NCBI GenBank assembly: GCA_018712825.1 | Contig: DVGG01000046.1 | Coordinates: 1-64,000 of the forward strand | Direction: 5' to 3' | Source: Candidatus Faecousia excrementipullorum | GTDB lineage: Bacteria > Bacillota > Clostridia > Oscillospirales > Oscillospiraceae | Length of the DNA: 64,000 nt | Part shown: piece after piece, positions 1-64,000 of the stretch | Numbering within the stretch: position 1 is the first letter of the stretch | Layout of the letters: the number at the start of each line of letters is the position of its first letter | Made by a program: the position numbers and the translations under genes | The notes under the pieces: model-generated | Told to the model about the DNA's origin: nothing | Database searches by the model: none | Seen by the model: only the letters and a program-made list of their open reading frames with translations

Positions 1-1149
1 GGCCACGTTGACCACGGCAAGACCACTCTGACCGCTGCAATCACCAAGTACCTGTCTCTGAAGGGCCAGGCCAGCTTCGAGGACTACGCTTCCATCGACA
101 AGGCTCCCGAAGAGAAGGCTCGTGGTATCACGATTAACACTGCTCACGTTGAGTACGAGACCGACAAGCGTCACTACGCTCACGTTGACTGCCCGGGCCA
201 CGCCGACTATATCAAGAACATGATTACCGGTGCTGCTCAGATGGACGGCGCTATCCTGGTTATCGCTGCTACCGACGGCCCCATGGCTCAGACCAAGGAG
301 CACCTGCTGCTGGCTCGTCAGGTTGGCGTGCCCTCCATCGTGGTGTTCATGAACAAGGCTGACCTGGTTGACGACGAGGAGTTGCTGGAGCTGGTTGAGA
401 TGGAGATCCGTGAGACTCTGTCCTTCTACGAGTTCCCCGGCGACGACACCCCCATCATCAAGGGTTCCGCTCTGAACGCTCTGATTTCCGAGTCCACCGA
501 CGTGAACGCTCCCGAGTATGCTTGCATCAAGGAGTTGATGGACGCCGTTGACGACTATATCCCCACTCCCGACCGTAAGGCTGACCAGCCCTTCCTGATG
601 CCTGTCGAGGACGTGTTCACCATCTCCGGCCGTGGTACTGTTGCTACCGGCCGTGTGGAGCGTGGCGTCATCAAGAAGAACGAGGCTGTCGAGATCGTTG
701 GCCTGCGTGAGGACAAGCAGAACACCGTCGTGACCGACATCGAAATGTTCCACAAGCTGCTGGACTACGCAGAAGCCGGCGACAACATCGGCGCTCTGCT
801 GCGTGGTATCGACAAGAAGAACATCGAGCGTGGTCAGGTTCTCTGCAAGCCCGGCTCCATTCATCCCCACACCAAGTTCTCCGGCCAGGTTTACGTCCTG
901 TCCAAGGAAGAAGGCGGCCGTCACACTCCTTTCTTCAACAACTACCGTCCTCAGTTCTACTTCCGTACCACCGACGTTACCGGCATCATCTCCCTGCCCG
1001 AGGGTGTTGAGATGTGCATGCCCGGCGACAACGTTGTTATGAATGTTGAGCTGATCACCCCCATCGCTATCGAGAAGGGTCTGCGGTTCGCTATCCGTGA
1101 GGGTGGCCGTACCGTTGGTTCCGGCGTTGTTACCGACGTTCAGGAGTAA
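1..1149 (+). CDS. tuf: Elongation factor Tu (5' truncated by window)
   Basis: EF-Tu is the GTPase that delivers aminoacyl-tRNA to the ribosomal A site. The frame is open from base 1, which already lies inside the G1 P-loop ([11 protein letters not shown]), so about 15-20 N-terminal codons are missing upstream of the window. 382 codons are present. Visible G motifs are the switch/G3 DCPGHADY and the G4 NKAD (MNKADLVDD). The C-terminal beta-barrel domains end with a [17 protein letters not shown] tail typical of EF-Tu. The first in-frame ATG (220) is internal and is not the start. The gene is followed directly by an intrinsic terminator. Codon use is strongly biased (GCT, CGT, GTT), as expected for a highly expressed gene, unlike most of the window. 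Confidence 0.98.
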
Positions 1150-1164
1150 TTCCTAATCCAATCA

Positions 1165-1196
1165 AGCACCCGGTCTTCGGACCGGGTGCTTTTTTC
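1165..1196 (+). terminator. Intrinsic terminator of tuf
   Basis: Perfect 11-bp stem AGCACCCGGTC / GACCGGGTGCT (1165-1175 and 1180-1190) with a UUCG tetraloop, followed by six T. It begins 16 bases after the tuf stop codon. Confidence 0.95.
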
Positions 1197-1213
1197 CATA
1201 TTACCATTTGCCA

Positions 1214-1249
1214 TAAAAAGAACCCCCGGTGAAACTTCACCGGGGGGTT
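1214..1249 (-). terminator. Intrinsic terminator of tRNA-Thr
   Basis: On the minus strand a GC-rich stem (arms 1236-1249 and 1221-1233) is followed by CTTTTTAT. It starts at the CCA end of the tRNA gene, so the hairpin directly abuts the mature 3' end. Confidence 0.85.
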
Positions 1250-1324
1250 GGAGCTACTGGCCGGACTTGAACCGGCGGCCTGCTGATTACGAATCAGCTG
1301 CTCTACCGACTGAGCCACAGTAGC
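1249..1324 (-). tRNA. tRNA-Thr (anticodon CGU)
   Basis: 76-nt cloverleaf on the minus strand. Acceptor stem GCTACTG/CAGTAGC is perfect, the D arm is GCTC-GAGC, the anticodon stem is GCTGA/TCAGC with loop TTCGTAA (anticodon CGT, reads ACG), and the T arm is GCCGG TTCAAGT CCGGC. The CCA is encoded. It has a consensus promoter upstream and a terminator directly downstream, so it is a single-gene unit. Confidence 0.96.
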
Positions 1325-1346
1325 AGGTGCTCATGAAAGCACAACT

Positions 1347-1375
1347 ATTATAGCTGTTTTCCCTCCGTATGTCAA
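1347..1375 (-). promoter_or_regulatory. Consensus sigma-70 promoter of tRNA-Thr
   Basis: On the minus strand TTGACA (1370-1375) and TATAAT (1347-1352) are separated by exactly 17 bp. Both hexamers match consensus fully. The predicted start lies 15-20 bases upstream of the mature tRNA 5' end. Confidence 0.9.
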
Positions 1376-1394
1376 CACTTATTTCCCTTATCCC

Positions 1395-1423
1395 TTGCAA
1401 CCGGTGGGTATCGGTGTTATAAT
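1395..1423 (+). promoter_or_regulatory. Promoter of the ABC exporter operon
   Basis: TTGCAA (1395-1400), a 17-bp spacer, then TATAAT (1418-1423) preceded by TG one base upstream (extended -10). It lies 33 bp upstream of the start codon at 1457 and is back-to-back with the tRNA-Thr promoter. Confidence 0.85.
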
Positions 1424-1456
1424 TTACTTCGTATTCTGACAGAATCGGGTGTATTT

Positions 1457-3181
1457 ATGAAAAAGCTTTTGAAGTATATGAAGGGATATGAGAAAGAGTG
1501 CATCCTGGGGCCTCTGTTCAAGCTTATGGAGGCATCCTTTGAGCTGTGTGTCCCTTTGGTGGTAGCGGGAATTGTGGATGTGGGCATTGGCAATTCCGAC
1601 CAGGGATATATCCTTAAAATGTGCGGCCTACTGGTGCTGCTGGGGGCGGTGGGCTTCATCAGCTCTGTGGTTGCCCAGTATTTTGCAGCAAAGGCAGCGG
1701 TGGGCTTTGCTGTCCGGCTGCGCAATGCCCTCATGCACCATGTCCTGGGACTGTCCTACACGGATGTGGATGCCCTGGGTACCGGCGCTCTCATTACCCG
1801 GATGACATCGGATATCAACCAGGTGCAAAATGGCGTGAATCTGACCTTGCGGCTGCTGCTCCGGTCTCCTTTTGTGGTGTTCGGTGCCATGATTATGGCC
1901 TTTACCATCGATTTTCAGTCCGCTTTGGTGTTTGCCGGGGTGATTCCGCTGCTGTGCGTGATTGTTTTCGGCATTATGCTTGTGACCATGCCTTTGTACC
2001 GGCGGGTCCAGGCCAGACTGGAGGACGTGACCTCTGCCACCCGGCAGAATTTCTCCGGTGTACGGGTTCTTAGGGCCTTCAATAAGGAGGAGAGCCAGGT
2101 ACAGGAATTCACCAAGAAAACAGAAGAGCTGAACCGGGTCCAGATTTTTGCCGGACGGATTTCTGCCCTGCTTAACCCCATTACCTTCGTGGTAATCAAC
2201 GTGGGCATTATTCTCCTGGTGCACCAGGGTGCGCTGAAGGTTCACCAGGGCCTGCTGACCCAGGGCATGGTGATTGCCCTTTATAACTATATGTCCCAGA
2301 TTCTGGTGGAGCTCATCAAAATGGCAAACCTTATCATCAACATGACCAAGGCAGCAGCCTGCGGCAGCCGTGTGGAGAAGGTGCTGGAGATCCAGCCCTC
2401 CGGCAAAGGCGCCGCCGGAGAGGAAATGCCTCTGGATGGCAAGGTCTCCTTTGACCATGTGACCTTCACCTATGCCGGAAGCTCCGAGCCCTCTTTGGAG
2501 AATGTGACCTTCACTGCTCAGCCGGGGCAGATGGTGGGTATCATCGGCGGTACCGGCTCCGGTAAGACCACCCTGGTGAATCTGATTCCCGGCTTTTATA
2601 CCTGCCAGAAGGGGACGGTTGCCCTGGATGACCGAAATGTGGAAACCCTATCCCATGCAGGAATCTCCCGGCAGATTGGACTGGTACCCCAGAAGTCCGT
2701 TCTGTTCCGGGGAACCATCCGGGAGAACCTCCAGTGGCGTAACCCGGAAGCTTCCGACGAGGATATGAAAAAGGCTTTGGAAATTGCCCAGGCCCTGGAG
2801 GTCGTGGAAGGGAAGGGCGGCCTGGATGCTCCTGTGGAGCAGGCAGGTCTTAACTTCTCCGGCGGACAGCGGCAGCGGCTGGCCATCGCCAGAGCCCTGG
2901 TGGGCAGCCCCAGAATCCTGATTCTGGACGATAGCGCCTCTGCCCTGGACTTTGCCACCGATGCCCGGCTTCGCCAGGCCATCCGCAATATGCCCAACGC
3001 CCCCACCACCTTCGTGGTCTCCCAGCGGGCGGCCTCTGTCCGGTATGCGGATTTGATTCTGGTGCTGGAAGACGGTCAGGTAGTGGGGCAGGGAACCCAT
3101 GAGGAGCTGCTGGAAGGCTGCCAGGTCTATCAGGAAATTTACTATTCCCAGTTTCCGGAGGAGGTGAAGGCCCATGGCTAA
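1457..3181 (+). CDS. ABC exporter half-transporter, degenerate NBD subunit
   Basis: Fused TMD-NBD exporter subunit (574 aa) of the multidrug/lipid (MsbA/LmrA-like) class. Residues 1-310 form the six-helix transmembrane domain and about 335-570 the nucleotide-binding domain. Walker A is GGTGSGKTT (from residue 364) and the signature is FSGGQRQR. In Walker B the catalytic Glu is Asp (ILDD, D492), and the H-loop His is Gln (VVSQR, Q523). In heterodimeric exporters such as TM287/288 one subunit carries just this kind of non-hydrolysing site. The following gene has the canonical residues and overlaps by 8 bp, so the two surely form one heterodimer in the cytoplasmic membrane. The substrate cannot be read from sequence. 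Confidence 0.93.
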   Translation: MKKLLKYMKGYEKECILGPLFKLMEASFELCVPLVVAGIVDVGIGNSDQGYILKMCGLLVLLGAVGFISSVVAQYFAAKAAVGFAVRLRNALMHHVLGLSYTDVDALGTGALITRMTSDINQVQNGVNLTLRLLLRSPFVVFGAMIMAFTIDFQSALVFAGVIPLLCVIVFGIMLVTMPLYRRVQARLEDVTSATRQNFSGVRVLRAFNKEESQVQEFTKKTEELNRVQIFAGRISALLNPITFVVINVGIILLVHQGALKVHQGLLTQGMVIALYNYMSQILVELIKMANLIINMTKAAACGSRVEKVLEIQPSGKGAAGEEMPLDGKVSFDHVTFTYAGSSEPSLENVTFTAQPGQMVGIIGGTGSGKTTLVNLIPGFYTCQKGTVALDDRNVETLSHAGISRQIGLVPQKSVLFRGTIRENLQWRNPEASDEDMKKALEIAQALEVVEGKGGLDAPVEQAGLNFSGGQRQRLAIARALVGSPRILILDDSASALDFATDARLRQAIRNMPNAPTTFVVSQRAASVRYADLILVLEDGQVVGQGTHEELLEGCQVYQEIYYSQFPEEVKAHG

Positions 3182-4925
3182 GGAAGAAAAGCAGAGGGTT
3201 GTTTTTGGGAAAGTGCTGCGCCTCATAAAAAAGCAGTGGTTGAGTGTTGCCCTGTCCCTTTTGATGGCTGCTGTCTATGTAGCCATGAGCCTGTATATCC
3301 CTATTTTGGTGGGACAGGCCATCGATGCCATTGTGGACGCCGGGAAAGTGGACTTCCTCGTGGTGTCCGGCAAGCTGCAAGGGGTGCTGATCTGCTGCCT
3401 GGTGGCAGGCCTTGCCCAGTGGATTATGAACCAGCTGAATAACCGGGTGACCTACCGGGTCACCAAGGATGTACGGGACCGGGTCTTTGCCCATATCCAG
3501 AAGCTGCCGGTCTCCTACCTGGATGCCCACCCCCAGGGGGATGTGGTGAGCCGGGTGGTGTCGGATGTGGATACCTTTGCCGACGGCCTGCTGATGGGCT
3601 TTACCCAGCTGTTTACCGGCGTGATTACCATTGTGGGAACTCTGGTGTTGATGCTTACCATCCGGTGGCAGATTGCCCTGGTGGTGGTTGTCATCACCCC
3701 CTTGTCCCTGGTGGTGGCAAACTTTATCGCCAAGCGGACTTACAGTATGTTCCGGCTCCAATCCCAGACCAGGGGAGAGCAGACCGCCTTCATCGATGAA
3801 ACCGTGGAAAATATCAAGCTGGTGCAGGCCTTTGGCCATGAGAAGGCGTCTATGGACACCTTTGAGGAGATCAACGACCGGCTGGGAAAATGCTCCCTGA
3901 AAGCCATTTTCTTCTCCTCTTTGACCAACCCTGCCACCCGGTTTGTAAACTCTCTGGTCTATGCAGGCGTGGCCCTGTCCGGCGCATTTCTGGTGCTTAC
4001 CAACCCCGGCTTTACGGTGGGATATCTCACAAGCTTCCTGAACTATGCCAACCAGTACACCAAGCCCTTCAACGAGATTTCCGGCGTGGTTACGGAGCTG
4101 CAAAACGCCCTGGCCTGTGCCGGACGGGTGTTTGCTTTGATGGAGGAGCCGGAGCGCAGACCCGACCCGGACAAGCCCCGGCAGCCGGAGAAGGTTCAGG
4201 GCGCCGTGGAGCTGCGGAACCTGTTCTTCTCCTACACCCCGGAAAAGCCCCTCATCCGGGACTTTTCCCTTACGGTAAAGCCCGGACAGAAGATTGCCAT
4301 TGTCGGCCCCACCGGCTGCGGTAAGACCACCCTCATTAACCTGCTGATGGGCTTTTATGATCCCCAGTCCGGGGAGATTGTGCTGGACGGCGTACCTACC
4401 CGGCAAATGTCCCGGAAAACCCTCCGGGAGAATATCGGCATGGTGCTCCAGGATACCTGGCTCCAGTCCGGAACCATCCACGATAACATCGCCATGGGAA
4501 GACCGGAGGCAAGCCGCCAGGAGGTTATGGAGGCAGCCAAACAGGCCCATGCCCATAGCTTCATCAAGCGCCTGCCTCAGGGCTATGATACGGTGATCGG
4601 AGAGCAGGGAGGAAGCCTGTCCCAGGGACAAAAGCAGCTTTTGTGCATTGCCCGGCTGATGCTGTGCCTGCCGCCGATCCTGGTGCTGGACGAGGCCACC
4701 TCCTCCATTGACACTCGAACGGAGCGGAAGGTGCAGAAGGCCTTTGACACCATGATGCAGGGCAGAACCAGCTTCATCGTCGCCCATAGGCTTTCCACCA
4801 TCCAGGAGGCGGATGTGATTCTCGTCATGCGTGACGGCCATATCGTAGAGCAGGGAACCCACGAAGGCCTGCTCCGGAAGCAGGGCTTCTACGCCCAGCT
4901 CTACCAAAGCCAGTTCGCACACTAG
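3174..4925 (+). CDS. ABC exporter half-transporter, catalytically canonical subunit
   Basis: 583-aa TMD-NBD exporter subunit. The N-terminal ~320 residues carry the six-helix ABC_membrane domain. The NBD has Walker A GPTGCGKTT (K384), signature LSQGQ, Walker B LVLDEATSS with the catalytic Glu (E507), and an H-loop His (VAHRLS, H538). It pairs with the preceding subunit, whose Walker B and H-loop are degenerate. In known heterodimers, hydrolysis occurs only at the composite site formed with the canonical subunit. Start ATG at 3174 overlaps the upstream gene by 8 bp and follows GGAGG about 8 bp upstream. The intergenic region after it holds the tRNA-Ser promoter and no clear terminator. Confidence 0.94.
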   Translation: MAKEEKQRVVFGKVLRLIKKQWLSVALSLLMAAVYVAMSLYIPILVGQAIDAIVDAGKVDFLVVSGKLQGVLICCLVAGLAQWIMNQLNNRVTYRVTKDVRDRVFAHIQKLPVSYLDAHPQGDVVSRVVSDVDTFADGLLMGFTQLFTGVITIVGTLVLMLTIRWQIALVVVVITPLSLVVANFIAKRTYSMFRLQSQTRGEQTAFIDETVENIKLVQAFGHEKASMDTFEEINDRLGKCSLKAIFFSSLTNPATRFVNSLVYAGVALSGAFLVLTNPGFTVGYLTSFLNYANQYTKPFNEISGVVTELQNALACAGRVFALMEEPERRPDPDKPRQPEKVQGAVELRNLFFSYTPEKPLIRDFSLTVKPGQKIAIVGPTGCGKTTLINLLMGFYDPQSGEIVLDGVPTRQMSRKTLRENIGMVLQDTWLQSGTIHDNIAMGRPEASRQEVMEAAKQAHAHSFIKRLPQGYDTVIGEQGGSLSQGQKQLLCIARLMLCLPPILVLDEATSSIDTRTERKVQKAFDTMMQGRTSFIVAHRLSTIQEADVILVMRDGHIVEQGTHEGLLRKQGFYAQLYQSQFAH

Positions 4926-4966
4926 GCTCCCAAAGGAAAGTTTTTTACAAAAAACGATTTTAGGTA

Positions 4967-4995
4967 TTGACAAACAGAGGAAAATCGTGTATTAT
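4967..4995 (+). promoter_or_regulatory. Promoter of tRNA-Ser
   Basis: TTGACA (4967-4972), a 17-bp spacer, then TATTAT (4990-4995). An overlapping alternative -10 is TATACT at 4993. It is about 30 bp upstream of the mature tRNA 5' end. Confidence 0.75.
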
Positions 4996-5025
4996 ACTCA
5001 GGCTGGCTGCGGATGCAGCGGACAT

Positions 5026-5117
5026 GGAGAAGTCGCGTAGCTGGCCGAGCGCGCACGATTGGAAATCGTGTATACCCCAAAAGGGTATCGAGGGTTCAAA
5101 TCCCTCCTTCTCCGCCA
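5026..5117 (+). tRNA. tRNA-Ser (anticodon GGA)
   Basis: 92-nt class II tRNA. Acceptor GGAGAAG/CTTCTCC is perfect and the anticodon loop is TTGGAAA (anticodon GGA, reads UCC/UCU). A long variable arm (TACCC/GGGTA) and a GAGGG TTCAAAT CCCTC T arm are present, and GCCA is encoded at 5114-5117. The long variable arm and GGA anticodon identify serine. Confidence 0.96.
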
Positions 5118-5121
5118 CAGT

Positions 5122-5162
5122 AAACCCCCTTGGAAGTTACTTCCAAGGGGTTTTCTTTTTTC
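5122..5162 (+). terminator. Intrinsic terminator of tRNA-Ser
   Basis: Stem AACCCC..TTGGAAG / CTTCCAAGGGGTT around a short TTA loop, followed by TTTTCTTTTTT. It begins a few bases after the encoded CCA. Confidence 0.88.
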
Positions 5163-5200
5163 CACATTTCGACGAAATGGAAAAATATTCTAAATATGTC

Positions 5201-5228
5201 TTGACATTATTGTTTGCTATGCTATACT
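5201..5228 (+). promoter_or_regulatory. Promoter of the tracrRNA
   Basis: TTGACA (5201-5206), a 16-bp spacer, and TATACT (5223-5228) preceded by TG one base upstream (extended -10). The predicted start near 5235 places the anti-repeat at the RNA 5' end. Confidence 0.85.
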
Positions 5229-5234
5229 AAGAAT

Positions 5235-5328
5235 ATCTTGTACCACAACAAGAGACATTAGGTTACTGCGATCAGGCAGTATGCCTCAGAGCTCCGCCCT
5301 AACCACGTTTTGTGGTTGGGGCGTCTTT
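5235..5328 (+). ncRNA. tracrRNA of the type II-C CRISPR system
   Basis: Bases 5241-5271 copy the CRISPR repeat in plus orientation. A 13-base run and then an 8-base run are identical to the repeat, with a two-base mismatch and A-to-G changes that become G-U pairs. The transcript is therefore complementary to crRNA made from the minus strand of the array; the mismatch would form the usual bulge. Downstream are a short hairpin AGGCA-GTA-TGCCT (5274-5286, nexus-like) and a strong terminator stem CGCCCTAACCAC/GTGGTTGGGGCG (5295-5323, one G-U pair) followed by TCTTT. The ends are estimated: the 5' end from the promoter, the 3' end from the terminator. It lies immediately upstream of cas9. Confidence 0.9.
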
Positions 5329-5348
5329 GCATTTTGGGAGGGATGAAG

Positions 5349-8300
5349 ATGGAATATACCATTGGTTTGGATATTGGTGTTGCCTCTGTGGGCTGGGCGG
5401 TTTTGACCAACGATTCCCAGGGGGAGCCTTGTCACATTCAGGATTTGGGTGTTCGTGTTTTTGAAGCTGCGGAACATCCCCAAACCGGTGCCAGCCTTGC
5501 AGCGCCCCGGCGGGAGGCCAGAGGAGCCCGGCGAAGAATCCGCCGCAGACGGCACAGAAAAGAGCGTATCAAAGCTCTGCTGGTCAAGGGCGGTGTCATT
5601 ACACAGGAGGAGATGGACCGCCTGTTCCAAAACTCCGGTTTTGCCCAGGATGTCTATACCCTCCGGGCGGAAGGTCTGGACCGCTGTCTTACCCCGGAGG
5701 AGTGGACCCGGGTGCTGCTCCACTTGTCCCAGCGCCGGGGCTATCGCTCCAATAGTACGGCGGAGGCAGCCAAGGATAAGGAGACCGGTGTTCTGAAACA
5801 GGCACTGGCAGGAAACCAGGCACTGATGCAGGAGAAGGGATACCGTACCGTTGGCGAGATGTTCTGCCGGGATGAAAAATTCCTATTTGTGGGGCCGGAC
5901 GGAAAACTCTGGCGGAAAACCCACAACACCCCCGGGGATTACAGCTTTACCATCACCCGGGAAATGATACAGCAGGAGGCGGCCGCCCTGTTTGCTGCTC
6001 AGCGGAATTATTCCAATCCCTATGCAGACGAGGCGTTGGAGGAGCAGTATACCCAGATTCTCCTGTCCCAGCGGCATTTTGACCAGGGACCGGGGGGCAA
6101 CAGCCCCTATGGCAAGGGGGATTTGCGGGGCTTCTGTACCTTTGAGCCCCAGGAGCGGCGGGCTTTCAAAGCCACCTATACCTTCGAGTATTTTAAGCTC
6201 CTTCAGGACATGAACCATATCCGCATTCTGTCTCCCAGCGAGCCCACAAGGAAGCTGACCCAGCCGGAGCGGGAGCAGTTGATTTCTCTGGCGATGGAGT
6301 CCCCCTCTTTGGATTTTGCCAGAGTACGCAAAGCCCTGAACCTGCCGCCGGAGTGCAGCTTTAATGTGGTTCCCTATGAGAGGGATAAGGAGGAGGCGGA
6401 GAAAAAGCGGAAATTTCCCCAGATGCAGAGCTACCATACTCTCCGCAAAGCCCTAAATACGGTGGAGAAAAACTACATCACCCACCTGACCTATGCCCAG
6501 CTGGATGAGATTGGCACCATTCTCAGCTTGTATAAGGCAGATGACAAGCGGCAGGAGGGACTGGAGGCTCTGGGTCTGAGCCAGCAGGTGATTGGGGCCT
6601 TGCTGCCCCTGTCCTTCAGCAAGGCGGGAAACCTGTCCCTCACAGCTATGAAGAAGCTGATTCCTTTCCTGGAGCAAGGGATCAACTACGATGAAGCCTG
6701 CCGGGAGGTTTACGGAGACCACCGGCGCATGGCAGGGGGACAGCGTTACCGGTACCTGACCCTGAACAAAGAGCTGTGGGACAGTGGAGCTCTGGACGCC
6801 ATCACCAATCCGGTGGTGCTCCGGGCCCTGTCCCAGACCACCAAGGTGCTCAACGCCATCATCCTCCGGTACGGACCGCCTCAGCGTATCTGCATCGAGC
6901 TGGCCCGGGAGATGAGCAATAACTTTGACCAGCGGAACAAAATTCAAAAGCGAAACGAAGAGAATCGTGCCAAAAATGAGAAGCTGATGGAGCAAATCCA
7001 AAAGCTGAAGAATGCCCGTCCTACAGGCCAGGATTTGGTGAAATTCCGCCTGTATCAGGAGCAGGACGGTATGTGCCTGTATTCCGGCACCCAGCTGGAT
7101 ATGGAGCGGCTGTTTGAGCCGGGATATGTGGATGTGGACCACATTATTCCCTATAGCATTTCCTTTGATGACAGCAACCGCAACAAGGTTCTGGTGCTGG
7201 CCAAGGAGAACCGGCAGAAGGGAAACCGGATTCCCATGGAATACCTGGCCTCCGACCCGGAGCGCCGGGAGCGGTATATCACCCTGGTGGAGCGGTATGT
7301 CCGGGACTATCGGAAGCGGCAGAAGCTTCTGAAGGAAAAGCTGACCCCCGAGGACTGCCAGGGCTTCAAGGAGCGGAACCTGGTGGATACCCAGTACATT
7401 ACCCGCACCATTTATAACCTGCTGAAGGATTACCTGGAGTTTTCCACCTCTGCCTCCCAAACCCCTGTCCGGGCGGTAAACGGCGCAGTCACCAGTCATA
7501 TGAGAAGGATGCTGGGACTTACCAAGCACCGGGAGGATGGGGATTTGCACCACGCCATGGATGCGGCGGTGGTGGCGGTGACCACCCCCGGCATGATTCA
7601 GAAAATTTCCCGCTATGCGAAGCGCCGGGAGCTGGGGCAGAAGGTTGTAGGCAAGTATGTGGACCCGGAGACCGGGGAGCTTCTTTCCCAGGCGGACTTT
7701 GACAAAAAATATGCCCCGGAATTTCCGGAGCCCTATGACGGTTTCCGGCAGGAGCTTCTGGCCCGGCTCTCTCCGGACCCGGATACCCGGATTCGGGAGC
7801 TCCACCTGCCCCACTACGATGACGGGGAGGAAATCCGCCCTGTGTTTGTGTCCCAGATGCCCCGCCGGAAGGTCACCGGCCCCGCCCATGCTCAGACCAT
7901 CCGCAGCGGAAAGAAACCGGGGTATGCTTTGTCCAAAAAGGCTTTGACGGAGCTGAAGCTGGACAAGAATGGGGAGATTGCCGGATACTATAACCCCAAA
8001 GACGATGTGCTTCTCTATAACGCCCTGAAAGCCCGGCTTCAGGCTTACAACGGCGATGCCCAGAAAGCCTTTGCCCAGCCCTTCCACAAGCCCAAAAAGG
8101 ACGGCACCGACGGCCCGGTGGTAAACAAGGTGAAAATCCTGGAAAAATCCAGCCTCAATGTCTCCGCCTGCGGCGGCATTGCGGATAACGGCGGCATGGT
8201 GCGTATCGATGTGTACCGGGTGCCGGAGGACGGATACTACTTCGTGCCAGTGTATACAGCGGATGTGGTGAAAGGGATACTCCCCACCAAGGCGGTTGTT

Positions 8301-8642
8301 CAGAACAAGAGTTATGGGGAATGGAAGCCCATGGAGGCACAGCACTTCCTCTTTTCCCTGTATCCCGGGGATTTGGTGCGGGTGGTTTCCAAAAAGCCCA
8401 TCAGCATGAAGCTGAAAAACAAAAAGTCCCAGGGTGAGCCGGAGCTTCTTCGGAAGGAATGGTTGGGATATTACGTGGGAGCGGATATTTCCACAGCTTC
8501 TATAAATATAACTAATCATGAACGTAAATACGAGAAGCACGGTCTGGGAGTCAAAACCTTGCTGGCCTTTGAAAAGTATCAGGTTGACCCTCTGGGGACG
8601 TATCACCCGGTACACCTGCCGGAGAAGCGGCAGGACTTTTGA
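5349..8642 (+). CDS. cas9: Type II-C CRISPR RNA-guided endonuclease Cas9
   Basis: 1097-aa dual-nuclease effector guided by crRNA:tracrRNA. Its size and the lack of csn2 or cas4 put it in subtype II-C. RuvC-I is YTIGLDIGVASVGWAVL (D8), followed by the Arg-rich bridge helix (ARGARRRIRRRRHRKER). RuvC-II has CIELAREMSNN (E517), and HNH has DVDHIIPYS (D597, H598) with N621 in KENRQKGN. RuvC-III has HHAMDAAVVAV (H734, D738). All catalytic residues are intact, so the enzyme should cut. I chose ATG 5349 because GGGAGGG (5336-5342) is at a proper distance, whereas ATG 5343 is too close. An upstream in-frame ATG at 5310 falls inside the tracrRNA terminator. The C-terminal PAM-interacting region (after about residue 850) is not diagnosable by eye. 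Confidence 0.97.
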   Translation: MEYTIGLDIGVASVGWAVLTNDSQGEPCHIQDLGVRVFEAAEHPQTGASLAAPRREARGARRRIRRRRHRKERIKALLVKGGVITQEEMDRLFQNSGFAQDVYTLRAEGLDRCLTPEEWTRVLLHLSQRRGYRSNSTAEAAKDKETGVLKQALAGNQALMQEKGYRTVGEMFCRDEKFLFVGPDGKLWRKTHNTPGDYSFTITREMIQQEAAALFAAQRNYSNPYADEALEEQYTQILLSQRHFDQGPGGNSPYGKGDLRGFCTFEPQERRAFKATYTFEYFKLLQDMNHIRILSPSEPTRKLTQPEREQLISLAMESPSLDFARVRKALNLPPECSFNVVPYERDKEEAEKKRKFPQMQSYHTLRKALNTVEKNYITHLTYAQLDEIGTILSLYKADDKRQEGLEALGLSQQVIGALLPLSFSKAGNLSLTAMKKLIPFLEQGINYDEACREVYGDHRRMAGGQRYRYLTLNKELWDSGALDAITNPVVLRALSQTTKVLNAIILRYGPPQRICIELAREMSNNFDQRNKIQKRNEENRAKNEKLMEQIQKLKNARPTGQDLVKFRLYQEQDGMCLYSGTQLDMERLFEPGYVDVDHIIPYSISFDDSNRNKVLVLAKENRQKGNRIPMEYLASDPERRERYITLVERYVRDYRKRQKLLKEKLTPEDCQGFKERNLVDTQYITRTIYNLLKDYLEFSTSASQTPVRAVNGAVTSHMRRMLGLTKHREDGDLHHAMDAAVVAVTTPGMIQKISRYAKRRELGQKVVGKYVDPETGELLSQADFDKKYAPEFPEPYDGFRQELLARLSPDPDTRIRELHLPHYDDGEEIRPVFVSQMPRRKVTGPAHAQTIRSGKKPGYALSKKALTELKLDKNGEIAGYYNPKDDVLLYNALKARLQAYNGDAQKAFAQPFHKPKKDGTDGPVVNKVKILEKSSLNVSACGGIADNGGMVRIDVYRVPEDGYYFVPVYTADVVKGILPTKAVVQNKSYGEWKPMEAQHFLFSLYPGDLVRVVSKKPISMKLKNKKSQGEPELLRKEWLGYYVGADISTASINITNHERKYEKHGLGVKTLLAFEKYQVDPLGTYHPVHLPEKRQDF

Positions 8643-8657
8643 AAGGGGGAGGGCACC

Positions 8658-9560
8658 ATGGAATTTCGCTCTGTGTTCATTGCCAACCCTGCCCAGCTCT
8701 CCGTCCGTAGAGGGCAGTTGGTAATCCGCCAGGAGGGGGAGTACACCCTGCCCATGGAGGACCTGTCCGCCCTGGTGCTGGAGTCCCGGGCGGTATCCCT
8801 TTCCGCCGCCGCCCTCCAGGAGCTGGCAGACCAGGGGGTTACGGTGTACCTGTGCGATGAGACCCATATGCCTGCCGCCCTGGTGCTCCCCATGAACCGC
8901 CATAGCCGCCAGCGAAAGCTCCTGCAGGACCAGATAGACCTGTCCAAGCCCACCCAGAAGCGGCTGTGGCAAGGGGTGGTCACTGCCAAAATCGCCAACC
9001 AGGCCCGGTGTCTGAAGCTGCTGGGCCGCCGGGAGGGGGCGGATCTGGCCTTTGTGGCGACCCAGGTTCGCTCCGGGGACCCGGACAACCTGGAGGCGGC
9101 GGCAGCTGCCGCCTATTTCCCGGCCCTCTTCGGCCCGGGCTTTACCCGGGGAGAGGAGTGTCTTGCCAATGCCGCCCTGAACTATGGCTATGCCATTCTC
9201 CGGGGGGCGGTGGCCCGGAACCTGGTGATTCACGGCCTGGAGCCCTGCCTGGGGATTTTCCACCGCAGCCAGTTAAACCAGTTTAACCTGGCGGATGACC
9301 TGATGGAGCCCTACCGCCCCCTGGTTGACCTGTATGTTGCCTCCCACCTTCCAGACTGGGAGGGAGAAACCCTCACCCCCAGGGTTAAGCAGCAGCTGGT
9401 CCAGCTGATGAACTACCTGGTGGAGCAGGGTGGGCATCGTTACCGGGCCATCTCCGCCATTGGCCGCATGGCGGAGAGCTTCAGCCGGATTGTCCAGGGG
9501 GAGAGGGAGAGCCTGGAACTGCCGGCCCTTCTTCCCCTCCAGCCTTATACCTATGAGTAG
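8658..9560 (+). CDS. cas1: CRISPR integrase Cas1
   Basis: 300-aa Cas1, the metal-dependent integrase that with Cas2 inserts new spacers. Type II hallmarks are the N-terminal beta-rich dimerisation domain and the alpha-helical catalytic part with LNYGYAILRG, then HGLEPCLGIFH and NLADDLMEPYRPLVD, which hold the conserved His and acidic metal ligands. It starts 15 bp after cas9 behind an AGGGGGAGGG-type ribosome site and overlaps cas2 by 8 bp. No truncation or loss of active-site motifs was seen, so the adaptation module looks functional. Confidence 0.97.
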   Translation: MEFRSVFIANPAQLSVRRGQLVIRQEGEYTLPMEDLSALVLESRAVSLSAAALQELADQGVTVYLCDETHMPAALVLPMNRHSRQRKLLQDQIDLSKPTQKRLWQGVVTAKIANQARCLKLLGRREGADLAFVATQVRSGDPDNLEAAAAAAYFPALFGPGFTRGEECLANAALNYGYAILRGAVARNLVIHGLEPCLGIFHRSQLNQFNLADDLMEPYRPLVDLYVASHLPDWEGETLTPRVKQQLVQLMNYLVEQGGHRYRAISAIGRMAESFSRIVQGERESLELPALLPLQPYTYE

Positions 9561-9873
9561 GCTTATGCGGATTCTGGTGTTTTTCGACCTCCCGGTGAAA
9601 ACCAAAGACCAGCGGCGGGCGGCCACCCGCTTCCGGAATTTTCTCCTGGGAGACGGCTACCATATGGTTCAATACTCCGTCTATGCCCGGGTGTGCAGCG
9701 GCATGGATGCGGTGGCGGTGCACAAAAACCGCCTGGCGCTGGCGGTCCCCCGCCGGGGAGCGGTGCGGGTGCTGGTGATTACGGAGAAGCAGTACACCCA
9801 CCTGGATATCCTCCTGGGGGAGCCTACCCCCTATGACGCCCCCCAGCAGGACAAAGACCTGATGGTTTTTTGA
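9553..9873 (+). CDS. cas2: CRISPR-associated Cas2
   Basis: 106-aa ferredoxin-fold protein that forms the Cas1-Cas2 integration complex. The N-terminal beta strand is MRILVFFDLPV with the conserved Asp, followed by TKDQRRAATRFRNFL and a GYHMVQYSVYAR segment. I chose the start at 9553, overlapping the cas1 stop (ATGAGTAG). ATG 9565 is an alternative and would begin directly at the conserved strand. Longer upstream frame is antisense to nothing and lies within cas1, so it is not used. It is the last cas gene: no csn2 or cas4 follows, which fixes subtype II-C. Confidence 0.95.
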   Translation: MSRLMRILVFFDLPVKTKDQRRAATRFRNFLLGDGYHMVQYSVYARVCSGMDAVAVHKNRLALAVPRRGAVRVLVITEKQYTHLDILLGEPTPYDAPQQDKDLMVF

Positions 9874-9914
9874 AAAAAACTCCTCTTCTCAGGTAAAATC
9901 CCCATGAGAAAAGA

Positions 9915-9958
9915 AAAACCCTGAAGCCTCTGTTTATCAGAAGCTTCAGGGTTTTCTC
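9915..9958. terminator. Bidirectional terminator between cas2 and the CRISPR array
   Basis: Perfect 13-bp stem AAAACCCTGAAGC (9915-9927) / GCTTCAGGGTTTT (9943-9955) with A-tract and T-tract ends on both sides. It can end the cas mRNA on the plus strand and crRNA precursors running leftwards on the minus strand. Confidence 0.85.
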
Positions 9959-10024
9959 ACTTTTTCTGCTTTTCCCAGAAGTGTATCCGGAAAAAGTTGG
10001 CTTTTTGGCAGTTTCCCAAAGTCT
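9959..10024. other. Putative CRISPR leader
   Basis: 66-bp AT-rich stretch with T-tracts between the terminator and the first repeat. It abuts the end of the array that has perfect repeats, opposite the degenerate terminal repeat, so by position it should be the spacer-acquisition end. No coding frame is seen. Confidence 0.55.
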
Positions 10025-11316
10025 ATTATACCACAACAAGAAACATTAGGGAACTACAACTTTGTTTTTCAATAATGTGCTGTACTGCCAATTATACCAC
10101 AACAAGAAACATTAGGGAACTACAACCTTGCTGTAAGGGATAACCTCTCCCGGTTCATTATACCACAACAAGAAACATTAGGGAACTACAACCATCACCA
10201 CTTCCACCGGCTACACCTTTGGATTATACCACAACAAGAAACATTAGGGAACTACAACCGAGCCGACATACACGCGCTCGCAGATGTCATTATACCACAA
10301 CAAGAAACATTAGGGAACTACAACGCGAACAAGGACGAAAACTACCTTGACACAATTATACCACAACAAGAAACATTAGGGAACTACAACCAGCCCCCTG
10401 CCTCTGGGGAGTCAGCAGCTATTATACCACAACAAGAAACATTAGGGAACTACAACATGGTGGGTATGGAGGTGTTCGACCTTGCGATTATACCACAACA
10501 AGAAACATTAGGGAACTACAACCTGGAATACCACGACAGCTTTAAGAGATTGATTATACCACAACAAGAAACATTAGGGAACTACAACAGATGGTTTCAG
10601 ACATAGCAAAGCGCACATTATTATACCACAACAAGAAACATTAGGGAACTACAACACCAAATGTCGGGGACTTTCTGGCCCATTTATTATACCACAACAA
10701 GAAACATTAGGGAACTACAACAACGATTTCAGCCGGGACATTGACTCGAAAATTATACCACAACAAGAAACATTAGGGAACTACAACTGAACACCTGTAC
10801 AACGGCGATTTTTCGCAATTATACCACAACAAGAAACACTAGGGAACTACAACGATTTTCTTATCTATGCCGTCTGGTTCCTGATTATACCACAACAAGA
10901 AACATTAGGGAACTACAACTTTCTTGAGGGCGGTCGTTCTCTTCCATCCATTATACCACAACAAGAAACATTAGGGAACTACAACTTGCTTCCCATGCTC
11001 TATCAGAGCCACCGTATTATACCACAACAAGAAACATTAGGGAACTACAACAGAAAAGTCGATTACCCGCCGCTCCCGTTCAATTATACCACAACAAGAA
11101 ACATTAGGGAACTACAACCCTGAAGTACCTGGTTCTGCTGTTCCTTATATTATACCACAACAAGAAACATTAGGGAACTACAACTGAAAATGACTGGTTA
11201 AACCATAATGGCCGATTATACCACAACAAGAAACATTAGGGAAATACAACTCCTGCGTAGATATTGTTAGGCTGGCTGCTATTATACCACAACAAGAACC
11301 ATCAGGAAATCCTTTT
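10025..11316 (-). CRISPR. Type II-C CRISPR array: 20 repeats, 19 spacers
   Basis: Repeats are 36 bp. On the plus strand they start ATTATACCACAACAAG and end GGGAACTACAAC; on the crRNA (minus) strand they start GTTGTAGTTCCC and end TGTGGTATAAT. Period is 66 bp. Seventeen spacers are 30 bp; those at 10589-10619 and 11052-11082 are 31 bp. Repeats start at 10025, 10091, 10157, 10223, 10289, 10355, 10421, 10487, 10553, 10620, 10686, 10752, 10818, 10884, 10950, 11016, 11083, 11149, 11215 and 11281. The 10818 repeat has one T-to-C change, the 11215 repeat one C-to-A change, and the 11281 repeat is degenerate. crRNA orientation (minus) follows from complementarity to the tracrRNA and from the GTTGTAG start typical of type II repeats. 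Each repeat ends with an extended -10 on the minus strand. Confidence 0.98.
11281..11316 (-). repeat. Degenerate terminal CRISPR repeat keeping its promoter half
   Basis: The first 18 plus-strand bases (ATTATACCACAACAAGAA) are identical to the other repeats; the remaining 18 are largely diverged. On the crRNA strand the preserved part is the 3' half containing TGGTATAAT, which would drive transcription of the last spacer (11251-11280). The lost half is the crRNA 5' tracrRNA-pairing end, not needed here because no spacer lies further upstream. Confidence 0.85.
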
Positions 11317-11381
11317 TTTCGCTTGGTCACAAATTATCTACATTTTTCTGCTACCATACCCTCATAAAGGAGCGTGATTCC

Positions 11382-11879
11382 ATGAGATATGCAGTTGTGT
11401 TTGCCAGCATGACGGGAAATACCCGGCTTTTGGCGGAACGAATGAAAGAAATGCTGCCCCGGGAGCAGCTGATCTACTGGGGAGAACCGGCGGAGCCGGC
11501 CCGGGAGGCGGATGTTTTGTTCGTTGGCTCCTGGACGGATAAGGGGACCTGCTGTCCGGCCATCGGAGATTTTCTTCGGAGCCTGGAAAATAAAAAGGTG
11601 TTCCTCTTCGGCACCGCCGGATTTGGGGGAGCCCAGGCTTATTTTGACCAGATTGCTGGACGGATGGGGGAGAACCTGGGGGAAAGCAATACCCTTCTGG
11701 GCCATTTCCTGTGCCAGGGGAAAATGCCCCAAAGTGTCCGGGCCCGGTATGAGGCCATGGAGCAAAACGAGAGAACCAAAGCCATGCTTCAAAACTTCGA
11801 TGCCGCCCTGTCCCATCCGGATGAGGCGGATTTGCAGGCCCTGGAACAGGCGGTTTCCCGGTGCCTCACCCAGCTTTGA
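11382..11879 (+). CDS. Flavodoxin-like protein (possibly BilS-like)
   Basis: 165-aa single-domain flavodoxin-fold protein, presumably a cytoplasmic FMN electron carrier. The N-terminal FASMTGNTRLLAERM is the phosphate-binding loop for FMN, followed by DVLFVGSWTDKG and KVFLFGTAGFGG loops that would contact the isoalloxazine ring. Length and C-terminal helical tail resemble the flavodoxin family that includes BilS, the partner of bilirubin reductase BilR in gut Firmicutes. No bilR-like reductase is adjacent, so a bilirubin role is only a possibility. It is a single gene between the CRISPR array and the cobalamin riboswitch, with ribosome site AAAGGAG and its own terminator. Confidence 0.8.
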   Translation: MRYAVVFASMTGNTRLLAERMKEMLPREQLIYWGEPAEPAREADVLFVGSWTDKGTCCPAIGDFLRSLENKKVFLFGTAGFGGAQAYFDQIAGRMGENLGESNTLLGHFLCQGKMPQSVRARYEAMEQNERTKAMLQNFDAALSHPDEADLQALEQAVSRCLTQL

Positions 11880-11883
11880 CACC

Positions 11884-11917
11884 TTCCCCCGGGGCTTACG
11901 CTCCGGGGGAACTTTGT
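11884..11917 (+). terminator. Probable terminator of the flavodoxin-like gene
   Basis: 12-bp GC-rich stem TTCCCCCGGGGC / GCTCCGGGGGAA (one G-U pair) with a short loop, starting 5 bp after the stop codon. The following CTTTGTCGTT is only a weak T-tract. Confidence 0.6.
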
Positions 11918-11939
11918 CGTTCAGGTGCAGACCAAGGAA

Positions 11940-11968
11940 TTGACTTTCCATGAAATTTGTGATAAAAT
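11940..11968 (+). promoter_or_regulatory. Promoter of the corrin/tetrapyrrole operon
   Basis: TTGACT (11940-11945), 17-bp spacer, then TAAAAT (11963-11968) with an upstream TG (extended -10). Its predicted start near 11975 is just before the first paired base of the cobalamin aptamer. Confidence 0.85.
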
Positions 11969-11978
11969 GACAAAAATT

Positions 11979-12130
11979 CGTTGCAGTGCATAGGGAGCTA
12001 TGCCGGGAATACGGTGCAAATCCGTAACAGTCACGCTGCTGTAAGGCGGACGAAAGCCAGATTGCCACTGGGAAACCCCTGGGAAGGCAGGCAAGTAGGA
12101 GGAAGCCAAGTCAGAATACCGACTGCAACG
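11979..12130 (+). promoter_or_regulatory. Cobalamin riboswitch aptamer
   Basis: The closing stem P1 is CGTTGCAGT (11979-11987) with ACTGCAACG (12122-12130). Inside are the conserved GGTGCAAATCCG and CAGTCACGCTGCTGTAA core segments and the B12 box (AAGCCAAGTCAGAATACC, about 12103-12120). The family binds cobalamins and shuts off downstream corrin genes. It lies directly upstream of cobU and is followed by a terminator hairpin, so the operon should be repressed by end product at the transcription level. Confidence 0.95.
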
Positions 12131-12131
12131 C

Positions 12132-12213
12132 CAGATGGACAAAATCCTTTCGGCGAAAAAGGATATCTGACCAAAAGAACCCTGTGTGGGGATAGTATAT
12201 CTTTGCCTTTTTT
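12132..12213 (+). promoter_or_regulatory. Riboswitch expression platform region
   Basis: Contains a nested hairpin, CAGAT/ATCTG outside ATCCTTT/AAAGGAT (12132-12170), without a T-tract, then a linker with ATATC repeats that could pair alternatively with the terminator arms. The exact antiterminator could not be resolved by eye. Confidence 0.45.
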
Positions 12214-12253
12214 GCCTTTGTAGATTTTTTATCTATAAAGGCTTTTTATTTTG
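12214..12253 (+). terminator. Regulated terminator of the cobalamin riboswitch
   Basis: 12-bp stem GCCTTTGTAGAT / ATCTATAAAGGC (12214-12225, 12231-12242; one G-U pair), T-rich loop, then TTTTTATTTTG. It ends about 20 bp before the cobU start, so it acts on transcription rather than by hiding the ribosome site. Confidence 0.88.
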
Positions 12254-12272
12254 CTTGCAGGTGGTGAAAGCC

Positions 12273-12827
12273 GTGAAAATACTGGTAACCGGAGGCTCTG
12301 CCAGCGGAAAGTCCGCTGTGGCGGAGGAGCTTTGTGTAAAGCTGGGAAAGCAAACGGCTTATATTGCCACCATGCAGCCCTTTGGAAAGGATGCCGCCTA
12401 CCGGATAGACCGGCACCGGAAGCTCCGGGCAGGGAAGGGCTTTCTCACGGTGGAGCAGTACACGGATATTTCCAAGGCAGCGAACAAGCTGGGGAGTCAG
12501 GCGGACACCCTGCTGATTGAATGCCTCTCCAACCTCTGCGCCAACGAGATTTTCTCCCCGGAGGGAGCAGGGCAGGAGGCGGAGCACCGGATTGCCCAGG
12601 GGATTGCGGCTTTGGGGGAACGGTATGAAAATGTGATTGTGGTGACCAACGAAATTTTCTCCGACGGAATCGCCTACCCCCGGGAGACGATGGAGTACTT
12701 CCAAACCCTGGGCAGGCTCAATGCCCGGCTGGCCCGGTGGGCAGACGGCGTGGTGGAGGTGTTCTGCGGAATTCCTCTGTACCGGAAAGACCCGGAGAAC
12801 CGGGTGAAAGGATGTATGGAAACATGA
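12273..12827 (+). CDS. cobU: Adenosylcobinamide kinase / adenosylcobinamide-phosphate guanylyltransferase
   Basis: 184-aa bifunctional enzyme that phosphorylates adenosylcobinamide and converts it to AdoCbi-GDP in nucleotide-loop assembly. The P-loop GGSASGKSAVAEE is at the N-terminus. ATMQPFGKDAAYRIDRHR carries the conserved RI..HR guanylylation region, then come LLIECLSNL and VVTNEIFSDGIAYPRE, and GRLNARLARWADGVVEV at the C-terminus. I use GTG 12273, with AGGTGG 8 bp upstream; an in-frame ATG at 12186 would put translation through the riboswitch terminator and adds a non-conserved leader. First gene of the riboswitch-controlled operon; its stop overlaps cobS by 4 bp. Confidence 0.95.
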   Translation: MKILVTGGSASGKSAVAEELCVKLGKQTAYIATMQPFGKDAAYRIDRHRKLRAGKGFLTVEQYTDISKAANKLGSQADTLLIECLSNLCANEIFSPEGAGQEAEHRIAQGIAALGERYENVIVVTNEIFSDGIAYPRETMEYFQTLGRLNARLARWADGVVEVFCGIPLYRKDPENRVKGCMET

Positions 12828-13588
12828 AAAAAATCCTCAGCAGCTTTGCCATTTGCTTTTCTACCTATTCCCGGATTCCCATGCCCCACGTATCCTGGGA
12901 AGCCTCCAATATGGGCTATATTTTCACCTTTTTCCCTCTGGTGGGGCTGGTAGTTGGAGCAGTGCAGCTGCTCTGGCTTTGGTTTGCTCAGAACTTTGCC
13001 ATCAACACCCTTTTGTACGCCGTGGCAGCCACGGTGATTCCCATTCTCATTACCGGAGGCATCCACTTAGACGGCTACATGGATACCTGCGACGCCCTCT
13101 TTTCCTACGGCGACCGGGAAAAGAAGCTGCAAATTATGAAAGACCCCAACGCCGGTGCCTTTGCGGTAATCTACTGCGGCGTGTACCTGCTTCTGACGGT
13201 GGGGCTGTTTTCCCAGCTGTACGGCGCTGCCGATTGGAAAACCATGGCATTTCTGGGACTGGGGTATCTTCTCAGCCGGAGCATCAGCGGCTCCTTTGTG
13301 GTGCGGATGACCTGTGCCAAAAATTCCGGCCTTGCTTATCTGTTTCATAACGGCGCCGACCGGAAATTCTCCCAGGCAGCCCTGACGGTGTGGGCGCTCC
13401 TGCTTCTTGCAGCCCTGTTCCTTTTGTGCTGGCAGCGGGCGCTTTTGACTCTGGTGCTGCTGGCCCTGTGGATTTTTTGGTTTGCCCACATGGCCAGGAA
13501 GCAGTTCGGAGGCATTACCGGGGATCTGGCAGGCTTTGCCCTGGAAATTTCCGAGCTTCTCATTCTGCTTGCCACGGTAATTTTGTAA
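12824..13588 (+). CDS. cobS: Adenosylcobinamide-GDP ribazoletransferase (cobalamin synthase)
   Basis: 254-aa integral membrane enzyme that joins AdoCbi-GDP and alpha-ribazole(-5'-phosphate). The signature GGIHLDGYMDTCDALFS appears near residue 80 with the acidic metal-binding residues, followed by KDPNAGAFAVI and several hydrophobic helices (about six). ATG 12824 overlaps the cobU stop (ATGA). ATG 12812 is in frame and would add MYGN; it lacks a better-spaced ribosome site. Family members are about 250 aa, which fits 12824. Confidence 0.94.
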   Translation: MKKILSSFAICFSTYSRIPMPHVSWEASNMGYIFTFFPLVGLVVGAVQLLWLWFAQNFAINTLLYAVAATVIPILITGGIHLDGYMDTCDALFSYGDREKKLQIMKDPNAGAFAVIYCGVYLLLTVGLFSQLYGAADWKTMAFLGLGYLLSRSISGSFVVRMTCAKNSGLAYLFHNGADRKFSQAALTVWALLLLAALFLLCWQRALLTLVLLALWIFWFAHMARKQFGGITGDLAGFALEISELLILLATVIL

Positions 13589-13604
13589 AAAGAGGGGAAA
13601 GACT

Positions 13605-13988
13605 TTGACCATACTGATTGTTGGCGGTGCCTGCCAGGGAAAACGAGAATATGCCCAAAAAGCCTTTGGCCTGAATGAAAGGGAAATCCTGCCCTGGAAT
13701 GAAGAGCGGGAAGAAGCTTCCTGCATTGCAGACCTGCACCTGCGGGTTCGTGCCTGTCTGGAGAAGGGACTGACCCAGCAGGAGGTTCTGGAGAAGCTGC
13801 TGCCTTTTTGCCGGGGAAAAATCGTCCTTTGTGATGATATTTTCTGCGGCGTGGTGCCCCTGGATGCGCTGGAGCGGCAGTGGCGGGAGGTCACCGGACG
13901 GCTTTTGTGCAGGCTTGCTCAGGAGGCGGATTCGGTCATTCGGATGCAGTGCGGTCTGCCCCAGGCAATCAAGGGGGAACTGCCATGA
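13605..13988 (+). CDS. Short CobU-like protein
   Basis: 127-aa protein in the CobU family region. It opens with a P-loop-like GGACQGKREYA, where the residue after the Lys is Arg instead of Ser/Thr. It ends with DDIFCGVVPLDALERQWREV followed by GRLLCRLAQEADSVIRM, which matches the NEvGxGivP and GRLNQxLA..AD segments of CobU. The CobU middle, including the His that accepts GMP, is absent. Start is TTG (13605) with AGGGGA about 7 bp upstream; no better start exists. It sits between cobS and cobC, 16 bp after cobS and overlapping cobC by 4 bp. With a full cobU in the same operon it is unlikely to be a redundant copy. A regulatory, scaffolding or kinase-only role is possible; function unknown. Confidence 0.8.
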   Translation: MTILIVGGACQGKREYAQKAFGLNEREILPWNEEREEASCIADLHLRVRACLEKGLTQQEVLEKLLPFCRGKIVLCDDIFCGVVPLDALERQWREVTGRLLCRLAQEADSVIRMQCGLPQAIKGELP

Positions 13989-14581
13989 AGAAAATTCTTT
14001 TGATTCGCCACGGAAAAACCCAGGGCAATCTGGAGCGGCGATACATCGGAAGAACCGACGAGCCTCTGTGTGAGGCTGGTCGGGCTGCCCTGGAAGGACG
14101 TTCCTATCCTGCCTGTGATATCCTCCTTTCCAGCCCCATGGTGCGGTGCCTGGAAACCGGAGAGATTCTCTATCCCGGAAAACAGCCGGAGATTGTCCCG
14201 GATTTGCGGGAGTGCGACTTTGGCAGCTTCGAGGGAAAGACCTATGCGGAGCTTTGCACCGACCCGGACTATCAGCGGTTTTTGGACAGTAACGGCACCG
14301 GGGAGATTCCCCAAGGAGAATCTGCTGCCCGGTTCCGGGAGCGGTGCCTCCAGGGCTTCCGGCAGGTGCTGGAGATTCTGGACAAGTCCCAATGGCAGAC
14401 CGCAGCGGTAATTTGCCACGGCGGCACCATCATGTCGGTGCTGGATGCCTATGACCCGGAGCACCTGGGCTTTTACCAGTACCAGGTGGAAAACGGCGGC
14501 GGCTACCTGGGATATTATGAGGAAGAGAATCACCGCTTTTCCCAGTGGGAAAAGCTTTCCGGAAAGAGAGAAGCAACATGA
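13985..14581 (+). CDS. cobC: Histidine phosphatase, probable alpha-ribazole-5'-phosphate phosphatase
   Basis: 198-aa phosphoglycerate-mutase-like histidine phosphatase. The catalytic LIRHGKTQGN motif holds the phospho-accepting His near residue 8. The supporting motifs are SSPMVRCLETG, RECDFGSFEGKTY and the distal ICHGGTIMSVL. The fold is shared with many phosphatases; the CobC assignment rests on position between cobU/cobS and cbiB. It would dephosphorylate alpha-ribazole phosphate or cobalamin-5'-phosphate. ATG overlaps the upstream stop (ATGA), and its stop overlaps cbiB the same way. Confidence 0.88.
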   Translation: MKKILLIRHGKTQGNLERRYIGRTDEPLCEAGRAALEGRSYPACDILLSSPMVRCLETGEILYPGKQPEIVPDLRECDFGSFEGKTYAELCTDPDYQRFLDSNGTGEIPQGESAARFRERCLQGFRQVLEILDKSQWQTAAVICHGGTIMSVLDAYDPEHLGFYQYQVENGGGYLGYYEEENHRFSQWEKLSGKREAT

Positions 14582-15549
14582 CAATGGCAGTAATTTTGGC
14601 GGCGGCCTTTCTAATGGACGCTGTTTTTGGCGACCCTTACTGGATTCCCCATCCCATCTGCCTCATTGGAAAGCTGATTTCCCGGGGGGAGAAGCTGCTG
14701 CGAAAGCTCTCCTGTAAAACCCAAAGAAGCCAGTTCTGGTGCGGCGCCCTGCTGACGGTTTGCTGCGTGGTTGTGTGCTTTTTGGTACCCTTTGGAATTT
14801 TGTGGCTCCTGGGGAAGATTCATTGGGGCCTGGCGTTGGCGGCAGAAATCTGGTTTTGCTTTCAGATTTTTGCAGCCCACTCCCTGAAAAAAGAGAGCAT
14901 GAAGGTGATGTACCCCCTGGAAAAAGGGGATTTGCCCCAGGCCAGAAAGTACCTTTCTTACATCGTAGGCCGGGACACCCAGGCCTTGTCCCAGGAAGGG
15001 GTTGCCAAAGGCGCCGTGGAAACTGTGGCGGAAAATACCACCGATGGGGTGATTGCACCCCTGCTTTATATGGCCATCGGCGGGGCACCCCTGGCCTTTG
15101 CCTATAAGGCGGTGAACACCCTGGATTCCATGATTGGCTATAAAAATGACAAATACCTGTACTTTGGCCGTTTCGCCGCAAAGAACGACGATGTGTGGAA
15201 CTATATCCCCGCCCGACTCACCGCTGGGCTCATGATTCTTTCCGCATTCTTGCTGGGCTATGACGGAAAAGGAGCCATCCGGATTTACCGCCGGGACCGG
15301 AGAAAGCACGCCAGCCCCAACAGCGCCCAGACGGAAAGCGTGTGCGCCGGGGCCCTGGGCCTGCAGCTGGCAGGGGACGCCTCCTATTTTGGGAAGGTTC
15401 ATCATAAGCCCACCATCGGCGACCCGGTTCGCCCCATCGAACCCCGGGACATTGCCCGGGCCAACCGGCTGATGTACGCCACCTCTGTCCTGGGGGTAAT
15501 CCTGGCGGTGGTTGTCCACCTGGCTTTGTGGTATTTTCTTTTCCGGTAA
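14578..15549 (+). CDS. cbiB: Adenosylcobinamide-phosphate synthase CbiB
   Basis: 323-aa membrane protein attaching (R)-1-aminopropan-2-ol phosphate to adenosylcobyric acid. Start MTMAVILAAAFLMDAVFGDP with the conserved DxxxGDP...HP opening, followed by hydrophobic helices. The family signature is ETVAENTTDGVIAPL, then KAVNTLDSMIGYKNDKY and GRFAAKNDDVWNYIPARL. The product of the nearby CobD is its substrate. ATG 14578 overlaps the cobC stop; the further upstream in-frame ATG lies within cobC. Confidence 0.95.
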   Translation: MTMAVILAAAFLMDAVFGDPYWIPHPICLIGKLISRGEKLLRKLSCKTQRSQFWCGALLTVCCVVVCFLVPFGILWLLGKIHWGLALAAEIWFCFQIFAAHSLKKESMKVMYPLEKGDLPQARKYLSYIVGRDTQALSQEGVAKGAVETVAENTTDGVIAPLLYMAIGGAPLAFAYKAVNTLDSMIGYKNDKYLYFGRFAAKNDDVWNYIPARLTAGLMILSAFLLGYDGKGAIRIYRRDRRKHASPNSAQTESVCAGALGLQLAGDASYFGKVHHKPTIGDPVRPIEPRDIARANRLMYATSVLGVILAVVVHLALWYFLFR

Positions 15550-15564
15550 AAAAGGAGAAAACAG

Positions 15565-16620
15565 ATGATTTATGAGCATGGAGGGGATATTTATTCCCAC
15601 CTGGAAAAAGGCGTGAAAATGCTGGATTTTTCCGCCAATATTAACCCTCTGGGGCTGCCTCCCCAGGTATCCGCCGCCCTGGCTTCTGCCCAGGCAGCGG
15701 CCACGGTGTACCCGGACCCCTATTGCCGGGCCCTGTGCCGGAGCATCGGGGAATTTTACGGGGTCTCCCCGGAGAAAGTGGTCTGCGGCAACGGCGCAGC
15801 GGACCTGATTGACCGGATTGCCTATGGTCTGAAGCCCAAGACCGCCCTGGTCACCGCCCCCACCTTTTCCGAGTACGAAAAGTCCGTAACCCGGGCAGAG
15901 GGGATGGTTTACCGCCATATTCTGAAAGAAAACCAGGGCTTTGAAATCGGGGAAGATATCCTGGAAGCCATCCGGGAGAAGAAGCCCCAGATGGTGTTTC
16001 TCTGCAATCCCAATAACCCCACGGGACTTTTAACGGAAAAGCCCCGGCTCCTGGAAATTGCCCGGCTGTGCCAGGATTTGGGCACCACTCTGGTGGTGGA
16101 TGAGTGCTTTTTGGACTTCACCGGGAAGGAAAGCCGGTATTCCCTTATGGACAGCCTGGAGGACTTTCCCAACCTGATTATCCTGAAGGCCTTTACCAAG
16201 TTTTTCGCCATGCCGGGAATCCGCCTGGGCTATCTGCTTACTGCCAATCCCCACTTCCGGGAGGCGGTCTGGGCAGCCGGGCAGCCATGGAGCGTCTCCG
16301 GCATCGCCCAGACCTGCGGCATTGCCGCCTTGAAGGATTCGGCGTACATACAAAAAACCCTGGAGGAAATCCCCAGACTGCGGCAGGAGCTGGTGAAAGC
16401 CCTGACACCCCTGCCCATTACCCTATACCCGGGCACGGCGAACTTTTTGCTGTTCCGTTCGGACTATCCTGCTTTGGACAAAAAAATCCAGGAAAAGGGA
16501 ATCCTGATTCGCAACTGCGGCAACTATCCGGGACTGGGGGAGGGATTTTACCGGGTGGCGGTCAAATCCCAGGAGGATAACCAAAAACTGTCAGAGGCCC
16601 TGATCCAGGTGCTTCTGTAA
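15565..16620 (+). CDS. cobD: Threonine-phosphate decarboxylase CobD
   Basis: 351-aa fold-type I PLP enzyme (aminotransferase class I/II) making aminopropanol phosphate from threonine phosphate. N-terminus EHGGDIYSHLEKG and DFSANINPLGLPP are CobD hallmarks that distinguish it from HisC. PLP contacts include CNPNNPTGLL and VVDECFLDFTG; the Schiff-base Lys is in KAFTKFFAMPG (K212), followed by IRLGYLL. The ribosome site AAAAGGAG precedes ATG 15565. No L-threonine kinase (PduX type) is found in the window, so its substrate must be made elsewhere. Confidence 0.93.
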   Translation: MIYEHGGDIYSHLEKGVKMLDFSANINPLGLPPQVSAALASAQAAATVYPDPYCRALCRSIGEFYGVSPEKVVCGNGAADLIDRIAYGLKPKTALVTAPTFSEYEKSVTRAEGMVYRHILKENQGFEIGEDILEAIREKKPQMVFLCNPNNPTGLLTEKPRLLEIARLCQDLGTTLVVDECFLDFTGKESRYSLMDSLEDFPNLIILKAFTKFFAMPGIRLGYLLTANPHFREAVWAAGQPWSVSGIAQTCGIAALKDSAYIQKTLEEIPRLRQELVKALTPLPITLYPGTANFLLFRSDYPALDKKIQEKGILIRNCGNYPGLGEGFYRVAVKSQEDNQKLSEALIQVLL

Positions 16621-16640
16621 ATAAAAAAGGGGAGTATGGA

Positions 16641-17723
16641 ATGATGTTGGACTGGGAGAAAATCAAAGAAGAACTCACCGGCCTGGATGAGCAGGCCATG
16701 GAGGCAGCCCGTGAGCGGCAGCTGCAGCTGCTGAAGCCCGCAGGAAGCCTGGGACTTCTGGAGGATATGAGCATCCAGATGGCAGGCATTACCGGAAAGG
16801 TGAAAAACCGCCTCCATAAGAAAATTCTGTTTCTGTTCGGTGCGGACAACGGGGTCTATGCCGAGGGAATTGCCGCCTCTCCCCAGGAGCTGACCCATAC
16901 CCTCATGGACTTTTACGCCCGGGGCATTCAGTGCGGCATCAACGTGATTTGCCAGGCCAACGGCGTGGAGCTGAGACTGGTGGACATGGGCATCAAGGGC
17001 GAATTCCACAGCCCCAACATTGACGACCACAAGCTTATGTGGGGCACGGACAATTTTGCCAAGGGTCTGGCCATGCCCCGGGATACGGTGTTTAAGGCCA
17101 TGGAAGTGGGTTTCTCCTACGCCCGGTATGCCAAGGAAAACGGGTATGACATCCTGGGCAACGGAGAAGTAGGCATGGGCAATACCACCACGGCGGCAGC
17201 CTGTATCATGGCCTGCCTGGGCATTCAGGACCCGGAACAGGCAGTGGGCCGGGGCGCCGGACTGACGGACGAGGCCTTTGTCCACAAAAAGGAGGTTATT
17301 GCCAAGGCCCTGGAAATGCACAAGCCCGATGCCTCTGACCCGGTGGACATTCTCAGCAAGGTAGGCGGACTGGATTTGGCAGCCATGACCGGTCTTTACA
17401 TCGGTGCCGCCTATTACCGCCTTCCCATTGTGGTGGACGGGGTGATTTCCATTGCCGGAGCGCTCCTTGCCAGCCGATTCTCTCCCATTACCAGCCAATT
17501 CCTCTTTGGCTCCCATGTATCCAAGGAGCCGGGCTACGTGCTGGCAGCCCAGGCGCTGAACCTCAAGCCCATGCTCATGCTGGGCATGCGGCTGGGAGAG
17601 GGCAGCGGCTGTCCGGTGGCCATGACGGTGATGGATACCGCCATGAGCGTTATGTGCAATATGAACACCTTTGGAGAAGAAAAGGTGGATCAGGAATACC
17701 GAAAAGACATCAAAGCAGACTGA
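16641..17723 (+). CDS. cobT: Nicotinate-nucleotide--dimethylbenzimidazole phosphoribosyltransferase CobT
   Basis: 360-aa enzyme activating the lower-ligand base to its alpha-riboside phosphate. Recognised by KPAGSLGLLEDM near the N-terminus, FGADNGVYAEGIAASPQE, GEVGMGNTTTAAA and GRGAGLTDEAF. The catalytic Glu is in GMRLGEGSGCPVAM (E320). No DMB-synthesis genes (bluB, bza) occur in the window. The base attached, DMB or another benzimidazole, purine or phenol, is therefore open. Ribosome site AAGGGGAG is 6 bp before ATG 16641. Confidence 0.95.
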   Translation: MMLDWEKIKEELTGLDEQAMEAARERQLQLLKPAGSLGLLEDMSIQMAGITGKVKNRLHKKILFLFGADNGVYAEGIAASPQELTHTLMDFYARGIQCGINVICQANGVELRLVDMGIKGEFHSPNIDDHKLMWGTDNFAKGLAMPRDTVFKAMEVGFSYARYAKENGYDILGNGEVGMGNTTTAAACIMACLGIQDPEQAVGRGAGLTDEAFVHKKEVIAKALEMHKPDASDPVDILSKVGGLDLAAMTGLYIGAAYYRLPIVVDGVISIAGALLASRFSPITSQFLFGSHVSKEPGYVLAAQALNLKPMLMLGMRLGEGSGCPVAMTVMDTAMSVMCNMNTFGEEKVDQEYRKDIKAD

Positions 17724-17747
17724 GTAAGGAAGGAAATCGGAAGATTT

Positions 17748-18518
17748 ATGAAGAAAGCGCTGTTGGTATTGAGCTTCGGCACCAGTGTGCCGGCGGCTCG
17801 CAAAAGCATTTTTGCGGTGGAAGAAGCCCTGAAGGCAGTCTCAGACCGGGACTTTTTCCGGGCCTTTACCAGCCCCACCATCCGCAGAATCCTGGTCCGG
17901 AAGGGTGAAACGGTCTGGAGCCTGCCGGAAGCTTTGGAGGCTTTGGAGGAAATGGGCTATGCCGATGTGGCCATCCAGCCTACCCATCTTCTCTACGGCT
18001 ATGAATACGACAATATCCGGGAAACCGTAACCCAGTGGAACGGCCGTTTTCCGGTGCTGCGTCTGGGTCAGCCTCTGCTGGCAACCCAGGAGGATTTGTT
18101 CTGTTTGGCGGACTGTGTGACAAAGGCCTACGCCCCGGAAGATGGGGTGCTGGTTCTCATGGGCCACGGCACCGCCCACTTTGCCAATATGGTGTACCCT
18201 GCCTTCCAGACGGTGCTTCGCAGCCGGGGACATGAAAATGTGCTGGTAGGCACGGTGGAAGGCTGGCCGGATTTTGATGAGGTGCAGGCCGGGCTTCAGG
18301 CTATGGGCAAAAAGCAGGTGCTGCTGGCACCTTTGATGCTGGTAGCGGGAGATCACGCCCTGAATGACATGGCAGGAGAGGACGGCTGGAAGGGCCAGCT
18401 GGAGCAATCGGGTTTCCAGGTGTCTTGTATCATGGAGGGCCTGGGCATGCTGGAGCCTATACAGCAGATGTACGCTGCCAAGTGCAAGACCCTTCTGGAG
18501 AACGAACATGGCCTTTGA
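17748..18518 (+). CDS. cbiK: Sirohydrochlorin cobaltochelatase CbiK
   Basis: 256-aa chelatase inserting Co(II) into sirohydrochlorin, the committed cobalt-early step. Starts KKALLVLSFGTSVPAARK; QPTHLLYGYEYD holds H80 and nearby Glu residues, and VLMGHGTAHFANM holds H140. These are the two metal-binding His of the CbiK family. No signal peptide is seen, so it is the cytoplasmic form. It overlaps cbiD by 11 bp. Confidence 0.93.
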   Translation: MKKALLVLSFGTSVPAARKSIFAVEEALKAVSDRDFFRAFTSPTIRRILVRKGETVWSLPEALEALEEMGYADVAIQPTHLLYGYEYDNIRETVTQWNGRFPVLRLGQPLLATQEDLFCLADCVTKAYAPEDGVLVLMGHGTAHFANMVYPAFQTVLRSRGHENVLVGTVEGWPDFDEVQAGLQAMGKKQVLLAPLMLVAGDHALNDMAGEDGWKGQLEQSGFQVSCIMEGLGMLEPIQQMYAAKCKTLLENEHGL

Positions 18519-19665
18519 GCATTACATTCAGTCGGGAGGTAAGCGGCTGCGGTGCGGCTATACCACCGGCACCTGTGCAGCCCTGGCAGCAGCTGCTGCC
18601 ACCCAGCTGCTCCTGACCAAAGAGCCTCCCAAAACCATGGGCCTTATGACCCCCAAGGGAATTTTCGTAGAGGTGGAAATATCTCAAAGTTCCCTGGAAG
18701 AGGGGAAAGCCACCTGCGGCGTTGTGAAGGACGCCGGAGACGATGTGGACGCCACCCAGGGGCTGCTGATTTGTGCCCAGGTGGAATCCTCTGAGGCGCC
18801 GGGCATCGCCATTGACGGCGGCCTGGGGGTGGGCAGAGTGACAAAGCCCGGCCTTGACCAGCCGGTGGGCGCGGCGGCTATCAACCATGTACCCCGGCAG
18901 ATGATTGCCTCCGCCGTGGAGAAGGTGCAAAAAACCTTCGGGGATTCCCGGGGGCTGGCAGTGACCATTTTTGTCCCCGAGGGGGAGAAAATTGCTCAAA
19001 AGACCTTCAACCCTTATATGGGCATTGTGGGAGGCATTTCCATCCTGGGAACCTCCGGCATTGTAGAGCCCATGAGCATTCAGGCTTTGATTGATACCCT
19101 GGAGCTGGAAATCCGCCAGGCGGCGGCTTTGGGAGCAAAGGATTTGATTCTGACCCCCGGCAACTACGGCAAGGATTTTCTGGCAGAGCATGGCCTGGAA
19201 GGGGGAAAGATCCCCATTGTGAAGTATTCCAACTTTCTGGGAGAGGCGCTGGACGCCGCTGCTGCCAATGGCTTTTCCCGGGTGCTGCTGGTGGGCCATT
19301 TGGGAAAGCTGGTGAAGCTGGCAGGAGGCATCATGAACACTCACAGCCGGTATGCCGACTGCCGGGGAGAGATTTTCTGTGCCCATGCCGCCATCGCCGG
19401 GGCCAGCCAAAAGACCTGCCAGGCCCTCATGGACTGCGCCACCTCGGATGCAGCCCTGGAGATTTTGCAAAGAGAAGGCCTTATACAGCCGGTGCTGGAG
19501 AGCCTTTTGAAGCATATTACCCTGCACCTGCACCGGCGGGTAGCCGGCGCCTATCAGGTAGGCGGGGTGCTGTATTCCAATCAATACGGCTATTTAGGAG
19601 AAACTGAAGAAGCAAAGGAGATTCTATACATATGGACGGGAAAAAAGGAATTTTTTACGGCGTAG
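18508..19665 (+). CDS. cbiD: Cobalt-precorrin-5B C1-methyltransferase CbiD
   Basis: 385-aa CbiD, the C-1 methylase of the anaerobic pathway. LRCGYTTGTCAALAAAAAT is the family N-terminal signature, followed by GVVKDAGDDVDATQG, LDQPVGAAAIN and GTSGIVEPMS. The C-terminal part carries LVGHLGKLVKLAGGIMNTHS. ATG 18508 overlaps the end of cbiK by 11 bp; longer in-frame starts lie inside cbiK. Its own end overlaps cbiL by 34 bp. Confidence 0.95.
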   Translation: MAFEHYIQSGGKRLRCGYTTGTCAALAAAAATQLLLTKEPPKTMGLMTPKGIFVEVEISQSSLEEGKATCGVVKDAGDDVDATQGLLICAQVESSEAPGIAIDGGLGVGRVTKPGLDQPVGAAAINHVPRQMIASAVEKVQKTFGDSRGLAVTIFVPEGEKIAQKTFNPYMGIVGGISILGTSGIVEPMSIQALIDTLELEIRQAAALGAKDLILTPGNYGKDFLAEHGLEGGKIPIVKYSNFLGEALDAAAANGFSRVLLVGHLGKLVKLAGGIMNTHSRYADCRGEIFCAHAAIAGASQKTCQALMDCATSDAALEILQREGLIQPVLESLLKHITLHLHRRVAGAYQVGGVLYSNQYGYLGETEEAKEILYIWTGKKEFFTA

Positions 19666-20339
19666 GCATCGGCCCCGGGGATCCGGAGCTTATAACCTTA
19701 AAAGCCAAGCGGGTTTTGGAAAGCTGCCCGGTGATTGCCACGCCCCAGACCTCCGGCGGGAAAACCCTGGCTCTGGACATTGCCTCCCAGGCGGTGAACC
19801 TGGAAGGAAAGACCATTGTGCCTCTGTTTTTCACCATGGCAAGAGATAAAGAAAAGCAGCACGCAGCCCACTGCCGGGCGGCGGAGGAAATTGAAAAATA
19901 TCTTGCCCAGGGCTTGGATGTGGCTATGCTGAATCTGGGAGATGTGTCCATTTTCGCCACTTACAGCTACCTGATGGAGATTCTCCAGGGCAAAGGCTAT
20001 GAAACGGTCATGATTCCCGGAATCACCAGCTTCTGTGCCATCGCCGCCCGGCTTTCCATCAGCCTTACCACCATGAACCAGCCTCTGCACATTGTTCCGG
20101 CAGGCGGCACAGATCTGGAGGAAGCTTTGGCCATGCCCGGCACCAAAGTGCTGATGAAGGCCGGAAGCCAGATGCAGGAGGTGCTGGAAACTCTGGATAA
20201 GCACAACCTGCTGTCTCACAGCGCCCTGGTCTCCAGCTGCGGACTGCCGGAGGAAGCGGTGTATCCCGACCTGTCTCAGAATGCCCCGGAGGGAAATACC
20301 GGCTATTTTGCCACCATTATCGTGAAAGAAGGAGAATAA
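19632..20339 (+). CDS. cbiL: Cobalt-factor II C20-methyltransferase CbiL
   Basis: 235-aa SAM-dependent tetrapyrrole methylase methylating C-20. Starts FYGVGIGPGDPELITLKA, the CbiL/CobI form of the GxGxGxxxLxTLxA loop. Then comes LNLGDVSIFATYSYLMEI, which is diagnostic for CbiL, and VMIPGITSFCAIAARL. Start ATG 19632 lies inside the cbiD end with AAAGGAG 11 bp upstream; the 34-bp overlap suggests translational coupling. Confidence 0.93.
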   Translation: MDGKKGIFYGVGIGPGDPELITLKAKRVLESCPVIATPQTSGGKTLALDIASQAVNLEGKTIVPLFFTMARDKEKQHAAHCRAAEEIEKYLAQGLDVAMLNLGDVSIFATYSYLMEILQGKGYETVMIPGITSFCAIAARLSISLTTMNQPLHIVPAGGTDLEEALAMPGTKVLMKAGSQMQEVLETLDKHNLLSHSALVSSCGLPEEAVYPDLSQNAPEGNTGYFATIIVKEGE

Positions 20340-20340
20340 C

Positions 20341-21096
20341 ATGGTACATTTTGTAGGCGCAGGCCCCGGAGCTCCCGATCTTATTACCTTGCGGGGTGCA
20401 GAGCTTCTGAAAACGGCGGACGTGGTGATTTACGCCGGCAGCCTGGTAAACCCGGTCCTTCTGGGAATGTGCAAGGAAGGCTGCTCCATTTATAACAGTG
20501 CAGAAATGACCCTGGAACAGGTGATTGCCGTCATGAAGGCAGCGGAAGGAGAGGGCGAGACCACCCTTCGGCTCCACACCGGCGACCCCTGCCTCTACGG
20601 TGCTATCCGGGAGCAGATGGACGAGCTGGACAGACTGGGCATCTCCTATGACGATACCCCCGGCGTATCCAGCTTCTGCGGCGCAGCAGCTGCGGCCCAT
20701 GCGGAGTACACCCTGCCGGAAGTCAGCCAGAGCGTGATTATCACCCGGATGGCTGGACGCACTCCGGTACCCGAGCGGGAGGGCATCGCCTCCCTGGCTG
20801 CCCACGGGGCTACCATGGTGGTGTTCCTGTCCGCCGGTATGCTGGATGGCCTCCAGGCGGAGCTTCTGAAAGGGGCTTATACGGAGAATACCCCGGCAGC
20901 ACTGGTATATAAGGCCACCTGGCCGGAGGAGAAGGTGGTGCGCTGCCCCCTGGGCCAGCTGGCCGAGACCGGAAGAACCCACGGCATCCGCAAGACAGCC
21001 CTGGTGCTGGTAGGGGATTTCCTGGGAGAAAAATATGAGCGGAGCAAGCTCTATGACCCCACCTTCACCACCGAATTCCGGGAGGCAACCAAATGA
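20341..21096 (+). CDS. cbiF: Cobalt-precorrin-4 C11-methyltransferase CbiF
   Basis: 251-aa tetrapyrrole methylase. Motifs are VHFVGAGPGAPDLITLRG, ADVVIYAGSLVNP (the CbiF/CobM variant), RLHTGDPCLYGAI and YDDTPGVSSFCGAAAA. Adds the C-11 methyl group after ring contraction. ATG follows one base after the cbiL stop with AGAAGGAG 6 bp upstream; its stop overlaps cbiG by 4 bp. Confidence 0.95.
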   Translation: MVHFVGAGPGAPDLITLRGAELLKTADVVIYAGSLVNPVLLGMCKEGCSIYNSAEMTLEQVIAVMKAAEGEGETTLRLHTGDPCLYGAIREQMDELDRLGISYDDTPGVSSFCGAAAAAHAEYTLPEVSQSVIITRMAGRTPVPEREGIASLAAHGATMVVFLSAGMLDGLQAELLKGAYTENTPAALVYKATWPEEKVVRCPLGQLAETGRTHGIRKTALVLVGDFLGEKYERSKLYDPTFTTEFREATK

Positions 21097-22082
21097 ACAT
21101 CCGGCTGATTGCCTTCACAGACCGGGGCTTCCTGCTGGCCCAAAGGCTGGCAGAGGTGTTGCCCGGGGAGGCAGAGCGGTGCGGACAGCCCCACAGCCTT
21201 CAGTCCTGGACGGAAGCGGCCTTCCCCAATGCCCAGGCCCTGATTTTTGTAGGGGCCGCCGGGATTGCGGTGCGGGCCATCGCCCCCTATGTGAAGAGCA
21301 AGGCGCAGGACCCGGCGGTGGTGGTAGTGGACGAGAAAGGCCAGTTTGCCATCCCCATTTTAAGCGGCCACTTAGGTGGCGCCAATGACCTGGCAAGAAA
21401 GATTGCCGGCCTCATTGGGGCCTGCCCGGTGATTACCACCGCAACGGATGTAAACCGGGTATTTGCGGTGGATGAGTGGGCAAAACGGCAAAACTGCCAT
21501 GTGGCCAACCCGGAGTGCATCAAGCTGGTATCCGGCAAGCTTCTGTCGGGAAAGGAAGTCACCGTCCGCTGCCCCTGGAAAATTCAGGGTACGCCTCCTG
21601 AGCCGGTGCAGCCGGGAGAAGAAATGCCGGACGTGAATGTGGATATTTACAAAACTTCCGAGACGGCTTTGTGCCTGGTTCCCAGGATTGCGGTGCTGGG
21701 GGTGGGCTGTAAAAAAGGCACCACCTGTGAAGCATTGGAAAGAGCCTACCAAAGGCTTTTGGAGAAGTACGGTTTGTTTTCTCAGGCGGTGTGCCGGATT
21801 TGCAGCATCGACCTGAAAAAGGAGGAGCCGGGGCTTCTGGCTTTTGCCCAGACCCATGGCTGGCAGTTGGAAACCTATTCCGCCCAGGAGCTGGCAGCGG
21901 TGCCGGGAGCGTTTTCCGCCTCCGGCTTCGTAAAAAGTGTCACCGGGGTGGACAATGTGTGTGAGCGCAGCGCCCTTCTGGGAAGCGGCGGAACCCTTAT
22001 CATCAAGAAAAACGCAGGGGATGGGATTACCATGGCGGTGGCTGTGGAGCCCTATGCCCCGGATTGGAGTTACAATGAATAA
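21093..22082 (+). CDS. cbiG: Cobalt-precorrin-5A hydrolase CbiG
   Basis: 329-aa CbiG, which opens the delta-lactone and releases acetaldehyde. The N-terminal half has LIFVGAAGIAVRAIAPYV, AVVVVDEKGQFAIPILSGHL and GGANDLARKIA. The C-terminal half (from about residue 195, AVLGVGCKKGTTCEALE) is the CobE/GbiG_C domain. ATG overlaps the cbiF stop (ATGA), and the end overlaps cbiH by 8 bp. Confidence 0.94.
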   Translation: MNIRLIAFTDRGFLLAQRLAEVLPGEAERCGQPHSLQSWTEAAFPNAQALIFVGAAGIAVRAIAPYVKSKAQDPAVVVVDEKGQFAIPILSGHLGGANDLARKIAGLIGACPVITTATDVNRVFAVDEWAKRQNCHVANPECIKLVSGKLLSGKEVTVRCPWKIQGTPPEPVQPGEEMPDVNVDIYKTSETALCLVPRIAVLGVGCKKGTTCEALERAYQRLLEKYGLFSQAVCRICSIDLKKEEPGLLAFAQTHGWQLETYSAQELAAVPGAFSASGFVKSVTGVDNVCERSALLGSGGTLIIKKNAGDGITMAVAVEPYAPDWSYNE

Positions 22083-22809
22083 GCTGTATCTGGTTGGAAT
22101 CGGCCCCGGCGGGGAGGCCTTTATGACAGCCCAGGCAAGAGCCGCCATGGAAAAGGCGGACGTGCTGTGCGGCTATACCGTGTATGTAGATTTGGTCAAG
22201 GGCCTCTACCCGGAAAAAGAGGTGTTTACCACCCCCATGAAACGGGAGATTGAGCGCTGCCGGAAGGCTCTGGAGATTGCCCAGGAGGGCAAGACCGTTG
22301 CTATGGTGTGCAGCGGCGATGCCGGAGTCTACGGCATGGCTGGCCCCATCCTGGAGCTGCTGGGAGAGTATCCCAATGTGGATGTGGAAGTGGTGCCGGG
22401 CGTTACCTCTGCCACCTCCGGCGCAGCGGTGCTGGGAGCACCCCTCATGCACGATTTTTGTGTGATTTCCCTTTCTGACCTGCTGACCCCTATGGAAAAG
22501 ATTGAAAAGCGGCTGGAGTGTGCAGCGGTTGGAGACTTTGTCACCTGCATTTATAACCCCTCCTCCAAAAAGCGCAGCACCTACCTGGAAAAGGCCTGTA
22601 ATATTTTCCTGGATGCGGGAAGAAGCCCGGAGACCGTCTGCGGCTGGGTGAAGAACATCGGCCGGGAGGGGCAGGAATCCAAGGTGCTGACCCTGAAGGA
22701 GCTGGCAAAGGAGCAGGTGGATATGTTTACCACCGTGTTTATCGGCTCCTCTGCCACCAAGAAACTGGGGGACAAAATGGTCACCCCGAGAGGATATGAG
22801 GCCAAGTGA
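22075..22809 (+). CDS. cbiH: Cobalt-factor III C17-methyltransferase CbiH
   Basis: 244-aa tetrapyrrole methylase catalysing C-17 methylation with ring contraction. Starts KLYLVGIGPGGEAFMTAQA; YTVYVDLVKGLYPEKEV and CSGDAGVYGMAGPILEL are CobJ/CbiH features, and VTSATSGAAVLGAPLMHDF follows. No C-terminal ferredoxin-like extension is present. ATG 22075 overlaps cbiG by 8 bp, and its stop overlaps cbiJ by 4 bp. Confidence 0.94.
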   Translation: MNKLYLVGIGPGGEAFMTAQARAAMEKADVLCGYTVYVDLVKGLYPEKEVFTTPMKREIERCRKALEIAQEGKTVAMVCSGDAGVYGMAGPILELLGEYPNVDVEVVPGVTSATSGAAVLGAPLMHDFCVISLSDLLTPMEKIEKRLECAAVGDFVTCIYNPSSKKRSTYLEKACNIFLDAGRSPETVCGWVKNIGREGQESKVLTLKELAKEQVDMFTTVFIGSSATKKLGDKMVTPRGYEAK

Positions 22810-23549
22810 AGCACATCGTCATTTTCGGCGGCACCACAGAAGGCCGGGAGCTGGCGGAAGCCCTGGCGGGGAAGCACCTTTCCCTTACGGTCTGCGTAGC
22901 CACGGAGTACGGCAGGGAAGAGCAGGGGGAGCTCCCGGGTGTGGAGGTACATAGCGGACGGCTGGATGCTGCCGCAATGACAGTCCTTCTGAAAGGCACC
23001 GACCTGTGCGTGGACGCCACCCACCCCTATGCCAAAGAGGTAAGCAAAAACATCCGCTCAGCCTGCGCCAGTTCCGGCACCCCCTACCGCCGCCTGCTGC
23101 GAAAAGCAAGCCCCTTGCCGGAGACTGCCGTGACGGTGGATTCAGCCAAAGCTGCGGCGGAATATCTGAAAGACAAGCCGGGAAATGTGCTGCTGACCAC
23201 CGGCTCCAAGGAGCTGGCTTCCTATGAAGGCCTGGAGCGGCAGCGGCTTTTCCCCCGGGTGCTGCCTTTGCTGGATAGCTTACAGCTGTGTGAGGCGGCG
23301 GAGATTCCCCATAAGAATATTCTGGCCCTCCAAGGCCCCTTTTCCCGGGAGCTGAACGAGGCAATCATCCGTCAGTACGGAATTTGCTGGCTTGTGACCA
23401 AGGACGGCGGCGCCGCAGGCGGCTTTGCCGAAAAGGTGGAGGCGGCGGAAAACACCGGTACCCGGCTGGTGGTGATTGCAAGACCGGAGGAGACGGGGCA
23501 GGATTTTGAAACGGTGCTTCGGGAATGTGAGGATTTACTATGGAAGTGA
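22806..23549 (+). CDS. cbiJ: Cobalt-precorrin-6A reductase CbiJ
   Basis: 247-aa NAD(P)H-dependent reductase. The Rossmann start is HIVIFGGTTEGRELAEALA, followed by VDATHPYAKEVSKNIRSAC, LLTTGSKELASY and LALQGPFSRELNEA near the middle and VTKDGGAAGGFAEK. Start is GTG 22806 overlapping the cbiH stop (GTGA). It ends 10 bp inside cbiET. Confidence 0.93.
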   Translation: MKHIVIFGGTTEGRELAEALAGKHLSLTVCVATEYGREEQGELPGVEVHSGRLDAAAMTVLLKGTDLCVDATHPYAKEVSKNIRSACASSGTPYRRLLRKASPLPETAVTVDSAKAAAEYLKDKPGNVLLTTGSKELASYEGLERQRLFPRVLPLLDSLQLCEAAEIPHKNILALQGPFSRELNEAIIRQYGICWLVTKDGGAAGGFAEKVEAAENTGTRLVVIARPEETGQDFETVLRECEDLLWK

Positions 23550-24742
23550 TTTTGGCTGCCCTGGGAGGCGGCACCCCCAATACACTGACTGCTGAGTGCC
23601 TGGAAGCACTGAAAAGTGCAGGGAAGGTGATCGGAGCCCGGCGGCTTCTGCAGACCCTTCCGGAGGGCGTTACCTCCGAGCGTATCCCGGCGGTGAAGCC
23701 CCAGGAGATTCTGGAGGCCATTTCCGGGGCAGAATCCACCTGTGTGGTGGTATACAGCGGCGATACGGGCTTTTACTCCGGAACCCGGAGCCTTCTGCCC
23801 TTTTTGCAGGAGCGGGGGATTCCCTTCCGGGTGCTGCCGGGGATTTCCAGCGTCCAGCTTCTTTCTGCACGGCTTCTGCGGCCCTGGCAGGACTGGAATC
23901 TGGTGTCTGCCCACGGAACCCACTGCCCTGTGGCGGCGGAGGTTACCAAGGGAAAACCCACCTTCTTCCTGACCGGGGGTAAGGATACAGGGGTACAGGC
24001 CCTGTGCACCCGGCTGACCCAGGCGGGTCTGGGGGATTTGCCCATTACGGTAGGAGAGCAGCTTTCCTACCCGGAGGAAAAAATCACCCGGGGAACCGCC
24101 CGGGAACTGGCAGAGATGTCCTTCCACCCCCTGGCGGTGATGCTGGCAGAGCCCGCACCCACCCAGCCCCGGCGGTGCCCCGGCTACCCGGACAGCGCCT
24201 TTACCCGGGGAGAGGTACCCATGACCAAGCAGGAGGTACGTTCCGCAGTCCTTTCCAAGCTGGCAGTGAGCCCCGGGGATATCCTCTGGGATGTGGGTGC
24301 CGGCACCGGAAGTGTCAGCGTGGAGATGGCCCTGGCTGCACCCCAAGGGGAGGTGTACGCCGTGGAGTGCAACCCGGAGGGCTGCGCCCTCATCGCCCAG
24401 AATCGGGAGAAATTCGCCGCCTGGAACCTGCACATTGTGGAAGGCCGGGCACCGGAGGCATTGGAAACTCTGCCTTCTCCGGACGCTGTGTTCCTGGGGG
24501 GCACCAAAGGAGCTATGGAACCAATTCTTCGCTGCGCTGTGGAGAAGAACCCCCAGGTTCGTATCTGCATTTCCGCCATCGCCCTGGAGACCCTTTCCCA
24601 GGCCATTGGTGCCTTGAATACCCTGGGCTACCGGGTGGAGGTCAGTCAGATTGCCGTCAGCCGCAGTAAGGGCGTGGGCAAGCTCCACCTGCTGATGGCC
24701 AATAACCCGGTGTTTTTGATAACAGGAGAAAAAGATGATTGA
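23540..24742 (+). CDS. cbiET: Fused CbiE-CbiT (precorrin-6Y/7 C5,C15-methyltransferase, decarboxylating)
   Basis: 400-aa fusion equivalent to CobL. Residues 1-200 are the CbiE tetrapyrrole methylase (VVVYSGDTGFYSGTRSL, LPGISSVQLLSARL). Residues 215-400 are CbiT, a Rossmann SAM methyltransferase that also decarboxylates the C-12 acetate (ILWDVGAGTGSVSVEMAL, VYAVECNPEGCALI). The domain join lies around FTRGEVPMTKQEVRS. It starts 10 bp inside cbiJ and ends 8 bp inside cbiA. Confidence 0.94.
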   Translation: MEVILAALGGGTPNTLTAECLEALKSAGKVIGARRLLQTLPEGVTSERIPAVKPQEILEAISGAESTCVVVYSGDTGFYSGTRSLLPFLQERGIPFRVLPGISSVQLLSARLLRPWQDWNLVSAHGTHCPVAAEVTKGKPTFFLTGGKDTGVQALCTRLTQAGLGDLPITVGEQLSYPEEKITRGTARELAEMSFHPLAVMLAEPAPTQPRRCPGYPDSAFTRGEVPMTKQEVRSAVLSKLAVSPGDILWDVGAGTGSVSVEMALAAPQGEVYAVECNPEGCALIAQNREKFAAWNLHIVEGRAPEALETLPSPDAVFLGGTKGAMEPILRCAVEKNPQVRICISAIALETLSQAIGALNTLGYRVEVSQIAVSRSKGVGKLHLLMANNPVFLITGEKDD

Positions 24743-26099
24743 ATTTCTGATGGCAGCGCCGGCCTCCGGCAGCGGAAAAACCGCCCTGACCTGCGCCATG
24801 CTGGAAGCCCTCCGGCGCCGGGGCCTGAATCCCTGCGCTTTCAAATGTGGGCCGGATTACATCGACCCCATGTTCCACCGCTCCGTATTGGAGGTGGACA
24901 GCCACAACCTGGATTTGTTCCTGGCAGAGCCGGAGCAGGTGAAAAAGCTCTATGCCCGGTATGCCCAGGGACACGGTGCCAGCGTGGTGGAAGGGGTCAT
25001 GGGCTTTTACGACGGTCTCGGCGGCTCAACGCCGGAGGCCAGCGCCTGGCACCTGGCGGATACCCTGAATCTGCCGGTGGTGCTGGTGCTGCGGCCCAAG
25101 GGCGCCAGCCTGACCCTGGCAGCTCAGGTAAAGGGGCTGTTGACATTCCGCCGGGAAAGTCATATTATGGGGATAATCCTGAACGATTGCTCCCCCATGC
25201 TCCATAAGAGCCTTGCTCTCATGCTGGAACGGGAAACCGGCCTTCCGGTGCTGGGGTACCTGCCCCATATGGAGGAAGCCCAGTTTGAAAGCCGCCATCT
25301 GGGACTGCTGACAGCCGGGGAGATCGGTGACCTGAAGCAGCGAATTGCCGCCCTTGCCACCCAACTGGAACAGTCCGTGGATCTGGACAGACTCTTTGCC
25401 CTTTGCACTCGTCAAATCAACCGGGATTCGGCGGAAAAAGCCCAGCCCCGGGAGAAAAAAACGGTGATTGCCGTGGCCAGTGATGAGGCTTTTTGCTTCC
25501 TCTATGCTGAAACCCTGGATGCCCTCCGGGAGGCAGGAGCGGAGCTGCGGTATTTTAGCCCTTTGAAAGATGAAAAGCTGCCGGAAGACATTGGCGGACT
25601 GTACCTGCCGGGAGGCTACCCGGAGCTGTATGGGGAAAGCCTGTCCCGGAATACCTCCATGCTTCGTTCCATTGCCCAAAGGGTGCAGGATGGGCTTCCT
25701 ACGGTTGCAGAATGCGGCGGCTTTTTGTACCTGGGAAAAACCCTGGAAGGGGAAGATGGAAAAGACCTTCCCATGGCAGGAGTCCTGCCGGGAGAGGGGA
25801 AGCGGCAGAAGCGTCTGGTGCGCTTCGGCTATGCCCGGCTGACCGCCAAAGAGGACTCCCTGCTTTTCCGGGCAGGGGAGGAGATCCCCATCCACGAATT
25901 TCACTATTGGGACTCCACGGAAAATGGCGAAGCCTTTGAGGCCCGGAAGCCGGTAACCGGCAGAAGCTGGGAATGCGGCTTTGCGACCCCTACCCTGTAC
26001 GCCGGATTCCCCCACCTGTATTTTGCCGGGAACCCCCGGCTGGCTCAGCGGTTTGCAGACGCTGCGGCCCAATACCAAGAGAAACAAAAAGGAGACTGA
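24735..26099 (+). CDS. cbiA: Cobyrinate a,c-diamide synthase CbiA
   Basis: 454-aa ATP- and glutamine-dependent amidotransferase. The N-terminal dethiobiotin-synthetase-like domain has the P-loop [29 protein letters not shown] and [10 protein letters not shown]. From about residue 240 comes a type 1 glutamine amidotransferase domain with [11 protein letters not shown] and the nucleophile context [12 protein letters not shown]. It overlaps cbiET by 8 bp. Confidence 0.95.
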
Positions 26100-26103
26100 A
26101 GCC

Positions 26104-27588
26104 ATGGCCAAGTGTATTATGGTGCAGGGCACCATGTCCGGTGCAGGCAAGAGCCTGCTGGTGACAGCCCTTTGCCGGATTTTCCGGCAGGACGGCTACC
26201 GGGTGGCGCCCTTCAAGAGCCAGAACATGGCGCTGAACAGTTACATCACCCGGGACGGCCTGGAAATGGGCCGGGCCCAGGTGGCCCAGGCGGAGGCCGC
26301 CGGTATCGAACCGGATGTGCGGATGAACCCCATCCTCCTCAAGCCCTCCAGCGACACCGGAAGCCAGCTGATTGTGAACGGCGAGGTGCGGGGGCTTTAC
26401 CGGGCGGTGGACTATTTCAAAATGAAAAAGTCCCTGATTCCCGATATTCTGGAAGCTTTTGAAAGTTTAAGTAAAGAAAATGATATTATCGTCCTGGAGG
26501 GGGCGGGAAGCCCTGCGGAAATCAACCTGAAATCCGACGATATTGTAAATATGGGCATGGCAAAGCTGGTGAACGCCCCTGTGATCCTGGTGGGTGACAT
26601 TGACCGGGGCGGTGTGTTTGCCCAGCTGTACGGTACAGTGGAGCTGCTGGAGCCGGAGGAACGGCAGCGGATTGTGGGCACGGTCATCAACAAGTTCCGG
26701 GGGGATGTGAAAATCCTTCAGCCGGGTCTTAGCATGCTGGAAGAGAAGACCCACCTGCCGGTGCTGGGTGTGGTTCCCTATACCAAGGCAGACATTGACG
26801 ATGAGGACTCTCTGGCTCCTCGTCTGGATCAGACCCAGCAGCACGCCCCGGTGGACATTGCGGTGATTCGCCTCCCCAGAATCTCCAATTTTACGGACTT
26901 TTCTCCCCTGGAGAGCCATAGCTGTCTGGGGGTTCGGTATGTGGATAAGGTAAGCCAGCTGGGAACCCCGGATTTGGTGATTCTTCCCGGCACCAAGAAC
27001 ACCATGGGCGACCTGTCCTGGCTCCGGCAAAGCGGACTGGAAGCCACTGTCCAGAAGCTGGTGTCCGGCGGCACCCCCATCTTAGGTGTGTGCGGCGGCT
27101 ACCAGATGCTGGGCTGCACCCTCTCCGACCCGGATTGCGTGGAGGAGGGAGGCCAGATGCAGGGGATGGGACTGCTGCCCTGTGATACGGTGTTCTCCCC
27201 CCGGAAGACCCGCACCCGGGTACAGGCCCAGGTGCTGCCGGAGCAGCTCTCCGGTGCCCGGCTGGACGGCTACGAAATTCATATGGGCAAAACCACAAGA
27301 AACGCCGGAACCGCTTTTTGCACCCTGACGGATGGCAAGGAGGACGGCACGGTGCTGGGCAATGTGTTCGGCACCTACCTTCACGGCCTCTTTGACACCG
27401 GGGATCTGGTGGAGAAGCTGGCAAACTGGCTTTTGAAGCGGAAGGGACTGGAGCCCCAGACCGCCCATGTGGAAAGCCATTGGGAATACAAGCAGCGGCA
27501 GTATGATATTCTTGCTCAGGCGGTCCGGGAGAACCTGGACATGGGGAAAATCTATGCCGCCATGGATGCTTACGCAAAGGAGGACTGA
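26104..27588 (+). CDS. cbiP: Cobyric acid synthase CbiP
   Basis: 494-aa amidotransferase adding four amides to adenosylcobyrinic a,c-diamide. The N-terminal ATPase domain has [19 protein letters not shown] and [13 protein letters not shown]. The central part has [19 protein letters not shown] residues and [15 protein letters not shown]. The class I glutaminase domain has [13 protein letters not shown] with the Cys nucleophile, and the C-terminal HGLFD/H residues are present. ATG 26104 lies 4 bp after the cbiA stop region; upstream in-frame starts are inside cbiA. Confidence 0.95.
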
Positions 27589-27591
27589 CCT

Positions 27592-28269
27592 GTGACGGAG
27601 CATAAGCTTCCCGCAGATATTGAGCGGACAAGCCTTTCCATTATTACGAAGGAATTGGAGGCCCTGGGCATTGCCCTGGAGCCGGAAAATGCCCCGGTGG
27701 TGAAGCGGGTCATCCACACCACTGCGGACTTTGACTATGCGAAAAATCTATATATCAGCTCCGGGGCTGTAGCCCTGGGTGCAGCAGCCCTGGCCAAGGG
27801 GACACCCATTATTACCGACACCAACATGGCAAGAGCCGGGGTGAGTAAGCCGGGCCTTGCCAAGTGCGGCGGTGAGGTACTGTGCTTTATGGCAGAGCCG
27901 GAGGTGGCGGAAGCGGCGAAGCTGGCAGGCACCACCCGGGCGGTGGCGGCGGTGAAAAAGGCCGCAGCCATGTATCCCACGGGTATTTTTGCCGTGGGCA
28001 ACGCCCCCACGGCCCTCCTTGCTTTGTGCGAAGAAATGGAGAACAACCCGGATTTCCGTCCGGCTCTCATTGTGGGGGTGCCGGTGGGCTTTGTGAATGT
28101 GGTGGAGAGCAAGGAACTGCTGGTAAAGACCTGCCGGAAGTTTTCCGTGCCGGTGATTGCCGCCATGGGACGAAAGGGCGGCAGTAATGTGGCGGCAGCC
28201 ATCTGCAACGCCCTTATCTACACCGCAGCGGATATGCTGGACCCCACCAACCGGGGCTGGCAAGGATAA
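27592..28269 (+). CDS. cbiC: Cobalt-precorrin-8 methylmutase CbiC
   Basis: 225-aa isomerase moving the methyl group from C-11 to C-12. The conserved RVIHTTADFDYAKNL contains the catalytic His; then come PIITDTNMARAGVSK, GIFAVGNAPTALLAL and GVPVGFVNVVESKELL. GTG start at 27592 with AAGGAGG upstream. It lies after the amidation enzymes rather than with the other ring methylases, though it acts before them. Confidence 0.94.
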   Translation: MTEHKLPADIERTSLSIITKELEALGIALEPENAPVVKRVIHTTADFDYAKNLYISSGAVALGAAALAKGTPIITDTNMARAGVSKPGLAKCGGEVLCFMAEPEVAEAAKLAGTTRAVAAVKKAAAMYPTGIFAVGNAPTALLALCEEMENNPDFRPALIVGVPVGFVNVVESKELLVKTCRKFSVPVIAAMGRKGGSNVAAAICNALIYTAADMLDPTNRGWQG

Positions 28270-28279
28270 GGAAGAATTT

Positions 28280-28903
28280 ATGACTTATTTTCCCATGTTT
28301 TTGAAACTGGAAAATGCCCCATGCCTGGTGGCAGGAGGCGGAGCGGTAGCCCTGCGGAAGGTGAAAAACCTTCTGTCCTTCGGGGCGGAAATTATGCTGG
28401 TGGCACCGGAAATTGCCCCGGAACTGGAGGAGCTTCCAAAGGTGCATCTTGCCAAAAGATGTTTTTGTCCCCAGGATTTGGATGGTATGACTCTGGCGGT
28501 GGCAGCCACGGATAACGGGGAGGTCAACCGGGAGATTGCCCGGCTGTGCCGGGCCCGGCAGATTCCCGTGAATGTGGCAGATCAACCGGAGGAAGGAACC
28601 TTTGTTTTTCCGGCGGTGGTGCAAAAAGGAAGCCTTACCATCGGTGTATCCACCGGTGGGGCAAGCCCTGCAGCAGCGGTATATGTAAAGGAAAAAATCG
28701 CATCCGTGCTTCCGGGGGAAGATAAGCATTTCCAGGAAATTCTGGACTATTTGGCCCGAATGCGGCCGGTTGTAAAGCGGGAGGCGGCAGAACCCCACCG
28801 GAAAGCTTTGTTTTTGCGGCTGTTTGATTTGTGTATGGAGAAAAATCGACCGCTGACCCAGGATGAGTGGGCGGCGTTGCGACAGGAAGGAAAAATGCCA
28901 TGA
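28280..28903 (+). CDS. Precorrin-2 dehydrogenase (SirC/CysG N-terminal type)
   Basis: 207-aa protein with the NAD-binding VAGGGAVALRKVKNLLSFG at the N-terminus and the siroheme-synthase N-terminal fold. NREIARLCRARQIPVNVAD and GTFVFPAVVQKGSLTIGVST are typical. It oxidises precorrin-2 to sirohydrochlorin, feeding CbiK; a ferrochelatase activity for siroheme as in Met8p is possible but not shown. ATG 28280 was chosen over an upstream in-frame ATG that lies inside cbiC; GGAAG is 7 bp before it. Confidence 0.9.
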   Translation: MTYFPMFLKLENAPCLVAGGGAVALRKVKNLLSFGAEIMLVAPEIAPELEELPKVHLAKRCFCPQDLDGMTLAVAATDNGEVNREIARLCRARQIPVNVADQPEEGTFVFPAVVQKGSLTIGVSTGGASPAAAVYVKEKIASVLPGEDKHFQEILDYLARMRPVVKREAAEPHRKALFLRLFDLCMEKNRPLTQDEWAALRQEGKMP

Positions 28904-30390
28904 GTGAGAACAAAATCGGCAATGTGTATCTGGTAGGTGCAGGCTGCGGCAAGGGGGATTTGATTACCCTGCGGGGTCTGCGGCTGCTGGAAAGCTGTGA
29001 TGCGGTGGTATATGACGACCTCATCGACCATGCCCTTTTGCAGGCTGCGGCAAAAGCGGAAAAATACCCGGCAGGAAAGCGGTGCGGCCGCCATTCCATG
29101 CCCCAGGAGGAAACCAATCAGCTGCTGGTGCAGCTGGCAAAGCAGGGGAAGAATGTGGTGCGGCTGAAAGGGGGGGACCCCTTTGTGTTCGGCAGAGGCG
29201 GGGAGGAAATCCTCACTTTGCAGGAGGCAGGGGTTCCCTATGAGGAAGTGCCGGGCATTTCCTCCTCCATTGCCATCCCGGCGGCGGCAGGCATCCCTGT
29301 GACCCACCGGGAGCTGAGCCGGAGCTTCCATGTGATTACCGGCCACACCAACAAGCTGGGAGACGAGCTTCCCGAGTCCATTGAGGCCCTGGCAGCCCTG
29401 GAGGGCACGCTGGTGTTTCTTATGGGCCTTTCCTCCCTGGAGAAGATTGCCCAGCGGCTGATGGCGGCGGGAAAGTCCCCGGATACCCCTGCAGCGGTGG
29501 TGTCCAGCGGCAATGCCCCCCATAAGGCCACGGTGCGGGGTACTTTGCAAAACATCGGAGAAAAGACCAGACAGGCCCAGGTACAGGCCCCGGCGGTGAT
29601 TGTGGTGGGACAGGTGGCGGGCCTGCATATGGAGCCCACCGTAGCCTACCCCCTGGAAGGGGCAAAGGTGGGGCTTCTGGGCACCGACAGCTTTGTATCC
29701 AAGCTGGAAAAGGGCTTCGGGGAGCTGGGTGCAGAAACCCACCGGATTCTTCACGGTGAGGTGAAGCTTCTGAGCATGGATTACTCTCTGGAAAGCCTTA
29801 CAGACGGAAAGCCCAAGTGGATTGTCCTGACCAGTTCCAACGGCGTCCGGTGCTTCTTCCGGTGGCTCCGGGAGGAGAAGGTGGACTTGCGCCGTCTTGC
29901 CGCCTGTAAGTTTGCAGTCATTGGCAAATCCACCGGAGAAACCCTGGCAGAGGCCGGCGTCCAGGCAGACCTGTGCCCGGAGATTGCCACCGGCAAGGCC
30001 ATGGCGGAGATGCTGTGTCAAAAGGCTCAGCCAGAGGAGGAAATCCTCCTGTTCCGCTCCCGGCTCAGTGACGATACGGTGCCCGGAATCCTGCGAAACC
30101 AGGGCCTGACCGTCCGGGAATATCCCCTTTATGATACCAGCTACACAGTCCAGGAAAGCCCCCAAACCATGGATTACCTGATTTTCGGCAGCGCCTGGGC
30201 GGTAAAAACCTACTTTGAGAATTTCGGCACCATCCCGGAGAAAACCCGGGCAGTTGCCATCGGCCCGGTAAGCGCTGCTCAGCTGAAAAAGCACTGGGAC
30301 AAGCCCTTCCTGCTGGCGGAGGAAATTTCCGTTCCGGGAATTCTGGAAACCGTCTGCCGGGACTGGACCGGGAAGCATTGCGGGGAGTGA
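28900..30390 (+). CDS. cobA-hemD: Fused uroporphyrinogen-III C-methyltransferase / uroporphyrinogen-III synthase
   Basis: 496-aa fusion. Residues 1-245 are SUMT (YLVGAGCGKGDLITLRG, VVYDDLID, RLKGGDPFVFGRGGEE, EVPGISSSIAIPAAAGIP), which makes precorrin-2. Residues about 250-496 are HemD (KWIVLTSSNGVRCFF, SRLSDDTVPGILRNQG, IFGSAWAVKTYFEN), which closes hydroxymethylbilane to uroporphyrinogen III. Having both activities on one chain channels the intermediate to siroheme/cobalamin. ATG overlaps the upstream stop by 4 bp. Confidence 0.94.
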   Translation: MSENKIGNVYLVGAGCGKGDLITLRGLRLLESCDAVVYDDLIDHALLQAAAKAEKYPAGKRCGRHSMPQEETNQLLVQLAKQGKNVVRLKGGDPFVFGRGGEEILTLQEAGVPYEEVPGISSSIAIPAAAGIPVTHRELSRSFHVITGHTNKLGDELPESIEALAALEGTLVFLMGLSSLEKIAQRLMAAGKSPDTPAAVVSSGNAPHKATVRGTLQNIGEKTRQAQVQAPAVIVVGQVAGLHMEPTVAYPLEGAKVGLLGTDSFVSKLEKGFGELGAETHRILHGEVKLLSMDYSLESLTDGKPKWIVLTSSNGVRCFFRWLREEKVDLRRLAACKFAVIGKSTGETLAEAGVQADLCPEIATGKAMAEMLCQKAQPEEEILLFRSRLSDDTVPGILRNQGLTVREYPLYDTSYTVQESPQTMDYLIFGSAWAVKTYFENFGTIPEKTRAVAIGPVSAAQLKKHWDKPFLLAEEISVPGILETVCRDWTGKHCGE

Positions 30391-30396
30391 GGCATC

Positions 30397-30654
30397 TTGC
30401 AGACAGAAAAAACCCAAAAGGCAATTTCCCTTTTGCAGGAGAAGGCCAAAGAGCTGGGCAGACTTCCGAAAAAGAGCGATTTTCCCCCGGAGAGCATCGT
30501 GTTCATCAAGCAGATGCTGGGGCCCTGGACAAGAGCCCTGGAAAAGGCGGAGCTGAAGCCGGTGAGTCAAAGCTATTTGGAAAAAAAGGCCCGGTGCAAG
30601 GCCAAGCGCAGGGAAAAGCGAAATTCCCGGCAAGAGAAACAAGAGAAGAAGTGA
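30397..30654 (+). CDS. Small HNH-repeat-like protein of unknown function
   Basis: 85-aa basic protein. The segment AKELGRLPKKSDFPPES...GPWTRALEKAEL resembles the homing-endonuclease-associated repeat (HNH_repeat): G-R-x-P, then G-x-W-x-x-A-L-x-x-A. The C-terminus is a Lys/Arg-rich tail. TTG start at 30397 with a GGGGAG-type site upstream; its stop overlaps hemA (GTGA). No nuclease domain is present. It sits between cobA-hemD and hemA in a tightly packed operon, so it is expressed with them. DNA or RNA binding is suggested by charge and motif only. Confidence 0.7.
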   Translation: MQTEKTQKAISLLQEKAKELGRLPKKSDFPPESIVFIKQMLGPWTRALEKAELKPVSQSYLEKKARCKAKRREKRNSRQEKQEKK

Positions 30655-31892
30655 GTGTGACGATTTTGGACATTCGGATGGCGGGCATCGACTATCAACT
30701 GGCCGGGGTGGCGATCCGGGAGATTTTTTCCTTCACCAAGGCCTCCCTGGCCGAGGCTCTGGAGCAAATCAAAAAGGAATATCCGGATTTGGGGTGTGTG
30801 ATTCTCTCCACCTGCAACCGGACGGAAATATGGCTCCACGGGGGCGACATCTCTCCCTTTGGTCTTTTGTGCCGGTTAAAGGGGGTGGAGGAAGATGCCT
30901 ACCGCAGCTTCTTCCAGCACCGGCAGGGTAAAGAGGCGGTGCACTATCTTATGGAGCTGGCCTGCGGCCTTCGCTCCCAGATTTTTGGAGAAGACCAGAT
31001 TCTCACCCAGGTGAAGCAGGCCATTGGCTTTTCCCGGGCATACCAGAGTGCGGACACGGTGCTGGAGGTGCTGTTCCGGGATGCGGTGACGGCTGCCAAG
31101 CGGGTAAAAACCGATTTGCGCCTGACGGCGGTAAACCGCTCCATGGCGGTGGGTACCCTGGAACTGCTGGAAGAAAAGCTGGGCACCCTGGAAAATAAAA
31201 AGTGTATGGTTATCGGCAACGGAGAGATGGGCCGGCTGGCGGCGGCGGAGCTGCGGAGCCGGGGCTGTCAGGTGCTGATGACCCTGCGGCAGTATAAGGG
31301 GCGGGACGCCATTATCCCCGCCGGCTGCCGGGCTATTCCCTACGAGGAGCGGATGGCCTACCTTCCCCAGATGGACATTGTCCTCAGTGCTACCTCCAGT
31401 CCCCACTACACCATCAAAAAAGAGGCGGTGGAGGAGCTTCTTCTGCCCAACCCTGTGACCATTGTGGATTTGGCTGTTCCCCGGGATGTAGACCCCGGTC
31501 TGAAAGACTACCATCCGCTGTCCGTTTATGATGTGGACGATCTGGGGGGCGCACTCCGGGAGGAGGATGTGGTACAGACCCAGAAGGCAAGGGAGCTGCT
31601 TGCAGAATACGAGGGGGAATTTTCCCACTGGTACGATTTCCGGGAATGGGTGCCCCTGGTACAGCATATCGGTGAAGTAACAGGGCAGGAGGTGGCCTGG
31701 CGCAGCCAGAAGGCCATCCGGGAGCTGGAAGTTCCCCAGGAAACCGGAAAAATCCTGTCCCAGGCGGTATCCGTTGCCGCCCAGAAGTCCGTAGCCAAGC
31801 TGCTCTACGGACTGCGGGAATACCTGGACGCCCAGCAGCTGAAAATCTGTATGGAGGGCTTGCGCCGCTCCCTGGAGGAGGATGGAGAATGA
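30651..31892 (+). CDS. hemA: Glutamyl-tRNA reductase
   Basis: 413-aa first enzyme of the C5 pathway, reducing Glu-tRNA to glutamate-1-semialdehyde. The catalytic Cys is in LSTCNRTEIW (C55); then LACGLRSQIFGEDQILTQVK is the family signature, NKKCMVIGNGEMGRLAA the NADPH-binding start, and the C-terminal dimerisation helix follows. GTG 30651 overlaps the previous stop; GTG 30657 is an alternative. The usual N-terminal heme-responsive or regulatory extension is not obvious. Confidence 0.94.
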   Translation: MSVTILDIRMAGIDYQLAGVAIREIFSFTKASLAEALEQIKKEYPDLGCVILSTCNRTEIWLHGGDISPFGLLCRLKGVEEDAYRSFFQHRQGKEAVHYLMELACGLRSQIFGEDQILTQVKQAIGFSRAYQSADTVLEVLFRDAVTAAKRVKTDLRLTAVNRSMAVGTLELLEEKLGTLENKKCMVIGNGEMGRLAAAELRSRGCQVLMTLRQYKGRDAIIPAGCRAIPYEERMAYLPQMDIVLSATSSPHYTIKKEAVEELLLPNPVTIVDLAVPRDVDPGLKDYHPLSVYDVDDLGGALREEDVVQTQKARELLAEYEGEFSHWYDFREWVPLVQHIGEVTGQEVAWRSQKAIRELEVPQETGKILSQAVSVAAQKSVAKLLYGLREYLDAQQLKICMEGLRRSLEEDGE

Positions 31893-32770
31893 GAACCATC
31901 AAAGTGGGCAGCCGGGACAGTCTCCTGGCGGTGGCCCAGACAAAGCTGGTGATGGAGGTAATTCAAAGAGCCAACCCGGAGCTGAACCTGGAACTGGTAA
32001 CCATGAAAACCACCGGAGATAAAATCCTGGACAGAAGCCTGGACAAGGTGGGAGGCAAGGGCCTGTTTGTCAAGGAGTTGGACGATGCCCTTCTGAGCGA
32101 ACAGGTGGACATCACCGTCCACAGCCTGAAGGATATGCCCATGGAGGTAAATCCCGACCTGCCCCTGGTGGCCTTTTCCCAACGGGGCGACCCCCGGGAT
32201 GCCCTGGTGCTGCCCCAGGGGGGCGCAGAGAAGCCGGAGCTGAATATGGGTACATCCAGCCTTCGCAGAAAGCTCCAGTTGGCAAAGCTTTATGACAGCC
32301 CCAACTTTTCTCTGGTGCGGGGCAATATCATCACCCGCCTGCGGAAGCTGGACGAGGGGCAGTACACCGCCCTGATTCTGGCAGCCGCCGGACTGGAGCG
32401 GGCGGGGCTTGGCAGCCGGATCTGCCGCCGGTTCGACCCGGTGACGGAGATGATTCCCTCCGCCGGACAGGGAATCTTAGCGGTGCAGGGAAGGCTGGGA
32501 GAGGATTACAGCTTCCTGCAGCCCGTAAACAGCCCGGAATCTGCCTGCATGGCGTTTGCAGAGCGGGGGTTCGTCACCCGTCTGGATGGGGGCTGCTCCT
32601 CTCCCATGGCAGCCTATGCCCAGGTGCACGGGCAGGAGCTGCGGCTCACCGGACTTTATTACCACGCCCCCAGCGGGGAATATTCCGTGGAAACCGCGGT
32701 GGCTTCCGTGGCAGAAGCAGAGAAAACCGGAATTGCACTGGCGGAAAAAATGCTCCGCCAATGGACATAA
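31889..32770 (+). CDS. hemC: Hydroxymethylbilane synthase (porphobilinogen deaminase)
   Basis: 293-aa enzyme polymerising four porphobilinogens. N-terminus TIKVGSRDSLLAVAQTKLV, then VGGKGLFVKELDDALL, VHSLKDMPMEV and GTSSLRRKLQL. The dipyrromethane cofactor Cys is in RLDGGCSSPMAAYA (C236). ATG overlaps the hemA stop (ATGA). Confidence 0.96.
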   Translation: MRTIKVGSRDSLLAVAQTKLVMEVIQRANPELNLELVTMKTTGDKILDRSLDKVGGKGLFVKELDDALLSEQVDITVHSLKDMPMEVNPDLPLVAFSQRGDPRDALVLPQGGAEKPELNMGTSSLRRKLQLAKLYDSPNFSLVRGNIITRLRKLDEGQYTALILAAAGLERAGLGSRICRRFDPVTEMIPSAGQGILAVQGRLGEDYSFLQPVNSPESACMAFAERGFVTRLDGGCSSPMAAYAQVHGQELRLTGLYYHAPSGEYSVETAVASVAEAEKTGIALAEKMLRQWT

Positions 32771-32787
32771 GAAAGGAAATGTTGGCT

Positions 32788-33774
32788 ATGGAAATGTTAC
32801 AGCGTCCCCGCCGTCTCCGGGGCAATGGTGTCATCCGCAATATGGTGCGGGAAACCAGAATCAGCAAAAATTCTCTCATGTATCCTGTGTTTGTCCGGGA
32901 AGGTTCCGGCATTGAGGAGGAGATTGAAACCCTGCCGGGTCAGTTCCGTTACTCTCCGGATAAGCTTCTTTATAAGCTGGAGGCCCTGTCCAAGGCCGGT
33001 GTATCCTCTGTGATGCTCTTTGGCATCCCCGACCACAAGGACGAGTGGGGCACCTCTGCCTGGGTTGCGGACGGCGTGGTGCAGAAGGCTTTGCGTCAGG
33101 CAAAGGAAGCCTTCCCCAACCTCTACTATGTGACAGATGTGTGTATGTGCGAGTATACCTCCCACGGCCACTGCGGCATCCTCTGCGGTCACGATGTGGA
33201 CAATGACAAGACCCTGCCCCAGATTGCCCGGATTGCCCTGTCCCATGTCCAGGCCGGTGCAGATATGGTGGCACCTTCCGACATGATGGACGGCCGGATT
33301 CTGGCCATCCGCCGGGAGCTGGACAAGAACGATTATAAGAACATCCCCATCATGTCCTATGCGGTGAAGTACGCCTCCTCCTTCTACGGCCCCTTCCGGG
33401 AGGCCGCCGGGTCCGCCCCTTCCTTTGGCGACCGGAAAAGCTACCAGATGGACTTCCACAACCGGATGGAAGGCGTAAAGGAAGCGGAGCTGGATTTGCA
33501 GGAGGGCGCAGACATTCTCATGGTGAAGCCTGCTATGGCTTACCTGGATGTGGTGAAGGAGATTGCCGACCGCTTCCCTATGGTGCCCATCGCCGCTTAC
33601 AGCGTCAGCGGTGAGTACGCCATGATCAAGGCCGCTGCCCAGAAGGGCTGGATTGACGAAACCCAGGTGGCCTGCGAAACCGCAGTGAATATCTTCAGAG
33701 CCGGAGCAGATATCCTCATTACCTACTATGCCCAGGAGCTGGCAGGCTGGATTGAGGAAGGCCGGATTGGTTAA
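32788..33774 (+). CDS. hemB: Porphobilinogen synthase (ALA dehydratase)
   Basis: 328-aa enzyme condensing two ALA. The zinc-type ligands are present in DVCMCEYTSHGHCGI. The two active-site Lys are in SYAVKYASSFYGPF (K194) and LMVKPAMAYLDVV (K247). I chose ATG 32788, with AAAGGA 10 bp upstream. ATG 32761 is in frame but lies inside hemC, and ATG 32779 is too close to the ribosome site. N-terminal RPRRLRGN is the usual family opening. Confidence 0.95.
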   Translation: MEMLQRPRRLRGNGVIRNMVRETRISKNSLMYPVFVREGSGIEEEIETLPGQFRYSPDKLLYKLEALSKAGVSSVMLFGIPDHKDEWGTSAWVADGVVQKALRQAKEAFPNLYYVTDVCMCEYTSHGHCGILCGHDVDNDKTLPQIARIALSHVQAGADMVAPSDMMDGRILAIRRELDKNDYKNIPIMSYAVKYASSFYGPFREAAGSAPSFGDRKSYQMDFHNRMEGVKEAELDLQEGADILMVKPAMAYLDVVKEIADRFPMVPIAAYSVSGEYAMIKAAAQKGWIDETQVACETAVNIFRAGADILITYYAQELAGWIEEGRIG

Positions 33775-33788
33775 AAGGTGGTAAGAGT

Positions 33789-35066
33789 ATGACAAGATCG
33801 GAAGAACTGTTTGAAAAAGCAAAGCACTTGATTCCCGGCGGCGTTAACAGCCCGGTGCGGGCCTTTGGCTCCGTGGGGGAGTGCCCCCGGTTCATCACCA
33901 AGGCCCAGGGCACCCAAATCTGGGATGTGGACGGAAATCAGTACACGGATTATGTGGGCTCCTGGGGCCCCATGATTCTGGGGCATAACCACCCGGCGGT
34001 GCTGGAAGCTGCCATGGAGGCCGCCAAAAACGGCCTGAGCTTCGGTGCAGCTACCGAGGCAGAGGTGACCATGGCTCAACTGGTGTGTGACCTGGTGCCC
34101 TCCATTCAGATGGTGCGGATGGTAAACTCCGGTACGGAGGCGGTGATGAGCGCCATCCGGGCGGCCCGTGGCTTTACCGGACGGGATAAGATTATCAAGT
34201 TCGCCGGCTGCTACCACGGCCATTGCGACGCCATGCTGGTGAAAGCCGGTTCCGGTGTTATGACTAACGGCGTGCCGGACAGCGCCGGTGTCCCCGGAGG
34301 CTGCGCTGCCGATACCCTGACCGCCGTGTATAATGACCTGGGAAGCGTGGAGCAGCTTCTGCTGGACAATCCCGGTCAGGTGGCGGCGGTGATTATCGAG
34401 CCGGTGGCAGCCAACATGGGCGTGGTGACCCCCAAGGAGGGCTTCCTCCAGGGCCTGCGGCAGCTGTGTGACCGGCACGGTACCCTCCTGATTTTCGACG
34501 AGGTGATTACCGGCTTCCGTCTGGGGCTGCAAGGTGCACAAGGGGTCTTTGGGGTCACTCCGGATTTGACCACTTTCGGAAAGATTGTGGGTGCCGGTAT
34601 GCCCGTGGGCGCTTACGGCGGCAGAAGAGAGATTATGGAAACCATCTCCCCGGTAGGCCGGGTCTACCAGGCCGGCACTCTCAGCGGCAACCCGGTGGCT
34701 ATGGCAGCCGGCATCTGCCAGCTGAACATTTTGCAGAACCACCCGGAGGTGTATACCCACATCAACGCCCTGGGAGATCGGCTCCGCAAGGGCCTCCAGG
34801 AGATTGTGGGTCGCCGGGGCACAGCAGCCCAGGTAACCGGTACCGGTTCTCTTGCCTGCCTGTTCTTCACGGACAAGGCTGTGGTGGATTACGAAACCGC
34901 CAAGACCTCCGATACCGGACGCTTTGGGGACTACTTCCGCCATATGCTAAACCACGGCTTCTACTTCGCTCCCTCCCAGTTTGAAGCCATTTTCCTCTCC
35001 AACGCCCACACCGATGCAGATATCGACCGGGTGCTGGAAACCGCAGACGCATTCTTTGCAAAATAA
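33789..35066 (+). CDS. hemL: Glutamate-1-semialdehyde 2,1-aminomutase
   Basis: 425-aa PLP enzyme completing the C5 route to ALA. SEELFEKAKHLIPGGVNSPVR is the typical opening region; GTEAVMSAIRAARGFTGR, LIFDEVITGFR and LTTFGKIVGAGMPVGAYGG follow. K265 is the PLP Lys. It is the last gene of the operon and is followed by a strong terminator. Ribosome site AAAAGGTGG is 8 bp upstream. Confidence 0.96.
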   Translation: MTRSEELFEKAKHLIPGGVNSPVRAFGSVGECPRFITKAQGTQIWDVDGNQYTDYVGSWGPMILGHNHPAVLEAAMEAAKNGLSFGAATEAEVTMAQLVCDLVPSIQMVRMVNSGTEAVMSAIRAARGFTGRDKIIKFAGCYHGHCDAMLVKAGSGVMTNGVPDSAGVPGGCAADTLTAVYNDLGSVEQLLLDNPGQVAAVIIEPVAANMGVVTPKEGFLQGLRQLCDRHGTLLIFDEVITGFRLGLQGAQGVFGVTPDLTTFGKIVGAGMPVGAYGGRREIMETISPVGRVYQAGTLSGNPVAMAAGICQLNILQNHPEVYTHINALGDRLRKGLQEIVGRRGTAAQVTGTGSLACLFFTDKAVVDYETAKTSDTGRFGDYFRHMLNHGFYFAPSQFEAIFLSNAHTDADIDRVLETADAFFAK

Positions 35067-35069
35067 TAT

Positions 35070-35110
35070 CACGGGCCAACTCCCAGATGGGGGTTGGCCC
35101 GTGTGTTTTA
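35070..35110. terminator. Terminator ending the corrin/tetrapyrrole operon (shared)
   Basis: 11-bp stem CACGGGCCAAC / GTTGGCCCGTG (35070-35080, 35093-35103) followed by TGTTTT. It lies between the convergent hemL and XRE regulator genes; the T-tract favours the plus strand. Confidence 0.85.
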
Positions 35111-35584
35111 CAGCTTGTCCTTTATCCGCAAAAGCACAATGCCGGTACAGGTGATGGTGACAATACATAGATACATCCCAATTCCCAGACTCACCGCTGC
35201 GTCTTTTGAGGTGGCGAAACGAGCCAAAACCAGAGCAAAAAAGAATCCTCCCAGGGCCACCAATATCCCCAAAAACACATACCGTAGGATTCCTTTCCAT
35301 TTTTCCTGTCTTTCCTCATAGCTGAGAGATTCCAGAATGATATGGTCTGCCTGACTTTTAATCTGGGAATCATCCATGCGTTTGCCTGACAGCAATTCTC
35401 CCACGGAAACCCCTAAAATTTCCGCCAGGGGTTTGAGAAGGGAGGTGTCCGGCAATCCTTTTCCCGTTTCCCACCGGGAAATTGCCTTGTCTGTCACCTC
35501 CAGCTTTTCCGCAAGCTCTTTTTGGGTCAGCCCCAGCTCCTTTCGCAGCTGGGCGATAAAGCAGCCGGTTATCTTTGCATCCAT
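35108..35584 (-). CDS. XRE-family regulator with C-terminal membrane segments
   Basis: 158-aa protein. Residues 8-62 form a Cro/C1-type helix-turn-helix (LRKELGLTQKELAEKLEVTD, KAISRWETGKGLPDTSLL). A linker about residues 68-95 leads to two hydrophobic segments (YVFLGILVALGGFFFALVL and GIGMYLCIVTITCTGIVLL). This architecture, cytoplasmic DNA-binding head on a membrane anchor, is common in Firmicutes. Its target is unknown. It is divergent from the two-component operon at 35752, so that promoter region is a plausible target. Confidence 0.85.
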   Translation of the reverse strand: MDAKITGCFIAQLRKELGLTQKELAEKLEVTDKAISRWETGKGLPDTSLLKPLAEILGVSVGELLSGKRMDDSQIKSQADHIILESLSYEERQEKWKGILRYVFLGILVALGGFFFALVLARFATSKDAAVSLGIGMYLCIVTITCTGIVLLRIKDKL

Positions 35585-35692
35585 ACAGCCACCTCCTTTG
35601 CCACCATTGTATCCTTTCCTTTACAAAATCGCAACCTATGGAGGGTAGAATTTCGTAGAGAGCGGAAAATGATAACAAAACTGTAATATTTG

Positions 35693-35722
35693 TTGCAAGG
35701 GCAGGAGCCTTTGTGGTATGAT
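35693..35722 (+). promoter_or_regulatory. Promoter of the two-component operon
   Basis: TTGCAA (35693-35698), 18-bp spacer, and TATGAT (35717-35722) with TG one base upstream. The ribosome site AAAAGGAGG follows and ATG is at 35752. Confidence 0.75.
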
Positions 35723-35751
35723 AACCAAAGAAAACAAAAGGAGGCAGGGAT

Positions 35752-36423
35752 ATGACAAAGCTTTTACTGGTGGAGGATGACCCGGGGATTGTGAAGAGCC
35801 TGACGGAGTTTTTGCAGTCGGAAGGCTTTTTGGTGGACAGCGCCAGCGGACAGGGAAGTGCCTGCCGGCTTTTGGAGGAAAATGCCTATGATTTGGTGCT
35901 GCTGGATATTTCTCTGAAGGATGGCAACGGGTTTTCTCTGTGTAAAATCATCAAGTCTGAGTACCAGATTCCAGTGATTTTCCTTACCGCCTCCTCCGAT
36001 GAATACAGCACCGTCACCGGCTTTGAGCTGGGAGCGGACGACTATATCCCCAAGCCCTTCCGCCCCCGGGAGCTGATTTCCCGGATCAAGAACATTCTGC
36101 GCCTTACCGGCAGCTCCGGGGGAAAAATCCGCCTGGGGGATGTACTGGTGGACACGGAGAAGGGAACCGCCAGCAAGAACGGACGGGATTTGTACCTGTC
36201 TGCCCTGGAATACCGGCTTTTGCTGGTGTTTCTCAATAACCGGGGGCAGATTCTCTCCCGCACCCAGCTTCTGGAATCCATCTGGGACATTGGCGGGGAA
36301 TTTGTGAACGACAACACCCTGACGGTGTATATCAAACGCCTCCGGGAAAAAATCGAGGAAGATCCCCAGAACCCTGCCATCATCAAAACCGTCCGGGGTC
36401 TGGGCTATAAGGTGGAAATCTGA
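35752..36423 (+). CDS. OmpR-family response regulator
   Basis: 223-aa regulator. Receiver residues 1-120 have the acidic pair EDD (8-10), phospho-acceptor D52 (LVLLDISLKDG), FLTASS and KPF (the Lys after DDYIP). Residues 130-223 form the winged-helix domain (SALEYRLLLVFLNN, DNTLTVYIKRLREKI, VRGLGYKVE). Coupled to the kinase by TGATG overlap. With the ABC ATPase/permease downstream this resembles BceRS/VraRS-type peptide-sensing modules, though the link is by position only. Confidence 0.93.
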   Translation: MTKLLLVEDDPGIVKSLTEFLQSEGFLVDSASGQGSACRLLEENAYDLVLLDISLKDGNGFSLCKIIKSEYQIPVIFLTASSDEYSTVTGFELGADDYIPKPFRPRELISRIKNILRLTGSSGGKIRLGDVLVDTEKGTASKNGRDLYLSALEYRLLLVFLNNRGQILSRTQLLESIWDIGGEFVNDNTLTVYIKRLREKIEEDPQNPAIIKTVRGLGYKVEI

Positions 36424-37427
36424 TGAAACTACTGAGAAATCCCGATGTGCGCCTGGGAAGCTGGGTCATGGCGGCTTTGACAATCCTTGGCTGCGGCTTT
36501 GCCTGGTATCGGTGGGACTTGGATACGGCGATTTGCCTGCTGCTTCTTTCCATCCTCTTTTATGGCGTTTTCCTGGGCGCTGCCGCCTGGCGTTACCGCC
36601 GGATTCGTACCATGGGGGAGGAGATTGACCGGATTCTCCATGGCGGTACGCAGATTTTTCTGGACAGCTGCCAGGAAGGGGAGCTGGGAATTCTGGAAAG
36701 CGAGATTCAGAAAATGACCGTCCGCCTCCGGGAGCAGCACCAGAGCCTCCTGGAAGAAAAAGTCCACCTGGCAGACTCCTTGGCGGACATCTCCCACCAG
36801 ATACGAACGCCCCTTACCTCCATTAACCTTCTGGTGCAGCTTCTGGGGGAGGAGAACCAGTCTCCCCAGCGGAAAACCCAGCTTCTTCGGGAACTGCGGA
36901 GCCTGCTTCAGCGGATTGACTGGCTGATAACGGTGCTTCTGAAAATGTCCAAGCTGGATGCGGGCGTGGTGCAGCTGAAGCAGGAGAAAATTCCTCTGGA
37001 ATCCCTGATTCACAAGGCAGCGGAACCCCTCCTGGTGCCCATGGAGCTGCGGGACATTGCCTTTTATACAGAATCCCAGGGGTACTTTTATGGGGATATG
37101 GAATGGACCTGCGAGGCGCTGGGGAATGTGCTGAAAAACTGCATGGAGCACACCCCAGCCGGAGGAGAAATCCGGATTACCGCCCAGGAAAATCCCCTGT
37201 ATACCCAGATTGTGGTGGGGGACAACGGCCCCGGGATTGCCCCGGAGGACTTGCCCCATATTTTCCAGCGCTTTTACCGGGGGAAGAACGCCTCCGGCTC
37301 CGGTTTTGGGGTGGGGCTGGCCCTGGCCAGAACCATTGTCATTTCCCAGAACGGCACCATCAAGGCGGAGAACAATCCCAAAGGGGGCGCCCGCTTCACC
37401 ATTCGATTCTACAAAGGAGCCGTGTGA
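36423..37427 (+). CDS. Membrane sensor histidine kinase
   Basis: 334-aa kinase. Two adjacent N-terminal membrane segments (about residues 14-32 and 36-57) are joined by only a few residues, so there is almost no extracellular sensor (intramembrane-sensing type). The H-box is DISHQIRTPLTSINLL (H125). The HATPase domain has LKNCMEHTP (N box), VGDNGPGIAPEDLPHIFQRF (G1/F) and GFGVGLALA (G2). Such kinases typically sense through a partner ABC permease. Its stop overlaps a terminator hairpin. Confidence 0.92.
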   Translation: MKLLRNPDVRLGSWVMAALTILGCGFAWYRWDLDTAICLLLLSILFYGVFLGAAAWRYRRIRTMGEEIDRILHGGTQIFLDSCQEGELGILESEIQKMTVRLREQHQSLLEEKVHLADSLADISHQIRTPLTSINLLVQLLGEENQSPQRKTQLLRELRSLLQRIDWLITVLLKMSKLDAGVVQLKQEKIPLESLIHKAAEPLLVPMELRDIAFYTESQGYFYGDMEWTCEALGNVLKNCMEHTPAGGEIRITAQENPLYTQIVVGDNGPGIAPEDLPHIFQRFYRGKNASGSGFGVGLALARTIVISQNGTIKAENNPKGGARFTIRFYKGAV

Positions 37428-37442
37428 CAGCGGCTCCTTTTC
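37413..37442 (+). terminator. Terminator overlapping the kinase stop codon
   Basis: 10-bp stem AAAGGAGCCG / CGGCTCCTTT (37413-37422, 37431-37440) followed by TT. The TGA stop (37425-37427) is in the loop. It separates the two-component genes from the ABC genes. Confidence 0.75.
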
Positions 37443-37695
37443 CAAGGAAGCTCCGAATAAATAGACAAGAGCTGGGAGCGAGAGATTTTTCGTCAGACAA
37501 AAGAATGGAAAACAGGGGAATACTTTGTGTATTTCCTGTTTTTTATTCTGCATGGATGGCGAAAAAATCCGCTATCCAGCCGCAGACGATTTATTCAGAG
37601 TTTCCTTAAATGACAGCTTTGTTATAAAACTGTCACCTGGGTGTCACTTGCAGCTGGTAACATGATACCATAACATCCATAAGGAGTGACGAACA
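37443..37695 (+). promoter_or_regulatory. Intergenic control region with dyad and 11-bp-spaced direct repeats
   Basis: No gene is seen. TGACAG (37611-37616) and CTGTCA (37630-37635) form a dyad; TGTCAC occurs at 37631-37636 and again at 37642-37647, an 11-bp spacing typical of OmpR-family binding. CATGATACC-type -10-like sequence follows near 37661. The ribosome site ATAAGGAG precedes ATG 37696. Probably the operator for the adjacent response regulator. Confidence 0.5.
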
Positions 37696-38376
37696 ATGGA
37701 AATTTTGAGAGTAGAAAACCTTTGCAAGACCTACGGCAAAGGGGAAAATCAGGTAAAGGCCCTGGACAATGTATCCTTTTCTGTGAACAAGGGAGAGTTT
37801 GTGGCCATCATCGGCCCCTCCGGTTCCGGTAAATCCACCTTGCTTCACATTCTGGGGGGCGTGGATAAGCCCACCAGCGGAAAGGTGTATGTGGACGGGG
37901 AGGATGTGTACGCCCAGAACGATGAAAAGCTGGCCATCTTCCGCCGCCGCCAGGTAGGCCTGATCTACCAGTTTTACAACCTGATTCCGGTGCTGAATGT
38001 GACGGAGAATATTACCCTGCCGGTTCTGATGGACGGTCAGAAGGTGAATAAGGAGCGGCTTGCAGAGCTGATTTCCACCCTCCAGCTTACCGGCCGGGAG
38101 AATCACCTGCCCAACCAGCTCTCCGGCGGTCAGCAGCAGCGGGTGTCCATCGGCAGAGCCCTGATGAACGCCCCGGCTATCGTGCTGGCGGATGAGCCCA
38201 CCGGCAACCTGGACTCCAAGAACAGCCAGCAGATTATGGAGCTTCTGAAGCTCTCCAATAAAAAGTACAACCAGACCCTGATGGTCATTACCCACGATGA
38301 GTCCATTGCCCTCCAGGCTGACCGGATTATCGCCATTGAGGACGGACGGATTCTCAGAGATGAGGTGCTGCGGTAA
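37696..38376 (+). CDS. ABC transporter ATPase (MacB/LolD type)
   Basis: 226-aa soluble ATPase. Walker A is GPSGSGKSTLLHIL, Q-loop LIYQFYNL, signature LSGGQQQRVSIGRAL, Walker B VLADEPTGNLDSK, and H-loop MVITHDES. The EPTGNLD motif and size place it with MacB/LolD/BceA partners of FtsX-type permeases. The next gene, overlapping by one base (TAATG), is such a permease. Confidence 0.93.
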   Translation: MEILRVENLCKTYGKGENQVKALDNVSFSVNKGEFVAIIGPSGSGKSTLLHILGGVDKPTSGKVYVDGEDVYAQNDEKLAIFRRRQVGLIYQFYNLIPVLNVTENITLPVLMDGQKVNKERLAELISTLQLTGRENHLPNQLSGGQQQRVSIGRALMNAPAIVLADEPTGNLDSKNSQQIMELLKLSNKKYNQTLMVITHDESIALQADRIIAIEDGRILRDEVLR

Positions 38377-41051
38377 TGAACATCTTCGCAAAGGTGACCC
38401 TGCAGACCCTGAAGAAAAACCGGGTCCGCACCATCGTCACCATTATCGGTATCATTCTCTCCTGTGCCATGATTACCGCCGTGGCTGCCCTGGCCCAAAG
38501 CTTTTCCGGCTATATGCTGGACGTGGGAATTTACGAAAAGGGTAACTGGCACGGAGCGGCTTACAGCCTCAGCTGGAGCCAGTACGAAAACATCCGGAAG
38601 GACGAGGAGATTTCCTTTGCCACCTACGCTCAACTGATGGGCTATGCCAGGGTGGAAAGTGAGAACCCAGATAAGCCCTATCTTTATGTCATCGGCGGGG
38701 AAAAGGAGACCTTTTTTGAAAATATGCCGGTGCACCTGGTGACAGGCAGACTGCCCCAGAACTCTCAGGAAATTCTCATTCCGGAGCACCTGTACACCAA
38801 CGGCGGTGTCAGCTATCAGGTGGGGCAGACCCTCACCCTGGAGCTGGGAGACCGGATGGTGGGACAGGACACCTTGAATCAGTTCAATCCCTATATTGAC
38901 GACCAGGAAACCGGGGAGCAGGAGGAATTTGTGCCCCGCCGGACCCGCACCTTCCAGATTGTGGGCGTATATTCCCGGCCTGACTTTGAAGAATACTCTG
39001 CCCCCGGCTACACGGCCATGACGGTTGCAGACCTGGAGGAAAATGTGGGGGACAGCTACGATGTGTACTTTCGGATGAAGAAGCCCGCCCAGGTTTACGA
39101 TTATCTGAAAAATCTGGACTGCGGTTCCAGCACCAACACGGATGTGCTGCTGTACTCCGGCGTATCCAAATACAGCTCCTTCAACACCATGCTTACAGGC
39201 CTGGTGGCGGTGCTGGTGGGCCTGATTATGTTCGGCTCCGTGTCCCTGATTTACAACGCCTTTGCCATCTCCGTTTCGGAGCGCACCCGGCAGTTTGGCC
39301 TGCTGTCCTCTGTAGGCGCAACCCGGCGGCAGATTGGTAGAATGGTTCTGATGGAAGCCCTGTTTGTCAGTATGGTGGGCATCCCTCTGGGTGTACTGGC
39401 AGGCTTGGGGGGCATTGGGATAACCCTTCGGATTGTGTCCGATATGATGATACGGCTTACTATGATTCCCGTACCGCTTCGGCTCCGGATTTCCCCCTAT
39501 GTGGTGGGAGCCGCAGTAGTGCTGAGCCTGATTACAGTGCTGCTGTCCGCCTGGATTCCCTCTGTCCGTGCCAAGCGGGTATCGGCCATTGAGGCCATCC
39601 GCCAGAGCCGGGATGTGCGGGGCAAGAGCCGCCCGGTAAAGACCGGCTGGCTCCAATACCGGCTCTTTGGCCTTCCTGGCGTACTGGGAAAGAAATACTA
39701 CAAAAACAGCAAGCGGAAATACCGTGCCACCATTGTAAGCCTTTTTATGAGCATTGTGCTCTTCGTCTCTGTTTGCTCCTATACCGGGTATCTCATGGAG
39801 CTGGCTACCACCTATCGGAATGAAAGTAAGTACGATATTTCTTTCTCTTATAAGGAGGATCAGTACACCCGCCAGGAGATTATGACCTGGATTGAAAATA
39901 CCCCCTCCGTTACCCAAACCGCAATGCTCCAATCCTATGGTCACATGGCACAAATCTCCAAAGCGGACATTCCGGAGGAAACCCTGGAGTATTTTAAGCA
40001 GGCTATGGACATCCAGGGAGACACGGTGGAAATGAGCTGCAATGTGTGGTTTGTGGATGACGAAAGTTTTCGGCAGCTGCTGCAGGCCAATGGGTTGGAG
40101 GAATCGATGTTCTTTGATTCCCAGAATCCGCTGGGCGTCAGCGTTTCCGCCACAAGATTTTTTGATTACCAACAGGAAAAATACATCCAGCTGGACTATT
40201 TGAAAAATGAACAAAGCGAATTTACCATCAGTTTCCCTGTTTATCTGGAGGGCTACGAAGAAGACGGAACGGAATGGGACGAGAACGGCAACGAATGGCA
40301 TTTGTATAAAAACCTCAATGACCCGGAGGATGTGAAGAAACTATCCCGGGAAGAAGCTTACCAGCAGATACCTTTGCAGATTGGTGCCAATATAGAGAAT
40401 CTGCCCTACTATATCAGCAATTCTACCTATGGTTCCCAGGTTATTTACCCCCTGAGCCTGCGGGATGCGGTGTTCCCCACCTGGAAACAAGCCATCGGGG
40501 ACTGGGAATATGATTACTATATCCTTTCTCAGGACCATAGAGAAAGTTATGAGACTCTGCGGGAAACCCTGGCCCAGGCGGGCATCCTCACCACGAATCT
40601 TGACGATGCCGCCGCCAGCAACGAAAGCCAGCGGGCGCTGGTGACCATTGTGCAGATTTTTACCTACGGCTTCGTGGTGCTCATCTCCCTGATTGCCGCT
40701 GCCAATGTGTTCAATACCATTTCCACCAATATCCATCTGCGCCGCCGGGACTTTGCCATGCTCAAGTCTGTGGGTATGCCCCGGAAGGACTTTAACAGGA
40801 TGATGAACTATGAGTGCATTCTCTACGGCACCCGGGCCCTGCTGCTGGGACTGCCGGTGTCCTGCGTCGTCACCTGGCTGACCTGGGGCTCCATATCCTA
40901 CGGGATGGAAACGGATTTCCGCCTGCCCTGGGAGGCTATGGGTATTGCGGTGCTGGGGGTTTTCCTGGTGGTGGGTATCTCCATGATCTATGCCATGCGA
41001 AAGATTCACAAGGATAACCCCATTGACGCGCTGAAAAACGAAAATCTGTAA
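38376..41051 (+). CDS. FtsX-family ABC transporter permease
   Basis: 891-aa permease with two FtsX/MacB-like units. It has an N-terminal helix (about residues 17-40), an extracytoplasmic domain to about 270, and three helices (about 275-400, LVAVLVGLIMFGSVSLIYNAF and following). A second N-terminal-like helix lies near 450 and a second outer domain to about 760. Three final helices end in VVGISMIYAMRKIHKDNPIDAL. Partner of the preceding ATPase. The class covers mechanotransmission, peptide detoxification and lipoprotein export; which applies here is not readable, but the upstream two-component system favours stress or peptide response. Confidence 0.9.
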   Translation: MNIFAKVTLQTLKKNRVRTIVTIIGIILSCAMITAVAALAQSFSGYMLDVGIYEKGNWHGAAYSLSWSQYENIRKDEEISFATYAQLMGYARVESENPDKPYLYVIGGEKETFFENMPVHLVTGRLPQNSQEILIPEHLYTNGGVSYQVGQTLTLELGDRMVGQDTLNQFNPYIDDQETGEQEEFVPRRTRTFQIVGVYSRPDFEEYSAPGYTAMTVADLEENVGDSYDVYFRMKKPAQVYDYLKNLDCGSSTNTDVLLYSGVSKYSSFNTMLTGLVAVLVGLIMFGSVSLIYNAFAISVSERTRQFGLLSSVGATRRQIGRMVLMEALFVSMVGIPLGVLAGLGGIGITLRIVSDMMIRLTMIPVPLRLRISPYVVGAAVVLSLITVLLSAWIPSVRAKRVSAIEAIRQSRDVRGKSRPVKTGWLQYRLFGLPGVLGKKYYKNSKRKYRATIVSLFMSIVLFVSVCSYTGYLMELATTYRNESKYDISFSYKEDQYTRQEIMTWIENTPSVTQTAMLQSYGHMAQISKADIPEETLEYFKQAMDIQGDTVEMSCNVWFVDDESFRQLLQANGLEESMFFDSQNPLGVSVSATRFFDYQQEKYIQLDYLKNEQSEFTISFPVYLEGYEEDGTEWDENGNEWHLYKNLNDPEDVKKLSREEAYQQIPLQIGANIENLPYYISNSTYGSQVIYPLSLRDAVFPTWKQAIGDWEYDYYILSQDHRESYETLRETLAQAGILTTNLDDAAASNESQRALVTIVQIFTYGFVVLISLIAAANVFNTISTNIHLRRRDFAMLKSVGMPRKDFNRMMNYECILYGTRALLLGLPVSCVVTWLTWGSISYGMETDFRLPWEAMGIAVLGVFLVVGISMIYAMRKIHKDNPIDALKNENL

Positions 41052-41061
41052 TGATAATCAA

Positions 41062-41087
41062 ATGGTTCCCGGGAAACCGGGAACCAT
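41062..41087 (+). repeat. GAAA-loop hairpin before the C39-like gene
   Basis: 11-bp perfect stem ATGGTTCCCGG / CCGGGAACCAT with a GAAA tetraloop, between the permease stop and the start at 41105. There is no T-tract, so it is more likely an mRNA stability or translation-control element than a terminator. Confidence 0.6.
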
Positions 41088-41104
41088 ACCATTGGGTGAT
41101 AACC

Positions 41105-41905
41105 ATGAAAAGAATTATCCTTTTGCTTTTTGCAATTCTGTGCCTGGCTCTGGTGGTCTGGAGTAGGTTCGGCGATGACCTGGAAGATGCCATTGCCGTC
41201 TTTTCCCAGTCCGCACAACCATCGGAAACCGTAGACCCGGATTCTGCTGCTGTGCAGACGGTTCAGGCCTTTGCCCGGGAACAGGGCCTGACTCTGGGGG
41301 ATTGGCCGGAGGATTTGCTGGTGCTGCTGGATAAGAACCCGGAGACGGAGGAATTCGTCCTCCAGTACCCCCTGAAAAAGGATAGCCGCCCCACCTATGA
41401 TCTGAGTGATTGTCTGAACAGCACCCAGATGCCGCTGCTGCTTCAGTGGGATGAGCGGTGGGGCTATGGGGAGTACGCCGGGGAGCTGATGGGCATTTCC
41501 GGCTGCGGCCCCACTTGCCTCTCCATGGTCTGTATACAGCTTTTGCAGGATGCCTCCTACACACCTCAATATGTGGCGGCTTTTGCGGAAGAAAACGGTT
41601 ATGCCGTGAAGGGAAACGGAAGCGCCTGGGCCCTCATTTCCGAAGGCGGCGAAAAGCTGGGGCTGGATGTGACAGAGATTCCTCTGGATGAAGGACGGAT
41701 TATCCGGAATCTGGAAGTGGGCAACCCCATCATCTGTGTCATGGGCCCCGGGGACTTTACCACCTCCGGTCACTTCATTGTATTGACGCAATACGCCGAT
41801 GGCTATGTAAAGGTCAACGATCCCAACAGTCCCATAAGGTCCCAAAAGCAATGGAAGCTGACGGATATTATGCCCCAGATGAACAATCTTTGGGTCTGCC
41901 GCTGA
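41105..41905 (+). CDS. Membrane-anchored C39-like cysteine peptidase
   Basis: 266-aa protein. The N-terminal hydrophobic segment (residues 4-20) is a signal anchor. The C39-like (Peptidase_C39_2) domain spans about 115-266, with Cys in GISGCGPTCLSM, His in TSGHFIVLTQ and Asp/Asn in VKVNDPNSP, so the catalytic triad looks complete. The active domain would face outside. ATG 41105 was preferred to ATG 41051, which overlaps the permease stop and would place the hairpin inside the coding region and put residues ahead of the signal anchor. The substrate is unknown; it follows the FtsX permease. The gene lost its terminator to the insertion sequence downstream. Confidence 0.82.
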   Translation: MKRIILLLFAILCLALVVWSRFGDDLEDAIAVFSQSAQPSETVDPDSAAVQTVQAFAREQGLTLGDWPEDLLVLLDKNPETEEFVLQYPLKKDSRPTYDLSDCLNSTQMPLLLQWDERWGYGEYAGELMGISGCGPTCLSMVCIQLLQDASYTPQYVAAFAEENGYAVKGNGSAWALISEGGEKLGLDVTEIPLDEGRIIRNLEVGNPIICVMGPGDFTTSGHFIVLTQYADGYVKVNDPNSPIRSQKQWKLTDIMPQMNNLWVCR

Positions 41906-41918
41906 AGCAATGCCAGAA

Positions 41919-41936
41919 AAACTTTGCCCCCTCAGG
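41919..41936. terminator. Left arm of a bidirectional terminator split by the insertion sequence
   Basis: AAACTTTGCCCCCTCAGG, 13 bp after the C39-like stop. Its exact reverse complement is at 43751-43768. With the insertion and one target copy removed, the two arms form an 18-bp stem with a GATT loop and A/T tracts on both sides, an ideal shared terminator for two convergent genes. Confidence 0.85.
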
Positions 41937-41939
41937 GAT
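41937..41939. repeat. Left target-site duplication (GAT)
   Basis: Three-base GAT directly before the TG end of the element, matched by GAT at 43747-43749. Three bp is the usual duplication of IS150-group elements. Confidence 0.8.
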
Positions 41940-41947
41940 TGATATGC

Positions 41948-41995
41948 TACCCCCATAAGAGACAGTGAAAAAGAAAACTGTTTCTTATGGGGGTA
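41948..41995 (+). promoter_or_regulatory. 19-bp hairpin hiding the orfA ribosome site
   Basis: Arms 41948-41966 (TACCCCCATAAGA then gACAGT) and 41977-41995 pair over 19 bp (one G-U) around a 10-nt A-rich loop. The 3' arm contains the GGGGG Shine-Dalgarno-like run 7 bp before ATG 42001. The 5' arm lies in the inverted repeat, so only transcripts entering from outside can form it. Confidence 0.75.
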
Positions 41996-42000
41996 TTTCT

Positions 42001-42681
42001 ATGTCAAAGAGGAAAAAGATTCATGTAGAAGAAAAGATAAGAATTGCACGAGCCTGTAGCAGCGGGGAAATAAGCATCTGTGCTGCAGCTGCACAAATTG
42101 GGGTAGATCATCACACAGTTGGAGATTGGGTTCGGAAGTATCAAACGGAAGGTGTGGAGGAATTTCTGCCCCGCAATACAAATAAGCGATATGACCCTGC
42201 GCTTAAGGAAGGAGCTGTAAAAGACTACCTATCCGGAAAAGGAAGTATCAGAGAGATTTGCAAAATATACAAGATCCGGTCAACTTATCAGCTCAGAGCT
42301 TGGATTAAGGTGTATAATGGTCATAAAGACTTCAAGAAACAGACAGGAGGAAGCCGTATGACCAAAGGAAGAGAAACTACCCAAACTGAGAGGATCGCAG
42401 TAGCAAAGGCATGTATTGCCAACGGCAAGAACTACGGAGAGGTTGCAATCGCGTACAATGTCAGCTATCAGCAGGCTCGCAGCTGGACGCTCAAGTACAT
42501 AGAAGGCGGTGAAAGTGCTCTGGAAGACCGGCGGGGCCAGCGAAAGAAGGATCAGCAGCCCCGGACAGAACAGGAGCAGGCACAGATCGAGATTGAGCAA
42601 CTCAAGCATAAGCTGAAGATGGTGGAAATGGAGAATCACCTACTAAAAAAATTGGAGGAGATAGAAAGGAGGCGGGGCTAA
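42001..42681 (+). CDS. IS3-family transposase OrfA
   Basis: 226-aa DNA-binding half of the transposase, long for OrfA. It contains three successive helix-turn-helix segments: about residues 8-55 (EKIRIARACSSGEISICAAA, QIGVDHHTVGDWVRKY), 62-108 (VKDYLSGKGSIREICKIYKI) and 128-175 (RIAVAKACIANGKNYGEVAI, YNVSYQQARSWTLKY). A leucine-zipper-like coiled coil follows (about 190-222). ATG 42001 is used; GTG 41965 is in frame but falls in the hairpin. The end holds the A7 slippery run (42645-42651). Confidence 0.88.
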   Translation: MSKRKKIHVEEKIRIARACSSGEISICAAAAQIGVDHHTVGDWVRKYQTEGVEEFLPRNTNKRYDPALKEGAVKDYLSGKGSIREICKIYKIRSTYQLRAWIKVYNGHKDFKKQTGGSRMTKGRETTQTERIAVAKACIANGKNYGEVAIAYNVSYQQARSWTLKYIEGGESALEDRRGQRKKDQQPRTEQEQAQIEIEQLKHKLKMVEMENHLLKKLEEIERRRG

Positions 42682-43580
42682 GCCAGGTTCGGCAATCTCA
42701 TATCTACCTGGCAATAAAAGAATGTAACGAGGAATACGGAGACCCTATTGAAGCATCCTGTGAACGATTGGGTGTGTCCAGAGCAGCCTATTATCGTTGG
42801 CTCAGCGGTAAAAAGTGCGCCAGAGAACTGGAAAACGAGAAGATTGCGGAGATTATGGAGCAAATCCATACCGATAATCCTGATAAAGGTTACCGCCGTA
42901 TTAAGGACGATCTGGCCCATGACCACAATCTAAATGTGAACGAGAAGCGAGTGCTTCGTATTTGCCGGAGCTTAGATATTAAATCTACCATTAAGTACAA
43001 GAATAACGGCTGTACACGACAGGCAGCGAATCCGCAGCATATAGCAAAAAACTGGCTGAACCGACAGTTCCACGCAAGCATGCCAAACGAAAAATGGCTG
43101 ACCGATGTAACAGAGTTTAAGTGGTACGAAGGACCTACTGTGCACAAGCTGTACCTCAGCGCAATCCTTGATCTATACGACCGCAGAATTGTTGCCTTTG
43201 TCATTCGAGACCGGAATGACAATCCTCTTGTATTTGATACCTTGGATGCCGCTATTAAGGCCAATCCGAACGCACACCCCTTATTCCATAGCGACAGAGG
43301 TTTTCAATACACCAACCGAGTATTCTACAACAAGCTAAAGAAAGCAAAAATGAAGCAGAGTATGTCCAGAGTGGCAAAGTGCATTGATAACGGTCCAATG
43401 GAAGGATTCTGGGGAATTCTCAAAAGAGAGAGGTACTACTGCAGACGGTTTACAAGTCGTGAGGAGCTTGTGCAGATGATTGAGAACTACATAACCTATT
43501 ACAACAACCGCCGAGTACAACGCAACCTGGGTGTACTGACGCCGATGGAGAAGCACGAGCGCTATCTCTTAGCGGCATAA
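42651..43580 (+). CDS. IS3-family transposase OrfB (integrase), expressed by -1 frameshift
   Basis: Frame open from the A7 run: reading CTA AAA AAA, a -1 slip joins OrfA to OrfB at 42651. OrfB has an HTH_21-like N-terminus (KGYRRIKDDL) and an rve integrase core. The DDE residues are D in WLTDVTEF, D in HSDRGFQYT and E in MEGFWGILKRE with the normal spacing. No good independent start exists; the nearest is TTG 42768. The product is the OrfAB fusion transposase of about 535 residues. Confidence 0.88.
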   Translation: MGGDRKEAGLSQVRQSHIYLAIKECNEEYGDPIEASCERLGVSRAAYYRWLSGKKCARELENEKIAEIMEQIHTDNPDKGYRRIKDDLAHDHNLNVNEKRVLRICRSLDIKSTIKYKNNGCTRQAANPQHIAKNWLNRQFHASMPNEKWLTDVTEFKWYEGPTVHKLYLSAILDLYDRRIVAFVIRDRNDNPLVFDTLDAAIKANPNAHPLFHSDRGFQYTNRVFYNKLKKAKMKQSMSRVAKCIDNGPMEGFWGILKRERYYCRRFTSREELVQMIENYITYYNNRRVQRNLGVLTPMEKHERYLLAA

Positions 43581-43746
43581 TAAAGCCTCAGAAAATGGCT
43601 GGACGATACGTCCTGACATTTCCTGAGGTTCCCACGGCACCGCAGTGCCGTGCATCCTAAAAAAGACTTCCGACAACCAAACCGGCTGCCGGAAGTACAG
43701 AAATTCTTTATTTTATTTCACTGTCCACTTGACGGGGAGCAGTTCA
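43581..43746. other. Non-coding right end of the insertion sequence
   Basis: No gene. It contains an 8-bp CACGGCAC-CGCA-GTGCCGTG hairpin (43633-43652), a minus-strand terminator (43659-43696) and the right inverted repeat (about 43711-43746). Confidence 0.7.
43659..43696 (-). terminator. Minus-strand terminator inside the insertion sequence
   Basis: On the minus strand ACTTCCG...CGGAAGT (43696-43690 and 43672-43666) is followed by CTTTTTT. It would stop transcription entering the element from the glycosyltransferase side. Confidence 0.7.
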
Positions 43747-43749
43747 GAT
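43747..43749. repeat. Right target-site duplication (GAT)
   Basis: GAT directly after the CA end of the element, matching 41937-41939. Confidence 0.8.
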
Positions 43750-43750
43750 T

Positions 43751-43768
43751 CCTGAGGGGGCAAAGTTT
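43751..43768. terminator. Right arm of the split bidirectional terminator
   Basis: CCTGAGGGGGCAAAGTTT, exact reverse complement of 41919-41936, 10 bp beyond the glycosyltransferase stop. It is separated from its partner by the insertion sequence, so it no longer forms a short hairpin. Confidence 0.85.
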
Positions 43769-43777
43769 GTTGAAACA

Positions 43778-45040
43778 TTATTTGGAGAAGGGCAGACTGC
43801 TGAGGGCTTCCATCAGCTTGGCATTCAGGTGAATGCAGTTGTCCACCGGCTTGTACCGCTTGGGATAAAAGCCGCTTTTGTACCGGTCGATGACCACATC
43901 GTAGCGCTTGAGGGCGTTATCCACCGCATCCTCCCAGGACAGATACAGCTCCCGGCTGGCAGCTTCTCCGATGGTGCGAAGATAGTCCTCCTTGCCATGC
44001 AGCTTCATAAGGCAGGCCGCCAGACTCTGGGCGTTTTCCTCCACCTGGAAGCAGTTGCGGTTGTGGGTGGTGCCGTCGGAGGCACAGCTTCCGGCGATGA
44101 GGACAGAGGGCAGGCTGCTGGCAGCTGCTTCCCGTACCACAAGACCGTTGGTATCGTAGGTAGAGGGGAACAGGAAGAGATTTGCCCGGGCGTACCAGCC
44201 CCGCAGAGCCTCCCGGTCCCGGATAGCGCCGGTGAAAATACAGGCATCCTCCAGACCCAGCTGGCGGGCATAGCTTTGAATCTCCGGCATATCGCTGCCG
44301 TCTCCCACAAACACCATGCGGTAGGGAAGCTTTTTGGCTTTCAGGGCAGCCAGGGCGTCCAGAATCAGCCGGATACCCTTGTACCAGCGCATACGCCCCA
44401 CAAACAGGTAAATGGGAACACCCTCCGGCAAATCGTATCCATCCGTATAGGCCGCAACCTGCTCCGGGGAAAGGCGGCTCCGGGGGACATCCACCCCGTT
44501 GGGCATAACGATGTAATCTCCTTCATAGCCTAAGGAACGGAGGCTTTGGGCCGTTCCTTCGCTGACAATCCACACTTCATCGCAGGCGTTGATATTTTCC
44601 GCCAGAATCTTCTTGCAGCTGTTTTGCAGATGCACAGACCTGATGGCTCTGGCCAGATCAATTTCAAACCGGGTATGATAAGTAAGAATCAAAGGTGCAT
44701 TTACAATATTCCGCAAAGCCCTTCCCATAAAGTTGGAGGCAAAGGGACAGTGACTGTGGAGCACCGCCACATCCACACTTTCCAGCCGCTTTGCAACAGA
44801 GGGGGAAAAGGGGATTCCGGACATATATCCAAACCCTTTGCGGGTATCCATACTGGGATAGCGAAGAATCGGATAAGGAAATGGAGAATCCTCCGCTTCC
44901 GGCAGGGCTGGGGTAACCACCACCGGGGAGAAGCCCCGGGCGTGTAGAATATTGCCATAGTTTACCACGGCATTTGCAACGCCATCAATCTGGGGGGGGA
45001 AGGAATCGTTCAGTAATCCAATAATCTGCTTTTCCTGCAT
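43778..45040 (-). CDS. GT4-family glycosyltransferase
   Basis: 420-aa GT-B glycosyltransferase. N-terminal donor-independent domain starts GLLNDSFPPQIDGVANAVVNY, the usual GT4 opening, and has HSHCPFASNFMG and LTYHTRFEIDL. The C-terminal domain (from about 205) has LFVGRMRWYKGIRLILDAL, FVGDGSDMPE, and LFLFPSTYDTNGLVVREAAA with the E-x7-E pattern. Closest known types are diacylglycerol glucosyl- or mannosyltransferases making membrane glycolipids; substrate is inferred. It stands alone, and its terminator was split by the insertion sequence. Confidence 0.88.
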   Translation of the reverse strand: MQEKQIIGLLNDSFPPQIDGVANAVVNYGNILHARGFSPVVVTPALPEAEDSPFPYPILRYPSMDTRKGFGYMSGIPFSPSVAKRLESVDVAVLHSHCPFASNFMGRALRNIVNAPLILTYHTRFEIDLARAIRSVHLQNSCKKILAENINACDEVWIVSEGTAQSLRSLGYEGDYIVMPNGVDVPRSRLSPEQVAAYTDGYDLPEGVPIYLFVGRMRWYKGIRLILDALAALKAKKLPYRMVFVGDGSDMPEIQSYARQLGLEDACIFTGAIRDREALRGWYARANLFLFPSTYDTNGLVVREAAASSLPSVLIAGSCASDGTTHNRNCFQVEENAQSLAACLMKLHGKEDYLRTIGEAASRELYLSWEDAVDNALKRYDVVIDRYKSGFYPKRYKPVDNCIHLNAKLMEALSSLPFSK

Positions 45041-45158
45041 TCTATCACCTTATATCGACATTATATTGTAATTATAACATTATTCACAAAAAAGTAAAGG
45101 ACATATCCCAAATCTGGAAATGGGTTTTGTAGAAGGTAAATGAATCCTGAAAAAAAAG

Positions 45159-45187
45159 TTGAATTGCGTCGGAATGTGCAGTATAAT
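45159..45187 (+). promoter_or_regulatory. Promoter of the zinc-ribbon protein gene
   Basis: TTGAAT (45159-45164), 17-bp spacer, TATAAT (45182-45187). The start would be near 45194, giving a leader of about 50 nt to ATG 45247. Confidence 0.8.
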
Positions 45188-45246
45188 AACGCCATCGAAA
45201 GGGATTCCCTGCGGGGAGGTCCCAGGAAGGGAAAGGAAGGGATTTT

Positions 45247-47046
45247 ATGTTTTGTAATCAGTGCGGCGGAAAAATTCCGGACAACGTGAAGTTCTGCCCC
45301 AACTGCGGAGCACTGGTGGGGAATATTCCCGAAGAACCGGTAGCACCGACGGCGCAGGAACCGGAGAACGGCTTTGCCTTCACCCCCCAGCCGGATTTTG
45401 ACGGGCAGCCGGAAAACAAAAAGCCGAAAATGGGCAAAGGCAAGATTGCCCTGCTTGCGGTTTTGGGCGTTGTGGTGGTTGCAGCCATTGTGGCTTTGCT
45501 GAATATGAATGCCATCCGGGCATTCTTTGTCCGCAACAGCTCTCCTGCCAGCTTTATGCAGACCGTTGAAGGGGATGCCATGGGCAGCATGGTGGATTCC
45601 CTCAGCAATACATATGGCAGACTTCTGGAATCTGCCGGCAAGCCCGGAGGTTTTACAGGAAGTGTAGAGATTGAGCTGTCCGACAGCACCATGACGATGC
45701 TCAATGCCATGCTGGCCCAGCAGGGAGCCGGTTTGGATTTAAGTTGGCTGAATAATATTGTGTTCAATACCCAGACCCAGTGGGACGGCAACCGTTCTTT
45801 GGTGAATGTAGGTGTGGGCCTGGGGGATGTGGAGATTGCCGCCTTCCAGATAATCACGGATATGGAGCAGATGAAGATGTGGCTGGCGATTCCCGAGCTG
45901 AACCAGCAGTATCTTGTGATGGATCTGTCCAAGGTATATTCCATGAGTATGCAGGTGGGAGATACCTCTGCGGTTATGCAGGAGGCACAGGCCATGCTTC
46001 GGAGCCTCCTGGAGCGTATGCCCCAGGAGGAAGTGGTCAACAGCCTGCTGAAAAAGTATATCGGCATTGTGCTGGGGTGCTTGAATGATGTGGAAAAGCA
46101 GGAAACCACCCTCCAGCTCAATGGACTGGAGCAGACCTGCACCCAGCTGAAAACCACAATCACACCGGAAAATCTCCTGGACATTGGAAAGACACTCCTC
46201 AGCGAGGTAAAATCCGATACCCAGATCAAGGATATTATCCTGGGTATGGGTGAGTTTGCCGCCGAGAATGGTGCGGTGGAAGACGGGCAGCAATTGTACG
46301 ATCAGTTTGTTGCCCAGATCGACAGTCTGCTGGAGCAGCTGGAGTCCCAGAAAGACAGCCTGGTTGCCCAGGCCGGAGATGGCGTCCTGGTTGTATATCA
46401 CTATGTGGATAGCCAGAACCGGATTATTGGCAGAGGTGTGGAGATGACCAACAGCGATTCTTCCAGCGCAGGTTCTTTCTACTATTATACCGTTACCCAG
46501 GGCGACAAGTTTGCCTTTGAGGCCAATCTGGGCACGCTGGTAATTACCGGCGATGGCACCATCAGCGGAAACCTTCTAAGCGGCGCCTATGTGCTTGCCT
46601 CTGAGGGTATGGAGATGCTGAAGGTGGATGTTACGGATTGGGATCAGGCCCGTTGGGAGGAGGGAACTCCCAGCGGAACCATTGGCCTGTCTTTCGGCGC
46701 AGATGTACTGGGACAGGTGCCCGTGGCAGAGGAAATGGTGCCCATGCTCAGCCAGATGCAGTTGACTTTTGCCTTTGATGTCAAGGAAGACCAGGCTGAT
46801 GTGAAGGTGAGCATACTGAGCAGCGGCATGGAGATTGTTTCTCTCCACGTCAGCGGGTCTGCCACCGAAGGCGGCGAGATTTCTGTTCCTGCGGAGGGCG
46901 TGGATGTGGAAGACCAGCAGGCGCTGTCCCAGTGGCTGATGGCGTTGGATTTCAATAAGCTTTTTGAGAATCTCGCCAATGCAGGTGTACCCCAGGAATA
47001 TTTGCTGGAGCTGCAACAGGTTCTGTTTGGCGGAATGGGATACTAA
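45247..47046 (+). CDS. Zinc-ribbon membrane protein of unknown function
   Basis: 599-aa protein. N-terminal zinc ribbon FCNQCGGKIPDNVKFCPNCG (two CxxC pairs) is followed by a Pro-rich linker, a single membrane segment (about residues 62-83, IALLAVLGVVVVAAIVALL) and a 500-residue, presumably extracytoplasmic part. The latter has many acidic and Gln residues (VEGDAMGSMVDSLSNTYGRL) and lipoprotein-like beta-strand stretches (FYYYTVTQGDKFAFEANLG). I do not recognise the outer domain. Cys in the ribbon would be cytoplasmic. Its own promoter and terminator make it monocistronic; function unknown. Confidence 0.85.
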   Translation: MFCNQCGGKIPDNVKFCPNCGALVGNIPEEPVAPTAQEPENGFAFTPQPDFDGQPENKKPKMGKGKIALLAVLGVVVVAAIVALLNMNAIRAFFVRNSSPASFMQTVEGDAMGSMVDSLSNTYGRLLESAGKPGGFTGSVEIELSDSTMTMLNAMLAQQGAGLDLSWLNNIVFNTQTQWDGNRSLVNVGVGLGDVEIAAFQIITDMEQMKMWLAIPELNQQYLVMDLSKVYSMSMQVGDTSAVMQEAQAMLRSLLERMPQEEVVNSLLKKYIGIVLGCLNDVEKQETTLQLNGLEQTCTQLKTTITPENLLDIGKTLLSEVKSDTQIKDIILGMGEFAAENGAVEDGQQLYDQFVAQIDSLLEQLESQKDSLVAQAGDGVLVVYHYVDSQNRIIGRGVEMTNSDSSSAGSFYYYTVTQGDKFAFEANLGTLVITGDGTISGNLLSGAYVLASEGMEMLKVDVTDWDQARWEEGTPSGTIGLSFGADVLGQVPVAEEMVPMLSQMQLTFAFDVKEDQADVKVSILSSGMEIVSLHVSGSATEGGEISVPAEGVDVEDQQALSQWLMALDFNKLFENLANAGVPQEYLLELQQVLFGGMGY

Positions 47047-47075
47047 ACGCTGCAGACCAATGGATAAATGAAAAT

Positions 47076-47112
47076 TCGGCGCTGGTTTCGTAAGACATCA
47101 GCGCCGATTTCC
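47076..47112 (+). terminator. Terminator of the zinc-ribbon gene
   Basis: 9-bp stem TCGGCGCTG / CAGCGCCGA (47076-47084, 47099-47107) followed by TTTCCTT. The tail is short, so termination may be partial and allow read-through to the ABC genes. Confidence 0.65.
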
Positions 47113-47132
47113 TTACGGGAGGAGGGCAACCC

Positions 47133-47801
47133 ATGGAGATTGCGGTGAATCATATTGCAAAAAAATACCGGGGGAAGGTGGTGCTGCGGGACGTATCCTT
47201 TGAAGCCTCTGACGGCATGTGTATTGGGATTCTGGGCAGTAACGGCTCTGGAAAGTCCACCCTTTTGTCCATACTGGCAGGCATCCAGCGGCCGGATGGG
47301 GGGAGCTTCCTCTGCGACGGCAAGGATTTGCTGAAGGACGGGAAAACCCGTTCTGCCAGAGTTGGCTATGTGCCCCAGGGGACGGCGCTGATTCCGGAGC
47401 TGACAGGGTGGGACAACCTGCTTTTGTGGTATGACAAAAAGGATTTGCAGCAGCAGCTGACAAAAGGGGTGCTGCGGCTTCTGGAGGTGGAGGAGTTCCT
47501 TCATAAGCCGGTGTGCAAGCTCTCCGGAGGCATGAAAAAGCGCCTGTCCATCGGCTGTTCCATGGCCCGGTGCCCCCAGCTTCTGCTGCTGGATGAGCCT
47601 ACGGCGGCTCTGGACCTTGCCTGTAAACAGACCATCGGCAACTACCTGCGGGCCTACAAAAAGGCAGGGGGAATCCTGGTGCTCATTACCCATGACCCGG
47701 AGGAGCTGTCCCTTTGCGATGCCTGGTATATTTTGAAGGATGGCGTGCTGGAAGCCTATGCCTATGATGGGAACATCCAAAAACTGGTGGAGAATATGTA
47801 G
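47133..47801 (+). CDS. ABC-2 transporter ATPase
   Basis: 222-aa ATPase. Walker A LGSNGSGKSTLLSILAG, signature KLSGGMKKRLSIGCSMA, Walker B LLLLDEPTAALDLA, H-loop LITHDPEE. The SGGMKKR signature is typical of DrrA/CcmA-like ABC-2 systems. Followed 3 bp later by two membrane subunits. The cargo is not predictable. Confidence 0.92.
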   Translation: MEIAVNHIAKKYRGKVVLRDVSFEASDGMCIGILGSNGSGKSTLLSILAGIQRPDGGSFLCDGKDLLKDGKTRSARVGYVPQGTALIPELTGWDNLLLWYDKKDLQQQLTKGVLRLLEVEEFLHKPVCKLSGGMKKRLSIGCSMARCPQLLLLDEPTAALDLACKQTIGNYLRAYKKAGGILVLITHDPEELSLCDAWYILKDGVLEAYAYDGNIQKLVENM

Positions 47802-47804
47802 CTT

Positions 47805-49028
47805 ATGAAACGATATTGGAAGGTGCAGCTGCGGCGGCTGATCCGCCCTCTGCCCTGGGCGCTTCTGACGGTGCTGGTGATTCTGGCAGCTCTTTTGCTG
47901 CTGGCCCGGGGCGTGATGGAGGACGCCCGGCAGGACCATCAGAAGATGAAAGTGGCGGTGGTGGGCATACAGGAGGACCCGTTGCTGCAAATGGGCCTCG
48001 TTGCCCTGCAAAATATGGATGCTTCCCGGTACTCCCTGGAACTGCTGGAAATGGACGAGGCCCAGGCCAAAGCAGCGCTGGAAAAAGGTGAGATTGCCGG
48101 TTACGGAGTCATCCCCCCGGACTTTGCCCAGGAGGCCATGTACGGCCATTTCCTGCCCATTACCTTTGTCACCACCCCGGGTTCTGCCGGGATGGTCTCG
48201 GTTCTGAAAGAGGAGATTACGGCTGCAATAGAAGAAATTCTGGTGACGGCTCAAAAGGGAATTTATGGCAGCTGGAACCTGCTGACAGACCATGGGCTGG
48301 AAGGGGAGGCACAGGGGATTGTCAACGGCATCAGCCTGACCTATGTGGAGCTGGTGCTGGCCCGAAACCGGGTATATACCCTGGAGGAGCTGGGCATCTC
48401 CCAGGGACTGACCCTGGTGCAGCATATGGCCCTGGGGATTCTTGTTGTGTTTTTGATGCTGGCTGCTTTGTGCTACAGCCCTGTGTTGGTGGGAGGGGAG
48501 CACACCCTTTCCCGACTTCTTGCCTCCCGTGGGGTGGGTGCCGGGAAGCAGATTCTGGCAGAATTGGGAAGCTTTCTTGTAAGCTTCAGCCTGCTGCTCC
48601 TGTGCGCCGGGGCTCTGGGCTTGCTTGCGGCCCATCTGGGAGGCTTCTCCCTGCCGTCGGTAAAAACCCTTCTTTTCTGGGTGTGGACAGCCCTTCCGGT
48701 GGTGGTGATGGTGGCTGCCTGGAGCTTTTTTCTGTTCTCCCTTGCCAAAGAGCTGGTAAGCGGTGTGCTGCTGGTGGCGCTTCTCTCTCTGGCTTTGTGC
48801 TTTGCAGGCGGCTGTATGTACCCGGCTTCCTTTTTCCCGGACGCAGTCCGGCAGACTGCCCGGTTCTTGCCCACAGGACTTGCCATGGAGCAGCTGTCCT
48901 GCTGCGTGACCGGAGGGCAGGGAAGTGGCGGCTGGCTGCTTTTGTATAGTGCCGGTTTTGCAGCCCTTACCTGGCTGCACAGAGTCGGCAGTATTTTGGG
49001 AGGTGGCAGCGTTGCAGCACCGGAATAA
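47805..49028 (+). CDS. ABC-2 type permease, subunit 1
   Basis: 407-aa membrane protein. One N-terminal helix (about residues 17-35) is followed by an extracytoplasmic region of roughly 150 residues. Five or six C-terminal helices follow (ALGILVVFLMLAALCYSPVLV, FLVSFSLLLLCAGALGLLAA, LVALLSLALCFAGGCMYP), giving the ABC2_membrane_3 architecture. Overlaps the next permease by 17 bp. It probably forms a heterodimer with it. Confidence 0.88.
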   Translation: MKRYWKVQLRRLIRPLPWALLTVLVILAALLLLARGVMEDARQDHQKMKVAVVGIQEDPLLQMGLVALQNMDASRYSLELLEMDEAQAKAALEKGEIAGYGVIPPDFAQEAMYGHFLPITFVTTPGSAGMVSVLKEEITAAIEEILVTAQKGIYGSWNLLTDHGLEGEAQGIVNGISLTYVELVLARNRVYTLEELGISQGLTLVQHMALGILVVFLMLAALCYSPVLVGGEHTLSRLLASRGVGAGKQILAELGSFLVSFSLLLLCAGALGLLAAHLGGFSLPSVKTLLFWVWTALPVVVMVAAWSFFLFSLAKELVSGVLLVALLSLALCFAGGCMYPASFFPDAVRQTARFLPTGLAMEQLSCCVTGGQGSGGWLLLYSAGFAALTWLHRVGSILGGGSVAAPE

Positions 49029-50157
49029 AGGACTTGTGTGGACTTGGCTGCTTACCAAGCGGCTGTATAAAAAGTGGACGTTCCTGTTGCTTCTGGCTCT
49101 GATACCTGCCTTGGTGCTGGGCTATGGACTGGTGGACAAGGGGGATGCGGGCGTGCTGACCATCGCCCTGTCCTGCCAGGACTGGGAGGATGAGGCTGCG
49201 GCGGAGATGGTGAACAGTCTTCAAAGCGGCTCCCAGCTGATTCGCTTTCAGGTTTATCCCACGGAGGACGCAGCTGAGGATGCGGTAAAATCCGCCCAGG
49301 CGGATGCAGCCTGGATTTTTCTGGAGGGTACCCGGGAGCGGCTGGAGGCTTTCGCCCATGGATTTTCCAACCGGGATGCCTTTATCCGGGTGGTGGAGCG
49401 GGAAGAATCGGTTTCCACCATTTTAGCCAGAGAAAAGCTGTCTGCTGCCGCCTATACCCAGGTGGGAGAGGCACTGTATGTCCGGTACCTGCGGGAAAAT
49501 GTTCCGGCGCTGGAAGGGGTTTCTCAGGAGGAGTTTCTGGAATATTTCCGGCAGGTGAATCTGAACGGGCAGCTCTTCACCTTTGCCTCCCATGGCCGGG
49601 ACACAAACTCCCGGGAGGCTTCCTATCTGACCGCTCCGGTGCGGGGGCTTCTGGCAGTGGTGGTGGTTCTTGCCGGACTGGCAGGTGCTATGTATTACCA
49701 GCAGGACAAGGCCGTGGGAACCTTCGCCCGGGTCCCGGAAAACCGGGGATTTCTCTTGGAAATGGGCAGCCAACTGCTGATTCTTGCAAATGTGCTGGGG
49801 GCTGCCCAGCTGGCACTGGTTCTGACGGGAGATGCCCGGGGCTTCTGGCCGGAGACGGGGGCTTTTGTGGTGTTTCTGTTTGCCTGCCTGGGGTTTTCCA
49901 TGCTTCTTGGCACCCTGCTTCCCCGCCGAAACGCCATGGCCGTTGCCCTGCCGGTGATTGCAGTAGCCATGCTGGCGGTGTGCCCTGTATTCTTTGACCT
50001 GGGATTCCTGCGAAGGTTCCAGCTCCTTTTCCCGCCTACCTATTTCCTCCGGGGACTGTACCAGCCCCAATATCTGCTGTGGGGACTGGTGTATGGAAGC
50101 GTGACCCTGCTGAGCGCCTTTGTTTTGGGGAAAATTCCGGGAAACCGTCGAATTTAG
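49012..50157 (+). CDS. ABC-2 type permease, subunit 2
   Basis: 381-aa paralogous membrane subunit with the same plan: N-terminal helix (FLLLLALIPALVLGYGLV), outer domain, and five or six C-terminal helices (GLLAVVVVLAGLAGAMYY, FVVFLFACLGFSMLLGTLL, VALPVIAVAMLAVCPVFF). I use TTG 49012, with GGGAGGTG 6 bp upstream inside the end of subunit 1; a longer in-frame start at 48925 lies inside that gene. Ends with a short segment before the MATE gene. Export function, cargo unknown. Confidence 0.86.
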   Translation: MQHRNKGLVWTWLLTKRLYKKWTFLLLLALIPALVLGYGLVDKGDAGVLTIALSCQDWEDEAAAEMVNSLQSGSQLIRFQVYPTEDAAEDAVKSAQADAAWIFLEGTRERLEAFAHGFSNRDAFIRVVEREESVSTILAREKLSAAAYTQVGEALYVRYLRENVPALEGVSQEEFLEYFRQVNLNGQLFTFASHGRDTNSREASYLTAPVRGLLAVVVVLAGLAGAMYYQQDKAVGTFARVPENRGFLLEMGSQLLILANVLGAAQLALVLTGDARGFWPETGAFVVFLFACLGFSMLLGTLLPRRNAMAVALPVIAVAMLAVCPVFFDLGFLRRFQLLFPPTYFLRGLYQPQYLLWGLVYGSVTLLSAFVLGKIPGNRRI

Positions 50158-50226
50158 ACTGGAAATATTTTTCCGCCGTGCTATAATTTATGTTAAAACT
50201 CCCCGCAAAGAGAAAGGTCTGGTAAA

Positions 50227-51588
50227 GTGGATAATCAGAAGGAATTTTTGGGAACGGAGCCGGTGGGAAAACTCCTGGTCAAGCTGGCAATCCCGGCGGT
50301 GACGGCTCAGTTGATCAATATGCTCTATAACATCGTGGACCGGATTTACATCGGCCATATGCCGGGAAACGGCAATTTGGCTCTAACCGGCGTGGGCGTG
50401 TGTATGCCCATTATCATGATTGTGTCGGCTTTTGCCGCCCTCATCAGCAACGGCGGTGCCCCTATGGCTTCCATCGCTATGGGCCGGAAGGAGCATGACC
50501 ACGCAGAGAAGATTCTGGGCAACTGCTTCCTGCTGCAAATTCTCATTTCCGTGGTGCTGACAGCGGCGCTGCTCCTTTGGAACCGGCCTCTTCTTTACAC
50601 CTTCGGTGCCAGCGACAATACCATTGGCTATGCCGTGGATTACATGAATATCTACGCCATCGGCACCATTTTCGTCCAGCTGACTTTGGGTATGAACGCC
50701 TTTATTACCGCCCAGGGCTTTGCCAAAACGGGAATGCTTACGGTGCTGGTGGGTGCAGTGTGCAATATCGTTCTGGACCCAATTTTCATCTACGGACTGT
50801 CCATGGGCGTCAAGGGTGCAGCCCTTGCCACCATTTTGTCCCAGGCCATTTCCTGCCTGTGGGTTCTGTGCTTCCTCCGGGGAAAGACCACCCTCCTGAA
50901 GCTGCAAAAATCCACCATCGGCCTGAGCCGGAAGGTGATTGTTCCTTGTATCATGCTGGGAATGTCCACCTTCGTGATGCAGGCCAGCGAAAGCGTCATT
51001 GCGGTATGCTTCAATTCCTCTTTGAAGCACTATGGCGGAGACCTGGCGGTAGGCGCCATGACCATTCTTACCAGCGTCATGCAGTTTGCCATGCTGCCCC
51101 TGCAGGGATTGGGCCAGGGAGCCCAGCCCATCACCAGCTATAACTACGGCGCGAAAAAGCCCGACCGTGTGCGGAAAACCTATAAGCTTCTGCTGAGGGT
51201 GTGCCTGACTTACTCCGTTCTGTTTTGGGCGGCGGTTATGCTCATGCCCCGGGTGTTTGCCGGAATCTTTACCCCCAACCCGGAGCTTCTGGACTTTACC
51301 GCAAAGGTTATGCGGATCTATTTTGGCGGTGTGGTGATTTTCGGAATCCAGATGTCCTGCCAGATGACCTTTGTGTCCATCGGCTATGCAGGCTGTTCCA
51401 TCACGGTTGCCGTCATGCGGAAGTTTATCCTGCTGCTGCCTCTTATCTACCTGATGCCCCACCTGGTAGATAACCCTACCATGGGCGTGTATATGGCAGA
51501 GCCCATTGCAGATGTGCTGGCGGTTACCTTCACGGCAATCCTGTTCTCGGTGCAGTTTAGAAAAGCTCTGAAAAAGCTGGAAAACTAA
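50227..51588 (+). CDS. MATE-family efflux transporter
   Basis: 453-aa transporter of the MATE family with two six-helix halves. N-terminal LLVKLAIPAVTAQLINMLYN, VDRIYIGHMP and TGVGVCMPI motifs are typical of the NorM/DinF class. The second half has LGQGAQPITSYNYGAKKPDRV, a family-wide signature. Substrates are cations or drugs driven by Na+ or H+; not predictable. GTG start at 50227 with AGAAAGG upstream. Convergent with the phosphate operon and sharing its terminator. Confidence 0.92.
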   Translation: MDNQKEFLGTEPVGKLLVKLAIPAVTAQLINMLYNIVDRIYIGHMPGNGNLALTGVGVCMPIIMIVSAFAALISNGGAPMASIAMGRKEHDHAEKILGNCFLLQILISVVLTAALLLWNRPLLYTFGASDNTIGYAVDYMNIYAIGTIFVQLTLGMNAFITAQGFAKTGMLTVLVGAVCNIVLDPIFIYGLSMGVKGAALATILSQAISCLWVLCFLRGKTTLLKLQKSTIGLSRKVIVPCIMLGMSTFVMQASESVIAVCFNSSLKHYGGDLAVGAMTILTSVMQFAMLPLQGLGQGAQPITSYNYGAKKPDRVRKTYKLLLRVCLTYSVLFWAAVMLMPRVFAGIFTPNPELLDFTAKVMRIYFGGVVIFGIQMSCQMTFVSIGYAGCSITVAVMRKFILLLPLIYLMPHLVDNPTMGVYMAEPIADVLAVTFTAILFSVQFRKALKKLEN

Positions 51589-51591
51589 AAA

Positions 51592-51628
51592 AAGCGCTGC
51601 TGAAAACCAGCAGCGCTTCTTCTATTTT
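51592..51628. terminator. Bidirectional terminator, MATE gene / phosphate operon
   Basis: 11-bp stem AAGCGCTGCTG / CAGCAGCGCTT (51592-51602, 51608-51618) with AAAAC loop, A-tract on the left and CTTCTATTTT on the right. Lies between the two convergent stops. Confidence 0.85.
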
Positions 51629-52290
51629 ATGGACAGACGATAGCCTACATTTCGTACCGTTTCAATGCAGTTTCCGTAGTTCCCCAGCTTTTGCCGCAGG
51701 GTGCGGATGTGCATATCCACCGTCCGGGTTTCTCCCAGAAAGTCTGTTTCCCACACATCCTTCAGAAGCTGCTCCCGGGAAAATGCGGTGCCCGGATTGC
51801 GCATGAGCTGCCGCAGCAATGAGAATTCCCGGAAGGTCAGGTGCAGCCGCTCTCCGTCGGCGGTGGCCACATAGGACTGGGTGTCCAGAGTCAGCCCCTG
51901 GTATTGGAGGAGGGTCGGCTGCTGGGGCCGGAACCGGCGCAGAACAGCCTTGACTCTTGATACCATTTCCATCATGCCGTAGGGCTTTACCAGATAGTCG
52001 TCCGCTCCAATATCCAGGCAGCGGATTTTGTCATACTCCGAGCCCTTGGCCGTTGCCATAATCACGGGAATGTTCTGCAGCTTCGGGCTTTTTTTCATGT
52101 TTTCCAGCAGGGTAACCCCATCTATGCCCGGCAGCATCACATCCAGGAGCACCAGCTCCGGCTGCTCTTTTTGCAAGGTTTCCCAGAAGGAAAGCCCGTC
52201 GGAAAAGCCCTGGGCTTTCAATCCGGTGGAATTGAGGGCGTAAACCGCAATGTCCCGGATGCTGGCATCATCCTCTACACACCAGATCAT
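51622..52290 (-). CDS. PhoB-like response regulator
   Basis: 222-aa OmpR-family regulator. Receiver with acidic EDD (6-8), phospho-acceptor D50 (LVLLDVMLPGIDG), MATAKG and VKPYGM. Winged helix at about 125-222 (LTFREFSLLRQLMRNPG, RTVDMHIRTLRQKL, VRNVGYRLS). Last gene of the pst-phoU operon, overlapping phoU by 4 bp, so it is presumably the phosphate regulator. No histidine kinase follows; the usual phoR is not here. Confidence 0.9.
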   Translation of the reverse strand: MIWCVEDDASIRDIAVYALNSTGLKAQGFSDGLSFWETLQKEQPELVLLDVMLPGIDGVTLLENMKKSPKLQNIPVIMATAKGSEYDKIRCLDIGADDYLVKPYGMMEMVSRVKAVLRRFRPQQPTLLQYQGLTLDTQSYVATADGERLHLTFREFSLLRQLMRNPGTAFSREQLLKDVWETDFLGETRTVDMHIRTLRQKLGNYGNCIETVRNVGYRLSIK

Positions 52291-52937
52291 ACAGACTCTT
52301 CTTCATGCTTTCCGGTGATGGAGAAGATAACCCACTCGGCAATGTTGGTGGCGTGATCGCCGATACGCTCCAGGTACTTGGCAATCATGAGAAGATCCAG
52401 GGCATACTCTCCGTCCTGGGGCTGCTGGGCAATCCAGCCAATCAAATCCTTTTTGATTGCGGCAAAGTAGTTGTCCACCACATCGTCCTCCTGGATGGCT
52501 TTCTCTGCCAGAGCCAGATCCTTGCGCACATAGGCATCCACGCTGTCCACCACCATACCGATGGCAGCTCTGGCCATCTTCTGAATCTGGGTGTGGGTGT
52601 CCCCGGTGCGTCCGCCCAGATAGGTGATGATTTCCGCAATATCCTCTGCCTGGTCGCCAATGCGCTCCATGTCGGTGATAATCTTGAGGGCTGCGGAGAT
52701 AACCCGCAAATCCCGGGCCACGGGCTGCTGATGCAGAATCAGCTTCAGGCACAGAGCCTCAATGTCCCGCTCCTTCTGGTCGATTTCCTGGGCCACAGGC
52801 TGAATGTTCTTTTTCAGGTCCGGGTCCCAATCCACCATGGACTGGGAAACCTTGGAGAGGATATCCTCACACAATGCACCCATCAGGGTCAGCTCTCTGT
52901 TAAGCAGCGCCAGCTGCTGATCGAAACGACTTCTCAT
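52287..52937 (-). CDS. phoU: Phosphate signalling protein PhoU
   Basis: 216-aa all-helical protein with two three-helix PhoU repeats. Conserved metal-binding-type motifs E-x-x-x-D occur in DMERIGDQAEDIAEI and the second repeat ERIGDHATNIAEW. PhoU links the Pst transporter to the sensor kinase. Starts one base from pstB and overlaps the regulator, so all are cotranscribed. Confidence 0.94.
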   Translation of the reverse strand: MRSRFDQQLALLNRELTLMGALCEDILSKVSQSMVDWDPDLKKNIQPVAQEIDQKERDIEALCLKLILHQQPVARDLRVISAALKIITDMERIGDQAEDIAEIITYLGGRTGDTHTQIQKMARAAIGMVVDSVDAYVRKDLALAEKAIQEDDVVDNYFAAIKKDLIGWIAQQPQDGEYALDLLMIAKYLERIGDHATNIAEWVIFSITGKHEEESV

Positions 52938-53692
52938 TATCCAAACCTCCCGGTGATGTAATCTTCTGTCCGCTTGTCCCTGGGCTGGGAGAACATCTCG
53001 TCGGTCTTGCCGAACTCAATCAGATCTCCCAGGAGGAAGAAGCCGGTGTAATCGGAAATACGCACGGCCTGCTGCATATTGTGGGTGACAATCACGATGG
53101 TGTACTTGCTCTTCAGATCCATGGCCAGCTCCTCAATCCGGGAGGTGGAGATGGGGTCCAGTGCAGAGGTGGGCTCATCCATCAGCAGCACCTTGGGCTC
53201 CACAGCCAGAGCCCGGGCGATGCACAGACGCTGCTGCTGTCCGCCGGACATACCCAGAGCGTTCTTTTTCAGCCGGTCCTTCACCTCGTCCCAGATGGCA
53301 GCACCCCGCAGAGCCTTTTCCACAATTTCGTCCAGCTCCGCCCGCTTGGTAATGCCATGGGTTCTGGGGCCGTAGGCCACATTGTCATAGATGCTCATGG
53401 GGAAGGGATTGGGCTTCTGAAACACCATACCCACTTCCTTCCGCAGGTCGTTTACATCCTGACTTTTGGCAAAGATGTCCTTGCCCTGGAAGGTGACCTT
53501 GCCGGTGATTTTTACCTCGGGAATCAGGTCGTTCATCCGGTTCAGGGTCTTCAGGAAGGTGGACTTGCCGCAGCCGGAAGGCCCGATGAGGGCGGTAATG
53601 CTGTTTTCCGGGATGTTCATGTTGATATTCTTCAGTGCCTGAAACTGGCCGTACCAAAGGCACAGATCCTGGGCGGAAATAATATTGCTCAT
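52937..53692 (-). CDS. pstB: Phosphate ABC transporter ATPase PstB
   Basis: 251-aa ATPase. Walker [21 protein letters not shown], including the PstB-specific LNRMNDL; Q-loop [10 protein letters not shown]; signature [15 protein letters not shown]; Walker [15 protein letters not shown]-loop IVTHNMQQA. Overlaps pstA by 4 bp. Confidence 0.97.
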
Positions 53693-54531
53693 AGACTTCT
53701 CCTCTTTGCAAAGTATTTGCCAACAACTGTAGCGGCAAGATTGATAATCACCGTCAGCACCATCAAAATGGCGGCGATGGCAAAGGCAACTCCAAATTCA
53801 CCCTGCTCCTTTGCGTAGAAATACAGGGCAACGGTCAAGGTGGCGCCGGGGCTGGCCAGACCGTCAAACAGGCCGTTAAGCACATGGGCAAAGCCTGCGG
53901 TATACAAAAGGGCAGCGGACTCGCCCAGAATCCGTCCCACGGTAAGAATACAGCCGGTGACCACGCCGTCCACACAACCGGGCAGCACCACGGTGCGAAT
54001 CACACGCCATTTACCGGCACCCAGTCCGAAAGCACCTTCCCGGTAGGACTGGGGAACGGTTTTCAGGCTCTCCTGGGTGGTACGCATAATGGTGGGAAGA
54101 TTCATAATCACCAAGGTCAGGCTGCCTGCCATCAGACAGCTTCCCATGTTGTTGGAGAAAATCAGCATACCCACAAGACCGTAGATGATGGAGGGGATAC
54201 CGGAAAGGGTCTCGGCAGCGTATTCAATCACTGCCACCAGCTTCTTGTTGGCTGCGTATTCCGTCAGATACACGGCAGCGCCCACACCCAGGGGGATAAT
54301 GATAATGAGGGTCGCCAGCACGATGTAAACCGTATTGAGAATATCCGGCAGAATACCAATCCGGTCAGACAGATAGCTGGGGGAGGTGGAAAGCAGCTCC
54401 CAGCTGATGTTGGGGAAACCCTGCATCAGCACATAGACCAGGAGGAAAATAACCAGCGCAGCGGTGATGCCGGTGCAAAGCCACATCAGAAACCGCATGA
54501 TGCCAATATAGGCAGATCTTTTTGTAGACAT
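53689..54531 (-). CDS. pstA: Phosphate ABC transporter permease PstA
   Basis: 280-aa inner membrane permease with about six helices. The EAA-like cytoplasmic loop is [17 protein letters not shown] followed by [38 protein letters not shown] is the PstA/PstC family hallmark. Begins 3 bp after pstC. Confidence 0.95.
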
Positions 54532-54534
54532 GAC

Positions 54535-55404
54535 TCAATCCTCCTTGCTCCGCTTCAAAAAGAAGTTCAGGGTAGCGTTAATCAGCATGATAAACAGGAA
54601 CAGTACCAGGGCAATGGAGAACAGAGCCTGCCGCTGCAAACCGCTGGAGTAGGACATTTCGCTGGCCACAGCGGTGGTGAGGAAACGGACACTCTGGAAA
54701 AGGGAAGGCATATTGGCAGCATTGCCGGATACCATCATAACTGCCATGGCCTCGCCAATGGCACGGCCTACGCCCAGTACCACAGCGGCGGCGATGCCGC
54801 TCTTGGCAGCCGGGGCAGAAACCCGGAAGTAAGTTTCGACAGGGGTAGCACCCAGAGCCAGAGAAGCGTCCTCATATTCCTTGGGTACAGCATCCAGAGC
54901 TGTGATGGAAACTTTGATAATGGAGGGAAGAATCATAATAGCCAGGACGATGATGGCAGCCAGCAGGCTGGCGCCGTCCGGCACGTCAAAAATTGTGCGG
55001 ATGCCAGGAACCAGCACCATCATACCCACCAGGCCGTATACCACGGAGGGGATACCTGCCAGCAGGCTGACGGCGTTTTCCAGAGTGTGACGCACCTTGG
55101 AGGAAGCCACCTTGGACAGGTAAACAGCGGCGAAGAAGCCGATGGGAACACCCAGCACAATGGCACCGGCTGTGCCGTAAACGCTGGTGAGAATAAAGGG
55201 CAGAATACCAAACTTTGCCTCTGAGGCGGTGGATTCCCATTCCGTTCCGAACAGGAAGGGAATGAGGCCGATTTCCCGAATGGCAGGGATACCGGAAATC
55301 ACCAGATACACGGTGATCAGAAGCACACACAGCACAGTAATCAGACCCAGTACCAGGAAGATTCCGTGAATGATGTGCTCCGTAGCTTGCTTTTTCTTGT
55401 TCAT
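54535..55404 (-). CDS. pstC: Phosphate ABC transporter permease PstC
   Basis: 289-aa permease. N-terminal helix (HGIFLVLGLITVLCVLLI), conserved SLLAGIPSVVYGLVGMMVL, loop EYEDASLALGATPVETYFRV and VVLGVGRAIGEAMAVMMVSG. It is paralogous to PstA and forms the channel with it. A terminator separates it from pstS. Confidence 0.95.
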   Translation of the reverse strand: MNKKKQATEHIIHGIFLVLGLITVLCVLLITVYLVISGIPAIREIGLIPFLFGTEWESTASEAKFGILPFILTSVYGTAGAIVLGVPIGFFAAVYLSKVASSKVRHTLENAVSLLAGIPSVVYGLVGMMVLVPGIRTIFDVPDGASLLAAIIVLAIMILPSIIKVSITALDAVPKEYEDASLALGATPVETYFRVSAPAAKSGIAAAVVLGVGRAIGEAMAVMMVSGNAANMPSLFQSVRFLTTAVASEMSYSSGLQRQALFSIALVLFLFIMLINATLNFFLKRSKED

Positions 55405-55422
55405 TTGCCTTACCTTTCTTTG

Positions 55423-55449
55423 AAAAAACGGCGGCTGATTCAGCCGCCG
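55423..55449 (-). terminator. Terminator between pstS and pstC
   Basis: On the minus strand a CGGCGGCTGA / TCAGCCGCCG stem (55449-55429) is followed by six T, 22 bp after the pstS stop and before pstC. It would let pstS be made in excess over the membrane subunits. Confidence 0.8.
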
Positions 55450-55471
55450 CCTTTTGTATGTGCCTTCGGGT

Positions 55472-56278
55472 TTAGTTGACTGCTACCACACCGGCGGCTG
55501 CGATAACCTCAGCAGCCTCAGCGGAGGTGATGTAATCGAAGAACATCTGAGCAGCCTCAGACAGCTTGGCGTCGGTCTTGGTCACCAGAACGAAGGGACG
55601 CTGAATCACATAGCTGCCGTCCTTCACGGTTGCCTCGCTGGGAGCCACGCCGCCAACGCTCAGGGCCTTCACGTTGTCCTCTACAGCGGACAGGGAGGTG
55701 TAGCCGATGGCATCGGGGTTGCCGGCAACGGTGGCGATTACGTCACCGGTGGAGGTCAGCTCCTGACGATAAGCGCAGGCTTCCTCAGTGCCGGTGATGG
55801 ACTCAAAGCCGTCCCGGGTACCGGAACCAGCCTCACGGCCAATCACAACGATCTCGGCGTCATTGCCGCCCACATCCTTCCAGTTGGTGATCTCGCCGGT
55901 GTAGATCTTGGCGATGGTCTCCAGATCCAGGTCAGCCACAGGGTTTTCGGGGTTGACAATCACGGCGATGCCGTCCAGAGCCAGGGTGGTGCCGGTCAGG
56001 CCGCTTTCCTTTTCCTCATCCTTCAGATCCCGGCTGGCCAGGCCAATGTCGCAGCGGCCTTCCTGTACAGCCTGCACGCCGGAGCTGGAACCGGTGGGGT
56101 TGTAGGTGACGGTGATGCCGTTGTTGTTGTTCATGAAGGACTCAGCCAGGCCGCCGATGACATCTTCCATAGAAGTGGAGCCGTCGGTGGCAACCTTACC
56201 GGAGACTTTCTTCTGGCAGCCGGCGAACACGGAGCCCACCAGCAGCAGGGCCATAACGCCACAGATTAACTTTTTCAT
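55472..56278 (-). CDS. pstS: Phosphate-binding lipoprotein PstS
   Basis: 268-aa periplasmic-binding-type protein. Lipoprotein signal KKLICGVMALLLVGSVFAGC with acylated C21, then GKVATDGSTSMEDVIGGLAE, the phosphate-binding loop (STSM). PTGSSSGVQAVQEGRCDIGLA and GREAGSGTRDGFESI are typical. I place the start at 56278 (AAGGAAA upstream); an upstream in-frame start adds 17 residues before the signal peptide. First gene of the operon. Confidence 0.95.
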   Translation of the reverse strand: MKKLICGVMALLLVGSVFAGCQKKVSGKVATDGSTSMEDVIGGLAESFMNNNNGITVTYNPTGSSSGVQAVQEGRCDIGLASRDLKDEEKESGLTGTTLALDGIAVIVNPENPVADLDLETIAKIYTGEITNWKDVGGNDAEIVVIGREAGSGTRDGFESITGTEEACAYRQELTSTGDVIATVAGNPDAIGYTSLSAVEDNVKALSVGGVAPSEATVKDGSYVIQRPFVLVTKTDAKLSEAAQMFFDYITSAEAAEVIAAAGVVAVN

Positions 56279-56409
56279 AGATGATTTTCCTTTCCATTTG
56301 CACATCTTTTTTCTTCTTGTAACCCTCATTGATTACACGGACATTGTAATTCGCCAATGTAAAATCAAAAAGTCATGGTGTGTAAAATCAATGTCAAATT
56401 TCCAAAAGG
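56279..56409. promoter_or_regulatory. Upstream region of the pst operon
   Basis: AT-rich 131 bp with no gene. TTACA-type words occur twice (13 bp apart) on the minus strand; the spacing does not fit the classical 11-bp Pho box, so I make no operator call. The promoter must lie here. Confidence 0.4.
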
Positions 56410-56443
56410 AAAAGGTGCTGCCTTTTGTAAGACAGCACCTTTT
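56410..56443. terminator. Terminator after the HPr-like gene
   Basis: 11-bp perfect stem AAAAGGTGCTG / CAGCACCTTTT (56410-56420, 56433-56443), with T-tract on the minus strand. It begins 1-2 bp after the stop of the HPr-like gene. Confidence 0.85.
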
Positions 56444-56444
56444 A

Positions 56445-56681
56445 TCAGTGGCTCAATTTTTCCAGAAGCGCTTGCAGCTGCTTCTCTTCCTGGGGATCTT
56501 CAGCGGAAAGAACAACGGCGTTGCCCGATTCTTCCAGCAGCTTTCCGATGGCAATGTACTGGGACAAGGAGGACTTGAGATTGAAAACATCCCCTTCCCG
56601 GGATTTGAGAAATACCTCCCCCTTGCAGGCAGCCACAGCGTCCAGAAAGGCATGAATGGCATCAACATTGGCTGGGTTCAT
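56445..56681 (-). CDS. Small HPr-like protein without the phosphorylation His
   Basis: 78-aa protein. VDAIHAFLDAVAACKGEVFL, VFNLKSSLSQYIAIGKLL and GNAVVLSAEDPQEEKQ follow the HPr fold order (helix, strand, S46-like NLKS, strand, helix). The N-terminal HARPA catalytic His is missing. I place the start at 56681, with AAAGGAG 9 bp upstream; longer frame adds 22 non-conserved residues. It resembles other catalysis-free HPr-like proteins of Firmicutes, whose role is unknown. Lies alone between the pst operon and the arsenic genes. Confidence 0.65.
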   Translation of the reverse strand: MNPANVDAIHAFLDAVAACKGEVFLKSREGDVFNLKSSLSQYIAIGKLLEESGNAVVLSAEDPQEEKQLQALLEKLSH

Positions 56682-56767
56682 AGCAAAATACTCCTTTTGA
56701 TGTATTTGTACTATGCCCATTGTACCAAAGGTTTTGCAGGTTGGCAAGACCCAGGTGGAAGGAAGCT

Positions 56768-57421
56768 TTACCGCAGCTTTTCCTTCAGCTCCAGAATATG
56801 GCGATGGATTTCCCGGATTGTGAACCGGAAGGCTTCGTCGTCCTTGCCGGAGGGGTCATCCAGCCCCCAGTTTTCCGCATACTGACAGGGGACATAGGGG
56901 CAGCTTACATTGCACCCCATGAAAATCACTACGTCCGGCTCCGGGATATGCTTCAACAGCTTGTTGCGCTGGGTTTGCTCCATATCAATCTGGTAAAGTG
57001 CCTTCATCATCCGCACCGCATCGGGATTTATACGGTCTTTCAGAGCGGTTCCGGCGGAGTAGCTTTCAAACACATCCCCAGCCAGAAGCTTTCCCAAAGC
57101 CTCGGCAATCTGACTGCGGCAGGAGTTGTGGACGCAGAGAAATGCCACCTTGGGCTTGCCGGTGCATTTCAGCTCCGGCTTGTAGGTTTCGTAGTTGTAG
57201 TCGATATCCCGGGTTCCGTCATCCCCAAAATAGGAGATGGCCCCCTGGGGGCACTGGCGTTCACAGCCGTGACACCCTTCGATACAGCCGTTGCCATAGA
57301 CCACTTCCGGCTTTCCCTCCGGGCCGGTGGGCTTATAGACCCCGTGGCGGCACATATCGTTGCAAACCATACAGCCTGCGCACTTTTCGTAATCAATCAC
57401 CGGATACCAGTTTTTGCTCAT
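56768..57421 (-). CDS. Ferredoxin-arsenate reductase fusion
   Basis: 217-aa fusion. Residues 1-70 contain an N-terminal 2[4Fe-4S]-type module (EKCAGCMVCNDMCRHG and CIEGCHGCERQCPQGAI). Residues about 88-217 are a low-molecular-weight phosphatase-fold arsenate reductase: VAFLCVHNSCRSQIAEAL (the CX5R nucleophile loop, C-x-x-N-x-C-R) and FMGCNVSCPYVPCQYAENWG with further Cys. It would reduce As(V) to As(III), probably taking electrons through the ferredoxin part rather than only from thioredoxin. The partner efflux gene is absent. It lies 16 bp downstream of the chimeric ORF in a short minus-strand operon. Confidence 0.85.
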   Translation of the reverse strand: MSKNWYPVIDYEKCAGCMVCNDMCRHGVYKPTGPEGKPEVVYGNGCIEGCHGCERQCPQGAISYFGDDGTRDIDYNYETYKPELKCTGKPKVAFLCVHNSCRSQIAEALGKLLAGDVFESYSAGTALKDRINPDAVRMMKALYQIDMEQTQRNKLLKHIPEPDVVIFMGCNVSCPYVPCQYAENWGLDDPSGKDDEAFRFTIREIHRHILELKEKLR

Positions 57422-57437
57422 ATCTTCCTCCCAAAAA

Positions 57438-57617
57438 TCAGGAAAGAGAGTCCTTCAGCAGCTTTGCCGCCTCCTCAGGGGAGAGCACCCGCCCGGAGGA
57501 GAGCACCTTCCCGTCCACTACCAGAGCGGAAAGCCCCTTCCCAATCAGGGCGTTCAGCCATTGCATTCCCAGAATCTGGTTCTGAAAAAACAGCCAGGCT
57601 TCTTGTATGATTTCCAT
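57438..57617 (-). pseudogene. Chimeric remnant: start of ArsP-like permease joined to end of thioredoxin-like protein
   Basis: 59-codon ORF that does not match any single family. Residues 1-28 (EIIQEAWLFFQNQILGMQWL, NALIGKG) look like the conserved N-terminus of ArsP/DUF318 permeases. The rest (ALVVDGKVLSSGRVLSPEEA) looks like the C-terminus of the small redox-active disulphide (thioredoxin-like) protein that often accompanies arsP. It is best read as an in-frame deletion that removed most of arsP and the start of the redox gene. ATG 57617 has AAGGGAG upstream, so it is still translatable; a function is doubtful. Confidence 0.6.
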
Positions 57618-57671
57618 TGACACAACTCCCTTACAAAAATACTTCTAAAATTTTCGATATATAAAGGAGAA

Positions 57672-57700
57672 GAAAAACCACCGGTTTTCAGGTGGCTTTT
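57672..57700 (-). terminator. Terminator overlapping the arsR stop
   Basis: On the minus strand CCACC-TGAAAACC-GGTGG (57695-57678) is followed by TTTTT. It lies at the arsR stop, separating arsR from the two downstream genes. Confidence 0.7.
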
Positions 57701-58010
57701 ACTTCCCACACTGACAGCCGCCAGAAGGGCAGGGGGATTGCTGGGTGAGAGCCAGCAAACGCTCCTGAGCCCGTTTGCTGCCTTCCGGGCAAATCCGGTA
57801 GTGGGTCCACTTTCCCTCGGTGCGGCTGGACACGATCCCAGAGTCGCACAGAATACGCATATGGTAGGAGAGGGTGGACTGGCTGATGTGCAGCTGCTCC
57901 AGCAGGGCGCAGGCACATTTTTCTCCGGTGCGGAGAAGCTCCAGAATTTGCAGCCGGTTTTCATCGCAAAAGGCCTTGAAAATCCGGGCATCTGACAGGT
58001 ACTGATACAT
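57699..58010 (-). CDS. arsR: ArsR-family metalloregulator
   Basis: 103-aa winged-helix repressor. FCDENRLQILELLRTGEKCA, then CACALLEQLHISQSTLSYHM; the Cys pair in EKCACALL corresponds to the arsenite-binding ELCVC motif of ArsR. The DNA-recognition helix is STLSYHMRIL. It ends in a Cys-rich CPSGGCQCGK tail that may add ligands. I place the start at 58010 (AAAGGAG 7 bp upstream); an upstream in-frame start at 58052 adds 14 residues. Divergent from uvrA. Confidence 0.92.
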   Translation of the reverse strand: MYQYLSDARIFKAFCDENRLQILELLRTGEKCACALLEQLHISQSTLSYHMRILCDSGIVSSRTEGKWTHYRICPEGSKRAQERLLALTQQSPCPSGGCQCGK

Positions 58011-58026
58011 CCTGTATGCTCCTTTC

Positions 58027-58081
58027 AAATCGAAATCTTTCAAAGTGACCATAGCTTAGCACATAAATCGAAAAAAGTCAA
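58027..58081 (-). promoter_or_regulatory. arsR promoter with repeated AAATCGAAA motif
   Basis: On the minus strand TTGACT (58081-58076), a 17-bp spacer and TAAGCT (58058-58053). AAATCGAAA (plus strand) occurs at 58065-58073, inside the spacer, and at 58027-58035, downstream of the -10. A related ATCGAAA is upstream of the remnant at 57652-57658. Likely ArsR operators. Confidence 0.6.
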
Positions 58082-58130
58082 TATGAACTTTTGGAATCAG
58101 GGCACAGTCGTCCATTGGCGTAAATTGTTC

Positions 58131-58159
58131 TTGTGGAACCATGGGGGCTGTGGTATACT
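58131..58159 (+). promoter_or_regulatory. Promoter of uvrA
   Basis: TTGTGG (58131-58136), 17-bp spacer, TATACT (58154-58159) with an upstream TG (extended -10). About 34 bp before the start at 58193. Confidence 0.7.
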
Positions 58160-58192
58160 ATAGGGCAGAGTATATGGAAACAGGAGCAGCCT

Positions 58193-61015
58193 ATGAAGGA
58201 CAGAATTGTAATTCGAGGAGCCAGAGAGAATAACCTGAAAAATGTGGATTTGACCATCCCCAGAGACAAAATGGTGGTGTTTACCGGGCTTTCCGGTTCG
58301 GGAAAATCCAGCCTGGCTTTTGATACCATTTACGCAGAGGGCCAGCGGCGGTATGTGGAGAGCCTGAGCGCTTACGCCCGTCAGTTTTTGGGCCAGATGG
58401 ACAAGCCGGACGTGGATTCCATTGACGGACTGTCCCCGGCCATCTCCATCGACCAGAAAACCACCTCCAAGAACCCCCGTTCCACCGTGGGCACGGTGAC
58501 GGAGATTTACGACTATCTCCGCCTCCTCTGGGCCAGAGCCGGTACGCCCCATTGCCCCAAGTGCGGCAAGGAAATCAAGCGGCAGACAGTGGACCAGATT
58601 GTAGACCGGATTGAGGCTCTGGGGGAGGGGACCCGCTTCATTATCTATTCCCCCGTGGTCCGGGGAAAGAAGGGCGAACATTCCAAGGTCTTTGAGGATG
58701 CCAGAAAGAGCGGCTTTGTCCGTGTCCGGGTGGATGGAATTCAATATGATTTGAATGAGACCATCCCCTGTGAAAAGAACAAGAAGCATACTATTGAGCT
58801 GGTGGTGGACCGGCTGGTAATCCGGGAGGGGCAGCGCCGCCGTCTGACGGACTCCATCGAAACCGCCTGCGCCCATTCCGGCGGACTGGTGGTAATCCAC
58901 CTGCCGGACAAGGATGAGGAGCTGAGCTTTTCCCAGAACTACGCCTGTGAGGACTGCGGCATCAGTATGCCGGAGCTGGAACCCCGGATGTTCTCCTTTA
59001 ACAATCCGGCAGGTGCCTGCCCCTCCTGTTCCGGCCTGGGCTTCCGGCTGATTGCCGACCCGGAGCTGGTGATTCCCGATAAGGACAAATCCATCCTCCA
59101 GGGTGCCATTCAGGCCTCCGGCTGGAACAGCGCCAGAACCGACTCGGTATTCCGGATGTATTTTGAAGCCCTGGCCCAGAAATATCACTTTTCCCTGTCC
59201 GTTCCTGTGAAGGAGCTTTCCAAAGAGGCGCTGGATGTGATTCTTTACGGCACCAAGGGAGAAAAAATCCGCATGACCTATAACCGGGGCAACGGCATGG
59301 GTGTGCTGGAGCAGCCCTTCGAGGGCATCCTGAACAACATCAGCCGCCGCTTCCGGGAAACCCAGTCCGACGCTGCCCGGAAAGAGCTGGAGGAATGTAT
59401 GTCCACCGCTCCCTGCCCGGTGTGTAAAGGCAAGCGATTGTCGGACATTGCCCTGGCTGTGACCGTGGGTGGCATGGGCATTATGGATTTTTGCGCCATG
59501 AGTGTCCGGGATGAGCTGGAATTCATGGAGAATCTCAAGCTGGAAGGGAACATGGCGATTGTTGCCCAGCAGATTGTCCGGGAGATCAAATCCCGCCTGC
59601 GCTTTTTGATGGATGTGGGTCTGCAATACCTGACCCTGTCCCGGTCCGCCGGAACCCTGTCCGGCGGCGAGAGCCAGCGTATCCGGCTGGCGACCCAGAT
59701 TGGATCTTCTCTGACAGGCGTTCTGTATATTCTGGACGAGCCTTCCATCGGCCTTCACCAGCGGGACAATGACAAGCTGCTTATGACCCTGAAAAAGCTC
59801 CGGGACTTGGGCAATACCCTCATTGTGGTGGAGCATGACGAGGATACCATGCGGGAGGCAGACTTCATTGTGGATGTAGGCCCCGGCGCCGGAAGCCACG
59901 GCGGTGAGATTGTGGCGGCGGGCTCTTTAGAGGACATTTGCCGGGAACCCCGGTCTGTGACGGGACAGTACCTGTCCGGGGTCAAGAAAATCCCCGTACC
60001 CTCCCACCGGAGAGCCGGGAACGGCAAAACTCTGAAAATTCTGGGAGCCACGGAGAACAACCTGAAAAATCTGGATGTGGAAATCCCCCTGGGAACCCTG
60101 ACCTGCGTCACCGGCGTTTCCGGCTCCGGCAAGTCCAGTCTGATTTGCCAGGTGCTGAACAAAACCCTGGCTGCCAAGCTGAACCACGCCAGAACCCGCC
60201 CCGGTGTCTGCAAAGGCATTGAAGGGCTGGAGCACCTGGACAAGGTCATCAACATTGACCAGAGCCCCATCGGCAGAACCCCCCGATCCAACCCCGCCAC
60301 CTATACGGGACTGTTCAATGACATCCGGGATTTGTTTGCTTCCACAGCCGATGCCAAAATGCGGGGCTACGGCCCGGGCCGCTTCTCCTTCAATGTAAAG
60401 GGCGGCCGGTGCGAGGCCTGTAACGGCGACGGCCTGGTGAAAATCGAAATGCATTTCCTGGCGGATGTGTACGTGCCCTGTGAGGTGTGCCATGGCCAGC
60501 GGTATAACCGAGAGACCCTGGAGGTGCAGTACAAGGGTAAGAACATTGCCCAGGTGCTGGACATGACCGCTGAGGAAGCAGTGGAGTTCTTCCAGAACAT
60601 CCCCAAAATCAGCAAAAAAGCCCAGACCATGGTAGACGTGGGTCTGGGATATGTGAAGCTGGGCCAGTCCAGTACCTCTTTGTCCGGCGGCGAAGCCCAG
60701 CGAGTGAAGCTGGCCACAGAGCTGTCCCGGGCCTTCACAGGCCGCACCATTTATGTGCTGGACGAGCCTACCACCGGCCTTCACGCTGCGGATGTGCACC
60801 GGCTGATTGAGGTGCTGCAAAAGCTGGTGGATGCGGGCAATACGGTGCTGGTAATCGAGCACAACCTGGACGTCATCAAGACGGCGGATTATATCATTGA
60901 CCTGGGCCCGGAAGGGGGCGACCAGGGCGGCTTCCTGGTGGCCTCCGGCACACCGGAGGAGGTTGCCCAGGTTCCCGAGAGCTATACCGGCCAGTATCTG
61001 AAGAAATACCTGTAA
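58193..61015 (+). CDS. uvrA: Excinuclease ABC subunit A
   Basis: 940-aa DNA-damage-recognition ATPase of nucleotide excision repair. Two ABC halves: first Walker [20 protein letters not shown], second [15 protein letters not shown]; signatures [16 protein letters not shown] and [17 protein letters not shown]; Walker [15 protein letters not shown] and [13 protein letters not shown]. Zinc modules are CPKCGKEI and CEACNGDG with CEVCHG. I start at 58193 with AGGAG upstream; an in-frame start at 58133 adds 20 non-conserved residues. uvrB and uvrC are not in the window. Confidence 0.97.
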
Positions 61016-61042
61016 AAAATCCGGGAGCCTGACGGCTCCCGG
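61014..61042 (-). terminator. Terminator of the kinase-like gene
   Basis: 9-bp stem CCGGGAGCC / GGCTCCCGG (61021-61042); on the minus strand it is followed by ATTTTTT (61020-61014). It overlaps the uvrA stop; no T-tract exists on the plus strand. Confidence 0.8.
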
Positions 61043-61051
61043 AGGAAGAAC

Positions 61052-62116
61052 TCAATAACAGCTGGGGGGCAGAATGTCGGACAGCTCAATGAGCCCGTGG
61101 TCCCGTTCCCCGGAATAGTCCACCCGCAGCTGGGGGGACCGAATCCGGCTGGTGCTCTGGTCAATCTCCATGGTGAGGGTTGCCCGGAGATTCCCTTGGG
61201 GGGTGTAGTCCAGCAGCAGGGCACCTCCATGGGCGGAAGCGGCAGCCCGAACCAGCACCATCCCCAGCCCGATTCCTTGCCTGCCGTCCCCGATGGCGGG
61301 CTGGCGCAGATAGCCGGAAAAGGCCTGAGCCGGATTGGGCATGGCCTCCTGGGAGGCGGGGTTCTCCACAGTGAAGTACAGCCGGGTGCCCTGCCGGGTG
61401 AGGCTGGCAGTGATGGTTCCTCCGGCGGGAGTAAACTTGGCGCTGTTGGAAATCAGGTTGTAAATGCCCCGTTCCAGCAGCTCCCGATGGACCTGGCAGT
61501 AAAGGGGGGCAGAAAGTCCCTCATGCGCCAGCCGGATATGGGCAGCTTCCAGAAAATGCCGGGTTTTTCCCATGATTTCCCGGATAAACCCGTCAATGTC
61601 CAGGGTTTCCTTGGGGAAAACCTCCTGGGATTGGTATTTTGCGGCATCTGCCATGTTGCCGATGTTCCGCAGTAGCTGGTGAAGTCCCCGGCTGATTTGG
61701 GCGGCCTGGTGTTTTGCCTCCGGATTTTCCTGAATCATGCCGGAGGGCAGAAGAGCCTCAGCGGCGGTGAGCATGGGAGCGATGGAACTGCGCAGGTGCT
61801 GGGCCACAAGGGCCATAGCCTGCAGCTCCGGGGAGACCGCAGCTTCCCTGAGGGTAAAAACATCTCCGGATTCCATAGGTGTGACGCTGGCATCCCACAC
61901 CCTGTCCAGAATTTTCAGCTTCAGGGATAGAACCCCCCGGGGCGTGGCCGGATATTCCGTCTGCCCGGTGTAGAGCAGGGGCTGGATGTTCTGGTTCTCT
62001 TCCAGAAAAAGAGACTTTGCCCTGGTATTTACCAATCGAATCACCCCGTTTTCCACAAAAAACGCCGGGTGTTCCATGAGATTGAGTAATTTTATCAAAT
62101 CTTTTGACTGTTCCAT
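61052..62116 (-). CDS. Histidine-kinase-like protein with degenerate H-box and G1-box
   Basis: 354-aa soluble protein, no membrane segment. Residues 10-90 look like a PAS-type sensor. The dimerisation helix reads MALVAQHLRSSIAPM; aligning LR with the canonical H-E-L-R-T-P puts Gln at the phospho-accepting His and His (H107) at the Glu. The ATPase domain keeps the N-box (YNLISNSAKFTPAGG) and a G2-like QGIGLGMVLVRAA, but the DxGxG G1-box is replaced by FTVENPASQ. It may be a pseudokinase, or use H107. No regulator adjoins. It could be the missing partner of the phosphate regulator at 51622, but this is speculation. Confidence 0.75.
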   Translation of the reverse strand: MEQSKDLIKLLNLMEHPAFFVENGVIRLVNTRAKSLFLEENQNIQPLLYTGQTEYPATPRGVLSLKLKILDRVWDASVTPMESGDVFTLREAAVSPELQAMALVAQHLRSSIAPMLTAAEALLPSGMIQENPEAKHQAAQISRGLHQLLRNIGNMADAAKYQSQEVFPKETLDIDGFIREIMGKTRHFLEAAHIRLAHEGLSAPLYCQVHRELLERGIYNLISNSAKFTPAGGTITASLTRQGTRLYFTVENPASQEAMPNPAQAFSGYLRQPAIGDGRQGIGLGMVLVRAAASAHGGALLLDYTPQGNLRATLTMEIDQSTSRIRSPQLRVDYSGERDHGLIELSDILPPSCY

Positions 62117-62247
62117 GATGTCCCTCCTCGTGGCATATCATGTGCAGTTTCGCCGGAAACTCTCCGGGAGAATTTCGACAGGATTCGCACCGTTTTTATT
62201 GTAGCGAAAAATAAGACAAATAGCAAGAGAGAAAATGAGGTGAGGCA

Positions 62248-62946
62248 ATGGCTGTGCATGACGGACACCGGGAGCGCCTGAAGGAGCGGTTCCGCTCGGA
62301 AGGGCTGGACGGTTTTACAGAGGTGCAGGTGCTGGAGCTGCTTCTGTTTTACAGCGTGCCCCGGAAGGACACCAACGAGATTGCCCATGCCCTTCTGGAA
62401 AAGTTCGGAACCCTGGCCCAGGTGCTGGATGCCAACCCGGCGGATCTGGAAAAGGTGCCGGGTATGGGCAGCAGCTCCGCACTGTTTCTGAAGCTCCTAA
62501 GCGCCGCAGGACGGCGGTATCAAATCAGCCGAACGGAAAGCGCCACAATTCTTCGCACCCTTGAGCAATGCGGCGCTTATCTGCAGCCCCGGTTTTTCGG
62601 GCGAAAGCATGAGGCGGTGTTTTTGCTGTGTCTGGATGCCAAGTGCAAGGTGCTTGCCTGTAAGCAGGTGGGGGAGGGCAGCGTGAATTCTGCCGGAGTC
62701 CCCATCCGCAGGATTGTGGAAACCGCCCTTTCCGCCAACGCCACCATGGTGGTACTGGCCCATAATCATCCCAGCGGATTGGCCCTGCCCTCGGCGGATG
62801 ATATTCAGACCACCAAGCGCCTGGCGGTGGCTCTGGACACGGTGGAAATTACCCTCATTGACCATCTGGTATTTTCCGATGATGACTATGTATCCATGGC
62901 TCAGTCCGGCTACTATAAGCCGGGGGAGAGTATGTGCGTTCTGTAA
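62248..62946 (+). CDS. radC: RadC-like JAMM-domain protein
   Basis: 232-aa protein with an N-terminal HhH-like part (LEKVPGMGSSSALFLKLLSA) and C-terminal JAMM/MPN metallo-fold: LAHNHPSGLALPSADD holds the metal ligands H-x-H-x10-D, and the Glu upstream (EAVFLLCLD) is in place. The family is linked to DNA repair by name but its biochemical role is unclear. Start ATG 62248 preceded by GAGGTGAGG. Confidence 0.92.
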   Translation: MAVHDGHRERLKERFRSEGLDGFTEVQVLELLLFYSVPRKDTNEIAHALLEKFGTLAQVLDANPADLEKVPGMGSSSALFLKLLSAAGRRYQISRTESATILRTLEQCGAYLQPRFFGRKHEAVFLLCLDAKCKVLACKQVGEGSVNSAGVPIRRIVETALSANATMVVLAHNHPSGLALPSADDIQTTKRLAVALDTVEITLIDHLVFSDDDYVSMAQSGYYKPGESMCVL

Positions 62947-62958
62947 GGAGGAATGGCT

Positions 62959-63483
62959 ATGAAACACTTTTTGATTGTGGTGGATATGCAAAAGGACTTT
63001 GTGGACGGGGCTTTGGGAACCCCGGAAGCTCAGGCCATTGTCCCGGCGGTGGCGGAGAAAATCCGCAGCTTTTCCGGGGAGATTTTTGCCACCCTGGACA
63101 CCCACGGGGAAGATTACCTCTCCACAAAAGAGGGACAGGCCCTGCCGGTGCCCCACTGTATCAAAGGCACCCCCGGCTGGGAGCTGAACTCCCAGGTGGC
63201 GGCAGCCTTGGAGGAAAAGGGCTACTCACCGGTGGAAAAGCCCACCTTCGGTTCTCTGGTGCTGCCGGAATTGCTCCGGAAATCTGCCGGGGAAGAGGCC
63301 TTTTCTGTGGAGCTCATTGGACTGTGTACGGACATCTGCGTGGTTTCCAACGCCCTGCTTCTGAAAGCAAACTTTCCCCAGCAGGACATTCTGGTAGACA
63401 GCACCTGCTGCGCCGGAGTCACCCCCCAGAGCCATGATGCAGCCCTTACCACTATGAAGATGTGCCAGATACAGGTAAAATAA
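62959..63483 (+). CDS. Isochorismatase-like cysteine hydrolase
   Basis: 174-aa hydrolase of the nicotinamidase/isochorismatase family. D9 (VVDMQKDFV), Lys in VEKPTFGS and Cys in GLCTDICVVSNALL form the usual catalytic triad; HCIKGTPGWEL is a family motif. Closest by length are nicotinamidase-like enzymes; substrate not determined. I use ATG 62959, 7 bp after GGAGG; ATG 62953 is too close. Confidence 0.88.
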   Translation: MKHFLIVVDMQKDFVDGALGTPEAQAIVPAVAEKIRSFSGEIFATLDTHGEDYLSTKEGQALPVPHCIKGTPGWELNSQVAAALEEKGYSPVEKPTFGSLVLPELLRKSAGEEAFSVELIGLCTDICVVSNALLLKANFPQQDILVDSTCCAGVTPQSHDAALTTMKMCQIQVK

Positions 63484-63492
63484 TGCTATACA

Positions 63493-63533
63493 AAATCGGC
63501 AGCTGACCCAAAGAAGGCCAGCTGCCGATTTAT
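63493..63533. terminator. Bidirectional terminator between convergent genes
   Basis: 13-bp stem AAATCGGCAGCTG / CAGCTGCCGATTT (63493-63505, 63519-63531) between the hydrolase stop and the membrane-protein stop. Confidence 0.85.
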
Positions 63534-63541
63534 CATACATA

Positions 63542-64000
63542 TCAGAAATTTCTGCCCATGCGGCTGAATGCCATAACCACACTGTCAACACCCAGAAGAA
63601 TCAGATAAGCCCCGGCAATATAGCGGACGGCGGTCAGGGTAATCAGGGGATTGAGGAGCATGAGACAGCCCAGAATCAATCCGATGATGTGGATGACCAG
63701 GGAAAAGTAGAAAATTCCGTTGCCTGCTACAAAGCGGATACGGTTCAGATGGGCCAGCCGGGAGATGCAATGGGCGATGAACCAGATGGGGAACAGTACC
63801 GTCAGTACCAGCACGCCGGTACGGGGGTAGACCACCAGCATGACACCGGCCATAACGCTGAGAATCCCGGATACCAGGGAGAGCATGGGGCCGAAGCCTG
63901 TATACCGCTCCATTTGGATGTAAAGGATAATATCCGCAATCCCCATCACTACGGCGGATATGCCATAAAGGAAAACCAGGCTGGTAAGCACCAGTTCCGG
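63542..64000 (-). CDS. DUF308/HdeD-like membrane protein (N-terminus cut by window)
   Basis: The minus-strand frame is open to the window edge; at least 153 codons are visible and a start may lie beyond 64000 (GTG 63991 is the first in-frame candidate inside). About five hydrophobic helices are seen (LVFLYGISAVVMGIADIIL, MLSLVSGILSVMAGVMLVV, TGVLVLTVLFPIWFIAHCI, FSLVIHIIGLILGCLMLL, YIAGAYLILLGVDSVVMAF), matching the paired-helix DUF308 pattern. Function unknown. Confidence 0.78.
   Translation of the reverse strand, partial: PELVLTSLVFLYGISAVVMGIADIILYIQMERYTGFGPMLSLVSGILSVMAGVMLVVYPRTGVLVLTVLFPIWFIAHCISRLAHLNRIRFVAGNGIFYFSLVIHIIGLILGCLMLLNPLITLTAVRYIAGAYLILLGVDSVVMAFSRMGRNF

Follow-up and report, generated by a model that had tools for sequence, protein, structure and literature searches.

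Insertion of IS3-family elements at the axis of REP palindromes with a 3-bp duplication and the targeting of terminator hairpins by IS1272 are both already in print. In the consulted part of PMC1525189, ISPsy8, a member of the IS3 family, enters a predicted REP hairpin at its axis of symmetry and generates a 3-bp duplication, and IS1397 and ISKpn1 are cited alongside it as REP-targeting elements of the same family. IS1272 and TnSha1 of the IS1182 family are described in the consulted parts of PMC4923244 and PMC5678879 as targeting hairpins without a shared sequence, and PMC4923244 also confirmed its hairpins A to E as transcriptional terminators. IS1447, an IS3-family element of Firmicutes, produces duplications of 3–4 bp according to the consulted part of PMC6211511.

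A full-text search limited to the open-access literature revealed no report of IS3-family elements targeting terminator loops. IS1630, which belongs to another family (IS30), reportedly inserts at inverted repeats resembling terminators, with long duplications of variable length.

Here, an IS3-family element located between two convergent genes was analyzed. A hairpin split by the element, a hairpin at the orthologous site of a genome lacking it and a statistical preference for hairpins across its relatives were observed. We estimate at about 85% the probability that a preference of the transposase for the axis of strong inverted repeats, in most cases terminators at gene ends, led the element into the loop of a bidirectional terminator already present at the site.

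The insertion sequence and the split hairpin in the window

The window, namely the whole analyzed stretch of 64,000 nucleotides from Candidatus Faecousia excrementipullorum, contains the following features at the locus:

41051–41905, plus strand: C39-like peptidase gene (Pfam PF13529, E 1.2e-14), upstream of the hairpin
41919–41936, unstranded: left arm of the split putative terminator hairpin, exact reverse complement of 43751–43768
41937–41939, unstranded: GAT target-site duplication, left copy, in the original loop
41940–43746, plus strand: IS3-family insertion sequence, 1807 bp, with TG..CA ends
41948–41995, plus strand: left-end hairpin, formed by the left inverted repeat and an inverted copy of it located before OrfA
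42001–42681, plus strand: OrfA from its probable start ATG 42001 (the mechanically called ORF starts at GTG 41965)
42639–43580, plus strand: OrfB, in the −1 frame with respect to OrfA, with a DDE integrase core (Pfam rve, E 2.7e-20)
43666–43696, minus strand: terminator-like hairpin in the right end of the element, on the same strand as the incoming glycosyltransferase transcript
43747–43749, unstranded: GAT target-site duplication, right copy
43751–43768, unstranded: right arm of the split putative terminator hairpin, exact reverse complement of 41919–41936
43778–45040, minus strand: convergent glycosyltransferase gene (Pfam PF00534, E 2.8e-24)

The termini of the element are TG (41940–41941) and CA (43745–43746). 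They are independently supported, since many matches from the same genus begin or stop at identical bases (query positions 4 and 1810). OrfB scored 271 bits against the NCBIfam model NF033516 (IS3 family transposase; cut-off 160), and this DDE OrfB, the imperfect inverted repeats with TG...CA ends and the short duplication place the element in the IS3 family. Several helix-turn-helix domains (Pfam HTH_28, HTH_Tnp_1 and HTH_23) were found in OrfA (41965–42681). The two frames differ by −1, and the A7 run at 42645–42651 in their overlap is likely a −1 frameshift site. Judging by these features, the element looks intact. The OrfB tree (101 rows), which included few reference subgroups and had long branches, joined E. 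coli IS150, ISKpn8, Brevibacillus and the clostridial clade with a support of 95/79. Note that the genome of the window carries one full copy and one degenerate fragment of the element; therefore, relatives were used to test its target preference.

A preliminary description of this DNA had placed the element, with its ends TG at 41940 and CA at 43746, inside a 3-bp GAT duplication and between two exactly complementary 18-bp arms, and it had claimed that removal of the element and one GAT restores an 18-bp stem with a GATT loop between convergent C39-like peptidase and glycosyltransferase genes. A script confirmed the complementarity of the left arm (AAACTTTGCCCCCTCAGG) to 43751–43768, the ends and the duplication were found in the sequence as described, and the Pfam matches of both genes agree. 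Folding of the joined flanks (100 nt, plus strand) gave this stem and loop with an energy of −51.5 kcal/mol. The hairpin begins 13 nt from the stop codon of the peptidase gene and lies 9 nt from that of the glycosyltransferase gene. This G+C-rich stem-loop near both stops, with A- and T-rich outer ends, has the form of an intrinsic terminator. The junction score, defined as the best ungapped stem that encloses the insertion junction in its loop, is 46 for this site; as a measure of chance, 6 of 12,351 positions sampled elsewhere in the window reach a score of at least 35.

The element is absent from the corresponding site of the congeneric genome G134, where the glycosyltransferase ortholog is 95% identical. 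This empty site, bounded by the glycosyltransferase gene and by the 3′ end of the same upstream gene, reads CCGCCCTCTCAGG-GATTT-CCTGAGAGGGCGG. It forms a hairpin with a 13-bp stem and a loop homologous to that of the window, and stem bases are changed on both arms. The expectation that an orthologous empty site would read as a hairpin was thus borne out, though the stem differs from that of the window. Since G134 belongs to the same genus, lacks the element and carries a hairpin at this place, sequence comparison indicates that the hairpin preceded the insertion or, at least, is kept here in the relative lacking the element.

Insertion sites of related elements

A total of 193 loci with OrfB relatives (about 26–100% identity) were collected from the host genus, family and class, named GTDB genomes (the best 80 of at least 576 confirmed stretches), viral contigs, 12 selected genomes and one Enterococcus plasmid. 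Loci for which both ends were not found (64), with a flank shorter than 40 nt (24), at duplicate sites (4) or with N (2) were removed, which left 99 non-redundant copies with both ends identified and 40 nt or more of flanking DNA on each side. A 3–4 bp duplication was found in 66 of these 99 copies, 13 of the 66 having been accepted partly for having one. For distant elements, the end-finding rule required 3 matching bases. Two copies lost by this rule, L244 and L248 (same site as L216), have 4-bp duplications and are hairpin-like.

Null distributions of the junction score were obtained by joining the left flank of one copy to the right flank of another (cross-pairing; 4290 pairs; 95th percentile 20.5, 99th percentile 26.5) and from 2600 random positions in the surrounding host DNA, coding as well as intergenic. 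The RNA duplex energy of the flanks was also considered (59 copies; medians of −24.2 kcal/mol for own flanks, −13.6 for cross-paired flanks and −15.3 for random host DNA), but its background was high and the ungapped junction score was used instead. Elements of 31–39% identity had been presumed to be negative controls, yet 10 of the 12 with a 3-bp duplication sit in hairpins; therefore, IS256 was taken as the control. It comprised 17 copies of one family in two genomes (in G670, 11 of the 15 matches; in G640, all 6), both of which also hold related IS3-family elements. The IS256 ends were set by hand from multi-copy boundaries, and an 8-bp duplication was present in 15 of the 17 copies.

A junction score of at least 24 was reached by 46 of the 66 duplication-bearing copies, against 23 of the 2600 random host positions (0.9%, drawn beyond intergenic DNA too), 138 of the 12,351 sampled window positions and 0 of the 17 IS256 copies in G670 and G640. 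The terminator-hairpin preference proposed in the preliminary description is supported by these values. By the cross-pair cut-offs, 49 of the 66 copies reached the 95th percentile and 41 the 99th. Grouped by OrfB identity to the window element, copies over the 95th percentile made up 21/26 at 60–100%, 4/5 at 50–60%, 14/23 at 40–50% and 10/12 at 30–40%. Eight more plasmid copies, serving as outgroups, were also scored, three of which have no duplication or uncertain ends. The Priestia and Brevibacillus copies (39% and 37% identity) lie in strong hairpins with scores of 37.8 and 32.0, respectively; the outgroup copies of E. coli IS150, ISKpn8 and ISEnfa3 scored 13.0, 6.0 and 9.0, below the hairpin cut-off. 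The hairpin preference spans a wide range of IS3 transposases. The compact relative L240, whose OrfA has 90 aa and one weak helix-turn-helix match, also lies in a terminator-like hairpin, so such a target can be used without the additional OrfA domains seen in the window element.

Random insertion into unstructured DNA would have spoken against the proposed preference, and such a distribution was not found; the exceptions are 17 of the 66 copies with a duplication, which did not reach the 95th percentile of the cross-paired flanks. On visual inspection, seven of these show arms that are shorter, interrupted or separated by a longer loop (L182, L202, L226, L237 and, in G698, L185, L194 and L200), three are doubtful (L066, L162, L195) and seven are without a convincing hairpin (L077, L118, L133, L166, L187, L213, L245). 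Among the copies without a duplication, only 9 of 33 reached the 95th-percentile cut-off. Their flanks often resemble halves of two different terminators, and those under the cut-off would fit recombinant or mis-assembled copies. L100 and L103, both without a duplication, share the right flank and have different left flanks, which suggests recombination or assembly chimerism. L082 is surrounded by a perfect 16-bp terminator-like hairpin, yet has no 3-bp duplication.

When the hairpin label was mapped on the tree of 101 OrfB sequences, it was unclustered (16 changes versus a shuffled mean of 15.7), so the preference cannot be assigned to one origin or branch point. The labels of outgroup loci in this tree were assigned manually, and L285 and L217 were classified as hairpins by eye, with L285 below the cut-off.

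In the 49 copies over the 95th-percentile cut-off, the loops have a median length of 6 nt. A four-base T- or A-tract lies beside the stem in 35 of the 42 targets scoring at least 26, compared with 43 of 157 equally strong hairpins in the surrounding and window DNA, a contrast that may partly reflect the location of comparison hairpins in coding DNA. According to crude ORF calls, 41 of 48 hairpin copies have, no more than 250 nt away, a gene that ends towards the site, and in 23 of these such a gene lies on both sides; the 35 left-hand stops lie at a median of 34 nt from the site. At a second site (L097 in G466), orthologs of the upstream gene were taken from 7 of the 10 other matching genomes, and 7 of 7 have a hairpin in the first 110 nt or so after the stop, with no element within the 110 nt viewed. 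Their stems differ and score 32–49, each value being the maximum over about 110 nt. For a site in G338, the flanks matched only in part, in 6 other genomes. Given the tracts, the position at gene ends and the hairpins of the L097-site orthologs, the targets are best described, from their sequence, as putative intrinsic terminators, often bidirectional.

Among the other explanations, the one that survives best, though it appears unlikely, is sequence-specific recognition of a terminator motif (A-tract, G+C-rich stem, T-tract) rather than of its structure. Tracts are indeed frequent at the targets: TTTT was found in 55 and AAAA in 7 of the 66 right flanks, and AAAA in 49 and TTTT in 9 of the 66 left flanks. 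There is also a mild preference for A as the middle base of the duplication (32/66). In addition, a GGGGCTGTCGC-like arm is common to several Lachnospiraceae and similar targets (for example, L119, L139, L147, L152 and L159), and it is perhaps a common terminator stem or repeat of that group. However, stem sequences vary from site to site, also among copies within one genome such as G466, 7 of the 42 strong targets contain no four-base tract, and the 66 duplications comprise 33 different triplets. Four copies in the single-contig genome G698 (L185, L194, L200 and L203) lie in one repeated, REP-like palindrome (AAAACCTA...TAGGTTTT) with similar surroundings.

We consider it somewhat less likely still that RNA polymerase pausing at terminators, or the hairpin of the nascent RNA, attracts the transposase. 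Targets that are mostly terminator-like and at gene ends would agree with such transcription-coupled targeting, as would the tandem-gene sites, in 9 of which the element is co-directional with the genes and in 3 opposite. But this bias is weak, orientation judged by the tracts is 18 versus 15, and no clear orientation of the element relative to the terminator emerges. A few palindromic targets lack clear tracts.

Random insertion followed by selection, with survivors remaining only in harmless DNA at gene ends, would enrich hairpins without any targeting. It could account for the location of most sites at gene ends, and the possible contribution of coding DNA to the tract contrast is in its favour. 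Nevertheless, this is improbable: the insertions are at the loop itself, with no more than 2 nt between the centres of duplication and loop in 31 of the 49 copies, and the 17 IS256 copies, which are under the same selection in two of the same genomes, include none with a score of at least 24. Finally, inverted repeats just outside the ends of an element can pass for extended termini, but the notion that the arms belong to the element or arose by insertion can practically be set aside, since they vary between sites and hairpins were found in the empty site of G134 and in all seven L097-site orthologs.

Hairpins within the elements

In the window element and its relatives, an inverted copy of the left inverted repeat is located about 40 nt inward of it. 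In the window, this copy carries GGGGG (41989–41993), which resembles a ribosome-binding site, before OrfA. The first 70 nt fold at z < −2 relative to simple shuffles in 75 of 76 distinct elements (median z −8.5). All 66 distinct elements with at least 42% identity have a ribosome-binding-site-like run in the outer arm and a start codon within 16 nt; the run is there because the outer arm pairs with CTCCC of the inverted repeat. Since chance alone would fairly often place a start codon at this distance, it is the pairing that is informative. Over the 66 elements, the left-end pairs comprise 1266 Watson–Crick, 101 G-U, 11 A-C and 87 other mismatches, and double changes were found at 9 of 15 consensus pairs (32 aligned elements). 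The hairpin is thus conserved and covarying. The excess of G-U over A-C points to selection acting on the transcript.

The left-end hairpin is also present in the Priestia and Brevibacillus elements, whereas it was not found in E. coli IS150. In the displayed elements of 34% identity, the hairpin does not use the inverted repeat. In other IS families, there are cases where a hairpin blocks transposase translation from externally initiated transcripts, and by analogy the left-end hairpin described here likely does the same. At L019 (positions 593–660; genome G119), an apparent truncated relic consists of the left-end hairpin followed by CTTTTTGTTTTC, with no transposase start, as if it might itself serve as a terminator.

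Terminator-like hairpins were found in the right end on the minus strand in 21 of 76 distinct elements (simple-shuffle mean 1.0) and on the plus strand in 13 of 76. In the left 110 nt, plus-strand hairpins of this type were found in 4 of 76, the window element included. These counts lend only partial support to the idea that the element may replace the broken terminator by its own terminator-like hairpin.

Proposed mechanism and comparison with described systems

In the preferred reading, i.e., entry into the loop of a pre-existing terminator, the transposase would integrate, with a 3-bp duplication, at the axis of inverted repeats able to extrude hairpins. It would read dyad symmetry or the extruded hairpin rather than the base sequence. 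Terminators, or hairpins presumed to terminate, would be the usual strong inverted repeats at gene ends, and gene ends would thereby act as a safe harbour. A broken terminator would admit a read-through transcript of the host, and the left-end hairpin would keep the transposase on this transcript untranslated. A broader version, which we put forward tentatively and hold to be somewhat doubtful, is that in a broad set of IS3-family elements (Clostridia and some Bacilli) the DDE transposase recognises a hairpin or cruciform, so that terminators of any sequence would form a genome-wide safe harbour. In the clade of the window element, the left inverted repeat would then double as the end bound by the transposase and as an anti-ribosome-binding-site RNA lock on read-through.

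The observations connect the targeting of REP sequences by the IS3 family with the targeting of terminators by IS1272. The way in which a DDE transposase reads the structure of its target becomes testable with simple plasmid targets. It can also be predicted that such elements may rewire transcription at operon ends and between convergent genes.

Like the REP-targeting elements ISPsy8, IS1397 and ISKpn1, the window element belongs to the IS3 family, and axis insertion with a 3-bp duplication is described for ISPsy8 in the consulted part of PMC1525189, as here. The parallel with IS1397 and ISKpn1 drawn in the preliminary description therefore holds as behaviour, but it does not extend to the kind of target. 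According to the same part of that source, these elements enter one repeated palindromic family of the host, whereas relatives of the window element enter individual, ordinary terminator-like hairpins with differing stems. Judged from the flanks of the copies alone, a repeated REP-like family was found as a target in G698 only.

E. coli IS150 resembles the window element in having 40.2% identity over OrfB residues 72–304, similar ends and a 3-bp duplication. It differs in lacking the left-end hairpin and in that 0 of its 4 distinct sites exceed the hairpin cut-off. Two of these 4 sites are just upstream of hok-family genes, the copies concerned being L285, L294 and L296, all under the cut-off.

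IS1447 has TA rather than TG ends; in the consulted part of PMC6211511, three types of its insertion in the tdk coding sequence are described and a terminator preference is not mentioned. IS1272 and TnSha1 belong to another IS family and, in the consulted parts of PMC4923244 and PMC5678879, generate no target duplication, with part of the hairpin being deleted or replaced. In contrast to IS1272, insertion of the window element kept both 18-bp arms of the hairpin and duplicated 3 bp of its loop.
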